From positions 186,001 to 250,000 of the forward strand of contig NZ_AZUK01000001.1 of assembly GCF_000527035.1 (NCBI RefSeq): 64,000 nt of DNA, given 5' to 3'. Position numbers and translations under genes: made by a program. Positions 1 to 64,000 of the stretch are shown one piece after another. Positions within the stretch are counted from its first letter, which is position 1. Every line of letters begins with the position of its first letter. Origin of the DNA: Tolumonas lignilytica. GTDB taxonomy: Bacteria > Pseudomonadota > Gammaproteobacteria > Enterobacterales > Aeromonadaceae. Below the pieces are notes generated by a model. The model saw nothing but the letters and a program-made list of their open reading frames with translations, made no database searches and was not told the DNA's origin.

Positions 1-1065
1 GAAGGCAGAAAGCGGTATCGTTGCCACCCCATAATCGGTGATCAGTCGTTTCACCATGTCACTGTCATTTTCATCGCTAAAATGAGCATAACTGGCCAGC
101 ATGAAAAAAGACCCGGCTGACGGCAGTAATCGGAACGGTGCATCTTTTAGATGCTCGATCATCAAATCTCGTTTTTGCTGATAAAACGAAGACAAATGCA
201 GATAAGTTTGTGGGTCTTGCATGTATTCGGCAAAGGCATACTGCATCGGGGTATCTGCCGAAAACATCATAAATTGATGCACTTTTAAAATTTCACGCAT
301 CAGCTCTGTCGGTGCTAAACAGTACCCTACTCGCCAGCCGGTCACATGAAACGTTTTTCCGAAGGAAGAGACGATGACACTGCGCGCCGCTAATTCAGTA
401 TGGGTTGCCATCCCGTGATGTTTTTGGCCGTCAAAGACAATATGTTCATACACCTCATCAGACAAAATCACGATGTTGGTATTTCTGGTGATTTTTGCCA
501 GTTGCGCCAAATCAGCTGGGTTCAACACCTGCGCACTGGGATTATGTGGGGTATTGATAATGATCATGCGGGTGCGTGAATTCACCGCCGCCAGCACTTC
601 ATCCCAGTCAATTGAAAACTCCGGCACCGATAATTTCAACGCAACAGGGATGCCGCCTTGCAGACGAACGATCGGCGCGTAACTGTCAAAAGAAGGTTCA
701 AAATAAATGACTTCATCACCGGGATGAACCAGTGCAGAAATCGCAGAATACAACCCCTCACTGGCACTTGCGGTAATGGCAATTTCACTGTTGATATCAT
801 ATTTCTGGCCATAAAGTGTGTGTACTTTAGCCGCCAACATCTCTTTGAGCGAGACCAGCCCCGACATTGGTGCATATTGGTTATCTCCCTGCTGCATAGC
901 CTGCGTGACGTGCTGTATCAATTTAGGATCACAGGGAAAATTGGGGGCTCCCTGAGAAAGATTAATAGCCTGATATTGGCTGGATAACTGACCGATAACA
1001 GTGAAGATGGTCGTGCCTACATCCGGTAGTTTTGACTGTAGTTGCACTGGGGTTTCGATCGTCAT
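1..1065 (-). CDS. ybdL: Methionine-type PLP aminotransferase (3' end outside window)
   Basis: This is a class I/II fold-type I aminotransferase resembling E. coli YbdL, which transaminates methionine and other bulky amino acids with oxoacids. The visible 355 codons are open to the window edge, so the C-terminus is missing. Visible signatures are the NLSQGAPNFPCDP entry segment, the NTPHNPSAQV substrate/PLP loop, the DEVYEHIVFDG motif, and SSFGKTFHVTGWRVGY with the PLP-binding lysine. The start at MTIETPVQ is chosen because it gives the expected N-terminus. It is transcribed divergently from the LysR-type gene that begins about 125 bases away, a layout that often means the regulator controls the neighbour. 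The family is secure; the exact substrate is inferred. Confidence 0.85.
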   Translation of the reverse strand, partial: MTIETPVQLQSKLPDVGTTIFTVIGQLSSQYQAINLSQGAPNFPCDPKLIQHVTQAMQQGDNQYAPMSGLVSLKEMLAAKVHTLYGQKYDINSEIAITASASEGLYSAISALVHPGDEVIYFEPSFDSYAPIVRLQGGIPVALKLSVPEFSIDWDEVLAAVNSRTRMIIINTPHNPSAQVLNPADLAQLAKITRNTNIVILSDEVYEHIVFDGQKHHGMATHTELAARSVIVSSFGKTFHVTGWRVGYCLAPTELMREILKVHQFMMFSADTPMQYAFAEYMQDPQTYLHLSSFYQQKRDLMIEHLKDAPFRLLPSAGSFFMLASYAHFSDENDSDMVKRLITDYGVATIPLSAF

Positions 1066-1134
1066 GGTATCTCCGTTTTTTCCCGTATCGACAGAACTCA
1101 TTGATACTCATTAAACGTTTCTCACCTTGTTGTC

Positions 1135-1171
1135 ACAATCGAATTGTTGTCATAATAGCCATGAGAAAAAT
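1135..1171. repeat. Direct repeat copy A, operator-like, upstream of the LysR gene
   Basis: The segment beginning ACAATCGAATT is repeated at 2227-2264 with four mismatches and one inserted base over about 37 positions. Copy A lies in the divergent aminotransferase/LysR control region and contains the palindrome ACAAT-CGA-ATTGT. This position suits a LysR-type binding site. The repeat is seen directly; its role is inferred. Confidence 0.6.
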
Positions 1172-1190
1172 GCATGACTCGAAGGTAGCA

Positions 1191-2078
1191 ATGAATAAAC
1201 GAATTCCCCCCCTGAATGCCCTGCATGCTTTTGTGGTGACCGCCAGACACCTCAATTTAACGCGGGCGGCAGAAGAGTTATTTGTGACGCAAGGTGCGGT
1301 CAGTCGCCAGATTGCTACGCTGGAAGATTACTTTGGATTTGCCTTATTTCATCGTCATGCGCGAGGGCTACGGTTAACCCAACAGGGTTTGAACTTATTG
1401 CCGGAACTCAAAGGTGCATTTGAGCAGTTATTTAAAGCGACCGATAAGGCCTGTCGTGAAAATAGCGTGATCCGCCTGAAGGCTCCGACGTGTGCACTGC
1501 GATGGTTGCTCCCCTGTTTGGTAAAACTGGAACAGGAAAATCCGGAAATGCATGTTTCCCTGACCACCACGACCGATCATGGCATTGATTTCAAAACGGA
1601 AAACTACGATGTAGCCATTATCTTTTCAGAAGACACGACTCCATTTCGGCATGCTTATAAGTTGTTTGATGAGGTCATTTCTCCGGTGATGGCACCGCAT
1701 TTATGCGACAACGTGGCAAATAATTTCAGTATTGAAAATCTGGCCCGGATGACTTTTCTGCACCCGACACATGATCAGCGGGACTGGAAGTTATGGCTCC
1801 AAAGTCAATCGATGGATGAACAAATTATGCGACGCAATCAACAGTTCGACACGATGGATTTAGCGATCAGTGCGGCCATTCAGGGGTTTGGGATCGCCAT
1901 GGCTGATATCAGCCTGGTGGCAGAAGACATAAAAATGCACCGGCTCGTAATGCCATTTCCAGACACAGTGAAAACCGGTGCCGCCTATTATCTGGTACAC
2001 CGGCCCAAAGCAGATACGGCGTTATTGTCTGAGTTTACCGACTGGTTTAAACCTAAACCTGAGATGCCAATAGATTAA
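1191..2078 (+). CDS. LysR-family transcriptional regulator (GcvA-like)
   Basis: A 295-aa LysR-type regulator with an N-terminal winged helix (residues about 5-65, pattern LNALHAFVVTARHLNLTRAAEELFV then QGAVSRQIATLE) and a C-terminal periplasmic-binding-like effector domain. The style is that of GcvA/AmpR relatives. The frame is open further upstream, but the start at MNKRIPPLN is preferred: it follows a GAAGG Shine-Dalgarno at 1181-1185 and begins just before the helix-turn-helix as in the family. The divergent aminotransferase gene is the obvious candidate target, with an ACAAT-CGA-ATTGT palindrome at 1135-1147 between the two. Effector unknown. Confidence 0.85.
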   Translation: MNKRIPPLNALHAFVVTARHLNLTRAAEELFVTQGAVSRQIATLEDYFGFALFHRHARGLRLTQQGLNLLPELKGAFEQLFKATDKACRENSVIRLKAPTCALRWLLPCLVKLEQENPEMHVSLTTTTDHGIDFKTENYDVAIIFSEDTTPFRHAYKLFDEVISPVMAPHLCDNVANNFSIENLARMTFLHPTHDQRDWKLWLQSQSMDEQIMRRNQQFDTMDLAISAAIQGFGIAMADISLVAEDIKMHRLVMPFPDTVKTGAAYYLVHRPKADTALLSEFTDWFKPKPEMPID

Positions 2079-2235
2079 CGCGTGATATTGCGTTTCTTAA
2101 CGCAGCCAATGTCACTTCAAACGGCATATTTTTCATATCAGCGGTATTGATCGCCGCACTTAATATCAGTTCTAACTCAGACTGACTCAGCTCGGCAATT
2201 TCCGTTAAAGAAACGGGCAACAGATGACAATCGAA
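2053..2235 (-). pseudogene. Remnant of the 3' end of a minus-strand gene
   Basis: Reading the minus strand, 60 codons stay open to a TAG that overlaps the LysR 3' end, but an in-frame TAA at 2236-2238 closes the frame upstream and there is no usable start. The peptide (LLPVSLTEIAELSQSELE, then ILSAAINTADMKNMPFEV) reads like a natural helical C-terminus rather than chance sequence. I do not recognise the family with confidence; a distant resemblance to tails of iron-containing alcohol dehydrogenases is only an impression. The break falls where copy B of a direct repeat begins, suggesting that a deletion or duplication removed the rest. Confidence 0.4.
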
Positions 2236-2264
2236 TTATCGTCATAAGAGGCATGAGGAAAAAT
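2227..2264. repeat. Direct repeat copy B, downstream of the LysR gene
   Basis: This is the second copy of the 1135-1171 sequence, in the same orientation. It contains the imperfect palindrome TGAC-A-AT(N6)AT-C-GTCA at 2225-2244. Together the copies bracket the LysR gene and the short remnant. No active gene starts immediately beside copy B, so it may be a relic of a lost divergent promoter. Confidence 0.55.
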
Positions 2265-2265
2265 C

Positions 2266-2476
2266 ATTCCTTCACATATTAAGAAGCATTTAATTTGCCA
2301 CTTTCTGCTATATTTATATAAGGCTATTCAGGCTGTGCCTCTTTTATCACCTCGAAGCAAAAATGAATTCGTCATAGCTCCTGCAGTCTTCTCATCGAAT
2401 GACATATTTCACTATCTGACTGTGTCAGGCGTAGGCGGCAACGCTGTCAAATGCCGCAATTAGAAGGAGACATTCC
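2266..2476. other. Intergenic leader of the 101-aa gene
   Basis: About 210 AT-rich bases with no open frame of note. Apart from the AAGGAG ribosome-binding site at 2463-2468, directly before the next gene, I see nothing I can name. Confidence 0.4.
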
Positions 2477-2782
2477 ATGAAAATGCTACTTACTGTCGAA
2501 TTCCCTCTTGAACCGTTCAACTCCCTTGTCATCAATGGCAAGATTGGGGCTGTTATAGGCAGTATTCTCGAAACGATTAAACCAGAAATGACATACTTTA
2601 CGGAGCAAGACGGAAAACGCGGCGCACTCCTCGTGGTCAATGTAAATCAGCCATCCGATGTGCCATTCTATGCAGAGCCCTTCTTTTTGAAGCTCAATGG
2701 GGCATGTAAGTTCCGCATCTTGATGAGCCCTGAAGATTTACAAAATGCGGGGCTGGATGCTATCGATAAACAGTGGTCATAA
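2477..2782 (+). CDS. Conserved small protein, 101 aa (often labelled 'panthothenate synthetase')
   Basis: A 101-aa soluble protein with an AAGGAG ribosome-binding site seven bases before the ATG. It has an alternating strand/helix pattern (MLLTVEFPLEPFNSLV, then ITYFTEQDGKRGA-like and SPEDLQNAGLD segments) typical of a small ferredoxin-like alpha/beta fold. I recall close relatives annotated as 'panthothenate synthetase' in databases, but it is far too short to be PanC and lacks the HIGH-type nucleotide-binding motif, so that label should not be trusted. It is monocistronic and ends in a strong terminator shared with the convergent diguanylate cyclase gene. Function unknown. Confidence 0.75.
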   Translation: MKMLLTVEFPLEPFNSLVINGKIGAVIGSILETIKPEMTYFTEQDGKRGALLVVNVNQPSDVPFYAEPFFLKLNGACKFRILMSPEDLQNAGLDAIDKQWS

Positions 2783-2807
2783 AGGACATTCTATGTTGTG
2801 CAACTAA

Positions 2808-2830
2808 AAAGCCACCTATACGGTGGCTTT
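2808..2830. terminator. Bidirectional intrinsic terminator
   Basis: Nine-base stem AAAGCCACC / GGTGGCTTT with a TATAC loop. A-rich on one side and T-rich on the other, it serves the 101-aa gene and the convergent diguanylate cyclase gene, whose stop codon at 2829-2831 touches the stem. Confidence 0.85.
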
Positions 2831-5800
2831 AAACAACCTCGGTATAGTAGGTTTTGAACAGACAATACCGATTTTTCCCTGACTGTTTTGCCAGATACAT
2901 TGCGTGATCAGCCTGACGTAACAGCTGATCAGCATCTATGGCCACCTCTTGTGGATAGAAGGTAATACCTAGACTGGCTGATACTTGTAGTTGTAACTCA
3001 CCCACCATCACCGGGTGAGCCGCCGCCTGAACCAGGCGTTCTGCACTCGCTAGAGATGACTCTCTATCAACCAAACCATCCAAGACCACCACAAATTCAT
3101 CGCCACCAATTCTTGCTAGCGTATCTGATTTACGCAGTGTTTGTTGCATCTGTGCGGCTAACGCAATTAATAACTGATCACCGACCTCATGACCATAAGT
3201 GTCATTAACCTGCTTGAAACCATCCAGATCGAGATAACACACCGCAATGGATTTTTTGTAACGCGAGGATTGGGCCATTGCCTGCTGCAGACGATCAGAC
3301 AAAAGCGAACGATTAGGTAACCCTGTCAGTGGGTCGTAATGTGCCATCGTTTCCAACCGATGTTCATGCGCTTTGGCCTCAGAGATATCAGAAAAAAGTA
3401 CAACATATTGTTGTGTATTACCCTGTTGATCACGAACGGCACTGATGGTTACCATTTCAGGGAAGAGTGCCCCACTTTTCCGGCAGTTCCACATTTCACC
3501 TGCCCAGTAACCATTGCGTTTCAACGCCCGCCACATATGAGCGTAAGAGGTTTTAGCATGTTTGGCCGGATTGAACATTTGAGCACTTTTCCCGATCACA
3601 TCGTCACGGCTATAGCCCGTGATCTCGCTAAACATGCCATTGACATCCAGAATGGTTCCATCCGCCCCAGTTATAAGAATGCCCTCACGTGCATGAGAAA
3701 ATACGGTTGCAGCCAAACGCTGCGATGCTTCTGCCTTTTTGATACTGGTAATATCGAAAAATGAGACAACATGCAGTTCATGAAACGAACCATTAAGGGG
3801 TTCTGCTGCAACTAATACAGTACGTGTTTCACCATCTTTGCATCGAATATTTGCTTCTATCGGTTCAAATGTCTGTTTTTCGCGTTCAGCCTTCGCCATA
3901 TGAGCCATCCAGTCAGTCATGATCTGCTGCTGATAGGCTGGGTCAGGATAAGCTTTTGGCCACCAGTCAGCTATCGTAGGAATGTCTTGCAACGTATAGC
4001 CAAAAGTCCTGACAAAGGCGGGGTTGAGATAAGTAATATTAAAATGTTCATCGTTTAAGGCATAAGGAATCGGTGATGCCTCGATGATTGCCCGGAAACG
4101 CGCTTCACTCTCGCGTAATGCGAGCTCTGATTGTTTTCTATCAGTAATATCATGGTGCAAACAGAATAAATAATATTGATCCGCCCATTCAACGCCGCTG
4201 ATATTGACTTCAACGTCGTAATAGCGGCCATCTTTTCGCCGATGTTGTGTTTCAATCGAGAGATGACCCAACCCAAGGGTATGGGTGATGTCATCAATCT
4301 CCTCATGCTTTAACTTGCTATCCCAATCTTTGACATTAAGATGACCCATCTCCTGCTCGGAATATCCTAACATTTGAGCGAAAGCAGGATTCCACTCAGC
4401 CAGACTGCCATCCTGACGGAGCACCGCTACCCCTTCCTGAGATTGCTCCAGAAAAATACGCCGCCGTAGCTCTTCCTGTTCTAATGTTCTTTGAATGTTT
4501 AATCGTTCAGTCACATCTTGAACAACACCGAAAATGATTTGTTTTTCTTTGTCAAAGTAAGCAATCGAGTGAATATCTCTCAGCTCTCCCGTATCTAACG
4601 TCCGTATTCTGAACTCGACGTTATATGGTATATCATCCTCAATCAGTGCTTTCATCGCAGCATCCAGCATAGTGCGATATTCTGACAATGCTGCTTTTTT
4701 GATTTCCGTGAATTCGTACTCTTCTTTATGCAAACCATAAATGCTTTTTGCACCGATGGAAGCAATAACCTTTTGTTCTCTCAGGTGAAATTCCCAGTTC
4801 CCTGATTTCGACGCCAATTCAGCGCGTGCAAGCCGGGCCTCACTTTGACGTAGTGCCGCCTCTGACCGAAGACGTTGTTTCACTAACAAATTAAAATTAT
4901 CAGTCAGTTCCCTAATTTCGTTGTCACCCTTTCGCGGCAGAGCATGCATATTTCCTGCAGCATCCTCCGCCATTAGGCGTATGGTATGCGTCACTTTATC
5001 CAGCGGGCGCAGTGCATGTTTTACGAGAAACCATACTCCTCCCGATGATAACAAAGTCAGGAACAACGCGATTTCATAGATAACGGTTTCCATATGGCGG
5101 ATCGGCATAAAGGCTTCTTCTGCCGGCATAACAATCTGCACAACCCAACCTGTCGTTGGAATTGTTTTGCCTTCACTCAAAACCTTAGTGTCATTGGCAT
5201 TGTTTCCTACCGAAGCATCGTGATTGATAAGCGGACGGAGAATATCTGCAGTTTTACTTGAGAATACAATCAACTGATGGAGTGGATCACTAATGATAAT
5301 CGTTGCAGCTTTTTCCACGCCACTTCGATCAACTTGACCAAACAGACTTGTCTCCGAAAGAGATGTAAACCCGGCAAGAACACCGACTTGCTGACCAGAT
5401 GCATTTAATATCGGGGCCGCAATAGCAACAACGGGGTGGTTCGTAAAACTACTCTTCCGGGGTTTGCCAATTACCGTCTTACCGGTCGTCATTGCCTCCT
5501 GAAAATATTCGCGCGTATTAAAGTGAGCGCCTTCCCGCCCGATGCCAGAAGGAAATTCGGCAATACCTAAGCCTTCCTTATCAATGGCAACGATCCCATC
5601 CTGAAAAAGCGCCTGTAGACCAATTCGCCCTTTAAGAAATTCACGCGTCTGACCAAGGGAACCAACATACTGAGAAACAAGTTTGGCATTTTGATTGAGC
5701 AGAGTGATGCGCTGCGCTACTTCGGAGTCAATATCCGCAGCGATATAAGATGCTGCTGAATTTTGCTGTTCAATCAGCAACTCTTTTATGTCTTGTTTAA

Positions 5801-5912
5801 GCGATTGGGTAATAGCAAATGTCAACGCCCACAGGCTAAATACAAAAATCAGAATGACTATGCTGATGAGACGAACTTTCAAACTTAGAGGGGAACAATT
5901 TATTGTTTTCAT
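2829..5912 (-). CDS. Membrane Cache-HAMP-PAS(x4)-GGDEF diguanylate cyclase
   Basis: A 1027-aa sensor that should make cyclic di-GMP from GTP. In order: a membrane helix (about 11-35), a long periplasmic double-Cache-like region (about 40-280), a second membrane helix (about 285-305), a HAMP-like linker, four PAS/PAC modules (about 350-850) and a C-terminal GGDEF domain. The active-site loop is an intact RIGGDEF (GGDEF at 936-940). An RxxD inhibitory site, RKSD, sits at 927-930, so product inhibition is expected. There is no EAL domain. The gene is monocistronic. A perfect ten-base inverted repeat lies just upstream of its start. The sensed ligand cannot be read from the sequence. Confidence 0.92.
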   Translation of the reverse strand: MKTINCSPLSLKVRLISIVILIFVFSLWALTFAITQSLKQDIKELLIEQQNSAASYIAADIDSEVAQRITLLNQNAKLVSQYVGSLGQTREFLKGRIGLQALFQDGIVAIDKEGLGIAEFPSGIGREGAHFNTREYFQEAMTTGKTVIGKPRKSSFTNHPVVAIAAPILNASGQQVGVLAGFTSLSETSLFGQVDRSGVEKAATIIISDPLHQLIVFSSKTADILRPLINHDASVGNNANDTKVLSEGKTIPTTGWVVQIVMPAEEAFMPIRHMETVIYEIALFLTLLSSGGVWFLVKHALRPLDKVTHTIRLMAEDAAGNMHALPRKGDNEIRELTDNFNLLVKQRLRSEAALRQSEARLARAELASKSGNWEFHLREQKVIASIGAKSIYGLHKEEYEFTEIKKAALSEYRTMLDAAMKALIEDDIPYNVEFRIRTLDTGELRDIHSIAYFDKEKQIIFGVVQDVTERLNIQRTLEQEELRRRIFLEQSQEGVAVLRQDGSLAEWNPAFAQMLGYSEQEMGHLNVKDWDSKLKHEEIDDITHTLGLGHLSIETQHRRKDGRYYDVEVNISGVEWADQYYLFCLHHDITDRKQSELALRESEARFRAIIEASPIPYALNDEHFNITYLNPAFVRTFGYTLQDIPTIADWWPKAYPDPAYQQQIMTDWMAHMAKAEREKQTFEPIEANIRCKDGETRTVLVAAEPLNGSFHELHVVSFFDITSIKKAEASQRLAATVFSHAREGILITGADGTILDVNGMFSEITGYSRDDVIGKSAQMFNPAKHAKTSYAHMWRALKRNGYWAGEMWNCRKSGALFPEMVTISAVRDQQGNTQQYVVLFSDISEAKAHEHRLETMAHYDPLTGLPNRSLLSDRLQQAMAQSSRYKKSIAVCYLDLDGFKQVNDTYGHEVGDQLLIALAAQMQQTLRKSDTLARIGGDEFVVVLDGLVDRESSLASAERLVQAAAHPVMVGELQLQVSASLGITFYPQEVAIDADQLLRQADHAMYLAKQSGKNRYCLFKTYYTEVV

Positions 5913-5935
5913 TATTTCTCAGTGATGCTCATGTC

Positions 5936-5963
5936 ATACATTTCAATATTTACTGAAATGTAT
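5936..5963. promoter_or_regulatory. Perfect inverted repeat before the diguanylate cyclase gene
   Basis: ATACATTTCA and TGAAATGTAT form a perfect ten-base inverted repeat around an eight-base loop, starting 24 bases upstream of the ATG. In plus-strand sense it is followed by T6 and resembles a terminator, but no plus-strand gene precedes it. An operator or leader hairpin for the diguanylate cyclase gene is therefore more likely. Confidence 0.5.
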
Positions 5964-6058
5964 TTTTTTAAATTCTATCAATACTATTGACCACCTCGAA
6001 GAAAAAAGGAAAATTTCAATGCCATTAATAACTTCATCTGTGATTTCAACTGAAAATT

Positions 6059-6091
6059 AAGGCCTATTCCTTTTGAAGGTCATGAGGCCTT
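6059..6091 (-). terminator. Terminator-like hairpin after sucD
   Basis: AAGGCCT / AGGCCTT arms separated by about 19 bases. On the minus strand the hairpin is followed by TTAATTTTC, just beyond the sucD stop codon. The loop is long, so efficiency is uncertain, but it is the expected end of the long arginine-catabolic transcript. Confidence 0.5.
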
Positions 6092-6097
6092 ATTCCA

Positions 6098-6973
6098 TTA
6101 TTCCCAGCCAGTCACTTCACGTAAACCCGCTGCAATATCAGCCAGTGAACGCACGGTTTTCACACCGGCTTCTTCCAGTGCCGCAAACTTCTCGGCCGCG
6201 GTACCTTTACCACCGGCAATGATCGCCCCGGCATGGCCCATGCGTTTTCCCGCTGGCGCAGTCACACCCGCAATATAGGAAACTACCGGTTTGGTGACAT
6301 TGGCTTTGATAAAGGCCGCCGCCTCTTCTTCCGCCGTGCCGCCAATCTCACCGATCATCACGATCGCTTCGGTCTGCGGGTCATTCTGGAACAGGGTCAG
6401 AATGTCGATGAAGTTAGAGCCTGGGATCGGGTCGCCACCAATACCGACACAGGTCGACTGACCAAACCCGGCATCCGTCGTCTGTTTCACCGCTTCATAC
6501 GTCAGCGTACCGGAACGGGAAACAATGCCCACTTTGCCCGGCAGATGAATGTGCCCCGGCATGATGCCGATCTTGCATTCACCCGGTGTGATGACACCCG
6601 GACAGTTTGGGCCGATCATGCGTACACCGGTTTCTTCCAGACGGCATTTCACCTGCAACATATCCAGGGTCGGAATGCCTTCGGTAATGCAGACAATCAG
6701 CTGAATGCCCGCATCAATCGCTTCCAGAATGGCATCTTTGCAAAATGGTGCCGGAACGTAGATGACTGACGCGGTAGCACCGGTTGTTTCAACGGCATCA
6801 CGCACGGTGTTAAATACCGGCAAGCCTAAATGGGTCGAACCGCCTTTACCCGGTGAGACACCACCGACCATCTGGGTACCGTAGGCAATGGCCTGTTCAG
6901 AATGGAAGGTACCTTGTGAACCAGTGAAACCCTGGCAAATGACTTTGGTCTCTTTGTTGATCAAAACGCTCAT
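6098..6973 (-). CDS. sucD: Succinyl-CoA synthetase alpha subunit
   Basis: The 291-aa alpha subunit of the ligase that interconverts succinate + CoA + NTP with succinyl-CoA + NDP + Pi. The N-terminal CoA-binding Rossmann domain ([15 protein letters not shown], about 16-30) and the C-terminal ligase domain are complete. The phosphohistidine is visible in [11 protein letters not shown] (His about 247). Its ATG overlaps the sucC stop by four bases (ATGA), so the two are translationally coupled. Unlike the usual sdh-sucABCD location, it is the last gene of the ast/aru arginine operon here, where it can regenerate the succinyl-CoA spent by the arginine succinyltransferase. Confidence 0.97.
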
Positions 6974-8139
6974 GCCATGGCCTCCGCTGCTTTAACCACC
7001 TGCACTGCCGCATCGGTCAGACTGGTGGCGGCAATAATATTCAATCCGCTGTCGGCCAGACGCTGTGAACCCAGCTCGGCATTGTTCCCTTCCAGACGCA
7101 CCACCACTGGCACTTTCACACCGACTTCTTCAACAGCACCGATGATGCCGTCAGCGATCAGGTCGCAACGCACGATACCACCGAAGATATTGACCAGCAC
7201 CGCTTTTACTTTGCTGTCAGAGAGGATCAGTTTAAACGCTTCGGTCACGCGCTCTTTGGTCGCACCACCACCGACATCGAGGAAGTTAGCCGGGAAGCCG
7301 CCGTGGTGTTTGATGATGTCCATCGTGCCCATCGCAAGCCCAGCACCATTGACCATACAACCGATGCTGCCATCCAGAGCGACGTAGTTCAGATCCCAGT
7401 GGGCCGCTTCCACTTCGCGAGGATCGTCCTGGGTTTCGTCGTTCCAGGCTTTCAGTTTCGGCTGACGATACAAGGCATTGCTGTCGATATTGATTTTACC
7501 ATCAAGGCACAGCAGGTTGCCCTCACCGGTGATCACCAGCGGATTGATTTCCAGCAGCGACAAATCACACTCGGTGAACATCTTGCCTAAGCCTAAGAAG
7601 ATATTGGTGAACTGTTTCAGTTGGTCGGCATTCAAACCCAGCTTGAAGCCCAGTTCACGCGCCTGATAGGCTTGCGGGCCAGTCAGCGGATCTAACGTCG
7701 CTTTGTGGATCAGTTCCGGCGTGTTGTGGGCCACGGTTTCGATGTCCATGCCACCTTCGGTGGAGGCCATGAACACCACGCGGCGGGTACTGCGATCGAC
7801 CACGGCACCGAGATAAAGTTCTTTGGCGATGTTACCGCAGGCTTCAACCAGAATGGTGTTGACCGGTTGACCATTGGCATCGGTTTGATAAGTGACCAGA
7901 CGTTTGCCTAACCAGTGTTCGGCAAACGCACGGACGTCCTGCTCAGAGGAAACGACTTTGACCCCACCGGCCTTACCCCGTCCACCGGCATGAACCTGAC
8001 ATTTGGCAACCCATTTTTCACCGCCTAATGTCTTCGTCGCCGCAACGGCTTCATTCGCTGAGGAACAAGGAACACCGGGAGGCACAGGCAGACCGTAGTC
8101 AGCAAATAATTGCTTGGCCTGATATTCATGTAAATTCAT
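6970..8139 (-). CDS. sucC: Succinyl-CoA synthetase beta subunit
   Basis: The 389-aa beta subunit: N-terminal ATP-grasp domain starting [18 protein letters not shown], and C-terminal CoA-ligase domain with [16 protein letters not shown]. The frame is open 32 codons further upstream into astE, but MNLHEYQ is the conserved N-terminus of the family and is the correct start. It begins only five bases after the astE stop codon, so it belongs to the same transcript as the arginine succinyltransferase pathway. No sucA or sucB is nearby. Confidence 0.97.
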
Positions 8140-8144
8140 TATCT

Positions 8145-9137
8145 TTATCCATAAAGAGAAGCAGTAGGCACTTGAACCAGCATCAGCCCGGCCCGAAGCC
8201 CTGGACGCACACTGGCGTTGGGAAATAAAATCCATTCATCTGGCTGTTGTACCTGATAAGAAATCTCACCATCGCGGGCTAGGATATCGCCGGCTGAGAA
8301 ACGGGTGAAATTTTTAATAGACTCAGGAAAGTTCAAACAAAATTGATCACTGATCTTTTTCAACTCCTGCGTCACGCGGTAGACCTTCATCGGTTCTGCT
8401 GCATCAGGCAATAGATTAATCCCCGAGATCAGCGAAAGCAGCCCCTGACTGATCAACGCAAACTGATTCAGATCATTCTGGCCAAATGGTCGCGCCTTAC
8501 CCAACTCCAGCGTACAACTGTCAGCCTGGCAGTACTGACTGGTAAAATAGGTAAATGTGCCACTCGGCGCCTGATTAATTACCAACGCTTCAATGCCGGC
8601 ATGATGCAACCAATCCAGCATAGTTCGGCTATAAATTCCCTTGTCTTTATGCGGCAGCAGTCCAAACCGTTGATGATGCGATTCCCGAATGGCGGTATGC
8701 AGATCAAAATGCAGACGGTGATCGGTTTTGCTTTGATTAAAAAATTCCGTTACCAACGCTTCAAGTTGTGCGGCTCGTTCCGTTTCCGGACATTTAGGGA
8801 AGTGCTCATAATGGCGGCAGAACAACCGGTTCAGGTCAATCTGGTTGTAGCGTTCGCCATTTATCATCGCAGATGGATTACCGAAAATAACCAGCAGGCG
8901 CACTTTTAACCGCCGTTTACCATGCAGTAAATCGCTGACCAGTGCCGCCAGCAATTCAATCGGTGCGGTTTCATTACCATGAATACCCGCCGATAGCACG
9001 ACGCTCTTCCGGTAACCATGCAATGGCTCTAACTGTAAAACACCTTGCGCCAGCCATCGCCAGCGCAGGTTGAAGTTACTTCCGCTATGCTCCTGCGGCA
9101 CCCGCCCTGAAAGCGTCATTTGCAGAAAATCAAACAT
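8145..9137 (-). CDS. astE: Succinylglutamate desuccinylase
   Basis: A 330-aa zinc hydrolase of the AstE/AspA family. It catalyses the last step of the arginine succinyltransferase pathway: N-succinylglutamate to glutamate and succinate. The zinc motif HGNET (His53, Glu56), the later FDLHTAIR histidine and the catalytic-region glutamate in [12 protein letters not shown] are all present. It lies ten bases after astB and six before sucC. The succinate it releases is the substrate of the next gene product. Confidence 0.95.
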
Positions 9138-9146
9138 GCTGACCTC

Positions 9147-10487
9147 TTATTGCTGGAACGGATAAATGCTGCCTAAGCCCATGATCCGCGTCAATTCATC
9201 TAACGCCTGACGGTTCTCAATCAAGAGTTGCGGGTCAGCGAGATCCGCTTCAGTTAAGCGATCACGGTAATAACGATCCACCCAGTTGTTAAGGGTGACA
9301 AATAAGGCATCGTTCATCAGTACTCCCGGTGCAACCGCCTGTAATTCAGCCTCGGTCAACACCACTCGCAAACGCAGGCAGGCAGGACCACCGCCATTGC
9401 GCATACTTTCGCGTAAATCGAAAACTTTCACTTCGTTGATCGGGCCACTGTGGCTGACAAGGCCACTCAAATAATCCCAAACCCGTTGACTCTGGCGCGA
9501 CTCTTCCGGCACCACGATCATCATTTTGCCATCAGGTTTGCTGAGTAACTGGCTGTTAAACAGATATGTGCTTACCGCATCCGCCACAGAAATCTGCGCT
9601 GCTGGCACTTCCACTGAAATGAACTCTGCCCCTAACCCTGACATTTTCTGAGCAATTTCATCCAATGCCTGCGCCTGATTCAAAAACGCCTGCTGGTGGT
9701 GGAACAGCACATTCCGGTTACTGACTGCAATAACGTCATTATGGAACACACCTTGGTCGATCACGTCCGGATCTTGCTGCACAAAGACCGTTTTGCCCGC
9801 ATCCAGCCCGTGCAGACGCATTACGGCTTCACTGGCTTCACGAGTCTGTCGTGCCGGAAAGCGTTGTGGTTCAACTTGTCCGCCAAAGGCTTGCTTGCCA
9901 TACACAAAGACTTCAACGCCAGCGTCCCCATACTCGCCGCATAACCGGTTATGGTTTGCCGCACCTTCGTCGCCCATCAGTGCCTGCTGCGGCAAAGCCG
10001 CATGGTGCGCAAAATGGGTACCGTTTCTGAAAATAGAACGTAATGTCGTGCTGGTGGTATCGGCTTCAATAGCGCGATGGAACTTGTTATTCAAGTTGGC
10101 GACCGTGAAATGAACCCGTCCATCGGCTGTATCAGCAGAGGGTGATACGGTTGCGGCATTAGCCGTCCACATTGAGGAAGCAGAACTCACCGCAGACAAT
10201 AACTGAGGGGACCGTTTGGCCACGGCTGCCAGCACTTGTGCATCAGTCCCCGAGAATCCTAATTGTCGTAACACGGGAATATGTGGCCGTTCCTGCGGCG
10301 GTAATACCCCTTGTTTAAACCCCATGTCGCTCAGCGTTTTCATTTTCTGCAAACCTTGCTTGGCCGCCAGTTTCGGGTTTGCAGGTGTATTCTTATTACT
10401 GGTCGAGGCAACATTACCGAACGATAAACCGGCATAATGATGTGTCAGGCCAACCAGACCATCAAAATTGACTTCATAGGCACTCAT
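9147..10487 (-). CDS. astB: N-succinylarginine dihydrolase
   Basis: A 446-aa enzyme of the guanidino-group-modifying (amidinotransferase/arginine deiminase) superfamily. It converts N2-succinylarginine to N2-succinylornithine, CO2 and two NH3. The N-terminus ([19 protein letters not shown]) is diagnostic. A histidine in [11 protein letters not shown] and the nucleophilic cysteine in [14 protein letters not shown] complete the active site. Full length for the family, and placed between astD and astE as in known ast/aru operons. Confidence 0.96.
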
Positions 10488-10505
10488 ATTCAGACTCCGG
10501 TTTTA

Positions 10506-13030
<2,525 letters not shown>

Positions 13031-13091
13031 AGTGTTAATCCTTTTGCTGTTTGAAATGATAAGAATGAAATAACGGGCATGAGAAGAGCGG

Positions 13092-14117
13092 CTAATGTTC
13101 AGGTAACGGCAACCAGCGAATACGACTGCCCGCGTCCACCTTTAATGCTTCGGCGTGTTCCGGCTTCAGGCAGAAGGATGACGAGTTCATTGCTGGAATG
13201 TGGGTTACGATGGCACGAAAACCGATCAACTGATCATTGATAACCAGCCCTAGCTGATCAGTCATTTCCGGCATACCAATCTCCACAGTGGCAACCTTGC
13301 TCTGTTGCCAGCTATACAGCGTATTGCGACGCGCCGTGACAATCGGGCCCGCATCAAAAATTTCGACGAAATTGTCGGCCTCGAATCCGTCGCCAGAGAG
13401 TATCTCGAACTGCAATTCCGCATCAGGATGAACCAGCCCCATCACGGCTTGTGCTTCTTCATTCAGCAGCGATACATACAGCGGATGATGTGGCATGAGT
13501 TCCGCAATAAACGTTTTATTGCGTGTGCCGTTGTAATACTCAACCTGGTTGTAGTCGATCCCGAAAAATTTACGGCCCACATGCTCCCAAAACGGGCTAT
13601 GCCCCGCTTTATCAGCAATGCCCGGTAATACCGCGAGCAGTGCCTGAGAAAAACGTTCTGGATGTTGTGCGATAAAAAGTAGCCGCCCCAATGACAGTAG
13701 TTGTGGCAAATGGGTATTACGCAGTGCCGGTGTGATAAAGAAAGAACAAAGTTGGGAATGATCACTTAATGCATGCGTCAACGTCAGCGCATGCACTCTG
13801 TTATGCACTTTTAAGGCACGGGATGAATGTACAATCACGTCATTGCGATAGGCGTAAAAAGGATCAAGATAACCCGCTTGAGCCACGATAGCTGACGTAC
13901 CCAAGAGTTGCCCGGTAGCCGTCTCTTCCAGCACAAAAAAATAGCTCTCTTCAGCAGGCATCATGACATCCGACTGCAAAGCCGACAGCGATTGTTCTAC
14001 TTTATCCAGCAGATTTCTCCGGTGTGCTGGCAGGGTGCACACCATCGGGCCACTGGCTTCGGCTAAACGTTCTATCTGAGCTAAATCGGCCATTGCCGCC
14101 GGACGCATGATGATCAT
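13092..14117 (-). CDS. aruF: Arginine/ornithine succinyltransferase, AruF-type subunit
   Basis: A 341-aa paralogue of the neighbouring AstA/AruG protein, sharing the same framework (SELCSFF-type segment seen as [54 protein letters not shown]) but clearly diverged. In Pseudomonas the enzyme is a heteromer of AruF (AI) and AruG (AII), and the order aruC-aruF-aruG-aruD-aruB-aruE is reproduced here. It starts six bases after astC. The AI/AII assignment rests on gene order and should be confirmed by alignment. Confidence 0.88.
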
Positions 14118-14123
14118 AACTAT

Positions 14124-15419
<1,296 letters not shown>

Positions 15420-15442
15420 TCATTTATATTTAAACCACCGAC

Positions 15443-16426
15443 TCAACTCGCCTTTAATTTATTATTACGTTCATCTCTCGGTGTTAGATTAAAAAAAGAT
15501 TTATAAGCACTCGAAAAATGAGGGCCACTTGAAAAACCACAACTCAACCCTATTTGAATGATCGACTGACTGCTGGTTAATAAAAGTTGTCTGGCTCTTT
15601 TTAGCCTCAACTCTAGATAGTATTTAGCCGGCATATTGCCAACATAGCGCTTAAACAAGCGTTCGAGCTGTCTGCGGGATAAATTCACTAATTCTGCGAT
15701 TTCTTCTGTCGCCAATGGTTCTTCCATATTTTGTTCCATCAGCTCCATGGCCAGCGTCAGCTTCGGCTGTGTTTCCCCACCCAGATTATGCAGGGGAATA
15801 CGCTGCCGCTCGTCGGGCAAGCGCATACGGTCAATGCATAAATATTCAGCCACCAGAGCGGACACTTCATTATCTTCATATTTTTCAATTAGATAGAGCA
15901 TAAAGTCCAGATTAATTGCCTTTCCGGCACAGCTCATTCGTTGTTGTGACGTTTCAAAAAGATGAGGTGTTACGTGAAGATCATGGTAAATGTCACTCAA
16001 CTGGTCCAACGCCTGCCAATGCACTGTCACTGGCTGATCGCGAATTAAACCTGATTCCGCCAGCCAGAATGCCCCCATATCAACACCGATCAACATTAAT
16101 TCTGGTTGGCACCCTGCGCGCTGCAGAAATCGTTTTATCCGAATATCTATTTTTTTTGTTGGCTGAATTTCACTGATCACCATTAATATATCTAATGATA
16201 TTGAATCCTCTATTGAATATTCAGCATTAATATTCACTCCATTTTTCAATTCAATTTGTTTGTCATCTCTGTCTGCAACAAAGACGAACTGATATTTATT
16301 TTCTCCAATAACTTTATTAGCCTGAATAAATGGCTCCTGAATGGAGCCCAGCGTAAAAAAAGAACATGGAGAAACAATGAACAGTCCAATTTTAACTATT
16401 GGCTGCGTTGTTGAATTATTTGACAT
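15443..16426 (-). CDS. argR: AraC-family arginine regulator, Pseudomonas ArgR type
   Basis: A 327-aa protein with an N-terminal DJ-1/GATase1-like ligand domain (about 10-190) and a C-terminal AraC double helix-turn-helix (about 225-320; LVNLSRRQLERLFKRYVGN and GLSCGFSSGPHFSSAYK). This is the architecture of Pseudomonas ArgR, which is unrelated to the E. coli ArgR hexamer. It directly follows aotP and precedes astC, as in the Pseudomonas aot-argR-aru locus. A six-base hairpin (TTAACC-GGCA-GGTTAA, 16433-16448) sits between aotP and argR and may modulate read-through. Activation of both flanking operons in response to arginine is inferred from the family. Confidence 0.9.
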   Translation of the reverse strand: MSNNSTTQPIVKIGLFIVSPCSFFTLGSIQEPFIQANKVIGENKYQFVFVADRDDKQIELKNGVNINAEYSIEDSISLDILMVISEIQPTKKIDIRIKRFLQRAGCQPELMLIGVDMGAFWLAESGLIRDQPVTVHWQALDQLSDIYHDLHVTPHLFETSQQRMSCAGKAINLDFMLYLIEKYEDNEVSALVAEYLCIDRMRLPDERQRIPLHNLGGETQPKLTLAMELMEQNMEEPLATEEIAELVNLSRRQLERLFKRYVGNMPAKYYLELRLKRARQLLLTSSQSIIQIGLSCGFSSGPHFSSAYKSFFNLTPRDERNNKLKAS

Positions 16427-16463
16427 GGCAATTTAACCGGCAGGTTAATTATGCATATTGATT

Positions 16464-17237
16464 TTATTTTAATGCACCAGACAAAAATTGTTTAAGCCGT
16501 TCGCTTTTAGGATTGCCAAACAATTCATTCGGATGTCCTTCTTCTTCGATCTTTCCCTGATGCAGAAAAATAACATGATTTGACACATTTCTGGCAAACC
16601 CCATCTCATGGGTTACCACAATCATCGTTTTCCCTTCTTCTGCCAACTTCTGCATAATTTTTAAAACTTCACCGACTAGTTCCGGATCAAGTGCCGATGT
16701 CGGTTCGTCAAAGAGCAATACTTCCGGCTCCATCGCTAATGCACGGGCAATCGACACGCGCTGCTGTTGCCCACCAGACAGATGGGATGGATATTTCTTT
16801 CGTGCCAGCTCATCAATACCTACTTTTTCCAGATATTTAATGGCCCGGTCTTGCGCTTCATCCTTGCTAATGCCTAACACCTGAATGGGTGCCGCCATGA
16901 CGTTTTCCAAAACAGTCATGTGATTCCACAGGTTGAAGTGCTGAAACACCATCGTGAGTTTGGTACGTAGCAGTTGCAATTGTTTGCTATCCACCACCTT
17001 TAACTGGCTATCTAAATCACGCACCATGCGGATCTCTTTACCATTAATGTAAATCGAACCCTCACTGGGTTTTTCCAGAAAGTTCATGCAACGCAAAAAG
17101 GTACTTTTGCCTGAGCCAGAGGAGCCAATAATACTGATCACATCTCCCGCTTTAGCCTGTAAGGAAACCCCTTTGATAACCAGATGATCGCCATATTGTT
17201 TGTGCAGCTCTTTCACCGCCAGTTTACAGTCCTGCAT
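16464..17237 (-). CDS. aotP: Arginine/ornithine (basic amino acid) ABC importer ATPase
   Basis: A 257-aa ABC ATPase of the HisP/AotP class. Walker A is GSSGSGKST (about 38-46), the signature is [15 protein letters not shown], Walker B is [13 protein letters not shown], and the switch histidine lies in [10 protein letters not shown]. It energises import through the two permeases encoded just upstream, from which it is separated by about 17 bases. The linked catabolic genes make arginine/ornithine the likeliest substrate; histidine/lysine-type specificity cannot be excluded. Confidence 0.94.
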
Positions 17238-17254
17238 ATAAATTCCTTTTCCTG

Positions 17255-17971
17255 TCAGTGAGATGAAACAGGTTTAAGATGACGTAGCCAGTGTTTTTCA
17301 GCACGTTTAAACAGTGCCACCAGCAAAAATGAAATCATGAGATAAATGACCGCCGCGATACCAAACGCATGGAATGATTTATAGGTGGCAGCATTAACGT
17401 CCCGAGCGATCTTCAAGACATCAGGCACCGTCGCCGTAAAGGCCAGTGAAGTTGCATGCAGCATCAGGATCACTTCATTGCTGTATGTTGGTAAGGCTCT
17501 GCGTAATGCGGAAGGTATAATGATGGAGGTATAAAGTTTCCAGCCGGAAAAACCATACGCTCTGGCAGCTTCCACTTCACCGTAATTCATTGCCCGAATT
17601 GCCCCGGCAAAAATCTCTGTGGTATATGCGCAAGTGTTCAGAATTAGCGCCAGAATGGTACAGTTGTAGCCGCTGCGAAAGAACCAGTTCAAAAACTCGG
17701 TATTCCTTACGCCTTCCAGCGTGTACACGCCTGAATAAAACACCAATAACTGCACATAAAGCGGTGTGCCACGGAAGATGTATGAATAAACCCAGACCGG
17801 CATCCAGAGCCATTTCTTACTGGAAACACGCGCGACCGCCATCGGGATGGAAAGAAAAAAACCAATTGTTACGGAAATAACCAACAACCACAGGGTTACT
17901 GCAATACCTGTAAAATGATAGCCATCCGACCAGAGGAAGGCTTTGCCATAACTGTTTAAAATATCAATCAT
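17255..17971 (-). CDS. aotM: Basic amino acid ABC importer permease (HisM/AotM)
   Basis: A 238-aa inner-membrane permease with about five hydrophobic helices and the EAA loop ([30 protein letters not shown]). The start at [22 protein letters not shown] is chosen because it matches HisM N-termini and gives a four-base ATGA overlap with aotQ; a longer reading begins 15 codons earlier. It forms the transmembrane pore with AotQ. Confidence 0.93.
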
Positions 17972-18654
17972 AGTGCCGCCTTTCGATGTCCCACTTCGTA
18001 ACGACGCTCTAACCATAAGAGCATCAGATTTGAAAGCGTGGTGAAGAACAAATAAACAACCGCAGCCACAATCGTGAATAAAAAGAAGTGATACGTCCCC
18101 TTCCCGGCATTTTGAGTGGCCTTCACCACGTCGGCTAACCCAATGATCGAGACCAGGGCCGTTGCTTTCAACGTCACTTGCCAGTTATTAGCTATTCCTG
18201 GTAATGCAAAACGCATCATTTGTGGAAATAAAATAATCCGGAATATTTGCCACGGAGAAAAACCATATGCCACGCCAGCTTCTATCTGTCCTTTGGGAAC
18301 AACCAGAAATGCACCTCTGAATGTTTCGGTGAAATAAGCACCATAGATAAAGCCGATCGTTAAAACCCCTGCAATAAATGGGTCTATATTAATTTGCGAC
18401 ATACCCACATATTCAGTTAGTGAATTTAAAGTAATTTGCAATCCATAGAAAATTAATAACATCAGCACTAAATCAGGGATACCACGAATTAAAGTGGTAT
18501 ATATATCCGTGATAATAGCAATCCATCTGTTACCAAATAATTTTGCACTGGCGCCGATTAAGCCAAGAAGAATGGAAACTATCACTGATAGAAATGCCAA
18601 CTCAATGGTAATCAGTGCACCTTGTAATATTATGGGGCCATATCCGTACAGCAT
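17968..18654 (-). CDS. aotQ: Basic amino acid ABC importer permease (HisQ/AotQ)
   Basis: A 228-aa permease, the usual HisQ length. The N-terminus MLYGYGPIILQGALITIELA is typical, and there is an EAA-like loop (QIEAGVAYGFSPWQIFRIILFP). The start is set by the family N-terminus and an AGGAA ribosome-binding site; an in-frame ATG 12 codons upstream is less likely. A strong hairpin lies between this gene and aotJ. Confidence 0.93.
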   Translation of the reverse strand: MLYGYGPIILQGALITIELAFLSVIVSILLGLIGASAKLFGNRWIAIITDIYTTLIRGIPDLVLMLLIFYGLQITLNSLTEYVGMSQINIDPFIAGVLTIGFIYGAYFTETFRGAFLVVPKGQIEAGVAYGFSPWQIFRIILFPQMMRFALPGIANNWQVTLKATALVSIIGLADVVKATQNAGKGTYHFFLFTIVAAVVYLFFTTLSNLMLLWLERRYEVGHRKAAL

Positions 18655-18671
18655 AATTACTTTCCTGATAT

Positions 18672-18696
18672 GGGCAGGTGACAAAATCACCTACCC
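18672..18696 (-). other. Intercistronic hairpin between aotJ and aotQ
   Basis: A ten-base stem, GGGTAGGTGA / TCACCTGCCC on the minus strand with one T-G pair and a TTTTG loop. It sits directly after the binding-protein stop codon. There is no T-tract, so it is better read as an mRNA-stabilising or attenuating hairpin that keeps binding protein in excess over permease, as known for hisJ/malE-type operons. Confidence 0.6.
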
Positions 18697-18706
18697 TTTT
18701 TCATGC

Positions 18707-19486
18707 TTATTTACCGTAGATATCAAAATCAAAATATTTTTTCGCGATGGTTGCATAAGTACCATCTTTAATCATGGCGGCCAGGGCTTTATTCAATTTC
18801 GCTTTTAATGCGCCATCTTCCTTGCGAAGACCAATACCAGCACCCACACCAAAATATTTCACTTCATTAACTTCAGGACCAGCAAACGCAAAACCTTTAC
18901 CCTGAGGTTGCTTCAGGAAGCCTTCATTGGCAGCCACCGCATCCTGAAATGCAGCATCCAGACGACCATTCACCAAGTCTGCATAAACCAAATCCTGCGT
19001 TTGATACGCAACAACATCGACTCCTTTCTGAGCCCATTGCTCTTTTGCGTAAGTTTCGGCGGTGGTTCCCTGGAATACCCCTACACGTTTACCTTTTAAT
19101 GATGTCAAAGTAGGTTGCAGTGTTGAACCTGAAGCAGCCACTAAACGAGCCGGTGTTCCATACATTTTATCTGTAAAATCAATCTCTTTCTGGCGTTGTT
19201 CGGTAATAGACATAGAAGAAAGAATGGCATCAATTTTTTTAGCTTTTAATGAAGGAATTAAGCCATCAAAATCCCCTTCTACCCAGGTACATTTTACCGC
19301 GATGCGCTTGCAAAGCTCATTACCCAAATCAATATCGAAGCCCGCCAATTTGCCGTCCGGTGTTTTTACTTCAAATGGCGCATAACCAGGTTCCACACCC
19401 AAACGGATATTTTTAAGATCAGTGGCATAAGCAGAAAACGCAGCGGATGCAGCCAAGACACAAGCAAGTTTAAGCACTTTATTCAT
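18707..19486 (-). CDS. aotJ: Periplasmic basic amino acid-binding protein (HisJ/ArgT/AotJ)
   Basis: A 259-aa solute-binding protein with a classical signal peptide ([21 protein letters not shown], cleavage near residue 21). The mature part carries [46 protein letters not shown] and [13 protein letters not shown], very close in pattern to HisJ/ArgT. It is the first gene of the aotJ-Q-M-P-argR transcription unit. It delivers arginine/ornithine (or lysine/histidine) to AotQM. Confidence 0.94.
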
Positions 19487-20034
19487 AATGGTTCGTCTCT
19501 ATTAGTTGGTGAGATGTTAATACAATTACCGGTCTCATAACTGCACGATGTATGCCAGTTAATTTGTTATAACTTGATATATTTATATTCTGGATATTTA
19601 CATCAATAATATGCATGACTAATCAAATTGAAGCATTTTATGTAAACATCTATTCAATAAATACCCGCTCTGATTTTTGCTCCCATCCAAACAGAAAAAC
19701 GCATATCGATTTATTTTGGTGCAAAAACTAACCCTAATAGGGCAAAAACACAAAATGAAGCAATAAAAAGGAAGATTGTGATTCATATACGAACCGAAAA
19801 TGAATCATTTTGAAACAAATTCGCACCAATTCCACACTCAAAACACATGAGTGATAACAATAAGATTTGCGACATATATTTACAGATATGCCTCAATTTT
19901 TTAAAAAACAGCCCTAGAGAATGATTATTTAAAAACAAAATAATATTAATATGAATAATTATTGACTCAATTGATTTATACAATACTGAGCCAATAATAT
20001 AATTTCATCTGCTATAAGTTAGACATGTTCATAT
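19487..20034. other. 548-base AT-rich intergenic region upstream of aotJ
   Basis: This gap separates aotJ from the 3' end of ctlX. It must contain the aot promoter, but no single -35/-10 pair stands out in the AT-rich sequence. One exact TGTCGC (minus strand, 19869-19874) matches the Pseudomonas ArgR half-site hexamer, but the required spaced second copy is not evident. No supported gene. Confidence 0.4.
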
Positions 20035-20958
20035 TTATTGGAAATTACGCAGCGGTAGGTGTATTTCGGCGATCATGCAACGTGCACCACCGCCACCCAA
20101 TATCTCAATAGTATCCAGTTTGGCAATCACCGGCTTTACATGGGTAGTAAGCAGTGTTTGCTGAGATAGACTTAATGCATCCCAGGCTCTTTGTGACATG
20201 GCCATTATTGGTTCGCCCGCCTTATTGTGTAACTCAAGCACATTTCCGGCGAAATGAAGGGTTTGATGTAGCGAGATATCTAAAACACTTTTTCCTGTCT
20301 GTTTCAGTAATTTCACCAATGCATTCCGTTCATCTTCATCACGAATCGCTTCCAGACACACCACAGCCAGAGTTCGCCCGATACTCATCATCACATTGGT
20401 ATGATAAATATCCCGTCCTGCCGCATCCTGAGCCGTAAACCAGAATGCCTGATAGTCGAGCAGCCGGGAGAATTCAGCCATGACGGATGTATGACTCCGG
20501 GACGAACGACAGACATATGCAATGCGATGTTCGCGATCCAGCACCAGAGACCCGGTTCCCTCTAAAAACTGATTGTTTGATTCAAATGACGAGAGATCAG
20601 TGATCTGCTGAATTTCAAATCTCTCTTTCAGTTTCTGCAAAAGAGAGAGATTGCGTTCTAAACGACGATTAACTGCCTCCATAGGATAAAGTACGACGGC
20701 ACCATCATCATGAAAGCTCACCCAATTATTCGGAAAGATCGAATCAGGGGTATGATATTCAACAGAATCTTGCTCAACGGTTACATCAATACCCGCATCA
20801 CGAAGTTGTCTGACATAAGCATCGAATTCTTTCACTGCTGCATCGTGTGATGATGCAGAATGTTCTCCCGGTTGTTGAAACGCATTACTTCCTGTCGTTT
20901 CCCGATTACATTCAAACCGGCTAGGACGAACTATCAATATATGTTGGGTTGTTTGCAT
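20035..20958 (-). CDS. ctlX: Citrulline hydrolase, CtlX-type (arginine deiminase superfamily)
   Basis: A 307-aa guanidino-group-modifying enzyme that should hydrolyse citrulline to ornithine, CO2 and ammonia, or act on a related arginine derivative. Family marks: IVRPSRFECNRETTGSNAFQ near the N-terminus, IFPNNWVSFH, the HTNVMMSIG histidine, and the C-terminal nucleophile in GGGGARCMIAEIHLP. It lies at the end of the arginine locus, divergent from an Lrp-family gene, which fits arginine-family metabolism. Substrate assignment is by family. Confidence 0.85.
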   Translation of the reverse strand: MQTTQHILIVRPSRFECNRETTGSNAFQQPGEHSASSHDAAVKEFDAYVRQLRDAGIDVTVEQDSVEYHTPDSIFPNNWVSFHDDGAVVLYPMEAVNRRLERNLSLLQKLKERFEIQQITDLSSFESNNQFLEGTGSLVLDREHRIAYVCRSSRSHTSVMAEFSRLLDYQAFWFTAQDAAGRDIYHTNVMMSIGRTLAVVCLEAIRDEDERNALVKLLKQTGKSVLDISLHQTLHFAGNVLELHNKAGEPIMAMSQRAWDALSLSQQTLLTTHVKPVIAKLDTIEILGGGGARCMIAEIHLPLRNFQ

Positions 20959-21057
20959 GACTTATGCTCAAATTAACGAAGTGATGCAGACTATTTTGCA
21001 GATTTGCCCTTCGTCATTTCGGTTGTATTCAGCAATATGGACATGCAATTTCAGGCA

Positions 21058-21090
21058 AAACAGCGGCCCCGACAGCCGATTCCGCTGTTT
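21058..21090. promoter_or_regulatory. Nine-base perfect inverted repeat between ctlX and the Lrp gene
   Basis: AAACAGCGG and CCGCTGTTT flank a 15-base spacer in the 192-base divergent gap. Half-site centres are 24 bases apart, suitable for a dimeric regulator on one face of the helix. It is not followed by a T-tract. Likely an operator for the adjacent Lrp-type regulator; the assignment is inferred. Confidence 0.5.
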
Positions 21091-21150
21091 AGAGCAAATA
21101 ATCTGAACACCGATTACATATCGGCTTGAGCAAGATACAGGTGAACAAAC

Positions 21151-21615
21151 GTGACAACATCTAACTACAAGTTGGATCGCATTGATCAAAAGATCATTGA
21201 AATACTAAAACTTGATGGAAGAATCAGTTATCAACGGCTGGCTGAATTGGTTCATCTCACACCCCGGCCATGTCAGGAACGGGTACGCAAACTGGAACGT
21301 GTCGGCGTGATCCGAGGTTATACTGCGTTGATCGACGAACCTGCGCCGCCTCAAAATGGCGTAATTCTGCAATTGCAGATCGCTCTGGCCAGTCAAAGTG
21401 GCAGAGCAGCGCAAGCAGCATTCGAGGCTGAAGTCAATCAGCGCGCTGACGTCTTGGCCTGTTGGTTAGTGAGTGGCCCGTTTGACTATATGCTGCGGCT
21501 GCGTTGCACCGACATGGACGCCTACCGAACCATCAGTAATACATGGTTGAGTAACACCTCTTTCAAGATCGAAAAAATCATTAGCAGCCCGGAAATGCAA
21601 ACCGTAAAAGAGTAA
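21151..21615 (+). CDS. Lrp/AsnC-family transcriptional regulator
   Basis: A 154-aa regulator with an N-terminal winged helix (YKLDRIDQKIIEILKLDGRISYQRLAELVHL, about 5-36) and a C-terminal RAM ligand-binding domain (GPFDYMLRLRCTDMDAYR). The start is a GTG, the only one giving the expected N-terminus. It is divergent from ctlX and next to the arginine transport/catabolic genes, so an amino acid of the arginine family is a plausible effector. Confidence 0.88.
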   Translation: MTTSNYKLDRIDQKIIEILKLDGRISYQRLAELVHLTPRPCQERVRKLERVGVIRGYTALIDEPAPPQNGVILQLQIALASQSGRAAQAAFEAEVNQRADVLACWLVSGPFDYMLRLRCTDMDAYRTISNTWLSNTSFKIEKIISSPEMQTVKE

Positions 21616-21623
21616 CCAGCCAC

Positions 21624-21659
21624 ATTATTAACACGCAAATAACATGTATTGTTAATAAT
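21624..21659. promoter_or_regulatory. Nine-base inverted repeat between the Lrp gene and the GGDEF-EAL gene
   Basis: ATTATTAAC and GTTAATAAT are perfectly complementary across an 18-base spacer, between the lrp-like stop and the next gene. No T-run follows, so it may be an operator for the c-di-GMP gene rather than a terminator; either reading is possible. Confidence 0.4.
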
Positions 21660-21714
21660 ATCCGACCGGGTCTGCCATACTTGCCAGAACACTTACTATA
21701 AGGTATCGAGCTGT

Positions 21715-24411
21715 ATGCTAAAGAATCCTCGTAGTCGTTTTATCGTATTGGCTATATTAGGTTATGTGATCCTCTCGCTAGCTTGGATTTTTCTGTCAGA
21801 CCGCCTGTTATCTCTCTTTGCCAGTAAAGATGCCTTGTTGTGGTTTTCGACATTAAAGGGTGTCTTTTTTGTCATAACATCAGCCACCGTATTTTTCTTT
21901 GTCTTACGTGCTGTTCCCCCGGAAGCACCACCGACCCAACAATCGCGTTTTTTCCTGAGTACACTTTTTGACGGTGTAGCTCATGGCAAACAATCGCAAC
22001 TCCTCATTTATGGATTCACCCTGCTGATTTCATTTCTCATGCTTGGGCTGCGAGCCGATCTGCCAGTGATGGTCGCGGAGCGTCCGATGATGATCTTTTT
22101 TATGTTTCCCATCATTCTGAGCGCATTAATAGGCGGTTTGCTACCCGGGCTACTGGCCACCATTCTGCTCGTGGCTGGTGTCGATATGGCGTCTATTCCT
22201 CACCTGCATGAGCTGAGTCATGTACCCTATGTCCAACTGCAATGGGCCTTTTTGGCCATCAACGGCATTGCTGTCAGCGTATTGAGTTATTTGCTGCACA
22301 GTGCCATCGCCAAACAAATCTCTGATCGTCATTTACTCTCGGCAGTCGTTTCTGGTACTTCCGACGCCATTTTTGTCAAAGATCTCAATAGCCGTTACAT
22401 TCTGGCCAACACGGCAGCGGCTGAATTTGTAGGCAGAGCACATGATCAGTTAATCGGATTTGACGATTACGCATTATTTTCTGAAGCAACCGCCCAAGAA
22501 CTCATCGCCAAAGATCAGGCCGTCATTGCCGCCAAGCAAGTGCAGACAAAAATTGAAAATTTGACAACGCAAAATGGTCAAGCATTCACCTTTCTGATTA
22601 CGAAAGGGCCGGTGTTTGATACAAACGGAAATATCGCTGGGCTGTTTGGTATTGCACGCAACATCACCGAGCAGAAACAGTTAATTCAGCAAATTAAAAT
22701 CAGCGAAGAACGTTTCCAACTGGTGGTCGAGGCGATTAGCGATGGCTTCTGGGATTGGGACATCTGCGCTGGTACCGTCTATCGTTCCCCACGCTATCTT
22801 GAAATGATCGGCTATTCTCCGGATGAAGATACCCATGATTTTGCTTTCTTTGAAAAATTAATCCATCCGGAAGATCGGGCTTATGTTCTGCAAAATATTG
22901 AAGACCATAAGCAAGGTAAAATATTGTCGCTAGAATTCAGTTTTCGACTTATTACGCATTCTGGAATGCTGAAATGGGCCCGCATCAGTGGACGAGCTCT
23001 TTTACGCGATCCTCAGGGCAATGCATTGCGAATAATAGGCTCGATTGCCGATATCACCGAACATCAAGAACATGAGGCAGAACTGGATCGTGTCGCACAT
23101 TATGATCCACTCACTGGGTTACCAAACCGTCGACTCCTTTCTGATCGACTCAACCAGGCCATCATCCGCTCCGCAAGGAAAAACTCCTCCTGTGCTGTCT
23201 GCTTATTTGATCTGGATGGTTTCAAAAATATTAATGATCGGTTCGGTCATCTGGTGGGCGATCAATTGCTGATTGCTATCACGCAGAATCTGAAAGGTGT
23301 CTTGCGTGCTGATGACACACTGGCTCGATTAGGCGGCGATGAGTTTGTCGTCCTGCTCTCCGAAATCACATCAGCAGAAGATTGCACCCTGATCTTGGAC
23401 CGGATACTAAAGGTTATCAATCAAGAGAGTCAATGTGGTGATTACATGCTGCAGATTTCCGCCAGTATCGGTGTCAGCCTGTATCCAGAAGATAATGTAG
23501 ATCCCGATACCCTACTTCGTCATGCCGATCAGGCCATGTATCTCGCCAAGGAATCTGGAAAAAACTGCTATCAACTGTTTGATCCGGTAAGGGATCAAAA
23601 GGCACAACAGCATCGGAACCTGATGGAGCAATTGCATCATGGTTTACTGCATGGGGAATTTACTCTTTTTTATCAACCCAAGGTTGACCTGACAGATGGC
23701 AGAATTATCGGTGCCGAAGCCCTTATCCGCTGGAATCATCCGGAACGCGGGTTGATGTCTCCCGCTGAATTTCTTCCGTTCATCCATGGCAGCGAATTAG
23801 AGATTACCTTTGGCGAATGGGTCATTGATCGGGCCCTTGCGCAAACCGCTATGTGGTCAACGCAAGGAATAACCACTCGGGTCAGTGTCAACGTCAGCGC
23901 AAATCACTTACTTAAACCCGGTTTTAGTCAGTATCTTCAAACCGCACTCCATAAATACCCCAGCGTATTGCCGGTGAATTTTGAATTGGAAATTCTCGAA
24001 AGTGCGGCGATCGCAGATATGGAGCAAGCCATCGCTATTTTGCATGATTGTCGGAAATTAGGTGTGCATTTCTCACTCGACGATTTCGGTACGGGTTATT
24101 CCTCTCTGACTTATTTGCGTCGCTTGCCTGTTGATACGTTGAAAATAGATCAAAGTTTTGTGCGCGACATGCTGGAAGATAACGATGACTTAGGCATCGT
24201 CGAAGGTGTGATTCAGCTTGCCTCTGTTTTCAACCGACACGTCATAGCAGAAGGAGTGGAAACACTTGAACAGGGTAAAAAACTGGGACAACTGGGCTGT
24301 AACCATGTGCAAGGATATGGCATTGCCAAACCCATGCCAGCAGATCTTTTTCCGCAGTGGTGTGCAGAATGGAAAGACAGCAAGCTTTGGCTCGCAACCC
24401 AGCCAGATTAA
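21715..24411 (+). CDS. Membrane PAS-PAS-GGDEF-EAL cyclic di-GMP enzyme
   Basis: An 898-aa protein. About six hydrophobic helices in the first 210 residues form an integral-membrane sensor (MASE-like). Two PAS domains (about 220-335 and 345-475) are followed by GGDEF (RLGGDEF with an upstream RADD I-site) and EAL. The EAL domain keeps the catalytic marks GAEALIRWNHPERG, VNVSANHLL, ELEILESA, SLDDFGTGYSSL, TLKIDQSF and VIAEGVET, so both synthase and phosphodiesterase centres look intact. The start at MLKNPRSRF follows a TAAGG site; the frame is open 22 codons upstream without a better start. Which activity dominates cannot be read from sequence. Confidence 0.9.
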   Translation: MLKNPRSRFIVLAILGYVILSLAWIFLSDRLLSLFASKDALLWFSTLKGVFFVITSATVFFFVLRAVPPEAPPTQQSRFFLSTLFDGVAHGKQSQLLIYGFTLLISFLMLGLRADLPVMVAERPMMIFFMFPIILSALIGGLLPGLLATILLVAGVDMASIPHLHELSHVPYVQLQWAFLAINGIAVSVLSYLLHSAIAKQISDRHLLSAVVSGTSDAIFVKDLNSRYILANTAAAEFVGRAHDQLIGFDDYALFSEATAQELIAKDQAVIAAKQVQTKIENLTTQNGQAFTFLITKGPVFDTNGNIAGLFGIARNITEQKQLIQQIKISEERFQLVVEAISDGFWDWDICAGTVYRSPRYLEMIGYSPDEDTHDFAFFEKLIHPEDRAYVLQNIEDHKQGKILSLEFSFRLITHSGMLKWARISGRALLRDPQGNALRIIGSIADITEHQEHEAELDRVAHYDPLTGLPNRRLLSDRLNQAIIRSARKNSSCAVCLFDLDGFKNINDRFGHLVGDQLLIAITQNLKGVLRADDTLARLGGDEFVVLLSEITSAEDCTLILDRILKVINQESQCGDYMLQISASIGVSLYPEDNVDPDTLLRHADQAMYLAKESGKNCYQLFDPVRDQKAQQHRNLMEQLHHGLLHGEFTLFYQPKVDLTDGRIIGAEALIRWNHPERGLMSPAEFLPFIHGSELEITFGEWVIDRALAQTAMWSTQGITTRVSVNVSANHLLKPGFSQYLQTALHKYPSVLPVNFELEILESAAIADMEQAIAILHDCRKLGVHFSLDDFGTGYSSLTYLRRLPVDTLKIDQSFVRDMLEDNDDLGIVEGVIQLASVFNRHVIAEGVETLEQGKKLGQLGCNHVQGYGIAKPMPADLFPQWCAEWKDSKLWLATQPD

Positions 24412-24432
24412 GAGTAGCTGGCAGCAAAAATA

Positions 24433-24454
24433 AACCCAGCAACATGGCTGGGTT
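24433..24454 (-). terminator. Intrinsic terminator for the 33-aa ORF
   Basis: Eight-base stem AACCCAGC / GCTGGGTT with a short loop. On the minus strand it runs into TTTATTTTTGC. It also lies just past the stop of the GGDEF-EAL gene and may act on both strands. Confidence 0.65.
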
Positions 24455-24486
24455 ACGGGTGGCAACGAATCAGAAACTGGATACGA

Positions 24487-24588
24487 CTATTGAGGATGTT
24501 TTTTCTCTCGTTTAATGGCCTTTTTTTCCTTGTGCGTCATCATCGGTTTTTTCTTCTGTTCTTTATTGCTTTGCCATATTTTCCCCAT
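24487..24588 (-). CDS. Candidate 33-aa lysine-rich small protein
   Basis: ATG to TAG, 33 residues, with an AGGAG ribosome-binding site seven to eight bases before the ATG and a terminator 30 bases after the stop. The product (MGKIWQSNKEQKKKPMM... ending REKKHPQ) is about 40% Lys/Arg and has no membrane segment. The combination of ribosome-binding site, terminator and an upstream inverted repeat (24604-24628) supports a real small gene. Function unknown; nucleic-acid or ribosome binding would be pure guesswork. Confidence 0.5.
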   Translation of the reverse strand: MGKIWQSNKEQKKKPMMTHKEKKAIKREKKHPQ

Positions 24589-24603
24589 GATCTTGCTCCT
24601 TAT

Positions 24604-24628
24604 GTGTACTGTTCGATCGCAAGTACAC
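24604..24628. promoter_or_regulatory. Inverted repeat upstream of the 33-aa ORF
   Basis: GTGTACT and AGTACAC are perfect seven-base arms with an 11-base spacer, 16 bases upstream of the small ORF's start. Candidate operator or 5' leader hairpin. Confidence 0.4.
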
Positions 24629-24706
24629 TTTCAGTATAGATCGGGTTTTTCACCTTGAAATGAACTCGGCAAGAAAGCGCAACACATCATCCATTTACCC
24701 CCAAAA

Positions 24707-25903
24707 TTATTTTTTCATTGAAGGTAATAACGCCGTGATCACCCCCATCAACGGTAACCACCCACAGAGCTGATAAACATATTCAATGCCATACTGATCG
24801 GCTAATTTCCCAATTAGGGCAGCCCCAATACCTGCAACTCCAAATGCAAAGCCAAAAAACAGCCCGGATATTGTGCCTACCCGACCTGGAACCAATTCCT
24901 GCGCATAGACAAGAATGGCGGAAAATGCGGATGCCAGAATAAAACCGATGATAAACGACAGAACAGATGTCCAAAACAAATCAACATGCGGTAACGTCAA
25001 TGTAAACGGCGCAACGCCCAAAATAGAGAACCAAATGACACGTTTACGCCCTACTCTGTCACCAATCGGGCCGCCCAATACGGTGCCTGCTGCCACCGCA
25101 AATAGAAAAATAAACAAATGATACTGCGCCGTTTGTGCATTCAGCCCAAAGTGATGCATCAAATAAAACGTATAATAGTTCGTCAAACTCGCCAGATATA
25201 AATATTTGGACGTAATCAGTAACAATAATATGCCAATCACAACCGCGATCCGGTTACGAGACAGCGTCATGGGTCGTGTCGTCACTGACTGTTTCTGACG
25301 ACGATGTTGTACGCGATACCAATTTCCCACCCGCCAGAGAACAAACATCGCAAGCAACGCGGCTAATGAAAACCACGCTAAACTGCCTTGCCCGAAAGGG
25401 AAAATGATCAGTGCAGCCAGCAATGGCCCTGTCGCGGTGCCGGCATTTCCTCCTACCTGGAAGATTGATTGCGCCAGACCATGCTGCCCCCCCGAAGCCA
25501 TTCGTGCAACACGCGATGACTCAGGGTGAAAGATAGAAGAACCAAGCCCCACCATCGCCGCCGCGATCAGCAATAACGGATATGTATTCGCGTGGCTCAA
25601 TAACAGCAAGCCCGTACAGGTTGACCCCATTCCCAGCACCAGTGAATATGGCTTGGGGTGTTTGTCCGTATAAAAACCCACCATTGGCTGCAAAATGGAA
25701 GCTGTCAACTGATAGGTCAGTGTTAAAAATCCAATCTGCGTAAAACTCAGCGCATAGTTACCTTTCAGCAGTGGGTAAATGGCAAATATCAGCGATTGGA
25801 GCATGTCATTAAGAAAATGCGAAAAACTGATTGCGCCCAGCACCTGAAAGCGCGTGCTATTCGTCTTGATGTCAGAATGCGTAAGGGATTGAGTCTCGTC
25901 CAT
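24707..25903 (-). CDS. fsr: Major facilitator exporter, fosmidomycin-resistance (Fsr) family
   Basis: A 398-aa, twelve-helix MFS transporter. The Fsr pattern is clear: ISFSHFLNDMLQSLIFAIYPLLK in helix 1, GFYTDKHPKPYSLVLGM in the conserved loop, GLGSSIFHPESSRVARMASGG, and QVGGNAGTATGPLL. The start MDETQSLTH is preferred over an upstream in-frame ATG because the added residues are not family-like. Efflux of small antibiotics is the family role; the physiological substrate is unknown. It lies downstream of helD on the same strand. Confidence 0.88.
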   Translation of the reverse strand: MDETQSLTHSDIKTNSTRFQVLGAISFSHFLNDMLQSLIFAIYPLLKGNYALSFTQIGFLTLTYQLTASILQPMVGFYTDKHPKPYSLVLGMGSTCTGLLLLSHANTYPLLLIAAAMVGLGSSIFHPESSRVARMASGGQHGLAQSIFQVGGNAGTATGPLLAALIIFPFGQGSLAWFSLAALLAMFVLWRVGNWYRVQHRRQKQSVTTRPMTLSRNRIAVVIGILLLLITSKYLYLASLTNYYTFYLMHHFGLNAQTAQYHLFIFLFAVAAGTVLGGPIGDRVGRKRVIWFSILGVAPFTLTLPHVDLFWTSVLSFIIGFILASAFSAILVYAQELVPGRVGTISGLFFGFAFGVAGIGAALIGKLADQYGIEYVYQLCGWLPLMGVITALLPSMKK

Positions 25904-25993
25904 ACCATTATCGATACATATGAATAATCGGAGATCCAGTCTAGCGCTAAATAACAACTAAAGCGCATCTTTGTTTGATTGGATCACGATTAG

Positions 25994-26018
25994 CTTTCAT
26001 ATCAATGTCTTATGAAAG
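25994..26018 (-). terminator. Weak hairpin at the end of helD
   Basis: CTTTCATA / TATGAAAG arms with a nine-base loop overlap the helD stop codon. There is no T-tract on the minus strand, so read-through into fsr is possible. Confidence 0.3.
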
Positions 26019-28070
26019 TGGATAATGCTGGCTGATCAATTCATGAATAAAAGGAGAGGCATCATGAGAGTTATATACCAGATAAACCCGATTTTTTGCC
26101 CGGGTTAATGCCACATAGAATAACCGTCGTTCTTCCGCATAAGGGTACTTTTCTTGCTCCGGCAGCAAAAGAGCCAAAACCGGATCTGTCTCCTTCTGAC
26201 TCGGAAATCCATATTTCCCGTTATTCAAACCTAAAACTATGACGTGATCTGCTTCTTTTCCTTTCGAAGCATGTACTGACATAAACTGAATATCCAACTG
26301 CGGATATTGCTTTCCGAGCTGAGCAAACGGGATGTTGTCTAACATAAAATTAAACCGGGCGAGCACGGCTACCGTGATCTTTTTATCTGACGGCGCAAGT
26401 TCTTGTTGCACAATAGAAGTTAATGCACGTTCGAGACCCTGTTCCGGCTTTGATGAATCAATTAATGAAATAGTCGGAGAGTTAACTGTTGTCACGGAAC
26501 GAATCTCTTTCGGAATTTGTTCCGGGTTTTGCCGTATAAATGTAGAAGCAACATCACCAATCTGGTTATTAAAACGAAATGTCAGATCCAGCGTTGTCAC
26601 TGCGGTGGCACCAAATAAAGCACTGAATCGACGGGTAATATTAATATCACTCCCCGTAAATCGATAAATCGACTGCCAGTCATCACCAACCGCGAACAAT
26701 ACCGCATCTTCCTTCTGCGCCAGCAACGCCTTCAACAAACGAGCCCGATCCTGACTGATATCCTGAAACTCATCCACGAGGATATGCCGATAGGGTGACA
26801 CGAATCGACCAGACTCCACGTACTTGATCGCCTTCCCGATCATATCGGCAAAATCAATTTCATTGCGTGCGCTTAAATATTGCTCATACCGCATCAGAAC
26901 CGGTGAAAACAGTGATAAGAACACAGAGGAACGGGCAGCCTCTTTCTGTTTTTTCACTCTCGCGGTCAGTTCACTCAATGTTTGCTGCGACTGCTTGAAT
27001 AACACCAGAAACTCAAGCATCAACGAGGAAAACTCGCTGGTTTGTTTTAATGCACCCTGGCTATCACAAAATCGATAAACCTGTTGTTGATATGATGGTT
27101 CGGCCATCAACTGATCAATGGTCTGATTGATAAATTGTGAAAACGCCGCTCTATTTTCGGCAAAGAGCGTGATCTGTGGCCATGCCCCCTCCACGGTACC
27201 GATAATTTCCAGTCCAAGAGCATGAAAGGTTTTAATAACCGGCGTATTTTTTAGTTTTAACGGCTGTAAGCATTGATCCTGACGTAGCTGCATTTCCTCA
27301 GCCGCTTTTCTCGCAAACGCCAGCATCAGAATGTGCTCGGGTGCGGCCTGTTCAGATGCAATCAGATATCCTGTCCGTCCAATCAGGGTGCTTGTTTTGC
27401 CTGTCCCTGCCCCCGCTAAAACCAGATTATGATCTTCCCCGGTAATACACGCCTGACGTTGCGCCAACGTGAGCGGATTCTTTTCAATGCCGTCAAAGAA
27501 TGACTGATAGCGCAGTAATTCTTGTTTCATAAATTTTGCATTACATCGTGCGACTTTACCTTCGGCTGCAGAAATAAAGTCCGCGAGATATTTCAGCGTT
27601 GGCGCATGCGCAGCAGAGGCAAATTGCTCACGTAAATGTTCTGAAGTTCGAGCAAGTAAATCACGGGCTTGCTTTATTATGTTCTGACTCTGGGAATGAC
27701 GCCTGAACGTTGAGGCATCCAGAAAATGCCGGATCTCCGCTTTGAGCTGCTTCGCTTCCCGATACTCCAATTTTAATTGCTCTTGAATGTAGGTCGTGAA
27801 TTGCTCAGAGAACGCTGCAAGAAAGCGTCGCAACTGCGATGAACTGAATCCTTTATACAGATATGTTTTCTTGGCTGTCGAAACGAACAAATGCGACCAA
27901 AACACGCGATATCTGATCTGTGGAATGGCATGCAGACGACTGAATGGCAGAATAATTTTCTTTTCACCATCAAAAATCTGTAGCCCTTTACGATGCAGAC
28001 TCAATATCGCGGGCGGATGTCGTAAAAAGAAATTGGTGAACCCGTTGTTTTTGATTTCGTAACTATTCAT
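26010..28070 (-). CDS. helD: DNA helicase IV
   Basis: A 686-aa UvrD-family superfamily I 3'-5' helicase, the same size as E. coli HelD (684). A HelD-specific N-terminal domain (about 1-190) precedes the motor. Motifs: Q-motif region LTLAQRQACI, Walker A AGAGTGKTS, HILMLAFARKAAEEM, Walker B LVDEFQDISQDRARLL, VGDDWQSIYRFTGSD, SVHASKGKEADHVIVLGLN and VALTRAKNRVYLVYN. Role in recombination and repair by family. Confidence 0.94.
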   Translation of the reverse strand: MNSYEIKNNGFTNFFLRHPPAILSLHRKGLQIFDGEKKIILPFSRLHAIPQIRYRVFWSHLFVSTAKKTYLYKGFSSSQLRRFLAAFSEQFTTYIQEQLKLEYREAKQLKAEIRHFLDASTFRRHSQSQNIIKQARDLLARTSEHLREQFASAAHAPTLKYLADFISAAEGKVARCNAKFMKQELLRYQSFFDGIEKNPLTLAQRQACITGEDHNLVLAGAGTGKTSTLIGRTGYLIASEQAAPEHILMLAFARKAAEEMQLRQDQCLQPLKLKNTPVIKTFHALGLEIIGTVEGAWPQITLFAENRAAFSQFINQTIDQLMAEPSYQQQVYRFCDSQGALKQTSEFSSLMLEFLVLFKQSQQTLSELTARVKKQKEAARSSVFLSLFSPVLMRYEQYLSARNEIDFADMIGKAIKYVESGRFVSPYRHILVDEFQDISQDRARLLKALLAQKEDAVLFAVGDDWQSIYRFTGSDINITRRFSALFGATAVTTLDLTFRFNNQIGDVASTFIRQNPEQIPKEIRSVTTVNSPTISLIDSSKPEQGLERALTSIVQQELAPSDKKITVAVLARFNFMLDNIPFAQLGKQYPQLDIQFMSVHASKGKEADHVIVLGLNNGKYGFPSQKETDPVLALLLPEQEKYPYAEERRLFYVALTRAKNRVYLVYNSHDASPFIHELISQHYPLS

Positions 28071-28443
28071 TTCATTATTCTGTCATTTCATCATTCTTGT
28101 GCTGAAGCTGCGTCCAAGATACCACGACAAAACAGCAACAATTTATCGAGTTGGCCTGTAATCTGCTGTCTATTCCGCAGCAAGCGAAAAAATGCCATAT
28201 TAGGCGTACATAATTTGTACACAGATAGCTGCTTATTCAATTAAAATACCGAAGCGTTGAAATCATGATATGGATCAACGCCAGTGCCAATCTTTGGCAC
28301 AATATTCCGAGATTCATACCTCTGCATGGTGATTTTTTCGCTGATCAGTGAATTTACATGCAGAAAAAATGGCAAATTGGACAATTTTTTGCTTAACTCG
28401 CACATCAAATTTTTACACCCGCAAATGGAGTGTCGTAAAGAGG
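28071..28443. other. Divergent intergenic region helD / ABC transporter with two inverted repeats
   Basis: A 373-base control region without a convincing gene. It holds GTACA-TAATT-TGTAC (28206-28220) and the compact hairpin GTGCCAA-TCT-TTGGCAC (28284-28300). The second lies about 145 bases before the transporter ATG, so it could be an operator or part of a structured leader. No known riboswitch consensus was recognised. Confidence 0.45.
28284..28300. promoter_or_regulatory. Perfect 7-base inverted repeat upstream of the BMP-type transporter
   Basis: GTGCCAA / TTGGCAC around TCT forms a perfect dyad of 17 bases, the size of a LacI/GntR-type operator. The nearest gene to be controlled is the transporter operon on the plus strand. 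Confidence 0.45.
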
Positions 28444-29964
28444 ATGACAACGCATCATTACCAGCTTGAATTGTGGGATATCACGAAGCAATATCCCGGC
28501 TGTCTTGCGAATGACAAGATCAATTTGAAGCTCGAACGTGGTGAAATCCATGCACTATTGGGCGAAAATGGTGCAGGAAAGTCAACCTTGGTCAAAATCA
28601 TTTATGGTTTGGTGACCCCGGACAGTGGCTCTGTCGTTTGGGATGGTTTGGAGTTACAAATTCGTTCTCCTTCTCATGCCCGCGAATTAGGCATCGGTAT
28701 GGTGTTTCAACATTTTTCATTGTTTGAAACGCTGACCGTCACGGAAAACATTGATTTGTGTCTAACCCCGTCAATGCGGGAACAAATCGGTGATCTAGCA
28801 GGACGCATCCGTGAGCTGTCAGGAAATTACGGACTGAATATAGATCCAGATCGATATGTGTTTAGCTTGTCCATGGGCGAACGCCAACGTGTCGAAATTC
28901 TTCGGTGTCTGATACAACAAGTAAAACTACTTATTCTGGATGAACCCACTTCTGTGCTTACCCCGCAGGAAGTGGACAGCCTGTTTACGGTTTTACGTCA
29001 ATTAGCCGCTGATGGCTGTACGATCCTGTTTATCAGTCATAAGTTGAAAGAAGTTACCGCACTTTGCCACAACGCGACCATCCTGCGTGGTGGGCGTGTG
29101 ACGGGCACCTGTATTCCATCGAACGAAACGCCGGAAAGTATCGCCCGGATGATGGTAGGCGACAGTGCCATTGCTGAAACGTATGAACGCCGTTCCAGCA
29201 AAAAAATTAGTCTGGCCGTTAAAGACCTCTCCTATCCGGCACCGAACCCATTTGCCTGTGCTTTAAAGCAGCTCAATTTCTCATTGCGTGGTGGAGAAAT
29301 CCTGGGCATTGCCGGTGTTGCCGGTAATGGACAAGAAGAGCTGTTAAGCGTGTTAAGTGGTGAATGGTTAAGCCCGCACAGTGATCAGATCATCATGAAT
29401 GGCAAACCGGTCGGACGCTTAAAAGTTGGTAATCGCCGTCAACTGGGTATGGCTTATGTTCCCGCCGAACGACTGGGACATGGTGCTGCACCCAAGATGA
29501 GTTTACGAGAAAACCTGCTGCTGACAAACGCAACTCTAGGGTTAAAACGTTGGGGTTGGGTGAAATGGAATAAGGTATCTGAGCGCACTCGTGATGTGAT
29601 TGAACAGCATCAAGTGAAATGTCATAACGAACATGCTCCTGCGCAATCGCTTTCTGGTGGTAACTTGCAAAAATTCATTATTGGTCGCGAGTTAGCACTC
29701 GAACCGAATGTATTTGTTTGCGCCCATCCGACTTGGGGTGTGGATATTGGTGCAGCCAATGCCATTTACCGTGAACTGATGGAACTTCGTGATCGAGGTG
29801 CGGCTATCGTTGTTATCTCTGAAGATCTTGATGAACTGTTTTTAATCAGTGATCGCATTGCAGCCTTATTCGATGGTTATTTGTCTCCTGTTGTACAAAC
29901 GCAGGAAACAAGCACGAATCAGATCGGTCAGTGGATGGCCGGACAATTTCTGGAGCAGGAATAA
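28444..29964 (+). CDS. BMP-type (nucleoside-like) ABC importer, double ATPase
   Basis: A 506-aa fused pair of ABC domains, as in RbsA/YufO-type importers. Domain 1 has an intact Walker A GENGAGKST, signature LSMGERQRVE and Walker B LLILDEPTSVLTP. Domain 2 has the degenerate GVAGNGQEEL in place of Walker A and LSGGNLQKFIIGREL as signature. The start at MTTHHYQLELWDI is set by homology; the AAAGAGG before it is closer than usual, and the frame is open 32 codons upstream. It heads a four-gene operon with two permeases and a BMP-family binding protein. Confidence 0.9.
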   Translation: MTTHHYQLELWDITKQYPGCLANDKINLKLERGEIHALLGENGAGKSTLVKIIYGLVTPDSGSVVWDGLELQIRSPSHARELGIGMVFQHFSLFETLTVTENIDLCLTPSMREQIGDLAGRIRELSGNYGLNIDPDRYVFSLSMGERQRVEILRCLIQQVKLLILDEPTSVLTPQEVDSLFTVLRQLAADGCTILFISHKLKEVTALCHNATILRGGRVTGTCIPSNETPESIARMMVGDSAIAETYERRSSKKISLAVKDLSYPAPNPFACALKQLNFSLRGGEILGIAGVAGNGQEELLSVLSGEWLSPHSDQIIMNGKPVGRLKVGNRRQLGMAYVPAERLGHGAAPKMSLRENLLLTNATLGLKRWGWVKWNKVSERTRDVIEQHQVKCHNEHAPAQSLSGGNLQKFIIGRELALEPNVFVCAHPTWGVDIGAANAIYRELMELRDRGAAIVVISEDLDELFLISDRIAALFDGYLSPVVQTQETSTNQIGQWMAGQFLEQE

Positions 29965-29970
29965 ACCACT

Positions 29971-31041
29971 ATGTGGCAATTTCAACCTCGTACCTTTATC
30001 CCATGGTATCTGCAACTCATTTCACCGCTCATCGCGGTGTTTTTGACCATCTTGCTGGGCATGGGATTATTCAGTTTCCTGGGTAAAGATCCTTTTCATG
30101 CTATGCATGTCTTTTTCCTGAGCCCGCTTTCTGATGGCTATAATATGGGCGAACTGCTGGTTAAAACGGCCCCCATGTTGCTTTGTGCTATCGGGCTAGC
30201 TTTATGTTATCAAGCGAACCTGTGGAACATCGGAGCAGAAGGACAACTGCTGATTGGTGCTGTCGTTGGCAGTGCTGTCAGCCTGCAATTTAGCGATAGC
30301 GCAATCAGTGTCTGGCTGGCTTTGATCTCAGGGATTCTGGCTGGCATGTGCTGGTCTGGTATCGCCATTGCGTTACGCCAATGGTTCAACAGCAACATCA
30401 TTCTGTCTACGATCATGTTGAACTATATCGCCCTCTACACACTGCAATGGGCCGTTCACGGACCGTTAAAAGATCCTGCCGGAATGGGTTTCCCTGAATC
30501 AGCCATGTTCTCCGACAATCAGCTCTTGCCGATCTTGATTGAGAATACGCGAGTACACTTAGGAGTGCTATTTGCGCTGCTGGCCGCAATTTTATGCTGG
30601 GTGTTATTACGTTTTACCTGGTTGGGTTTTCAGATCCGGGTCTTGGGTCATGATGAATCCTCTGCGCACTATGCCGGGTTCTCAATCCGCCGCTTGCGTT
30701 GGGGCATTATGTTGTTATCGGGTGCCTTGGCTGGATTAGCGGGTGCCTGCGAAGTCTCTGGCCCTATTGGGCAATTAGTCCCATCGGTTTCTCCTGGCTA
30801 TGGATATGCGGCTATTATTGTTGCGTGGTTAGGTCGTTTACACCCTATCGGGATGTGCATTTCAGGCTTGTTCCTGGGTCTCATCTATATGGGTGGCGAC
30901 ATGGCACAGATAGACCTCGGTGTTCCAACAGCCATTACAGGCTTATTCCAAGGCTCACTGCTATTCCTGTTATTAGCAAGCGATTTCCTGTTGCGATATC
31001 GTCTGGTTAAAGTTAAATCAAAGGAAACTCAGCATGGATAA
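29971..31041 (+). CDS. BMP-type ABC importer permease 1
   Basis: A 356-aa inner-membrane permease of the BPD_transp_2 (RbsC-like) fold with eight to ten hydrophobic helices. It shows NIGAEGQLLIGAVVGS and GAEG-type loops typical of nucleoside/BMP permeases. It starts six bases after the ATPase stop and overlaps the next permease by eight bases. Confidence 0.9.
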   Translation: MWQFQPRTFIPWYLQLISPLIAVFLTILLGMGLFSFLGKDPFHAMHVFFLSPLSDGYNMGELLVKTAPMLLCAIGLALCYQANLWNIGAEGQLLIGAVVGSAVSLQFSDSAISVWLALISGILAGMCWSGIAIALRQWFNSNIILSTIMLNYIALYTLQWAVHGPLKDPAGMGFPESAMFSDNQLLPILIENTRVHLGVLFALLAAILCWVLLRFTWLGFQIRVLGHDESSAHYAGFSIRRLRWGIMLLSGALAGLAGACEVSGPIGQLVPSVSPGYGYAAIIVAWLGRLHPIGMCISGLFLGLIYMGGDMAQIDLGVPTAITGLFQGSLLFLLLASDFLLRYRLVKVKSKETQHG

Positions 31042-31960
31042 TGAATTGCTTCTGCAAATTCTGACCGCAGCAATTAAGACAGGGACACCATTATTGCTGG
31101 TCGCATTAGGTGAAATGGTTTGTGAAAAATCAGGTGTTTTAAACCTCGGACAGGAAGGCATGATGCTGATGGGTGCGGTGTGTGGGTTTATCGCTGCCGC
31201 AACCTCTGGTTCTCTTATTTTCGGCGTGCTCATGGCCATGCTTGCTGGCATGCTGATGTCTCTCCTCTTTGGCGTGATCAGTATGCACCTGAAAGCGAAT
31301 CAGGTAGCCACAGGGTTGGCTTTAACGATTTTTGGTACAGGGCTGAGTGCTTTTATTGGTTCAACCTATGTCGGTCAAACCGTGAAAGGTTTTCACGCTA
31401 TTGTCGTGCCTGTTTTATCCAATATTCCTTTTTTGGGAAGTATACTCTTTAAACACGATCCGCTTATTTACTTGAGTTGGTTGATCACGATTGCCGTGGG
31501 CCTGTTTTGCACCAAAACACGCGGTGGATTGATTCTGCGTGCTGTTGGCGAGAACCCATATAATGCCAACGCCATTGGCCTGCCTGTTATGAAGGTGCGC
31601 TACATGGCTATCTTATTTGGCGGTGCCATGGCTGGTTTGGCTGGTTCATATATGTCGCTGGCTTACACACCGATGTGGATGGAAAATATGACTGGTGGTC
31701 GTGGCTGGATCGCATTGGCGCTGGTGGTTTTTTCTTCATGGAAAACCAAAAACTTAGTGTTGGGTGCTTATCTGTTTGGTATTGCCAGTATCATGCACTT
31801 GGTTTTACAAGGTTTAGGGATGAAGATATCCCCTAACCTGCTGGCGATGCTGCCGTATCTGGCTACACTGATTGTCATGATTTTTATTGGCTCGAATCGA
31901 ATGAAGGAAAAACTTTCGGCACCCATGTCATTGGGTCAGACATTCGATTCCAGAGTTTAA
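31034..31960 (+). CDS. BMP-type ABC importer permease 2
   Basis: A 308-aa permease, shorter partner of the preceding one, with the characteristic NLGQEGMMLMGAVCGF loop and about eight helices. The two are expected to form a heterodimeric pore. The eight-base overlap indicates translational coupling. Confidence 0.9.
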   Translation: MDNELLLQILTAAIKTGTPLLLVALGEMVCEKSGVLNLGQEGMMLMGAVCGFIAAATSGSLIFGVLMAMLAGMLMSLLFGVISMHLKANQVATGLALTIFGTGLSAFIGSTYVGQTVKGFHAIVVPVLSNIPFLGSILFKHDPLIYLSWLITIAVGLFCTKTRGGLILRAVGENPYNANAIGLPVMKVRYMAILFGGAMAGLAGSYMSLAYTPMWMENMTGGRGWIALALVVFSSWKTKNLVLGAYLFGIASIMHLVLQGLGMKISPNLLAMLPYLATLIVMIFIGSNRMKEKLSAPMSLGQTFDSRV

Positions 31961-32042
31961 TTTTTCATTGATTACTTTTGCTGTGTGATTGATGAGCCGC
32001 AAGCTTTGCTTGTGTATCTTAAAAATAATCGGAGAAATACGA

Positions 32043-33119
32043 ATGAAGACAAGGATATTTCGTTTACTTGCTGTTGCAGCGTTAACTGCGGGCTGTTCTC
32101 TGGCCGCTGTTGCTGATGAACCAATGAAAGTAGGTTTTGTTTATGTTGGTCCGGTTGGCGATCATGGCTGGAGCTATGAACACGATCGCGCCCGTAAAGA
32201 ACTGGAAAAAGCATTGCCTGGTCAAGTTAAAACCACTTTCGTAGAGAATGTGTCAGAAGGTGCTGACGCTGAACGCGTGATCACGCAACTGGCAAAAAGT
32301 GGTAATAAAATTATTTTCACTACCTCTTTTGGCTTCATGAATCCAACGCTGAAAGTAGCGAAAAAATTCCCTAATGTCGTATTTGAACATGCTACCGGTT
32401 ACAAACGTACGGCAAACGTAGGCACTTATATTCAACGTGCTTACGAAGGTCGTTATGTTGCTGGTGTTGCTGCTGGTCTGCTGACCAAATCCAATACGAT
32501 TGGTTACATCGCCTCTTTCCCAATTCCTGAAGTGTACCGTGATATTGATGCTACTTTCTTAGGTGCCAAATCAGTTAATCCAAATGTAAAAATCAAGATT
32601 GTTTGGGTGAACTCTTGGTATGACCCAGGTAAAGAAACCGATGCTGCCAACGCCTTAATCGACCAGGGTGTTGATGTTCTGATGCAGCATACTGACAGCC
32701 CTGCACCAATGATGGTGGCTGAAAAACGGGGTATCCGTGCTGTAGGTCAGGCTTCTGATGTAGCAAGCTATGGTCCTAAAGCGCATATTTTCTCTATCCA
32801 AGACAATTGGGAACCACATTACCTGAAAACTGTGGAAGCAGTTAAAAACGGTACCTGGAAACCTCAGGATTACTGGGGTGGTTTTGCTGATGACGTAGTA
32901 CGTCTGGCTTCTATTAACGACAACTTGCCAAAAAATGTTAAAGATGCCATTAACACTACTTATACCAAAATCAAAACTGGTGAGTTCAAACCGTTCACTG
33001 GTCCAATCAAAGACAATACAGGCAAAGAAGTGGTACCAGCAGGTCACTCTCTGACTGACGCAGAATTAGCCCAAATCAACTGGTTTGTTGAAGGCATTGA
33101 TTCGAATATCGCTAAATAA
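32043..33119 (+). CDS. BMP-family substrate-binding protein
   Basis: A 358-aa extracytoplasmic binding protein of the Bmp/PnrA class, which in characterised members binds purine nucleosides. It has a signal sequence (about 1-24). LTAGC could serve as a lipobox, but AVAD also offers a signal-peptidase I site, so lipoprotein versus free periplasmic protein is open. Motifs: GFVYVGPVGDHGWSYEHDRAR, TSFGFMN, FPNVVFEHATGYKR and NVGTYIQRAYEGRYVAG. GGAG lies eight bases before the ATG. It is the last rather than the first gene of the operon, with an 82-base gap before it that may hold its own promoter. Codon use looks biased toward high expression. Confidence 0.92.
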   Translation: MKTRIFRLLAVAALTAGCSLAAVADEPMKVGFVYVGPVGDHGWSYEHDRARKELEKALPGQVKTTFVENVSEGADAERVITQLAKSGNKIIFTTSFGFMNPTLKVAKKFPNVVFEHATGYKRTANVGTYIQRAYEGRYVAGVAAGLLTKSNTIGYIASFPIPEVYRDIDATFLGAKSVNPNVKIKIVWVNSWYDPGKETDAANALIDQGVDVLMQHTDSPAPMMVAEKRGIRAVGQASDVASYGPKAHIFSIQDNWEPHYLKTVEAVKNGTWKPQDYWGGFADDVVRLASINDNLPKNVKDAINTTYTKIKTGEFKPFTGPIKDNTGKEVVPAGHSLTDAELAQINWFVEGIDSNIAK

Positions 33120-33144
33120 TTAGCGTGTAATTATCTATTACACC

Positions 33145-33170
33145 AAGGGAGCTTCGGCTCCCTTTTTTAT
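33145..33170 (+). terminator. UUCG-loop intrinsic terminator of the transporter operon
   Basis: AAGGGAGC-TTCG-GCTCCCTT followed by TTTT, a textbook stable tetraloop terminator. Confidence 0.93.
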
Positions 33171-33188
33171 TTCCGATCGGGCGTAAAA

Positions 33189-33210
33189 AAGGCCTCTGTT
33201 CAGAGGCCTT
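33189..33210 (-). terminator. Intrinsic terminator of aspC
   Basis: Perfect ten-base stem AAGGCCTCTG / CAGAGGCCTT. On the minus strand it is followed by TTTTTTACG. It lies 27 bases past the aspC stop. Confidence 0.9.
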
Positions 33211-33237
33211 ATTTTTACCTAATTCGCATTAGATAAT

Positions 33238-34428
33238 TTAAATAACAGCAGCAATACCATCGATCAAGGCATCAATGTTGTTTTTAGTCATACCCGCAAC
33301 ACTGATACGACCAGAACCCACGATATAAATCGCAAATTCATTTTTCAGACGGGCAACCTGCTCTTTATTCAGCCCGGAGAACGAAAACATGCCGTTTTGC
33401 TGAGTGATAAAACTGAAGTCTTGTTGGATCCCTTTTGCCTTCAATTTTTGCACGAACAATTCCCGCATCTCCCAGATACGGTCGCGCATCATCTTCACTT
33501 CCTCAATCCATTCGGCACGCAAGGTTGTATCTTTCAGAACAGTGGCAACAACGGCGGCACCGTGTGATGGAGGATTGGAATAATTCGCCCGAATCGTTGT
33601 TTTTACTTGGCTGAATGAACGCAGGGCAACTTCACTGTCAGTAGTCACCACAGTGATAGCACCTACACGCTCATTATATAAACCAAAGTTTTTAGAGAAC
33701 GAGCTGGCAACCAAAAGTTCTTTATTATATTTAGCGAACGTACGCAGCCCTGCCGCGTCCTCTTCGACGCCACGGCCAAATCCTTGATAAGCAAAATCAA
33801 AGAAAGGAAGCAACTGACGGTCGGCACAGAATTTTGCTAATACTTCCCATTGCTCTAATGACGGATCAACGCCGGTCGGGTTATGGCAGCAACCGTGCAA
33901 CAGCACCACGTCACCAGCCACTGCCGCAGACAGCGATTCCAACATGCCGTTGAAATCCAGAGCTTTACTTTCTGGAGAATAATAACGGTATTCGGCAGTT
34001 TCCATACCAGCAACACCGAATACCTGGAAGTGGTTTACCCAGGTTGGATTAGAGATCCAAACCTTTTTAGAAACGCCCTGACGGAAAAGGAATTCAGCGC
34101 CAATACGCAATGCACCAGTCCCGCCCGGTGCTTGTGCCGTTTTCGCTCGTTTACTGGTGACGATTTCGTGATCAGCACCGAACAGCAGCGCCTGTACTAA
34201 CTGACCATATTCCGCATTACCTTCAATGCTCAGATAGTTTTTGGTGGTCTCTGTTTCCAGCAGAATTTTTTCTGCCTTTTTTACACAATTGAGGATGGGT
34301 GTGGCGCCAGCTTCATCTTTATAAATGCCGACACCCAGATTGATTTTGTTACTGCGCGGGTCATTACGGAATTCTTCGGTTAAGCCCAGAATAGGGTCTG
34401 CCGGAGCCTGAGTCACCTTCTCAAACAT
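33238..34428 (-). CDS. aspC: Aspartate aminotransferase
   Basis: A 396-aa class I PLP aminotransferase (oxaloacetate + glutamate to aspartate + 2-oxoglutarate). The N-terminus [20 protein letters not shown], the [10 protein letters not shown] loop, [10 protein letters not shown] and [16 protein letters not shown] with the PLP lysine fit AspC. TyrB is very similar, so tyrosine/phenylalanine transamination is also possible. A GGTAT-GTT-ATACC dyad (34486-34498) lies in the promoter region. Confidence 0.92.
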
Positions 34429-34534
34429 GTTTCGTCCTGTTTTGTTTGGCTAGTTGGGGGATAGGCAATCATTCGCCTAGATTTGGGTATGTTATACCAC
34501 CCGAAAAAGAGAGCGACCACCGCTTATTATCAAT

Positions 34535-35449
34535 CTATGCTACATGAAGCCAGTTTTTTGCATATACCATCACTTGCTGGGGGAGCTTTTGCTGATTTTC
34601 AATTAGAAACTGCAAACTGATTTGTTGTTTACGCGACAACACAGCCAGTGGCCATTTCTCTTCTGTCATCAAAGGGTGCCCTAGCAACCGCAAATAATCT
34701 GGCCAATTTGCTGGTAAATACAATGACAATGGACGTTGTAACCGCGCTGCAAATTCTGCCGCCTGCAAAATACCATCGGGTGACAAATCACCTAAATGGC
34801 TCCATGGCATATCATGCATCAGAGCAAGCATAAATTGTTCTGCCAGATAAGTCGCTTTTATTGGCGCATGAATAAGTAACGAGTTTGGTGGCAAAGAGAG
34901 ACTGACAAAAGTGTCTCGATTATCAACGGTAATAATGTGGTGCGGTTGACCATCTTTCCACAATATTTTTTTGATATCAGGAATCACACGCTCTGGAATG
35001 GCCACCTCTCCCCAGGCTCGTAATAACGCACTGATATCCAGAAGCTCGCCTGAGCGCATAAAGATACTGCACGGTAAATCACTGCGTAGCAGCAGGTAGC
35101 TGTCACGCTGCAATTTGATGTCGTGTTCGTGAATTTGTTCTTCCGAAATCACCCGTTCCTGATTTAACAAGCATGACATGATCCGGCTGTTACAATGTTC
35201 TGGTAACTGAATATCCAGTTGCTGAAGTATCAATTCAAGTGACGGAAGAGAATGAGCCATAAGTTGCTGACGGAATGTTTGCTCTCCTGTCTTAGTCAGT
35301 TGATATACACCCTCTCCCTGAGCCGTCACCCAGCCGTGTTGCAGCCAGATATTTAACTGAATAATAGCCCAACGTCTGCGTACTCTGACTTGCCGCTTAG
35401 TCAGCAAACGCTCAACCAGCGCAGCAGATGCAGTGTTGAGATCCGTCAT
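34535..35449 (-). CDS. Putative JetD/MksG-like Toprim-domain protein downstream of mukB
   Basis: A 304-aa protein with no classical enteric counterpart at this position. The N-terminal third (about 12-62) looks like a winged helix (VRRRWAIIQLNIWLQHGW...YQLTKTGEQTF). The C-terminal half resembles the DUF2220/JetD_C Toprim domain: VDNRDTFVSL at about 175-184 where the family has VEN..., and HLGDLSPDGILQAAEF at about 218-233 where it has (Y)WGDLDPDG. The catalytic Glu would therefore be Asp176 and the second Asp of DxD would be Ser223, suggesting altered or lost nuclease chemistry. It follows mukB by 54 bases across a terminator-like hairpin. Homology is inferred by eye; a false match is possible. 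Confidence 0.6.
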   Translation of the reverse strand: MTDLNTASAALVERLLTKRQVRVRRRWAIIQLNIWLQHGWVTAQGEGVYQLTKTGEQTFRQQLMAHSLPSLELILQQLDIQLPEHCNSRIMSCLLNQERVISEEQIHEHDIKLQRDSYLLLRSDLPCSIFMRSGELLDISALLRAWGEVAIPERVIPDIKKILWKDGQPHHIITVDNRDTFVSLSLPPNSLLIHAPIKATYLAEQFMLALMHDMPWSHLGDLSPDGILQAAEFAARLQRPLSLYLPANWPDYLRLLGHPLMTEEKWPLAVLSRKQQISLQFLIENQQKLPQQVMVYAKNWLHVA

Positions 35450-35475
35450 ATCTCTTCGCTTCCTGTATCCAAAAG

Positions 35476-35497
35476 AAAGGCAGCTTATGCTGCCTTT
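35476..35497 (-). terminator. Terminator/attenuator hairpin between mukB and the Toprim-like gene
   Basis: AAAGGCAGC / GCTGCCTTT with a four-base loop, running into CTTTT on the minus strand. It lies between the mukB stop (35504) and the next gene start (35449). The downstream gene therefore depends on read-through or a promoter in 3' mukB. Confidence 0.7.
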
Positions 35498-35503
35498 TTT
35501 AGA

Positions 35504-38500
35504 TTATGCCGCTTCAGTATTACCACCAAAGCCACGCAGACCGACCACATGAACATGTTCCTGCTTGCCATGCACCTTGCGGATGAGTTTGTAGGTCGTC
35601 CCTTTTTCCGGGCTGATGTTTTCCGGTGCAGCGATCAGTAACTGCATATCCTGTCGCTCACACAATTCAAACAGGGTCGCAATTGACTTGGCATCCAAAC
35701 GGGCTGCTTCATCAAGGAACAGCAAACGACACGGTTCCAGATCACTGCTGCGCAGACGACGGTTTTCATCTTCCCAGCTTTGCAGCACCATCAGCAGAAT
35801 AGCTTGACCCGTACCGATCGCTTCACCAGTCGATAAAGCACCGCTTTCTGCCCGCAACCAACCATCCACACCACGCAACACCTCAATTTCCAGCTCAAGG
35901 TAATTACGATAATCCAGCAAGGCTTCACCTAATACCTGGAAGCTGCGATCACCCTGATCGATGTGAGGATTCAAGCGTTGGAATAGTTTGGCCATGGCCT
36001 CAGAGAATGTCAGTTCATTGCTGGCAAACAGATCTTGGTGTTGCTGAGCATGTTCACCCAATGTTTGCAGCAAACGGGCATATGCCTCCCGCACATTAAC
36101 ATTCAGACGCACACCGCGGACCTGACCAAAAGTAATATTCTGCAGGCCCTGATTCATGACGCGAATACGATTCTGTTCACGACGGATGATATTCGTAATT
36201 TTTGCCGCCACCTCATGTGATGACAGAGACAGATGCGTTTCACGTTGCTTCAGTTCATCTGCCAGACGAGCCAGTTCAATTTCCATCTCTTCAATCGCAT
36301 CAATCGGATCATCAGAACGAATGATGTCGTGTCGGATACGATCTTTAAGGTAACGATAAACCTGAATATAGAACTGAACTTTTTGTTCTGTCTGACGATT
36401 TCCTTCGGACAAGCGTAAACTGTCGCGTAATGCCTCATCACCCGCTACCGCGAGTCGTAAAGCCCCCAGCGACTTGTCTGACATGGAGCGCAATTCATCC
36501 GCATCCAGATATGCCAATTCACGGCGATTCAACTGCTTCTCAACACTGTTCGTCCGAGCCAGGGTTAACACGCGACTCCAACTCTTTTTATGCTCCAGCA
36601 ACAAATGTCGAGCGGCGCGATATTCTTTATTTTCAGCATTAAAGCGTTGATTTAAGCTATCTATATCACGACGGCAAATCTGGTATTGCGTTTCAGCTTG
36701 AGTCCGACGGCTACGGGTTCGCACCAACTGATCTTCCAGATCACGCTTTTTACCTCTCGCCTGATCTTCCATATCTGCGGCAACTTGTAGCCCCATCTGC
36801 TGTAATTCTCGCTCAAACTCCTGCAGAGTCTGAGTCTTGGCTTGCAGGCTGGAATGTAATGCCGTTTGTACCTGTATGGCATCCTGATACCGTTGTACGA
36901 TTTGTTTCAGCTGTTCCGTCAGTTGGCGACGAAGCTGCTCGGCATCCGCCAGTTTTTGCTTTAGTCGTTCACTAATTTCTGATGTCTGATCTAACAAACT
37001 TTCTGCATCGTGATAGGCAAAATATGCCCGACGGGCAAACAGTTCATCCAGTGCAAACGCTTGGCGGCGAACATCAGTAAGCTGTTGTTCCGCAACAAAA
37101 CCTGCTTGCTGTAATTCATCGTATGCCGCCGGATCTTCCCGTAAGGCATCTAACATTGATTCCAGTTGGCGACATGCTTTTTCGTGTTTATCAAGAAATA
37201 ACTGAGCTTCATGACAGGCTGCAAACTCCGCTTCTGCTTGTGACAAGCGTTCGTTTAATGTCATATCAAACAGCAGGTTGAACTGCGATTGCAGACGCAC
37301 AACCAGCTGTTGCTGTTGTTGCAATGCCGTCATCCGTTGACGATATTGATGTTCATTTTGCTGCTGTTGTTGCAGATTATTTTCAGCCTGACGGATTTCA
37401 GATTGCAGAGCTGTCAGAGCCGCTTCGGGATCATCTTCAAACGCCACATGCAGATGCTCTGTCATGAACTGACTCAAGTGATGATACAACCGGTTCTGCT
37501 TCTGCTGTTCAAACGCAGTTTTGGCATATGTCTCAACAATTTCATCACGTTGGGCGGATAACAGTTCGATACGTTGCTCGCGTGCCGCCCGACCAAAAAC
37601 CGGAATTTCCGGATAACGTGAATAACGCACTTCACGCTGACTAGCACGAACTAAGACTGCCTTATCGAATTCTGTGGCTTCATGCAGATTTTCGTCGAAG
37701 GAGTCCGGATTCCCTTGAATCAGATAAATATCATCAGGTAAATCACTCAACGTATTAAGATGCTTGATGGCACCGTCCAGATCCATCACGACAATCGCAC
37801 TGCGTGCCGGCCCGAACAACGCAGAATAATAAGGGGCATCATCAAGAGAGATATCGTCATAGACATCTGTCAGTAATACGCCGCCTAATTGCTCGCTGAT
37901 ACGAACTAATTGAGGATCTTCATTACCTGCAAACTGCTGCAGATTACGCAGCTGTTTTTCCAGAGCGTCTTTCTGTTGTTGCAGCTGCTGTTTTTCCTGC
38001 TCAAGACGTCGCTCTTCCGTCAGTGTTTTTTGCAGCAACTGACTGATAGCCACTGGAGACTCCAATGTCTCGCCTGTCATTTCCTGCAATTTATCGAGTT
38101 TTTCGTGTGCAACTAACCATGCAGGCGCTTTCTTACGCAAGGCTTCAATTTGCTGTCGGGTTGCATCCACCTGATGCAACACCCGAATGCGATCTTGCTG
38201 ATCACGCTCAAGCCGTTGCTGCAGATCATCCTGTTGAACCACCAGCTCTTCCGCTAGCAGATTTAACTGTTCATTATCTGTTAAATCGTACTTATTGCCC
38301 TGCTGTTCAAGTTGCCGCAACAGTTGTTCCTGAATGCCAACTAACGCATTTTGTTGCTCTAAATCACGGCGAATATCTTGTAAGGCGCGTTCAACCTGAG
38401 CCCGTCGAGCAAGTGCGGCCCGATAATTTCTGGCCTGTTCAATAATCTCTTGAGCCTTTTCCCAGGCTTGTTCCCGAGCAATCGGGCCGGCAATTTGTTG

Positions 38501-39946
38501 TAAAGCCGCATAGGCTTTTTCATACTGATCGGCAGCCGCTTTAGCCAAACGAAGACGTTGCTGTAACGACAAAACCTGATCTGTCGCTTGTTGTTCCTGC
38601 TCACGCAGTGTTTGCTGGAAATTGACGACGTTATCCGGTGTTAAGTCAGGTAACTCGCACAGCTTTTGGGCCTGCTCCAAGGCATTGACCGCTTGTCGGA
38701 ACTGAATGGCTCGTGTTTGTTGCACATCCAGTGCCTGCTGATAGTCTGCCAACTGGCTTTTCAGGCTGTCAGCCTCTTCTTCACTTTGCGTTTTTCGCAA
38801 TTCCAGTTCTGACTTTTCTTCTGCCAATTCGGTGGTAATTGCTGATTGCTCTTCCGCTTTTAACGTCAGTTCTTCAACATCTTCACGATACTGGATGATC
38901 TTGTTGGTTAAGCCGGTGGCAGCCATCACTTTGGCCAAGTGTTCAGATGCCAGTTCCAGATCTTCGGTAAGATGCTTTTCTCGCGCGGTCATCTGTTCGG
39001 CTTCTTCCGCCAGATAAATCGCGCGCTGTTTTTCCTCTTTGATCAGACGTTGCTTATCCTGCAACTGCTTACGACCATGTAAAGCCAGCTCTGACAGACG
39101 ATTTTTTTCACTCTGATTGCGCACAAAATCAGCGGCAACATAATTTGTAGTTTCGGTGATCAGATGACGAAATAAATCACGCTGTGATTGGGTTTCTTTA
39201 ATGGCATCTAGCGTCCGGCGATTTTCATGAATAGCCGCTTCCATATCCTGGAAGGCTTTGCGCACCCCGGAGTTCTCAGGCAGTAAATATTCACGTAATG
39301 AACGGCTAATCGAAGATGAGATACCGCCATACAATGATGCTTCGATCAGGCGATAGAATCTGGAGCGATCACGTTGATCACGGAGCTTTTTGGCTGTCAC
39401 TCCGTATTCAAACATGATGTTATGATAATCGGTCACCGAATTGAACTTAACAAATCGAATCGCCCCTAATTCAGCGGCCTGCTTCCGCAATTCATTGAAG
39501 GGCCGGACTTTGGCTTTATCATCATCCAGTTTTTCTAGCAGAAACTCCGTTGGCAGCAGATTTTCCGGAACATCCAGCATACAGAAAGGCGTAATATTGA
39601 CCTTGTTATCACGATTCGCCACCTGCTCAAGATGCACCCCAAACCATAACCGTTGCCCTTTGGAATTGCGGACATCAATCATGGAATAGCAGTGACCACG
39701 CTGTAATTTGCCATACAGACCGCGATCACGACTGGCAGATGAACTTCCGGCTTCGGTGGTATTACGGAAATGCAATAATGTCTGATCAGGGATCAGTGCC
39801 GTAATCAACGCAGCCATACTGGTTGACTTACCTGCGCCATTACCACCCGATAGTGTCGTCACCATCTGATCCAACTCGAAGGTACGGGCAAAAAAACCGT
39901 TCCAGTTAATCATGGTGAAAGAGAGAAATTTACCACGCGTGATCAT
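35504..39946 (-). CDS. mukB: Chromosome partition SMC-like protein MukB
   Basis: A 1480-aa SMC-family ATPase, the usual MukB size (E. coli 1486). Walker A is GGNGAGKST (34-42). Two long Gln/Glu-rich coiled-coil arms (about 240-660 and 790-1120) flank a central hinge (about 665-785). The C-terminal head has the signature LSTGEAIGTGQAILL and Walker B CRLLFLDEAARLDAKS. It condenses and segregates DNA with MukE and MukF. Its ATG overlaps the mukE stop by four bases. Confidence 0.98.
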   Translation of the reverse strand: MITRGKFLSFTMINWNGFFARTFELDQMVTTLSGGNGAGKSTSMAALITALIPDQTLLHFRNTTEAGSSSASRDRGLYGKLQRGHCYSMIDVRNSKGQRLWFGVHLEQVANRDNKVNITPFCMLDVPENLLPTEFLLEKLDDDKAKVRPFNELRKQAAELGAIRFVKFNSVTDYHNIMFEYGVTAKKLRDQRDRSRFYRLIEASLYGGISSSISRSLREYLLPENSGVRKAFQDMEAAIHENRRTLDAIKETQSQRDLFRHLITETTNYVAADFVRNQSEKNRLSELALHGRKQLQDKQRLIKEEKQRAIYLAEEAEQMTAREKHLTEDLELASEHLAKVMAATGLTNKIIQYREDVEELTLKAEEQSAITTELAEEKSELELRKTQSEEEADSLKSQLADYQQALDVQQTRAIQFRQAVNALEQAQKLCELPDLTPDNVVNFQQTLREQEQQATDQVLSLQQRLRLAKAAADQYEKAYAALQQIAGPIAREQAWEKAQEIIEQARNYRAALARRAQVERALQDIRRDLEQQNALVGIQEQLLRQLEQQGNKYDLTDNEQLNLLAEELVVQQDDLQQRLERDQQDRIRVLHQVDATRQQIEALRKKAPAWLVAHEKLDKLQEMTGETLESPVAISQLLQKTLTEERRLEQEKQQLQQQKDALEKQLRNLQQFAGNEDPQLVRISEQLGGVLLTDVYDDISLDDAPYYSALFGPARSAIVVMDLDGAIKHLNTLSDLPDDIYLIQGNPDSFDENLHEATEFDKAVLVRASQREVRYSRYPEIPVFGRAAREQRIELLSAQRDEIVETYAKTAFEQQKQNRLYHHLSQFMTEHLHVAFEDDPEAALTALQSEIRQAENNLQQQQQNEHQYRQRMTALQQQQQLVVRLQSQFNLLFDMTLNERLSQAEAEFAACHEAQLFLDKHEKACRQLESMLDALREDPAAYDELQQAGFVAEQQLTDVRRQAFALDELFARRAYFAYHDAESLLDQTSEISERLKQKLADAEQLRRQLTEQLKQIVQRYQDAIQVQTALHSSLQAKTQTLQEFERELQQMGLQVAADMEDQARGKKRDLEDQLVRTRSRRTQAETQYQICRRDIDSLNQRFNAENKEYRAARHLLLEHKKSWSRVLTLARTNSVEKQLNRRELAYLDADELRSMSDKSLGALRLAVAGDEALRDSLRLSEGNRQTEQKVQFYIQVYRYLKDRIRHDIIRSDDPIDAIEEMEIELARLADELKQRETHLSLSSHEVAAKITNIIRREQNRIRVMNQGLQNITFGQVRGVRLNVNVREAYARLLQTLGEHAQQHQDLFASNELTFSEAMAKLFQRLNPHIDQGDRSFQVLGEALLDYRNYLELEIEVLRGVDGWLRAESGALSTGEAIGTGQAILLMVLQSWEDENRRLRSSDLEPCRLLFLDEAARLDAKSIATLFELCERQDMQLLIAAPENISPEKGTTYKLIRKVHGKQEHVHVVGLRGFGGNTEAA

Positions 39947-40665
39947 ATATCCAGCCCCAGTTGCTCTTCGTCTTCTTCTGCTTCATCCAGTGAATCCCAT
40001 ACGGTTTCACGGGTTGGTAATTCATCGTCATGCAAAATTGCTTCGCCTTCACGGATCATGCGTAGCTGTACAGCACGAGGATCTTCATCGGTACGCACAT
40101 CAGCAGCAAAACGAAACACAGCTTCATTGACCCGAAATTTGTCGCCAACGCCCAATGCCGTCACCATGCCCAAACGACGTAAACGACGCATGGATGTGCG
40201 AATGCGTTCCTGCAGTTTCTTCTTATCTAAATCCGTACCACCACTACGTTGATTCACCATCCGCAATAACTGACGTTCATCCGATAAAGAAACGATTTCC
40301 TCCTGCAGATCCTGCAGGGAAAAAACACCTTCATTTGCCAACCGTTCAGGGCTCAAATAGAGATAACACAAGACTTTACCGACCAGCATATCCAATTCAG
40401 ACAGAACAGAAGTGCCAATCTCTGAAGTTGACCGTGGGCGCAGATAGAAAAAACCTTCCGGCGCTTTAATGAGTTCAACCTGGTAACGACTATAAAAACT
40501 TTCCAGTTCATCATGGTAATCAAGCAGATAGGAGTGACTATCCAGATCATCTGCACTAATGTGTTTACCACTGCGTAATGCTGTATCCAATTTTGGAAAC
40601 AAAGGGTTAGCAATCGCCTGCGCCAAACGCAAAGCAATAGGAAGTTCAGTATTGATCAATGACAT
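39943..40665 (-). CDS. mukE: Chromosome partition protein MukE
   Basis: A 240-aa KITE-type winged-helix subunit bridging MukF and MukB. Conserved blocks: RLAQAIANPLFPKLDTALRSGKHI, VELIKAPEGFFYLRPRSTSE and LCYLYLSPERLANEG. The start MSLINTELP overlaps the mukF end by 20 bases with an AAGG site inside mukF; a longer reading 20 codons upstream is not family-like. Confidence 0.96.
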   Translation of the reverse strand: MSLINTELPIALRLAQAIANPLFPKLDTALRSGKHISADDLDSHSYLLDYHDELESFYSRYQVELIKAPEGFFYLRPRSTSEIGTSVLSELDMLVGKVLCYLYLSPERLANEGVFSLQDLQEEIVSLSDERQLLRMVNQRSGGTDLDKKKLQERIRTSMRRLRRLGMVTALGVGDKFRVNEAVFRFAADVRTDEDPRAVQLRMIREGEAILHDDELPTRETVWDSLDEAEEDEEQLGLDI

Positions 40666-41983
40666 GTGCCTGCACCTTGGCGCCTGAATTGTTAATAGGT
40701 TTCCACTTAGGATGACGAACACCACCTAATTCGGCGGCGGAATAACCAAGCCGGATCGCTTGGTCAACCAGCATTCGGGCTACATCGAAATGCTGATATT
40801 CAGGATATTGTTGTAAGTAGTCTTTCAATATATCGGCCATATCAAGCGGTTTACCCTGCATATGGAAATCAGATAAATACACACCGATATGCTCAGATAG
40901 TTTTTCATCTAGGGCCTGAATCTCCTGGAATTCAAGAACGGTAGGCAATTCACCGGTAATTTCATCATTATGAAGCACCAGTGTTTCATCCCTTAATTCC
41001 AGCAAACGACTTTCCTGCGCAACTAGCATCAACCAGTTGTGTTTATCAAAATCACGAATGGATTCTCGCAGACGCTGACTGAAGACGCGGTTTTTATCCA
41101 TATCAATCGCATTACGGATAAATTTATGTACGTGACGGTCATAGCGGGCCCACAGTTCAATGCATTGCTGCCCCCAACTCAGGATTGCATCAATTCGCGA
41201 CTGCAAATCAAATGTTAACTGTTCGACCTGCACCGACATGATGGCTTGTGCTCTGGCTGTTTCCTGAATATTCAACAAACCAGACTGCAGTTTATGCCCG
41301 GCAGCATCCAACGTATCCTGTAATTCGCGTAACGTTTGCCCGGTTTCCCGCAACAATTTTTCGCAGTTATGAATAGCCTGAGTCCAGTTCTGATTCAAAA
41401 GATCAGCAATATCCGCTTTTACCTGATTTTGTTGATCATCCATCGCCCTTTGAGTCAGATCGATGCGACTTAAAATCTCTTCCACAGAATACTTAAGACG
41501 AGGATAGACTTCAGTATCCCAGGCTGATTCATCACTGGCCTGTACTGCCGATGCATAGGCCTTTTCCAGTTCCCCAGCGACTTGTTCCAGCAACAGCGAG
41601 AGCTTAACGCTGTTCACCTGCTGCTGATCGAGGTAAAACTCAATGATGCCAACTGCCAGTCGGGTAAGACGATAGACACTCTCACCCGCAACCGGATCGG
41701 TGTTAAACCGCGACAGCAACCGCTGCCGGACCAATTCATTCACTGCATTATTAGCTCGCACGGTTAATGTTTCGTCCATCAGACCGTACAACTGACTGAC
41801 ATAACCAAATGCATCATGTAACGCCGCTTCACTTAATTCCTGAGTATGTTCATCGCGTGCCATTGAAGATATCGCGATCAAAAACGCCAAGCGTTCATTA
41901 CCCAGATGAAGTTCTAGCTGTTCCTGTCTTACCCAGCCAACCAATTCAGGCAGGCTGCGCTCAGGCCTAAGTTGTTCGTTCAT
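40646..41983 (-). CDS. mukF: Chromosome partition kleisin MukF
   Basis: A 445-aa kleisin: N-terminal winged-helix dimerisation domain (about 1-115), helical middle region and C-terminal winged helix (about 360-445) that contacts the MukB head. Conserved segments include LPELVGWVRQEQLELHLGNERLAFLIAIS and KRDEHTQELSE-like MARDEHTQELSEAALHDAF. It begins 15 bases after cmoM, as in E. coli smtA-mukFEB. Confidence 0.97.
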   Translation of the reverse strand: MNEQLRPERSLPELVGWVRQEQLELHLGNERLAFLIAISSMARDEHTQELSEAALHDAFGYVSQLYGLMDETLTVRANNAVNELVRQRLLSRFNTDPVAGESVYRLTRLAVGIIEFYLDQQQVNSVKLSLLLEQVAGELEKAYASAVQASDESAWDTEVYPRLKYSVEEILSRIDLTQRAMDDQQNQVKADIADLLNQNWTQAIHNCEKLLRETGQTLRELQDTLDAAGHKLQSGLLNIQETARAQAIMSVQVEQLTFDLQSRIDAILSWGQQCIELWARYDRHVHKFIRNAIDMDKNRVFSQRLRESIRDFDKHNWLMLVAQESRLLELRDETLVLHNDEITGELPTVLEFQEIQALDEKLSEHIGVYLSDFHMQGKPLDMADILKDYLQQYPEYQHFDVARMLVDQAIRLGYSAAELGGVRHPKWKPINNSGAKVQAHVIDQY

Positions 41984-41998
41984 ATCGTCTCTTATTGA

Positions 41999-42766
41999 TC
42001 ACGGTTTACTGGCCAACAGGTGCATATAACGTCCAAGGTGAACGAAAGGCTCCTGCTGACAATAACGTAATTCCATCTCCAGCAGATCGGAGAATTTTTT
42101 ATGCTGATCTTCTTTATGCCGCATGTAATCGTGGATCACCCGCACCCCGCTGCGACATAACAATGGCATATTCCACTCCTCCAGCCATTGATACACATCG
42201 GCCGGTTTTTGCGGATTTGTCGGCGTCAGCTTTTGCTGACGTTTTTTTACCAGACCAGCCCGGATATAGTCAAAATTCCCAACCACCAAACTTTGAAACA
42301 GCAATGCATCCCGGTTATAGAACAATAAAGAAAATAATCCACCGGGTTTCAGGTAGTTCAGTAGCCCCGCCAGCGTTTGCTTGGGATCCGCCAGCCATTC
42401 CACTACGGCATGGCACAGAATTAAATCAAAAGTACCCCCTACATGCTCAGGCAAGCTCTGAATGGAACAATGCACTAGCCGAATTCGTTCTGTCAGCCCT
42501 TTTTCCTCGATCTGCTCTTTGGCCAGCTCCAGCATATCAGCAGAAAGATCACATAATGTGACATCGTGCCCTAACGCTGCCAGTTTCTGTGCGAAAAATC
42601 CAAATCCACCCCCAGCATCCAGAATCCGTAACGGACGATCACCTAGCCGCGTCAGTCCCATTTCCAAGTCACGCCAGACCACCGCAGTTCTTATTTTACC
42701 TTTACTCGTGGCATAAATATTTTGGGCAAATTTCTCTGATAACCCATCAAAAGAGTGATCTGACAT
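41999..42766 (-). CDS. cmoM: tRNA 5-carboxymethoxyuridine methyltransferase
   Basis: A 255-aa SAM-dependent methyltransferase (formerly SmtA) that methylates cmo5U34 of tRNAs to mcmo5U34. The SAM motif I is ILDAGGGFGFFAQKLA (about 48-63), with DLSADML and LCHAVVEWLADP following. The elyC-cmoM-mukFEB neighbourhood is the conserved enteric order. Confidence 0.94.
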   Translation of the reverse strand: MSDHSFDGLSEKFAQNIYATSKGKIRTAVVWRDLEMGLTRLGDRPLRILDAGGGFGFFAQKLAALGHDVTLCDLSADMLELAKEQIEEKGLTERIRLVHCSIQSLPEHVGGTFDLILCHAVVEWLADPKQTLAGLLNYLKPGGLFSLLFYNRDALLFQSLVVGNFDYIRAGLVKKRQQKLTPTNPQKPADVYQWLEEWNMPLLCRSGVRVIHDYMRHKEDQHKKFSDLLEMELRYCQQEPFVHLGRYMHLLASKP

Positions 42767-42860
42767 AGGTGTGTATTCTGCTGCAACCGATAAAAAAGGC
42801 CGCTATTCTGTCATAAGCAGTGAAAACGGGGAATTTTGATTATCAATTCGGGATGAAGAT

Positions 42861-43616
42861 ATGATTTTTATGCTTAAAAAATGGCTCGGGTTGCTATTGA
42901 TGCCATTACCATTTTGCTCTTTATTAACCCTCTGCGGACTCATGCTACTTTGGTGCACTAAATGGCAAAAAATGGGCAAGCACCTGATTTCGATAGCCAC
43001 GGTTTTATTAATTACCTTATCTGTTCGTCCTGTCAGTCAGATACTGATTCGCCCGCTGGAACAGCAATATCCCCCTTTTCCTGAAAATCAACACGTTGAT
43101 TTCATTATTGTGCTTGGCCACGGACATATTTCTGACCCCAGTATTCCACTCAGCAGCCAACTCACTGAAGCTGCAGCTGCCCGTATAGCAGAGGCATTGC
43201 GCATTAAGCGATTGAATCCTCAGGCACATATGATTTTTTCCGGCAGTATTGCTGGCGATCCGGTGTCTGGAGCCGAGATGTATGCCAGAGTAGCCGCCGC
43301 CAATGGCGTATCACGGCAGGATATGTCATTGATCGAAAATGCCAGAGATACGGAAGAAGAAATACAACAAGATAGTCAACTGATTGGGACTCATGTCTCT
43401 GCATTGGTCACTTCCGCATCACATATGCCAAGAGCCATGCAGTTATTTAAATCATCACACGCCAACATCATTCCGGCCCCGACCCAATATGTCGGTCGTA
43501 TCGCTCAGGGAAAGATCCCGCTCTATGGATATTTACCCTCAGGGCGTTGTTTGATGTACTCTGAAATGGCGCTGCATGAATGGATTGGAAGGTTGTGGAA
43601 TTCTGTTCGTAACTGA
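42861..43616 (+). CDS. elyC: ElyC/SanA-type envelope protein (DUF218)
   Basis: A 251-aa protein with two N-terminal membrane helices (about 8-55) and a DUF218 domain: DFIIVLGHGH near 91-100, AARIAEALRIKRLNPQAHMIFSG, and TSASHMPRAMQLFK. It matches YcbC/ElyC, implicated in envelope and peptidoglycan maintenance. Its position divergent from cmoM is as in E. coli. An in-frame ATG three codons on is an alternative start. Confidence 0.9.
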   Translation: MIFMLKKWLGLLLMPLPFCSLLTLCGLMLLWCTKWQKMGKHLISIATVLLITLSVRPVSQILIRPLEQQYPPFPENQHVDFIIVLGHGHISDPSIPLSSQLTEAAAARIAEALRIKRLNPQAHMIFSGSIAGDPVSGAEMYARVAAANGVSRQDMSLIENARDTEEEIQQDSQLIGTHVSALVTSASHMPRAMQLFKSSHANIIPAPTQYVGRIAQGKIPLYGYLPSGRCLMYSEMALHEWIGRLWNSVRN

Positions 43617-43726
43617 TTTGTTAATTATTTGGCGATTTTTCACTCTATTTCGTTACTTTCAGGTGAAGTTTCTGCTAACGGCAGGTAAGAAGCAAAAAAA
43701 ATTACGAGCAGTAACAAAATGGCGTC

Positions 43727-43755
43727 TATTCGTCAGGCGTCACACCTTCTATAAT
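43727..43755 (+). promoter_or_regulatory. Probable tpiA promoter
   Basis: A perfect -10 TATAAT at 43750-43755, preceded by a weak -35-like TTCGTC about 15 bases upstream. It lies about 50 bases before the tpiA ATG in the 188-base gap after elyC. Confidence 0.5.
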
Positions 43756-43804
43756 GCGGTACAACTACTTATAAACATCACAAACCATCCTGAGGATACA
43801 GCAA

Positions 43805-44560
43805 ATGAGACAACACCTGATCATGGGTAACTGGAAACTGAACGGTACTAAAGCGTCTGTTGAAGCTCTGGTTGAAGGTCTGAAAGCACCAGTAGCTGCA
43901 GCTGCAAACGTTGAAGTTGCTGTTTGTGCACCTGTTATTTTCCTGGGTCAAGTTGAGCAACTGACTGCCGGTTCTGCACTCAAATACGGCTCACAAGATG
44001 CTGACGTTCACACCTCTGGTGCGTTCACTGGCGAAAATTCACCAGTTATGCTGAAAGAATTTGGCTGTAAATACGCTCTGGTTGGTCACAGCGAACGCCG
44101 TACTCTGCATGCAGAAACTGATGCTGTTGTAGCTGCAAAATATGTTGCTATCCAAGCTGCTGATCTGGTTCCTGTTCTGTGCATCGGTGAAACTCTGGAA
44201 CAGTTTGAAGCAAACCAGACTAACGCGGTTGTTGAAGCTCAGCTGAAAGCCGTTATCGATGTTGCTGGTATCGAATCATTCGCTAAAGCAGTTATCGCAT
44301 ACGAACCAGTATGGGCAATCGGTACTGGTAAAACCGCTACTCCTGAAATTGCTCAGGCAGTTCACGCACACATCCGTGCTTACCTGGCTGGTTTCAATGC
44401 TGATGTTGCAGCGAAAGTACAAGTTCTGTACGGCGGTTCAATGAATGCATCTAACGCTGCTGACCTGCTGGCTCAGGCTGACATCGATGGCGGCCTGATC
44501 GGTGGTGCATCTCTGAAAGTGGCTGATTTCTCTGCCATCATCGAAGCTGCAGCTAAGTAA
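43805..44560 (+). CDS. tpiA: Triosephosphate isomerase
   Basis: A 251-aa TIM barrel interconverting dihydroxyacetone phosphate and glyceraldehyde 3-phosphate. The catalytic residues are visible: GNWKLNGT (Lys), VGHSERRTLH (His) and AYEPVWAIGTGKTA (Glu and loop 6). Codon choice (CTG, GGT, CGT, GCT) is strongly biased, as expected for an abundant glycolytic enzyme. Followed by its own terminator. Confidence 0.98.
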   Translation: MRQHLIMGNWKLNGTKASVEALVEGLKAPVAAAANVEVAVCAPVIFLGQVEQLTAGSALKYGSQDADVHTSGAFTGENSPVMLKEFGCKYALVGHSERRTLHAETDAVVAAKYVAIQAADLVPVLCIGETLEQFEANQTNAVVEAQLKAVIDVAGIESFAKAVIAYEPVWAIGTGKTATPEIAQAVHAHIRAYLAGFNADVAAKVQVLYGGSMNASNAADLLAQADIDGGLIGGASLKVADFSAIIEAAAK

Positions 44561-44571
44561 TAGCTTTATAT

Positions 44572-44600
44572 AAGGCATCCGTTTTTCGGGTGCCTTTTCT
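44572..44600 (+). terminator. tpiA terminator
   Basis: AAGGCATCCG-TTTTT-CGGGTGCCTT with one G-T pair, followed by TTCT, 11 bases after the tpiA stop. Confidence 0.85.
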
Positions 44601-44726
44601 GTATTACACAGTCTGGATATAACCAGGGTGAATATCGAGACAGCTGATATAATCATAAAGACAGGCTATGTGTAGTACGCAATTCAAGAATCTGTTTTTT
44701 TCGTATTTCATATGTAGAGGCACACT

Positions 44727-45689
44727 ATGATCAAGAAAATTGGTGTTCTGACCAGTGGCGGTGATGCGCCAGGAATGAACGCAGCGATTCGTGCGGTAAT
44801 TCGTGCGGCACTGGCTAAAGGTATCGAAGTTTACGGTATTCATGACGGTTATCTGGGTCTGCACCGCGACCGCATTGAAAAACTGGATCGCCGTAGCGTT
44901 TCTGACATCATCAACCGTGGTGGCACCATGCTGGGTTCAGCTCGTTTCCCTGCATTTAAAGAAGAAAGTGTTCGTCGCGAAGGCATTGCCAATCTGAATA
45001 AACATGGCATCGAAGCGCTGGTTGTCATCGGCGGTGACGGTTCTTATATGGGTGCTAAAAAACTGACCGAAATGGGTTACCCATGTATTGGTCTGCCTGG
45101 CACTATCGATAATGACATTGCTGGTACAGATTTCACTATCGGTTTTGATACTGCACTGAACGTGGTCATGGAAGCAATCGACCGTCTGCGTGATACCTCT
45201 ACTTCTCACAAACGTATCTCTGTAGTTGAAGTAATGGGCCGTCACTGTGGCGACTTAGCAATGGCAGCGGCTGTTGCTGGTGGTGCAGAATTCGTTATCG
45301 TTCCAGAAAAAGGCTTCAAGAAAGAAGACTTACTGGCTCAGATCGATGAAGGTATCTCAAGCGGTAAACGTCATGCCATTATCACTATCTGTGAGCATGT
45401 CACCGACGTTAATGCGCTGGCCAACCTGATTGAACTGCATACTGGCCTCGAAACCCGTGCAACCATCCTGGGCCACATCCAACGTGGTGGTTCACCAACT
45501 GCTCGTGACCGTATTCTGGCAAGCCGTATGGGTGCGTATGCGGTTGATTTGCTGATTGAAGGTCAGGGTGGCCGTTGCGTCGGCCTGCAACAAAATCAAC
45601 TGGTCCATCATGACATTATCGATTGCATCGAAAACATGAAACGACCATTTAACGAAGAGCTATTCAACCTGACCAAAACATTGTTCTAA
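44727..45689 (+). CDS. pfkA: 6-phosphofructokinase I
   Basis: A 320-aa ATP-dependent phosphofructokinase: [12 protein letters not shown] at the nucleotide site, [11 protein letters not shown], the catalytic GTIDNDI, and [14 protein letters not shown]. It is the committed step of glycolysis and lies next to tpiA, with equally biased codon use. AGAGG precedes the ATG. Confidence 0.98.
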
Positions 45690-45705
45690 TCAGGTAACCT
45701 TCTTC

Positions 45706-45735
45706 AAAAAGGCCTTCCGTCGGAAGGCTTTTTTA
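45706..45735. terminator. Terminator between pfkA and ybjD
   Basis: AAAAAGGCCTTCC / GGAAGGCTTTTTT with a GTC loop and one bulged G. It is flanked by A and T runs, so it works for both convergent genes; the ybjD stop lies in the T-run. Confidence 0.88.
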
Positions 45736-47355
45736 TCCCTGTTGTCTCGCCAGCTCCACTACGCGATCAAACATTTTTTTCAACAGCATCGGCACACTGT
45801 CTGCACCTCTTTGCATCGCCTCTTCAATCACGGCTAGGGCCATTCCTGGTTTAGAACGACGCGACACGGCACGTTCAATGATCTTGTTTGCAGGCAAATT
45901 GTGTTGCTCACGCAGCATTGCTTCTCTGCGATAGACATCGTCAAAGCCATGAACATATAAAAAATGTTCAATATCCCGATTCGGTAACAGGGTCAGACCA
46001 CCATCATGGCGGTGTTCGTCACTGAGTAATCGTCTGGCGCCTTGGATATAACGCACTCCCGCTTCGTCACCATCTGCCAACATATGCCAATTAATACCCA
46101 AATCGTTCGCTAGTTTAATTAACGGGCTATATCCACATTGTGCATACTCGATGATTCGAACACCCTCGCCGGGTAAATGATAACCACATAGTTGCGCCAG
46201 TTCTGACAACAACCAAAGTTCTGTTTCCCCTTCAACCAATAACCAGCAACGAGCAAATAACGACATAGGCCGGTTGATTCTCACGTGAAAGGTTATTTTT
46301 CGTAAGTCATCGGCTGAAAATCGATTTTCATCCATCAGATAACTGCGGGTAACGCCATTGCATCGAACCAAGCGACGGATTTGCCCTAACGGTAACGTCG
46401 CCAGCAAATCACCAGAATTGGTTGTCAGAATTTTTTGCCCCGGTAATTGCTGAATCAGGCCCCAGGCAATCGACATCATGGTCGGGTGTAAACGACTTTC
46501 TGGATCTTCCAGAATGTAGATTGGCCGCGATTCATTTTCTAATTCACGACCCGAATGGGCGGATAATAAGGCATGACCGATACGCGATAGCATCTGCTGC
46601 ATCGTCTCATTGTCCATATTCCGCAATAAATCATGCCAGTCAGTTAAGCCATGCAGCATGCCCGGCTGATTAATAATATCGCGCTGGCTGTGTTTAACTC
46701 GGTGCGGCACGTTGATGAAGTAACGATCCAGCAAATATTCAGCAGCCATCACCCCATCGGTAATATGCTGCTGCCTGTCGGGGGTACAGTCTTGCAAAAG
46801 GTCGCTTAAATCCTCCATGAAATTATCCGGCTCTACGCTCGAGTCAGCGACATTGCTGATTGAACGCGAATCGCGCAAACGTAAAACCGGATTCATTGAG
46901 CTTAACAAGCGGATCAATTCGTTGCAGTTGCTGTCTTGGACCCGATTCCCGCGAGCGTCCTCAAAGAAATGTTCCGTCGTGACGGTACCATCAACATGTA
47001 AACAAGCTTTGGCGATGTAATGGATACGATGAAACATATCCAGATGGTGGTGGGTCCAAACAGCAGATAAACGATTTAAACGATGAGAATGTTGGCTGAT
47101 CCCTGGCCGATGTTCACGAAAAATCAAACAAATCTGAAGCTCTTGATCTTTCTTATCATCACAGTTTATGTGGAAAAAATCATCACTGACAAATTGATAA
47201 GGTAATGCATCGTGCCCTAACAGACTCCATAAGGCACGTAACAGACTGCTCTTACCCCAAGCATTTTCACCAATCAACGCGGTCGTCTGGCCTAGTTTGA
47301 CTGATAACTTTGATATACCGCGGAATCCAGTTATGTCGACTTGTTCCAAAAACAT
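45733..47355 (-). CDS. ybjD: OLD-family ATP-dependent endonuclease-like protein YbjD
   Basis: A 540-aa protein (E. coli YbjD about 550). N-terminal SMC/RecF-like ATPase: ITGFRGISKLSV, Walker A GENAWGKSSLL (note Trp in the P-loop, as in YbjD) and IYILEDPESRLHP. The C-terminal Toprim region has WLLVEGETELWLL (catalytic Glu) and MLADGDEAG (DxD). It ends with SVPMLLKKMFDRVVELAR. The start MFLEQVDITGFRG is the family start; 23 extra codons upstream are not conserved-looking. Biological role still unclear. Confidence 0.92.
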   Translation of the reverse strand: MFLEQVDITGFRGISKLSVKLGQTTALIGENAWGKSSLLRALWSLLGHDALPYQFVSDDFFHINCDDKKDQELQICLIFREHRPGISQHSHRLNRLSAVWTHHHLDMFHRIHYIAKACLHVDGTVTTEHFFEDARGNRVQDSNCNELIRLLSSMNPVLRLRDSRSISNVADSSVEPDNFMEDLSDLLQDCTPDRQQHITDGVMAAEYLLDRYFINVPHRVKHSQRDIINQPGMLHGLTDWHDLLRNMDNETMQQMLSRIGHALLSAHSGRELENESRPIYILEDPESRLHPTMMSIAWGLIQQLPGQKILTTNSGDLLATLPLGQIRRLVRCNGVTRSYLMDENRFSADDLRKITFHVRINRPMSLFARCWLLVEGETELWLLSELAQLCGYHLPGEGVRIIEYAQCGYSPLIKLANDLGINWHMLADGDEAGVRYIQGARRLLSDEHRHDGGLTLLPNRDIEHFLYVHGFDDVYRREAMLREQHNLPANKIIERAVSRRSKPGMALAVIEEAMQRGADSVPMLLKKMFDRVVELARQQG

Positions 47356-47433
47356 AAGGCAGTACCAGCGTTTATTTTTAATAATAATCAACTGATAGCA
47401 AAGCTGCCTTCTGTTCTGCAACAAGAACCTGAA

Positions 47434-47550
47434 TTATCTTTCGCTGACCTTGACTGGCATCATATTCGGTTGATTTTCGGGCGTTAATTCATGCTGCCAC
47501 AAGCTGAACCACATATGACGTTGGCGGATTTTTTTGCGACGAAATTTCAT
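47434..47550 (-). CDS. Candidate 38-aa basic small protein
   Basis: ATG to TAA, 38 residues with an Arg/Lys-rich start (MKFRRKKIRQRHMWFSLW...) and a polar tail. An AAGGAG ribosome-binding site lies seven to eight bases before the ATG. The site is partly inside a seven-base inverted repeat (47553-47582), which could control translation. It lies between ybjD and the TSUP gene. Unknown family; the ribosome-binding site is the main support. Confidence 0.5.
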   Translation of the reverse strand: MKFRRKKIRQRHMWFSLWQHELTPENQPNMMPVKVSER

Positions 47551-47552
47551 TA

Positions 47553-47582
47553 GCACTCTCCTTTGTTATGCCGTAAGAGTGC
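47553..47582 (-). promoter_or_regulatory. Inverted repeat overlapping the ribosome-binding site of the 38-aa ORF
   Basis: On the minus strand GCACTCT and AGAGTGC pair perfectly across 16 bases, and the second arm includes the 3' end of the AAGGAGAG ribosome-binding site. Candidate translational switch or operator. Confidence 0.4.
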
Positions 47583-47611
47583 CTTCGATAAATGACAGAA
47601 TGATGACTTTT

Positions 47612-48373
47612 TCAGCTCATATACTGCTGCCAGAGTAATCTGGCTGACATAATCAATGACATGGTCACCAGTAATGGCCGAATGATTTTGCTGCCCTTTT
47701 TGATCACCATCCGCGACCCCAACCGTGCACCGACGAATTGCCCGGCCCCCATGACGATCCCGACCTGCCAGAGTATTTTTCCACCCAGCATGAAAAATAT
47801 TAATGCCGCAATATTAGAAGTAAAGTTGAGCAATTTACTGTATGCCGTGGCTTTTGAAAGGTTAAACCCAGCCATCGCCACGAACGCGATGGCAAAAAAC
47901 GAGCCTGTACCCGGGCCAAAAAATCCATCGTAAAAACCGATGCCTCCGCCAAATATCAACGAAAAAAGGAAAAAGTTAATTTGTTGCTGTCGGTCTTCAT
48001 CACCTATCCGGGGTGAAAAGATGAAATACAAGGCAAAACCGATCAACATAAACGGAATTGCCTGCTTTAACACAGAAGGATCAATTTGCTGTACCGCTAA
48101 TGTGCCGCAGGCACTACCGATGAATGTAAATATGATGCCATTTCTGATCAGCTTCAGATCGATATATCCGTGCCGAAGAAAATAAAAGGATGCAGAAAAA
48201 CTACCAAAGCTGCTCTGCAATTTATTGGTTGCCAGTGCATAGGCTGGCGGAATGCCCGCGCTCAACAAGGCCGGGACGGTCAGCAACCCGCCACCACCGG
48301 CGATAGAATCAATAAACCCGGCCGCAATACCGCAGACAAAAAACAAAATTAGGGTATAAATCTCGAAATCCAT
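47612..48373 (-). CDS. TSUP-family (TauE/SafE, YfcA-like) membrane permease
   Basis: A 253-aa integral membrane protein with about eight helices. The family start GFIDSIAGGGGLLTVPALLSAGIPPAYALATNKLQSSFGS is clear, and GFYDGFFGPGTGSFF marks the second repeat. The closest remembered relative is YfcA. Members export sulfite, sulfoacetate or related organosulfur anions; the substrate here is unknown. Confidence 0.88.
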   Translation of the reverse strand: MDFEIYTLILFFVCGIAAGFIDSIAGGGGLLTVPALLSAGIPPAYALATNKLQSSFGSFSASFYFLRHGYIDLKLIRNGIIFTFIGSACGTLAVQQIDPSVLKQAIPFMLIGFALYFIFSPRIGDEDRQQQINFFLFSLIFGGGIGFYDGFFGPGTGSFFAIAFVAMAGFNLSKATAYSKLLNFTSNIAALIFFMLGGKILWQVGIVMGAGQFVGARLGSRMVIKKGSKIIRPLLVTMSLIMSARLLWQQYMS

Positions 48374-48503
48374 GACAATTATGACTGATGAAGAAAACGA
48401 TCATCATCACATAATTAAATCGCTATTTCTATTCTCACCTATTTGCTATTTTTAGTTTCATCTCCTACCCTGTCGGTTCATTTTACCGATAACTTTTTCT
48501 CAC

Positions 48504-48755
48504 ATGACCCAATTCCAATCTAAAGATCCGCTGCATGGTATTACGCTTGAACGGATCGTCACTGAGTTGGTGGAACATTATGGCTGGAACGAACTCGGCC
48601 AACGAATTGATATCCGCTGCTTCCAGCATGAGCCTAGTATTAAATCGAGCCTAAAGTTTCTACGACGCACACCGTGGGCTAGAACAAAAGTTGAAGCGCT
48701 ATATGTGATGACGATCAATTCGCCCTGGGTCAAACAATCAACATCTAATGAGTAA
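48504..48755 (+). CDS. VF530-family small DNA-binding-like protein (DUF2132)
   Basis: An 83-aa protein matching the VF530 family: [55 protein letters not shown]. The family has a structure solved from Vibrio fischeri and was proposed to bind DNA; function unproven. It is followed within five bases by the YgjP-like gene, probably one transcript. Confidence 0.88.
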
Positions 48756-48760
48756 TCACC

Positions 48761-49276
48761 ATGTCTGATTTGACGTATCTTCATGGTTACCCAGAACATA
48801 TTCTGCAACAAGTTAAACAACTGATTCAAAAACAGCAATTAAGTGAGTTGATAAGCAAACGCTATCCAGAACAACACTCTGTTCAGAGTGATACGGCTTT
48901 ATTTGACTATGTAACTGAATTAAAAAATCGTTATATGCGCAATGTGCCTGCGATCAGCAAAGTTCGCTATGACAGCAAATTATCTGTTGTGCATCATGCT
49001 TTAGGATTAAATGTTCGCAAGGTGCAATTGCAAGGCAGTAAAGTTAAACGCAAGCATGACATCATCATTGCCAGTGTTTTTAAAGAAGCGCCTGCTGATT
49101 TTTTACGAATGATCACCGTACATGAACTGGCGCACCTGAAAGAAACGCAGCATGATAAAGCGTTCTATCAGCTATGTTCGTATATGGAACCGAGGTATCA
49201 CCAGTTGGAATTCGATTTCCGGCTATTTATGACACACAGAGAATTGATTAAAAAAAGTCAAAATACCGCAGAGTAA
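48761..49276 (+). CDS. YgjP-like metallopeptidase-fold protein
   Basis: A 171-aa protein with the zinc motif HELAHLKE(x)QHDKAFYQLC (HExxH plus a downstream His) and the ending MEPRYHQLEFDFR typical of the YgjP/WLM-like M48-related group. E. coli YgjP has been described as a UTP pyrophosphatase, so peptidase activity should not be assumed. Cotranscribed with the VF530-like gene. Confidence 0.83.
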   Translation: MSDLTYLHGYPEHILQQVKQLIQKQQLSELISKRYPEQHSVQSDTALFDYVTELKNRYMRNVPAISKVRYDSKLSVVHHALGLNVRKVQLQGSKVKRKHDIIIASVFKEAPADFLRMITVHELAHLKETQHDKAFYQLCSYMEPRYHQLEFDFRLFMTHRELIKKSQNTAE

Positions 49277-49329
49277 ATTTTTCGCTAAAATACATTCAAT
49301 TGTCTATCTACTGAACTTGGAATCTAAAT

Positions 49330-49683
49330 ATGACAGATCACATCGAACAGCATATCCCTGAAAAATTTATCACCGAAGTTAAAGACAGCGGCGTGTTGTG
49401 GGGCCTGCAGTTTGAAGATGAATGGGTCGTGTGTGACTCGCAGGATGATGACGCAGTGGATGTTATGCCTTTATGGTCTTCTGAACATGCGGCTAAACTT
49501 TTGTGCTGCGATGAATGGAAAGAATATGAACCAGCCGCGATCCCACTCGATGAATTTTATGATGAATGGGTGAATGATCTGCACGCCGATGGCGTCTTGA
49601 TCGGCGTGCAATGGGACGAGACCCTGAGTGGCGCAGAAGTCGATGCAATGGATTTTGCTCGTACGTTATCGCATTTTGAATAA
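49330..49683 (+). CDS. DUF2750 family protein
   Basis: A 117-aa acidic soluble protein (many Asp/Glu) with two related halves, each containing a LWGLQ/LIGVQW-type segment and a W-D acidic patch (SGVLWGLQFEDEW at about 20-32; DGVLIGVQWDE at about 86-96). It fits the DUF2750 family. No known function. It ends at a strong palindromic terminator. Confidence 0.75.
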   Translation: MTDHIEQHIPEKFITEVKDSGVLWGLQFEDEWVVCDSQDDDAVDVMPLWSSEHAAKLLCCDEWKEYEPAAIPLDEFYDEWVNDLHADGVLIGVQWDETLSGAEVDAMDFARTLSHFE

Positions 49684-49692
49684 AAGCTAAAA

Positions 49693-49716
49693 ATACGAGG
49701 GGCGCGCCCCTCGTAT
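49693..49716. terminator. Bidirectional terminator after the DUF2750 gene
   Basis: A fully palindromic 24-base sequence with arms ATACGAGGGGCG / CGCCCCTCGTAT, preceded by AAAA, between convergent genes. In RNA it folds into a GC-rich hairpin. Confidence 0.8.
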
Positions 49717-49718
49717 CT

Positions 49719-50645
49719 TCATACCGTGTCTGAAATCGCGCGGTCCGCAGTAATTGGTGATTTTTCTGGTAACTGGCTGATCACGACACCGATGAATACA
49801 ACACCGCACGCCAACCCCTGCCAAAAATTCAACCGCTCTCCCAACAACCAAAAAGCCAATAATAATGTAAATACCGGTATGAGGTTGATATATGCCGTTG
49901 CCAAAGAAACGGTTACCTGACTGATTGCCCAGTTATACAACCAATAGGCACCAATGGTTACGACCGTTCCTAAATAGAGCAAGCTCCCCCAATGCAGCAA
50001 AGAAGCATGCGTTGGTACGGTATGCTGCATCGCCAATGGGCCGAAAAAAAGAACTCCTACCAAAGCCTGGAAAGCAGTCAGTACCACTGAAGAGTAACGC
50101 GACGATAACTTCCGAATCGAGACAGAATAAACAGCCCCGCACAGCATGGCCATGAACTCTAAACAGTTACCTAATACCGGATTACTGGCTTGTTCATCAT
50201 GTTGCCCGGCAAAACTTAATGCCGAACATCCGACAATAGCAACAATAAACCCCATAATTTGCAGTTTGCCAATACGCTCTTTCAACACCAGAAATGCCGT
50301 TACAGAGGCAAGCAGAGGTAAGGTTGCCGTGATCACTCCAGCCTGACCGGCTGTTGTATACTGCAATGCTGACGTCTCAAATAAAAAATAGAGACAAGGC
50401 TCTGCAATACCCATGATCAATAACCACCGCCAATCGCCTTTCTGATAACGAAATTGCAGTAATTTCTTGCCAAAGAACAGAAAACAAGCGCTGGCAATCA
50501 GCATACGGAAGAACACAATTTGCGTGGGATGAAAGAAATCCAACAGATATTTTAATGAGATAAATGCACTGGACCAAAGCAACATGGCACCAGTAAGTGC
50601 CAGTATAGGAAACATGCCCAAAATTAACTCCTGAAAACTGAGCAA
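49719..50645 (-). CDS. EamA-family (DMT) transporter
   Basis: A 308-aa membrane protein with ten helices in two EamA repeats: AMLLWSSAFISLKYLLDFFHPTQIVFFRM in the first and GAYWLYNWAISQVTVSLATAYINLIPVFTLLLA in the second. Drug/metabolite exporter superfamily; substrate unknown. The second ATG ten codons in (MFPILALTG) is an equally likely start. Confidence 0.85.
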   Translation of the reverse strand: MLSFQELILGMFPILALTGAMLLWSSAFISLKYLLDFFHPTQIVFFRMLIASACFLFFGKKLLQFRYQKGDWRWLLIMGIAEPCLYFLFETSALQYTTAGQAGVITATLPLLASVTAFLVLKERIGKLQIMGFIVAIVGCSALSFAGQHDEQASNPVLGNCLEFMAMLCGAVYSVSIRKLSSRYSSVVLTAFQALVGVLFFGPLAMQHTVPTHASLLHWGSLLYLGTVVTIGAYWLYNWAISQVTVSLATAYINLIPVFTLLLAFWLLGERLNFWQGLACGVVFIGVVISQLPEKSPITADRAISDTV

Positions 50646-50762
50646 AAGAGAGCAAAGTCTAGCCGTTCAACGTATTAATATCCAGAAACCCTTCGGTTTA
50701 ACGGTTGTTTAGCTTCCTGTATATGAAGATAATAGGCGCGCTTATAAGCTGAGGTCAGTATT

Positions 50763-51344
50763 ATGTCGGAATATCTGTTACTACTAGTCAGTACAGTACT
50801 GGTAAATAACTTTGTTTTAGTTAAATTTTTAGGGCTTTGTCCATTCATGGGGGTTTCTAAAAAAATTGAACCTGCCGTGGGTATGGGCATTGCTACAGCA
50901 TTCGTTTTAACATTGACTTCGGCCTTCTGTTATCTTGTCGACCACTACATTCTGACACCGCTGAATGCCAGTTCATTGAGTACACTGGCTTTTATTCTGG
51001 TCATCGCAGTCGTAGTACAATTCACTGAAATGGTGATTCAGAAAAGTGCGCCTGAGTTGTACCGTGTTTTAGGTATCTATCTGCCGTTGATCACCACGAA
51101 TTGCATTGTTTTGGGGCTGGCGTTACTCAATATCAATCTGCAACATAATTTTATGCAAAGTATTGTGTATGGCTTTGGTGGCGGCGTTGGTTTTACGTTG
51201 GTGCTCGTGTTATTTGCCAGTCTGCGCGAGCGTATAGCCGCAGGTGATGTTCCAGTACCATTCCAGGGCGTGGCCATTGGCATGATCACGGCCGGTCTCA
51301 TGTCTCTGGCTTTCCTTGGGTTTACTGGGTTAATCAAGCTCTAA
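50763..51344 (+). CDS. rsxA: Electron transport complex subunit RsxA/RnfA
   Basis: A 193-aa six-helix membrane subunit ([32 protein letters not shown]) of the Rsx/Rnf NADH- or ferredoxin-linked, ion-translocating complex, which in E. coli keeps SoxR reduced. First gene of a complete rsxABCDGE operon. Confidence 0.96.
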
Positions 51345-51348
51345 TATC

Positions 51349-51906
51349 ATGAACCAACTTTTACTTATTCTTATTATCCTGACCTTACTGGCATTGCTGT
51401 TTGGCATATTGCTGGGTTATGCGGCTATCCGTTTTAAAGTCGACTCCGACCCGATCGTCGATAAGTTGGATGCTATCTTACCGCAAACACAATGTGGTCA
51501 ATGTGGCTACCCCGGCTGCCGTCCCTATGCACAAGCGATAGCCAATGGTGACAGTATCAATAAATGTGTACCAGGTGGTTCACAGACAATTCAGCGAATA
51601 GCTGCCATGATGGGTGTAGAACCTCCGTCCGATGATGACGAACTGCAACTGACACCACCTAAACGGGTCGCATTTATTCACGAAAACCTTTGCATTGGCT
51701 GTACTAAATGCATTCAGGCTTGCCCTGTCGATGCAATTATCGGGGCGCCTAAGCTCATGCACACAATCCTGCGTAGTGAATGTACGGGCTGTGATTTGTG
51801 TGTTGATCCATGTCCGACTAATTGTATTGAAATGATTGAATTACCCGCCACGCCGGATCGTTGGAAGTGGGATGTAGAAACAATTCCAGTGAGAATGGTG
51901 CAATGA
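51349..51906 (+). CDS. rsxB: Electron transport complex subunit RsxB/RnfB
   Basis: A 185-aa iron-sulfur subunit. It has an N-terminal membrane anchor, a CGQCGYPGC(R)-type 4Fe-4S motif (about 47-55) and two ferredoxin motifs, [12 protein letters not shown] and [12 protein letters not shown]. Its stop overlaps the rsxC ATG (ATGA). Confidence 0.96.
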
Positions 51907-54068
51907 GTATTGTCGATATCCTAAGTAAAATTCGCAAAGGGAAAATCTGGGATTTTCACGGCGGTCTGCATCCTGATGAGCACAAACGTGAATCGAGTGA
52001 AACGCCATTAGTTGATGCAGGCATTCCTCCTTTCATTGTATTACCGATCAAACAACACAGTGGGCGGGTTGGCCGACTTTTGGTCAAGGTCGGTGATCGC
52101 GTTCTGACCGGACAACAACTAACCGCCAGTGATCATCCAATGGAAGTACCGGTTCATGCCAGCACTTCTGGTGTTATCACCTCGATTGAACTGCATACCG
52201 TTGCACACCCGTCTGGTCTCAGTGAACCTTGTATTCATATTAAACCCGATGGTCTTGATGAATGGCGTGAACGCAAGCCATGGGCTGATTTTCATCAGTA
52301 TGATGCAGTTGAGCTTTTCGAGCGGATCCGTCAGTCAGGGATTGCCGGATTAGGCGGCGCAGGCTTTCCTACTTATGCAAAATTAAGTGTGGCCCGTGAA
52401 AAAGCAGAAATTGTCATTATCAATGGCGCGGAGTGTGAGCCTTATATCACTGCCGATGATCGATTGATGCGTGAACATGCCCGCGAAATTCTGGAAGGCG
52501 TTGAGATCATCAAGCATATCCTGCGTCCTAGCATCACGATTATTGCCATTGAAGATAATAAGCCGGAAGCAATTTCCGCCTTTTTAATGAGACCATTACC
52601 AAACGATGTCATCGTGCGGGTAATACCGACGAAATACCCATCTGGAAGTGCTCGTCAGCTCATTGAAATTCTGACTGGGAAACAAGTCCCTGCCCGCGGA
52701 CGTTCGCTGTCGTTGGGTATTGTGATGGTTAATATCGGAACTACTTTTGCCATCCGACAAGCCATCATTGAAGATGAACCGCTCATCCGTCGTGTTGTCA
52801 CATTAACCGGCTCTCAATTTAAGACACCGGGTAATGCTTGGGTTCGTCTTGGATCTTCGGTTCGCTGGTTACTGGCTCAATTTGCCTTAACACCGGAGCC
52901 TCGCCAGCGCGTCATTATGGGGGGCTCGATGATGGGCTTCACGCTGCCGCATGCAGATGTGCCTGTCGTTAAAATAACCAACTGTTTATTAGCTCCCAGT
53001 GCCAGCGAATTACCTCCTCGTGATGATGAGATGAACTGCATTCGGTGCGGTAAATGCGCTGAAGTCTGTCCGGTCAAACTATTACCACAGCAACTTTACT
53101 GGTATAGCAAAGCGGGTGACCATGAAAATGCCGAAAAATATAATCTGGCGGATTGTATTGAATGCGGAGCATGTGCATGGGTTTGTCCAAGTAATATTCC
53201 TTTGGTGCATTATTACCGTCAGGAAAAGGCAGAAATTCAATTAAATCGTGAAGAAGCTGCACAGGCAGAACGCGCGAAACAACGTTTTGAAGCTAAAAAA
53301 CAGCGGTTAGAAGAAGAACGTCGCGCACGTGAAGCCCATATTCCCGCTCCTGTTGCGACCCGCACTCATAGCGCCAATGAAACTGATCCAGTCGCAGCGG
53401 CCATTCTGCGGATTAAAGCACAACAAGATAAAACTGCCTCGCCCGACGTTGATATCCGTGCCGAACGTGCAGCAAGAAAAGCGCAGGCTATTCAACATCA
53501 GCTTGAAAAGAACACGGAGCCATCAACCCCGGTCGCTGAATCACAGGTGTCCTCTGAGGAGGATAAGCGCAAGGCCGCCGTGGCCGCCGCATTGGCCAGA
53601 GCAAAAGCACGCCGTGCAGAAATTACAGCATCTGGAGATTCTGCATCTGTAATTCCTGAAACAGCTACAGCAGACGATGCGGAATCCCAGAAAAAGGCTG
53701 CGATAGCCGCCGCCATCGCCAGAGCAAAAGCGAAGAAAGCACAAGCTGAACAAGCCCCTGTGCAAACGGACGCTGCTGACGCAACACCTGTGCCGGGATC
53801 ATCAGCAACTGCGGAAGATCCTGATTCCGCTAGAAAAGCCGCCGTAGCCGCTGCGATTGCTCGCGCAAAAGCCAAGAAAGCACAGGCAGAACAAGCCACC
53901 GTGCAAACGGATGCTGCTGACGCAACACCTGTGCCGGGATCATCAGCAACTGCGGATGATCCTGATTCCGCCAGAAAAGCTGCCGTGGCCGCTGCGATTG
54001 CACGCGCAAAAGCCAAGAAAGCACAGGCAGAAGCTGAAGCCGCCGCCAATAAAAACGAACAGGTATAA
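51903..54068 (+). CDS. rsxC: Electron transport complex subunit RsxC/RnfC with repetitive C-terminus
   Basis: A 721-aa NADH/FMN-binding subunit with two 4Fe-4S motifs ([12 protein letters not shown] and [12 protein letters not shown], about 380-430). Beyond about residue 460 comes a long Ala/Lys-rich tail with four copies of an [20 protein letters not shown]-type helix. The last two lie in nearly identical 141-base DNA repeats. Such tails vary in length among RnfC proteins. The start [13 protein letters not shown] is set by the four-base overlap with rsxB. Confidence 0.95.
53760..54041 (+). repeat. 141-base tandem repeat in the rsxC tail
   Basis: Two successive units (53760-53900, 53901-54041) are nearly identical at DNA level and encode 47 residues each, spanning [18 protein letters not shown] to the [13 protein letters not shown] helix. 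Older, more diverged copies precede them. The in-frame unit length means copy number can change without frameshift. Confidence 0.85.
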
Positions 54069-54072
54069 ATTC

Positions 54073-55119
54073 ATGTCATTTGCTATCGCTATCTCACCAC
54101 ATGGTCACAGCCAGAAAAGCACATCAAGTGTCATGCGATGGACGCTTGTTGCATTAATTCCGGGCATCGTCGCCCAATATTATATTTTTGGCTGGGGAGT
54201 TTTATTCCAGTTACTGCTCACTGTTGGCACGGCATTGTTATCTGAAGCCGCCATCTTACGCTTACGCGGTTTTGCCGTGATGCCCTCTCTGCGAGACAGC
54301 AGTGCCATTCTTACTGCCGCACTATTGGCTGTAGCAATCCCGCCCTTATTACCTTGGTGGATGCCCGTCGTCGCAACAGCATTTGCCATCATCATTGCTA
54401 AACAGCTTTATGGTGGATTAGGACAAAACCCGTTTAATCCAGCCATGGTGGGTTATGTGTTACTGCTGGTTTCATTCCCCGTTCCGATGACAACATGGTT
54501 GGCACCACAAACCATTTCTGCACAACATCTTTCTCTGCAAGACACGGCTGCTGTCATTTTCCATGGCACCACGCCTGGGGGACTAAATAGCTATCAATTA
54601 AAAACTCTCGTCGATGGTACGACCATGGCGACCCCGTTAGATCATCTGAAAACCGAGTCTAAACGCGGTTATTCCATTGACGTACTGATCAAATCTCCTG
54701 ATTTTTCGGCGATTAGTCACGATGGCTGGCGTTTAATTAATCTGAGTTTTCTCGCTGGCGGTATCTTACTGTTTATTTTACGTTTGATCCCATGGCAAAC
54801 CCCTGTTGCGATGCTCGGTACATTAGCGGCAGCCAGCGCCTTAGGGCATTATTTAGCGCCAGCCCAGTTTGCGATGCCAGAAATTGAATTGCTAAGCGGA
54901 GCCAGTATGTTGGGCGCCTTTTTTATAGTGACCGATCCCGTCACCAGTAGCACGACCACTTATGGACGCCTAATTTTTGGTGCCTTAGTGGGTTTACTGG
55001 TGTTCATTATTCGTCATTTCGGTGGATATCCGGACGGCGTGGCATTTGCGGTATTACTATGCAATATCCTGGTGCCATTAATAGACAAATATAGTCAATC
55101 TCGCGTTTACGGACACTAA
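54073..55119 (+). CDS. rsxD: Electron transport complex subunit RsxD/RnfD
   Basis: A 348-aa membrane subunit with covalently bound FMN; the flavinylation-type motif is seen in VDGTTMATPLDHLK (Thr, about 186-199). About nine helices. The start MSFAIAISPHGHSQ lies four bases after the rsxC stop; the frame reaches far upstream inside rsxC but that part is not family sequence. Confidence 0.95.
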   Translation: MSFAIAISPHGHSQKSTSSVMRWTLVALIPGIVAQYYIFGWGVLFQLLLTVGTALLSEAAILRLRGFAVMPSLRDSSAILTAALLAVAIPPLLPWWMPVVATAFAIIIAKQLYGGLGQNPFNPAMVGYVLLLVSFPVPMTTWLAPQTISAQHLSLQDTAAVIFHGTTPGGLNSYQLKTLVDGTTMATPLDHLKTESKRGYSIDVLIKSPDFSAISHDGWRLINLSFLAGGILLFILRLIPWQTPVAMLGTLAAASALGHYLAPAQFAMPEIELLSGASMLGAFFIVTDPVTSSTTTYGRLIFGALVGLLVFIIRHFGGYPDGVAFAVLLCNILVPLIDKYSQSRVYGH

Positions 55120-55121
55120 TC

Positions 55122-55748
55122 ATGCTGAAATCGATGCAAAAAAATGGTCTCCGCCTCGGTTTGTTTGCTTTAGCATGTACAGGGCTGATTGTGCTGACTG
55201 ATTACAACACTCGCGATGTTATTGGGGCGCAACAACAACTGCTGAAAAAATCAACTTTAGTAAAAATGCTGCCTGCTGACAGTTACGACACCACATTAAC
55301 CAATGAATGTCATATGCTCAGCAGTCCCTATCTGGGGGATACCAAACCTCACCCGATCTATGTTGCACGGCAAAAACAGCAAGTGAGTGGCTATATTATT
55401 GAATCTGTTGCACCTGATGGTTATAGCGGTGCGATCCGTTTGCTTACCGGTGTCAGTAAAAGTGGCGAAGTTCAGCATGTTGAAGTCTTGGAACATCATG
55501 AAACGCCGGGGTTGGGCGATAAAATTGATCGGAACAAAGGCAACTGGCTCGATAGTTTTACACATCAGTCTTTGCAGTCAGACAATGATTCTCGCTGGGC
55601 GGTAAAAAAAGATGGCGGTCAGTTTGACAGTTTCACGGGTGCCACCATTACTCCGCGAGCCATTGTCAAACAACTGAAAAATGTTTTACTGCTGGTTCGA
55701 CAACATCCAGAATTGATTGAACAGGCGCCAGCCTGTAAGGCGGAATAA
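55122..55748 (+). CDS. rsxG: Electron transport complex subunit RsxG/RnfG
   Basis: A 208-aa single-span protein with a periplasmic FMN-binding domain. The covalent FMN threonine lies in [14 protein letters not shown] (about 168-181), and [11 protein letters not shown] is typical. It starts two bases after rsxD and its TAA overlaps the rsxE ATG by one base. Confidence 0.95.
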
Positions 55749-56491
55749 TGGATCATTCACCGAAAGGGTGCCATGACCTTGCACCTAAAAGTACAACAAG
55801 CCAGAACACCTTCTTTTCTATTATAAAAGAAGGTCTCTGGAAGAATAACCCGACTCTGGTTCAGGTGTTAGGCATGTGCCCTACCATGGCTATCACAACC
55901 TCCGCGGCTAATGCGCTGGGAATGGGGATTGCCACCATGATCATCATGGCGATGTCCAACTTCTTTATTTCGCTGTTTCGTCGCTGGATACCTACTGAAA
56001 TTCGGATTCCTGTGTATGTGTTGCTGATTGCGGCACTCGTCACCTGCTTACAGTTGCTGATGAATGCCTATACTTTCGCGCTTTACCAGTCACTGGGTAT
56101 TTTTATTGCGCTGATTGTGACTAACTGTCTGGTTGTTGGTCGTGCAGAGGCTTTTGCCAATCAGAATCCGCCTCTCTCTTCTGCTTTTGATGGTTTTATG
56201 ATGGGAATGGGCTTTACCTTATCACTGACTATTTTAGGTTGTATCCGTGAAATCCTCGGTCAAGGGACTCTATTTGCCGGAGCTGATGTATTGTTCGGCC
56301 AGTGGGCTGCTGGCCTGAAAATTGATGTTTACCACAGTGATAACACCTTCCTGCTGGCAATTTTGCCACCGGGTGCATTTCTGGTGTTAGGATTTATGAT
56401 TGCCCTGAAAAACATCATTAACGCCCATTTTGCCCGGAAAAAATCACCAGTTAAAACACAGATTGAACGTGTTCGAGTGACCACTTTCTAA
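55748..56491 (+). CDS. rsxE: Electron transport complex subunit RsxE/RnfE
   Basis: A 247-aa six-helix membrane subunit homologous to RsxA, with [27 protein letters not shown] and [13 protein letters not shown]. It has a somewhat longer hydrophilic N-terminus (about 25 residues) before the conserved part, so a downstream start cannot be excluded. Last rsx gene; nth follows after seven bases. Confidence 0.94.
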
Positions 56492-56498
56492 GGGAAAT

Positions 56499-57140
56499 AT
56501 GAACAAAGACAAACGCCGCCTGATACTGGAACGATTACGCGATGACAATCCGCATCCAACAACTGAGTTGGCATATACCACTCCGTTTGAATTGCTGATC
56601 TCTGTCATTCTTTCTGCTCAGGCTACTGATGTCAGCGTTAATAAAGCGACCGCCAAACTCTACCCGGAAGCAAATACCCCCGCAGCCATACTGGCATTGG
56701 GTGTCGATGGATTAAAACAGCATATTAAAACCATTGGTCTTTATAACGCCAAGGCCGAAAACATTATCAAAACCTGTGCAATCCTGCTGGACAAACATCA
56801 GGGTGAAGTGCCCGAAGATCGTTCCGCACTCGAAGCGTTGCCCGGTGTTGGCCGTAAAACAGCAAATGTCGTGTTGAATACGGCTTTTGGTTGGCCAACC
56901 ATTGCGGTCGATACGCATATCTTCCGCGTTGCCAACCGCACTGGCTTTGCGCCAGGTAAAGACGTGAATGAAGTTGAAGATAAGCTACTCAAATATGTTC
57001 CAGCTGAATTCAAATTAGATGTGCACCATTGGCTCATTTTACACGGACGTTATACCTGCATTGCTCGTAAACCCCGTTGTGGTTCATGCCTGATTGAAGA
57101 TCTCTGCGAATACAAGCATAAAACTGAACCTGAGGAGTGA
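56499..57140 (+). CDS. nth: Endonuclease III
   Basis: A 213-aa base-excision-repair glycosylase/AP lyase. The helix-hairpin-helix with catalytic lysine is [13 protein letters not shown], the catalytic Asp lies in [12 protein letters not shown], and the 4Fe-4S loop is C-X6-C-X2-C-X5-C near the C-terminus. The rsx-nth linkage is conserved in gammaproteobacteria. Confidence 0.97.
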
Positions 57141-57142
57141 TC

Positions 57143-57550
57143 ATGCGCATTCTGCACACCATGTTGCGAGTTGGTAATTTGGAACGTTCAATTAAATTTT
57201 ATACCGAAGTATTGGGTATGAAGTTATTACGCCAAAGTGACAATCCCGAATATAAATATTCATTGGCTTTCGTGGGTTATGGTGAGGAAACCGATGAAGC
57301 CGTGATAGAGCTGACCTATAACTGGGGCGTCGATAGTTATGAATTGGGTACCGCTTATGGTCATGTTGCATTAGAAACAGAAGATATCTACGCCACATGT
57401 GAGGCCATTCGTGCCATCGGAGCCAAAGTCACTCGGGAGCCCGGCCCAGTTAAAGGCGGAACCACCGTGATTGCTTTTGTTGAAGATCCTGATGGTTATA
57501 AAATTGAACTCATCAATAAAAAAGATGCCGGTAAAGGTTTAGGCAACTAG
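57143..57550 (+). CDS. gloA: Lactoylglutathione lyase (glyoxalase I)
   Basis: A 135-aa metal-dependent enzyme converting the methylglyoxal-glutathione hemithioacetal to S-lactoylglutathione. Metal ligands are in place: His5 (MRILHTML), Glu in [10 protein letters not shown], His in [10 protein letters not shown] and Glu in [14 protein letters not shown] lies five bases before this ATG, which decides against the GTG two codons upstream. Confidence 0.97.
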
Positions 57551-57576
57551 TCGTTTTTGTTTTCTGTTTTAGTTTT

Positions 57577-57605
57577 AAACGGCCTCATCTCGAGGCCGTT
57601 TTTCC
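57577..57605. terminator. Terminator between gloA and motY
   Basis: AAACGGCCTC / GAGGCCGTTT, ten-base stem with five-base loop, then TTCC on the plus strand and a T-run on the minus. The motY stop codon (57585-57587) is inside the hairpin. Confidence 0.88.
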
Positions 57606-58490
57606 AGCATCGGCTAACGTGGGCGGTGTCCAGCGCTGCATAGAAATAACAACACGACGGTTGGTCTCTCTGCCTCGTTCGGTATCATTAGTTGCAACAT
57701 GTTGTTTTTCACCATGCCCTTCGGTTTTCACTCGTTTCTCATCAACTCCGAGATCTGTGAAAAACTTTTTCACACTTTTTGCTCTTTTATCCGAGAGAAG
57801 CTGATTTGGCCACGAAGGGCCCATGCTGTCGGTATAACCATCCACCAGCACTAAATCTAACTGAGGATCGGCTTTCAGATATGCAGCGATCATAGCTAAT
57901 CGTCGTTGCGAATACGGTGTCAGATCTTCACTGTTTTTTTCATAATTCAAAATGGTGAATGCAATATCATCAAAACTATAAGGTAGTAACCCTTGCATAC
58001 AACTTAAGAAATTCTGATATGTCGTCCGAAAGCCAACCGATGAAATAGAGACTGTGACGGGCTGATTCTGATGATACCAGTCACGAAATAAAAAAGAGGG
58101 GGTGTATCCGCCCTCCAATTCATCCAGCATGGTCCACGCCGCCTGGCCACTCACATAACCATCAAATTGCTTATAAAAACGCACCTTGGAAATGCCACTT
58201 TCAGCAATGCCTGGATGCCAGCTGGGCGGCAAAGAACGTACGCTGACCGTTTGAATCCGTGCCTGCGGACGCAACGGTTTCAATTCGAAACCCATATTGA
58301 CGTTTTTACCCGCATGGCTGACAAACGCGCCTTTTCCCCAGCCAGGAATAACATGCTCCAGACGACACTCGATTGGCGAGTCGCTGACCAGTTTCCAAAC
58401 AGATTGGTCGAGAGATGCACCATACTCAAGTACGCCAGCCTGACTGACAGGAAGACAGACTATTCCTGCTATTACAATCAAGTGTTTCAC
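57585..58490 (-). CDS. motY: Sodium-driven flagellar motor T-ring protein MotY
   Basis: A 301-aa periplasmic protein. Signal peptide (about 1-18), MotY-specific N-terminal beta domain (about 20-160: VSDSPIECRLEHVIPGWGKGAFV and VSVRSLPPSW), and C-terminal OmpA-like peptidoglycan-binding domain (about 175-285: LVLVDGYTDSMGPSWPNQLLSDKRA). In Vibrio, MotY with MotX forms the T-ring that holds PomAB stators. It is the only flagellar gene in the window. Confidence 0.88.
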   Translation of the reverse strand: MKHLIVIAGIVCLPVSQAGVLEYGASLDQSVWKLVSDSPIECRLEHVIPGWGKGAFVSHAGKNVNMGFELKPLRPQARIQTVSVRSLPPSWHPGIAESGISKVRFYKQFDGYVSGQAAWTMLDELEGGYTPSFLFRDWYHQNQPVTVSISSVGFRTTYQNFLSCMQGLLPYSFDDIAFTILNYEKNSEDLTPYSQRRLAMIAAYLKADPQLDLVLVDGYTDSMGPSWPNQLLSDKRAKSVKKFFTDLGVDEKRVKTEGHGEKQHVATNDTERGRETNRRVVISMQRWTPPTLADAGKTASR

Positions 58491-58662
58491 TGCATCACCT
58501 CCTTCGCCCTATCCCTCTATCGGCAACGCAATCAAGATCTTTAGGACTTATTATCACCCTGGCGATTTATGCTGTTTTTCATAGGAAAAAAAGCCCTGTT
58601 TTGCGATAATGCTCCGATTTTTTGGGTTTTATTATTGCTTCATTAAAAGAAAGGAGGCGTCT

Positions 58663-59928
58663 GTGCGCAGACAGATCATACAGGTTAATGAACGACCACC
58701 ATTATTGCAGTCCATTCCATTAAGCCTACAACATTTATTTGCCATGTTCGGCGCATCTGTTTTAGTACCGATGCTATTTAAGATCGATCCTGGCACGGTA
58801 TTGCTGTTCAATGGTATCGGCACCTTAATCTATCTCGTTTTGTGCCAAGGGAAAGTGCCCGCCTATCTGGGCTCCAGTTTTGCATTTCTGTCGCCAGTTT
58901 TTGCTGTCATGAGCTCGTTGAATTATAACGCGGCACTGGGTGGATTTATTGCTTCAGGGCTGGTGTTTATTACAGTCGCCTTGATTATTAAAGCCTTTGG
59001 TTATCGCTGGATCGATGTTGTTTTCCCTCCGGCAGCGATGGGTGCTATTGTCGCCATCATCGGTCTGGAGCTTGCGCCAGTGGCCGCCAATATGGCCGGG
59101 CTGACTGCCGCCAAGTTGGATGTTCCGACCATCACAGTATCTCTGTTCACTTTTGGTGTCGTGGTCTTTGGTTCTGTATTATTCCGTGGCTTTTTAGGTG
59201 TCATTCCAATTCTGATTGCTATCATCGCTGGTTATCTGCTGGCGCTGGCATTGGGCATGGTAAAATTTGATGCTGTAGCTACCGCATCCGTATTCTCTGT
59301 ACCTACGTTCTATAAACCCGTATTGAACTGGGGTGCCGTCATTACCGTGCTGCCCGCTGCTTTTGTCGTGATCGCAGAACATATTGGTCATTTTATTGTG
59401 ACCGAAAAAATCATCGGCAAAGATCTGAAAAAAGACCCCGGCTTACATCGCTCATTAATGGGTGATGGGGTGTCGACAACTCTTTCCGGCTTCTTTGGTT
59501 CAGTTCCAACAACAACTTACGGTGAAAATATTGGCGTTATGGCCATTACCCGTGTATACAGCGTCTGGGTTATTGGCGGAGCGGCGATCATTTCTATCCT
59601 GATGGCGTTTATGGGTAAATTCACCGCCATCATTGGTAGTATTCCTGTACCAGTCATGGGTGGTGTTTCTCTGTTGCTGTTTGGTGTTATTGCTGCCTCC
59701 GGTATCCGTATGCTGGTAGAATCAAAAGTTGATTACAGTAAACCTAAAAACCTGATCCTGACCTCTATTGTACTGATCGTGGGTTTATCCGGTGCGCATG
59801 TCGAAGTGGGTACTGTATCGCTGAAAGGTATGGCGCTCGCAACGTTACTTGCAATTGTCGTCAGTCTGCTGTTTGGGCTATTTGAAAAAATGGGGCTGAT
59901 AAGCACTCAGGAAATCCTTGAGCCTTAA
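58663..59928 (+). CDS. uraA: Uracil permease (UraA-type NCS2 transporter)
   Basis: A 421-aa proton-uracil symporter with 14 helices. Typical blocks: QSIPLSLQHLFAMFGASVLVP, LGSSFAFLSPVFAVM, IAEHIGHF with the substrate Glu, and GSVPTTTYGENIGVMAITRVYS. A strong AAGGAGG at 58651-58657 sits five bases before a GTG, which I take as the start; the ATG further upstream has no such site. Xanthine/uric acid specificity is less likely given the UraA-like motifs. Confidence 0.92.
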   Translation: MRRQIIQVNERPPLLQSIPLSLQHLFAMFGASVLVPMLFKIDPGTVLLFNGIGTLIYLVLCQGKVPAYLGSSFAFLSPVFAVMSSLNYNAALGGFIASGLVFITVALIIKAFGYRWIDVVFPPAAMGAIVAIIGLELAPVAANMAGLTAAKLDVPTITVSLFTFGVVVFGSVLFRGFLGVIPILIAIIAGYLLALALGMVKFDAVATASVFSVPTFYKPVLNWGAVITVLPAAFVVIAEHIGHFIVTEKIIGKDLKKDPGLHRSLMGDGVSTTLSGFFGSVPTTTYGENIGVMAITRVYSVWVIGGAAIISILMAFMGKFTAIIGSIPVPVMGGVSLLLFGVIAASGIRMLVESKVDYSKPKNLILTSIVLIVGLSGAHVEVGTVSLKGMALATLLAIVVSLLFGLFEKMGLISTQEILEP

Positions 59929-59962
59929 AAACTAATCATTAATTCTGAGTTGGTATCTGTTT

Positions 59963-60583
59963 ATGTGCTTGAAAGAACGCTTTCGTGGTTATTACCCAGT
60001 CGTGATCGATGTTGAAACCGCTGGTTTTAATCCGAAAACGGATGCATTGCTGGAAATGGCAGCATCAACATTAAAAATGGATCCAGATGGTTGGTTATCT
60101 ATCGACCAAACGATCCACTTCCATGTTGAGCCCTTTGAAGGTGCCAATATTGAAAAGGCGGCGATTGATTTTAATGGCATTGATCCATTTAATCCGTTGC
60201 GTGGTGCTGTCAGCGAATATGACGCATTACATGAAACCTTCAAAGTCATTCGCAAAGGCATGAAAGCCGAAGGCTGTAACCGGGCCATTGTGGTTGCACA
60301 TAATGCCGCGTTTGATCATGGCTTTTTAATGGCTGCATCAGAGCGAGTATCGTTGAAACGCAACCCATTTCATCCGTTCGCCACGTTTGATACCGCGACA
60401 TTGGCGGGTCTTGCTTTAGGTCAGACGGTGCTAGCTAAGGCTTGTCAATCTGCCGCAATCCCGTTTGATAATAGCGAAGCTCACTCTGCATTGTATGATA
60501 CCGAGCGTACTGCAGAACTGTTTTGTTATATTGTTAATAAGTGGAAGTCGTTGGGTGGTTGGCCACTAACAGACTCAGAATAA
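59963..60583 (+). CDS. rnt: Ribonuclease T
   Basis: A 206-aa DEDDh 3'-5' exoribonuclease trimming tRNA and other stable RNAs. Catalytic residues: Asp and Glu in [10 protein letters not shown], Asp in [13 protein letters not shown], and His/Asp in [16 protein letters not shown]. The gloA-motY-rnt neighbourhood resembles Vibrio. Confidence 0.96.
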
Positions 60584-60592
60584 TATGATTCG

Positions 60593-60618
60593 AAGCGGGC
60601 ACTTAAGCCCGCTTTGTT
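60593..60618. terminator. Terminator between rnt and dusC
   Basis: AAGCGGGC-ACTTAA-GCCCGCTT followed by TGTTTT. The dusC stop codon lies in the loop, so the hairpin overlaps the dusC coding end. Confidence 0.85.
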
Positions 60619-61583
60619 TTATGTGCTACGTGGAGATGTGTCAGGAATGTAGGCGTATCATGCACGGTTCTGATCGACATAAACAAATCCGCCGCTTCGG
60701 AATACTGCTGTTTAAGAAACACCAGCCACTGTTTCAAGCGACTGGGTAAATAGTCAGCGCGAGGTTGTTGCAAGGCCGTTTCTGCATACTGCAGTAACAA
60801 GGTCATCACCTCGTGCCATGGCATGACCGGCATCTGTCTGGCGATCACCGCCCCCAGATTCGGAAGCTGTAACGCCCCTCGCCCCACCATCAGATCCTTG
60901 CATCCTGTGATTTCCCGACAACGGATCGCATCTTCTGCACTCCAAATTTCACCATTCGCAATAAGAGGAATATGAATTTTCGGTCTAACAATATTGATCC
61001 ATTCCCATTTGATCGCTTCCGCCTTATAACCATCTTCTTTGGTTCTGGCATGTATTGCTAATTCGTTGGCACCACTTTGTAATACTGCGTCGATAATCTC
61101 ATGGCACTCTTCGGGTGAACTCCACCCTAGGCGCACTTTTGCCGATAATAATTGGTCTTCTGGTAATGCCGCTCGCACTGTTTTTAAGATCTGATAAATA
61201 GTCTCCGGTTCTTTTAATAAGGCAGCCCCGCCACAAGACTGATTAACCCGACGGGCAGGACAACCAAAATTGATATCAATACCTGGAGAGCCCATTTCCG
61301 TTGCCAGCATTGCATTTTCAGCCAGCCATTGTGGATGTTGCCCTAAGAGTTGCACACGAACCGGTGTACCGCTGCTAGTTTTCCCCCCTTGCAACAATTC
61401 AGGACAGAGACGCAACAAGGTTTTCTTGGTCAGTAGCTGATCGACAACGCGCACAAACTCTGTCACGCAGAGGTCATAGTGATTAACAGCGGTGAGAATT
61501 TCACGGAGTAAAGGGTCTAACACCCCTTCCATGGGAGCAAGAATAATTCGACCGGTAGCAGGCGGAACAGATGATAATGACAT
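60603..61583 (-). CDS. dusC: tRNA-dihydrouridine(16) synthase C
   Basis: A 326-aa FMN enzyme reducing uridine in the tRNA D-loop. ILAPMEGVLDPLLREIL opens the TIM barrel, the catalytic Cys is in NFGCPARRVNQSCGGAALLKEP, and VRLGWSSPEE and GRGALQLPNLG bind FMN. The sequence style (EGVLDP, SCGGAALL) fits DusC rather than DusA/B. Confidence 0.93.
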   Translation of the reverse strand: MSLSSVPPATGRIILAPMEGVLDPLLREILTAVNHYDLCVTEFVRVVDQLLTKKTLLRLCPELLQGGKTSSGTPVRVQLLGQHPQWLAENAMLATEMGSPGIDINFGCPARRVNQSCGGAALLKEPETIYQILKTVRAALPEDQLLSAKVRLGWSSPEECHEIIDAVLQSGANELAIHARTKEDGYKAEAIKWEWINIVRPKIHIPLIANGEIWSAEDAIRCREITGCKDLMVGRGALQLPNLGAVIARQMPVMPWHEVMTLLLQYAETALQQPRADYLPSRLKQWLVFLKQQYSEAADLFMSIRTVHDTPTFLTHLHVAHKTKRA

Positions 61584-61640
61584 GGCACGACCTATAAATT
61601 TCAGGCCGTCATTCTACCCATCTCACTTCGTTTCGCCAAT

Positions 61641-63734
61641 TCAATCCGGGTCATGACGTATGCCGGCAAAATCCCCGCAGACAAACAGACACACAGACCG
61701 TGACTGCGTCACATATTGTTGGCAATCAACAGCCGGTAACAACTCACCAAAATCCACAATATCATGCGGCGATGTTTGGGCCGTATCCAGAATACGGTGC
61801 CAGCACCCTTCAATATTGTGCGGCGGATACGGCAGCTCAAACGTCAACGGTTCCCAATAGGTATTAAAAATAATATAGATCGCGATGTTAACTTCGAGTG
61901 GTATCGCCGAAAAGGCCAGTGCATGAGAATGCGGATTCCAGTCTGGTTCGTAGGGTTTCAGGCCATGCCAGCGGATCTCGGAACGCCGTAGCATATCCGC
62001 CAGCGAAAACATGCCGCCATTATCTTTTTCCCGGTTAAAAATATAGCGCCGGTATTTCAGCAACTGCTGCATATAACGGTGCATATCATGATTTTGTTTG
62101 GTGGTCGTCCAGTTCATCCAGGTGATATCATTATCCTGACCATAGGCATTGTTGTTTCCGCGCTGGGTTCGCAACAATTCATCGCCCATAGAAAGCATGG
62201 GAGTTCCGATAGATAACAGATTACAAGTCAGGAAGTTCTTGGCCTGACGTATTCGTAATGCGTTGATCACCGGATCATCCGTTTCACCTTCTACACCATG
62301 ATTCCAACTGTGGTTGTCGTTTGAACCATCCCGGTTATCTTCCCCATTTGCTTCATTATGTTTCTGGTTATATGACACCAGATCCCAAAGTGTGAAGCCG
62401 TCATGACAGGTGACAAAATTAATGCTTTTCTCCGGATCGGCATAATGATAGTTATAAATATTCGGGCTACCGATAAAACGGTCGGCAAAGAGATTGATGG
62501 TTCCCGGATCGCCTTTAATAAAACGACGGATATCATCACGAAATTGCCCGTTCCATTCTCTCCAACGCGATCCAGCCAGCGATCCAACCTGATAAAGCCC
62601 CCCTGCATCCCAGGCTTCGGCAATCATTTTACAATTAGCCAGTACCGGATCAGTATCAATCGCCAGTAGCGTTGGCGGATTGACCAGAGGGTTGCCTTCT
62701 TCATCGCGAGACAGAATAGACGCGAGATCAAAACGGAAACCGTCGACATGCATGACATCCCGCCAATAATGCAGACTATCGACGATCATGCGCCGGGTCA
62801 CTGGATGTGATCCATTTACCGTATTGCCACATCCCGAATAATTCAGGTTGTGATGCGTCCGGGGATCCAAAATATAGTAGGCTTCGTGGTCAAATCCCCG
62901 CCAGCTAAAGGTAGGTCCGTCGCCATCACCTTCTGAAGTATGGTTATAAACCACATCAAGAATGACCTCGATCCCTTCTCTGTGTAAGGCTTTAACCATA
63001 TCCCGGAATTCACGTATCGCACCAGTTCTGCTCTGATCACTGGCATATTGCCGATGCAGCGCAAAAAACGACATTGGTGAATAGCCCCAGTAGTTGCTAT
63101 TACCTGGCGCACACTCCTGTAGATCAAACTGAAACACAGGTAACAATTCGATCGTCGTGATCCCTAATGCTTTAAGGTATGGGATCTTATCGAGCAAGCC
63201 CGTGTAGGTACCGCGGAGTTCCGCACTCAGGCCCGCAGAGGGGTGTTTGGTAAAACCACCGACGTGCAACTCATAAATCACTGAACGGGATAGCGGATGA
63301 TTAGGCGGTTGATCATTTTCCCAATCGTAATGACGGGTATCTACCACCACACTTTTGGCGCAACAATGCAGATTTGAACCTTTTCGGGACGCGGCAAAAC
63401 GACGGTAATTGGAGGGGAAATCAATCAGTAAACCATATGGATCGATCAGTACCTTCTGGGGATCAAAACGAGTGCCCTCATAAGGTCGCCATGGTCCATT
63501 TACTCTGAAGCCATATAATTGACCATCCCCAATACCATCGATCCAGATATGCCAATAATACGCGGTGCGATTGACTTTAGGATTGAGCTGAATGACCATC
63601 GGCTCGACATCATCAGCCGATGAAAACAGCAAGAGTTCGACTGAACAGGCCAGACGAGCCCATAACGCGAAATTGACACCACTGCCTTCGATGGTTGCGC
63701 CAAGCTGTCGACAATGCCCATTGTTGATCTGCAT
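61641..63734 (-). CDS. glgX: Glycogen debranching enzyme (GlgX-type)
   Basis: A 697-aa GH13 isoamylase-like enzyme. N-terminal CBM48 (about 10-110, LGATIEGSGVNFALWAR), then the catalytic barrel: VVYNHTSEGD, nucleophile in GFRFDLASI, acid/base in MIAEAWDAGG, and FVTCHDGFTLWD. It removes alpha-1,6 branches from phosphorylase-limited glycogen. GAGG seven bases upstream favours the third ATG (MQINNGHC). No other glg gene is in the window, so it is isolated here. Confidence 0.93.
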   Translation of the reverse strand: MQINNGHCRQLGATIEGSGVNFALWARLACSVELLLFSSADDVEPMVIQLNPKVNRTAYYWHIWIDGIGDGQLYGFRVNGPWRPYEGTRFDPQKVLIDPYGLLIDFPSNYRRFAASRKGSNLHCCAKSVVVDTRHYDWENDQPPNHPLSRSVIYELHVGGFTKHPSAGLSAELRGTYTGLLDKIPYLKALGITTIELLPVFQFDLQECAPGNSNYWGYSPMSFFALHRQYASDQSRTGAIREFRDMVKALHREGIEVILDVVYNHTSEGDGDGPTFSWRGFDHEAYYILDPRTHHNLNYSGCGNTVNGSHPVTRRMIVDSLHYWRDVMHVDGFRFDLASILSRDEEGNPLVNPPTLLAIDTDPVLANCKMIAEAWDAGGLYQVGSLAGSRWREWNGQFRDDIRRFIKGDPGTINLFADRFIGSPNIYNYHYADPEKSINFVTCHDGFTLWDLVSYNQKHNEANGEDNRDGSNDNHSWNHGVEGETDDPVINALRIRQAKNFLTCNLLSIGTPMLSMGDELLRTQRGNNNAYGQDNDITWMNWTTTKQNHDMHRYMQQLLKYRRYIFNREKDNGGMFSLADMLRRSEIRWHGLKPYEPDWNPHSHALAFSAIPLEVNIAIYIIFNTYWEPLTFELPYPPHNIEGCWHRILDTAQTSPHDIVDFGELLPAVDCQQYVTQSRSVCLFVCGDFAGIRHDPD

Positions 63735-63798
63735 ACACATGCCTCGCATTTTTGTTGAATACTCATCACCAATGCTTGACTAAGTGTAGTCATAAAAA

Positions 63799-63819
63799 AG
63801 GACAGCTTAAAGCTGTCCT
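63799..63819 (-). terminator. Terminator of the gene at the window end
   Basis: AGGACAGC / GCTGTCCT with a five-base loop; on the minus strand it is followed by TTTTTTATG. It lies 24 bases beyond the stop of the partial gene. Confidence 0.88.
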
Positions 63820-63842
63820 CTGATATGTCACCGGCCCAAGAA

Positions 63843-64000
63843 CTAATTAGCCAGTTGCTGACAATCCAGTTTGGCGTCATCCCAGTATAGGGTCGCGATA
63901 TGTTTACCTTCTACAACCGTCAGATTGTGAGAGTTATATTTCACACCACGGCTTAACGGCCCCATAAACGCATCCCGGTATTGACCATTGTATTTAACAA
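63843..64000 (-). CDS. 3' end of an unrecognised protein (5' part outside window)
   Basis: The last 51-52 codons of a minus-strand gene ending in TAG (...KHIATLYWDDAKLDCQQLAN). The segment contains VKYNGQYRDAFMGPLS and VKYNSHNLTVVEG, suggesting beta strands of a small secreted or inhibitor-like protein, but I do not recognise the family. It is followed by a strong terminator, supporting that it is real. Confidence 0.6.
   Translation of the reverse strand, partial: VKYNGQYRDAFMGPLSRGVKYNSHNLTVVEGKHIATLYWDDAKLDCQQLAN

What the first reader, a model, noticed from the sequence alone, without database searches (positions are those of the whole stretch)
34535..40725. MukBEF operon with a fourth gene resembling the JetD/MksG Toprim subunit
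MukBEF of E. coli has three subunits; the related Wadjet/MksBEFG systems add a Toprim nuclease (JetD/MksG) that cleaves plasmid DNA. Directly after mukB here is a 304-aa protein with an N-terminal winged-helix-like region and a C-terminal half carrying VDNRDTFVSL and HLGDLSPDG, which line up by eye with the VEN... and WGDLDPDG motifs of DUF2220/JetD_C. That would make this a chromosomal MukBEF with a Wadjet-like fourth component, possibly an evolutionary intermediate or a repurposed regulator.
Basis: partly seen in the sequence, partly recalled or inferred. Interest (0 to 1): 0.85.

Follow-up and report, generated by a model that had tools for sequence, protein, structure and literature searches.

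The report
Disarmed JetD-type nuclease beside MukBEF
The gene just behind the chromosome-folding genes mukFEB in this Tolumonas-like bacterium is a relative of the DNA-cutting subunit of the Wadjet anti-plasmid system that has lost most of its cutting residues, so it may be a trace of how MukBEF arose from a defence machine, or a reused accessory part of it.

Summary
In detail: window 34535-35449(-) encodes a 304-aa protein (X) directly behind mukB of a canonical mukFEB cluster. X alone hits no Pfam, PADLOC or NCBIfam model. But a profile built only from relatives with an intact active site finds it at E=4e-44, and seven of those nine relatives were seen to pass the PF09983 JetD_C cut-off. Tolumonas relatives are under purifying selection (dN/dS 0.06-0.12). 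Against a fourth MukBEF subunit: a terminator-like hairpin lies between mukB and X, aspC is the steadier neighbour, and genus g4 has mukB in 22 of 23 genomes but X in none. Best reading: a non-cleaving JetD descendant kept beside MukBEF; binding to MukBEF is inferred.

The parts
34535..35449 (-). gene X, 304 aa: degenerate JetD/MksG-family protein (winged-helix-like N-terminus, Toprim-like C-terminal half)
   Evidence: ORF; intact-only profile A9 finds it at 151.5 bits, E=3.6e-44; trees
35255..35407 (-). about X residues 15-65, winged-helix-like region (limits approximate)
   Evidence: 28-row family profile, positions 18-68, matches 3b73 (PhiH1 repressor-like) at E=7e-4; E=0.065 with another alignment
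34898..34927 (-). X residues 175-184 VDNRDTFVSL: counterpart of the Toprim VEN motif, catalytic Glu replaced by Asp
   Evidence: alignments; residue table
34772..34798 (-). X residues 218-226 HLGDLSPDG: counterpart of the Toprim GDxD motif, second Asp replaced by Ser
   Evidence: residue table
34574..34585 (-). X residues 289-292 LPQQ: counterpart of the JetD LEQE motif, both Glu lost
   Evidence: residue table
35476..35497 (-). terminator-like hairpin (9-bp stem, T-rich tail) between mukB and X; a counterpart is present in the other seven adjacent Tolumonas loci examined and in the one g5 locus
35504..39946 (-). mukB, 1480 aa
   Evidence: NCBIfam PRK04863.1 2002 bits; PF04310 and PF16330
39943..40665 (-). 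mukE (ORF extends to 40725 from a GTG)
   Evidence: PF04288; NCBIfam PRK05256.1
40646..41983 (-). mukF, 445 aa
   Evidence: PF03882, PF17192, PF17193; NCBIfam PRK05260.1
41999..42766 (-). cmoM (smtA)-like methyltransferase, same order as E. coli cmoM-mukF-mukE-mukB
   Evidence: ORF; the label rests on synteny with E. coli, no family scan was run
33238..34428 (-). aspC, downstream neighbour of X and its steadiest neighbour within the family
   Evidence: E. coli has aspC 3.7 kb beyond mukB; the name rests on recall and synteny, no family scan was run

Best explanation
X is a descendant of the nuclease subunit (JetD/MksG) of a MukB-type Wadjet system, that is, of a mukF-mukE-mukB-jetD four-gene machine. 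In the Aeromonadaceae lineage it came to sit in the mukB-aspC interval, lost its cutting chemistry and is kept as a non-cleaving protein. Most likely action (inferred): the Toprim/winged-helix scaffold still binds DNA and/or the MukBEF heads at the old JetD site and modulates loading, unloading or loop extrusion, without cutting. Shown here: homology, residue loss, purifying selection among Tolumonas relatives, synteny, and existence of intact four-gene relatives. Inferred: that the residue loss abolishes cutting, physical binding to MukBEF, any regulatory effect, and that X was inherited with MukBEF rather than acquired later.
For: Homology: the intact-only profile A9 (9 rows, no Tolumonas row) finds X at 151.5 bits, E=3.6e-44. 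Of the 28 A1 members scanned, 8 reach E<=1 with JetD_C, best 3.7e-11. Over the 22-bit PF09983 cut-off: X2 proteins at 31.6 and 32 bits, a g17 protein at 34.7 and the L109 protein at 28.5, Burkholderia 38.0 and A. caviae X2 35.5. Degenerate-only profile (22 rows) against 16 canonical JetDs: score 28.3, E=0.0067, right motif register; 60 column shuffles reach at most 25.9, the reversed set 13.9, AspC 15.1 (hhalign probability only 5.7%). Degeneration: residue table. Constraint: the 16 of 36 Tolumonas pairs with unsaturated dS have dN/dS 0.058-0.124. Origin: intact four-gene clusters L109 (GTGA overlap) and L163 (TGATG overlap), both with MukB-type SMC (PF04310 at 189 and 251 bits). X and these form one group apart from the 8 canonical JetDs in the trees (100/100). 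The Tolumonas+g5+X1 clade (96/88) branches as MukB does. A second degeneration, independent by parsimony, lies behind mukB in G148/L095 (Q,D,A,E,E; 3-nt gap).
Against: X itself hits no library model. Tolumonas-only profile against JetD is not significant (E=0.073). L096, a member of A9, stays under the PF09983 cut-off (16.7 bits). AF2 model unusable. A terminator-like hairpin separates mukB and X in all 8 adjacent Tolumonas loci and the one g5 locus examined. aspC, not mukB, is the steadier neighbour. 2 of 9 own-genus genomes with X have it split from or unlinked to mukB and still keep it. Only 4 of 115 genera in the order sample have X. The PDB searches did not return JetD. All 8 pairs with the window protein are saturated in dS, so constraint on the window gene itself is inferred from relatives. 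Rooting inside the X group is unresolved (81/56).
Confidence: 0.6

Rival explanations
1. X is a JetD descendant that no longer has anything to do with MukBEF: a free-standing DNA-binding protein whose place near mukB is inherited gene order (mukB-aspC interval).
For: Terminator-like hairpin between mukB and X; X next to aspC in every fetched own-genus and g5 locus and in 18 of 19 fetched X1 loci, the 19th being cut by its contig end; X1 kept away from mukB in genus g2.
Against: X directly behind mukB in three genera; a second copy, X2, 2.4-10.3 kb downstream of mukB on the same strand in 14 of the 16 genus-g2 genomes where both lie on one contig (coordinates); the two intact four-gene relatives have MukB-type SMC.
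Confidence: 0.25
2. X is still a nuclease: Asp replaces Glu in the VEN motif and the remaining Asp is enough, so MukBEF+X can cut plasmids like Wadjet.
For: First Asp of GDxD kept in all 8 Tolumonas rows, and Glu-to-Asp keeps the charge; one X1 row, L029, keeps both Asp.
Against: Second Asp and both Glu of LEQE lost in 8 of 8 Tolumonas rows. E236A or D279A in C. glutamicum MksG drastically impairs cutting (PMC10123090, passages).
Confidence: 0.08
3. Different history (compatible with the best explanation's biochemistry): an ancestor of Aeromonadaceae and family f13 acquired a jetD from a mobile MukB-type Wadjet, and it landed behind mukB; MukBEF itself never had it.
For: X found in only 4 of 115 genera of the order sample and in 0 of 23 genomes of g4; the Burkholderia operon sits on a plasmid near WYL and SAVED genes; the operon JetDs group inside the X tree, weakly (81/56).
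Against: The X1/Tolumonas/g5 branching matches MukB; the same mukB-X order occurs in f13 (G148) and in Aeromonadaceae.
Confidence: 0.35
4. The JetD resemblance is by chance.
For: No library hit for X itself; E=0.073 for Tolumonas-only against JetD.
Against: E=3.6e-44 with the intact-only profile, and seven of its nine members were seen to pass PF09983.
Confidence: 0.02

Closest known systems
JetD / MksG (Wadjet, MksBEFG; Pfam PF09983 JetD_C)
   Same: Toprim motif register VEN...GDxD...LEQE, lies behind an SMC gene of the MukB group, winged-helix-like N-terminus (weak)
   Different: 304 aa against 381-446 in the 16 canonical JetDs used; four of five acidic catalytic positions changed in the window protein; no family-model hit on its own; the neighbour SMC is a chromosomal MukB, not a JetC
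MukBEF chromosomal condensin (E. coli)
   Same: cmoM-mukF-mukE-mukB order as in E. coli, NCBIfam equivalogs
   Different: E. coli K-12 has ldtD-mepK-gloC between mukB and aspC and no X there; PMC7617805 (passages) states that MukBEF lacks MksG/JetD
MukB-type four-gene operon: B. pyrrocinia LWK2 pBPJTT (L163) and unnamed G743 (L109)
   Same: MukF, MukE and full-length MukB followed by an X-family protein
   Different: there the JetD residues are intact (L109; L163 read by eye from the translation) and the gene overlaps the mukB stop codon; their MukB is only about 25-29% identical to the window's
Topoisomerase VI A / Spo11 Toprim
   Same: JetD Toprim resembles it (PMC10586767, passages); the L109 protein hits PF21180 under its cut-off (18.5 of 24.1 bits)
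   Different: no hit for the window protein

Membership tests
JetD/MksG family | profile match to PF09983 JetD_C | tested here: not met
   window protein: no hit at E<=1; met by family members X2, g17, L109, L163 and A. caviae X2, not by L096
JetD/MksG family | homology to JetD through a connected protein family | tested here: met
   intact-only profile A9 finds X at E=3.6e-44; seven of its nine members seen over the PF09983 cut-off
JetD/MksG family | Toprim catalytic acids (Glu of VEN, Asp-x-Asp, Glu-x-Glu) | tested here: not met
   window D,D,S,P,Q; 16 of 16 canonical JetDs E,D,D,E,E
JetD/MksG family | CAP/winged-helix plus Toprim fold | tested here: inconclusive
   AF2 with a 3-row alignment, pLDDT 39; winged-helix hint only
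Wadjet / MksBEFG system | one operon of SMC, kleisin, KITE and JetD | tested here: inconclusive
   all four genes adjacent and co-directional, but a terminator-like hairpin lies before X
Wadjet / MksBEFG system | restricts circular plasmids by cleavage | not testable with these tools
   needs experiment
MukBEF | MukB, MukE and MukF subunits with their diagnostic domains | tested here: met
MukBEF | no MksG/JetD subunit (as stated in PMC7617805) | tested here: inconclusive
   a degenerate JetD relative is next door; association unproven

The most novel reading that the evidence does not exclude
Chromosomal MukBEF descends from a MukB-type Wadjet defence machine, and Aeromonadaceae still carry its nuclease gene: disarmed as a non-cutting MukBEF subunit in Tolumonas, and present in Aeromonas both as a disarmed copy (X1) and as a second, intact copy (X2, usually near mukB), so that in Aeromonas the chromosome condensin could also restrict plasmids in trans with X2.
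Probability: 0.2. Interest if true: 0.9.

Novelty: new variant of a known kind. Interest (0 to 1): 0.7.

Why it matters
A review speculates that Wadjet gave rise to MukBEF (PMC10586767, passages), while MukBEF is described as lacking the nuclease (PMC7617805, passages). Intact MukB-type four-gene clusters, together with a degenerate relative of their nuclease beside canonical mukFEB, make that idea testable with sequences and with ordinary biochemistry. If X binds MukBEF it would be a new accessory factor of a well-studied condensin. If the intact Aeromonas X2 works with MukBEF, a housekeeping condensin would double as a plasmid restrictor.

Tried and rejected
Direct library and PDB searches with X alone, and PF09983 over the own genome: nothing. 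The idea that X2 belongs to a Jet operon: not borne out in the loci looked at, where X2 sits beside an esterase-like or a PhzF-like gene (ten neighbouring proteins scanned). The rule 'degenerate only when behind mukB': not exact, since X1 and L013 are degenerate away from mukB while X2 is intact near it. Viral contigs, two peptide patterns from A3: no relative. The phylum sample gave, besides the window genome, only weak hits (6 of 398 genomes, E 1e-7 to 2e-4). The order of G743 gave only G743 itself (1 of 57). Rows set aside: A1 used 28 of the 41 sequences gathered (window plus the 40 loci); trees used 8 of 16 canonical JetDs; the second MukB tree left out L096, L152 and L153; G018, with two partial matches, was left out of the X2 count.

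Papers: only passages found by search terms were seen in PMC7617805, PMC10586767, PMC10123090, PMC8669397 and PMC10512200; all other papers were seen only as search listings. The searches listed no paper whose title or abstract start describes a JetD-like gene beside mukB. The operon list (Data S1) of PMC7617805 could not be read, so such operons may be listed there.
Full report
What is there. The window lies in a 3.63-Mb, 9-contig genome. Relatives at 64-66% identity to X come from two records titled Tolumonas, so the genus is called Tolumonas here. On the minus strand run cmoM-mukF-mukE-mukB-X-aspC (cmoM and aspC named by synteny). E. coli K-12 has elyC, then cmoM-mukF-mukE-mukB-ldtD-mepK-gloC, then aspC. 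X thus fills the mukB-aspC interval. MukB, MukE and MukF are canonical. X alone matches nothing in Pfam, PADLOC, NCBIfam or PDB sequences, and PF09983 finds nothing in the whole genome.

Relatives. In 75 genomes of the family, X is found in 48: 9 of 11 of the own genus (the two misses are 70% and 63% complete), 37 of 37 of genus g2, 2 of 3 of g5, 0 of 23 of g4 and 0 of 1 of g3. MukB is found in 71 of 75, among them 22 of 23 of g4. In the order sample X occurs in 27 of 394 genomes, 4 of 115 genera. Among 369 genomes of the class, 4 match: the window genome, G743 (E=3.5e-46), a short piece in G462 (4e-11) and G437 (8.5e-4).

Place. X lies directly behind mukB in G000, G069, G070, G071, G072, G073 and G074. 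In G065 a transposase-like and a thioredoxin-like ORF lie between (labels by eye). In G066 X is on another contig than mukB. G063 has mukB-X-aspC; G064 has X-aspC with mukB on another contig. In g2 one copy, X1, sits by aspC (18 of 19 fetched loci; the 19th is cut by a contig end). A second match, called X2, is present in 23 of 37 g2 genomes (G018, with two partial matches, set aside); nine X2 loci were read in full. X2 and mukB share a contig in 16 of the 23, and X2 lies 2.4-10.3 kb downstream on the same strand in 14 of the 16 (exceptions G029, G036; worked out from the coordinates). In the named A. caviae record X2 lies about 7.2 kb beyond the mukB match. In family f13 all 4 genomes have X; only G148 has it behind mukB.

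JetD kinship. X2, g17 and operon proteins pass the PF09983 cut-off; L096 does not (16.7 of 22 bits). A profile from nine intact members alone finds the window X at E=3.6e-44. The direct comparison is weak: Tolumonas-only against JetD E=0.073, with an AspC control at 0.63; all degenerate rows against JetD E=0.0067, probability 5.7%, score 28.3 against at most 25.9 in 60 column shuffles.

Active site. Five acidic positions are E,D,D,E,E in 16 of 16 canonical JetDs, 7 of 7 X2 rows, 3 g17 rows, L096 and L109. The 8 Tolumonas rows are D,D,S,P,Q. The g5 rows are S,D,H,P,E and T,D,H,E,E. The 11 X1 rows vary but all have D for the first E. L095, directly behind mukB in G148, is Q,D,A,E,E (all). In C. 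glutamicum MksG, E236 and D279 are needed for cutting, and E349/E351 are proposed nucleophiles (PMC10123090, passages). That these are the same columns is inferred from the motifs, since that protein was not aligned here. Hence X is probably non-cleaving. Its Tolumonas relatives are not decaying: dN/dS is 0.058-0.124 in the 16 of 36 pairs with unsaturated dS (all 8 pairs with the window are saturated), against 0.013-0.065 for aspC in 28 pairs.

Four-gene relatives. G743 (L109), a single-contig genome of the same GTDB class, has MukF-MukE-MukB (1472 aa, PF04310 189 bits) and an intact X whose inferred GTG start overlaps the mukB stop. Burkholderia pyrrocinia LWK2 plasmid pBPJTT (L163) has a MukF-type protein, MukE, MukB (1473 aa, 251 bits) and a DUF2220 protein starting in the mukB stop, near WYL, SAVED and ThiF genes. 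G358 (L096) has a MukB-like C-terminal piece before an intact X relative; its cluster looks truncated. All X-family rows, these included, are split from the eight sampled canonical JetDs at 100/100. The MukBs of L109 and L163 group together (99) and fall with canonical MukB rather than the JetCs, with long branches and an open fork.

Transcription. Between mukB and X a hairpin with a T-rich tail is present in all 8 adjacent Tolumonas loci examined (7 genomes, plus L001, which appears to be the same contig as in G069) and in the one g5 locus. There is none in L095 (3-nt gap if its TTG start is used) or L109 (overlap). The scan finds three terminator-like sites in 34300-35800 against 1.3 expected, and no sigma-70-like site against 2.0 expected. 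So X may be read by leakage past the hairpin or from a promoter of another kind.

Reading. A JetD descendant of MukB type, disarmed at least twice by parsimony (ancestor of Tolumonas/g5/X1, and L095), kept beside MukBEF. Whether it binds MukBEF, and whether it came down with MukBEF or was acquired, is open. Literature: MukBEF lacks MksG/JetD (PMC7617805, passages); Wadjet may have given rise to MukBEF (PMC10586767, passages).

Changes made on checking: several counts and call numbers were narrowed, and the statement that most mukB-bearing relatives lack X was replaced by the g4 count, because mukB was not counted in the order sample.

Noticed in passing
L146-L149 (genomes G172, G140, G157, G186): An SMC operon with a JetD-like fourth gene (DUF3584 and DUF7281 by Pfam in L146, the only one scanned) lies beside genes that look like elyC-tpiA-pfkA (by eye), the place where mukFEB lies in the window; these four genomes gave no MukB match. 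It looks like a Wadjet-like operon in the mukFEB slot.
   Followed up: partly
genus g2 loci L036, L038, L042-L044, L049-L051, L061; A. caviae L164: X2: a JetD-like protein with an intact active site (7 of 7 rows) and no jetABC-type neighbour recognised, usually 2-10 kb downstream of mukB.
   Followed up: partly
L035 and L041, upstream of X1: The two genes before X1 look like maoP (DUF413) and hdfR; names recalled by eye from the translations, no family search run.
   Followed up: no
G036:C1:2163813-2164739 and G066:C5:4555-4809: Extra copies of the 3' end of mukB within a few kilobases downstream of the full gene, as if the mukB end were an insertion spot.
   Followed up: no
45733-47424(-): 563-aa DUF2813 ATPase with an OLD-like Toprim domain next to the pfkA-like gene; GajA-like in PADLOC.
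   Followed up: no
L163 350-4781: SAVED, WYL and nucleotidyltransferase genes, with ThiF beside them, upstream of the Burkholderia MukFEB-JetD operon, like a defence island.
   Followed up: no
NZ_AP026896.1: A 4.9-Mb Aeromonas caviae record filed as a plasmid carries mukB and two X-family genes and is probably a chromosome.
   Followed up: no
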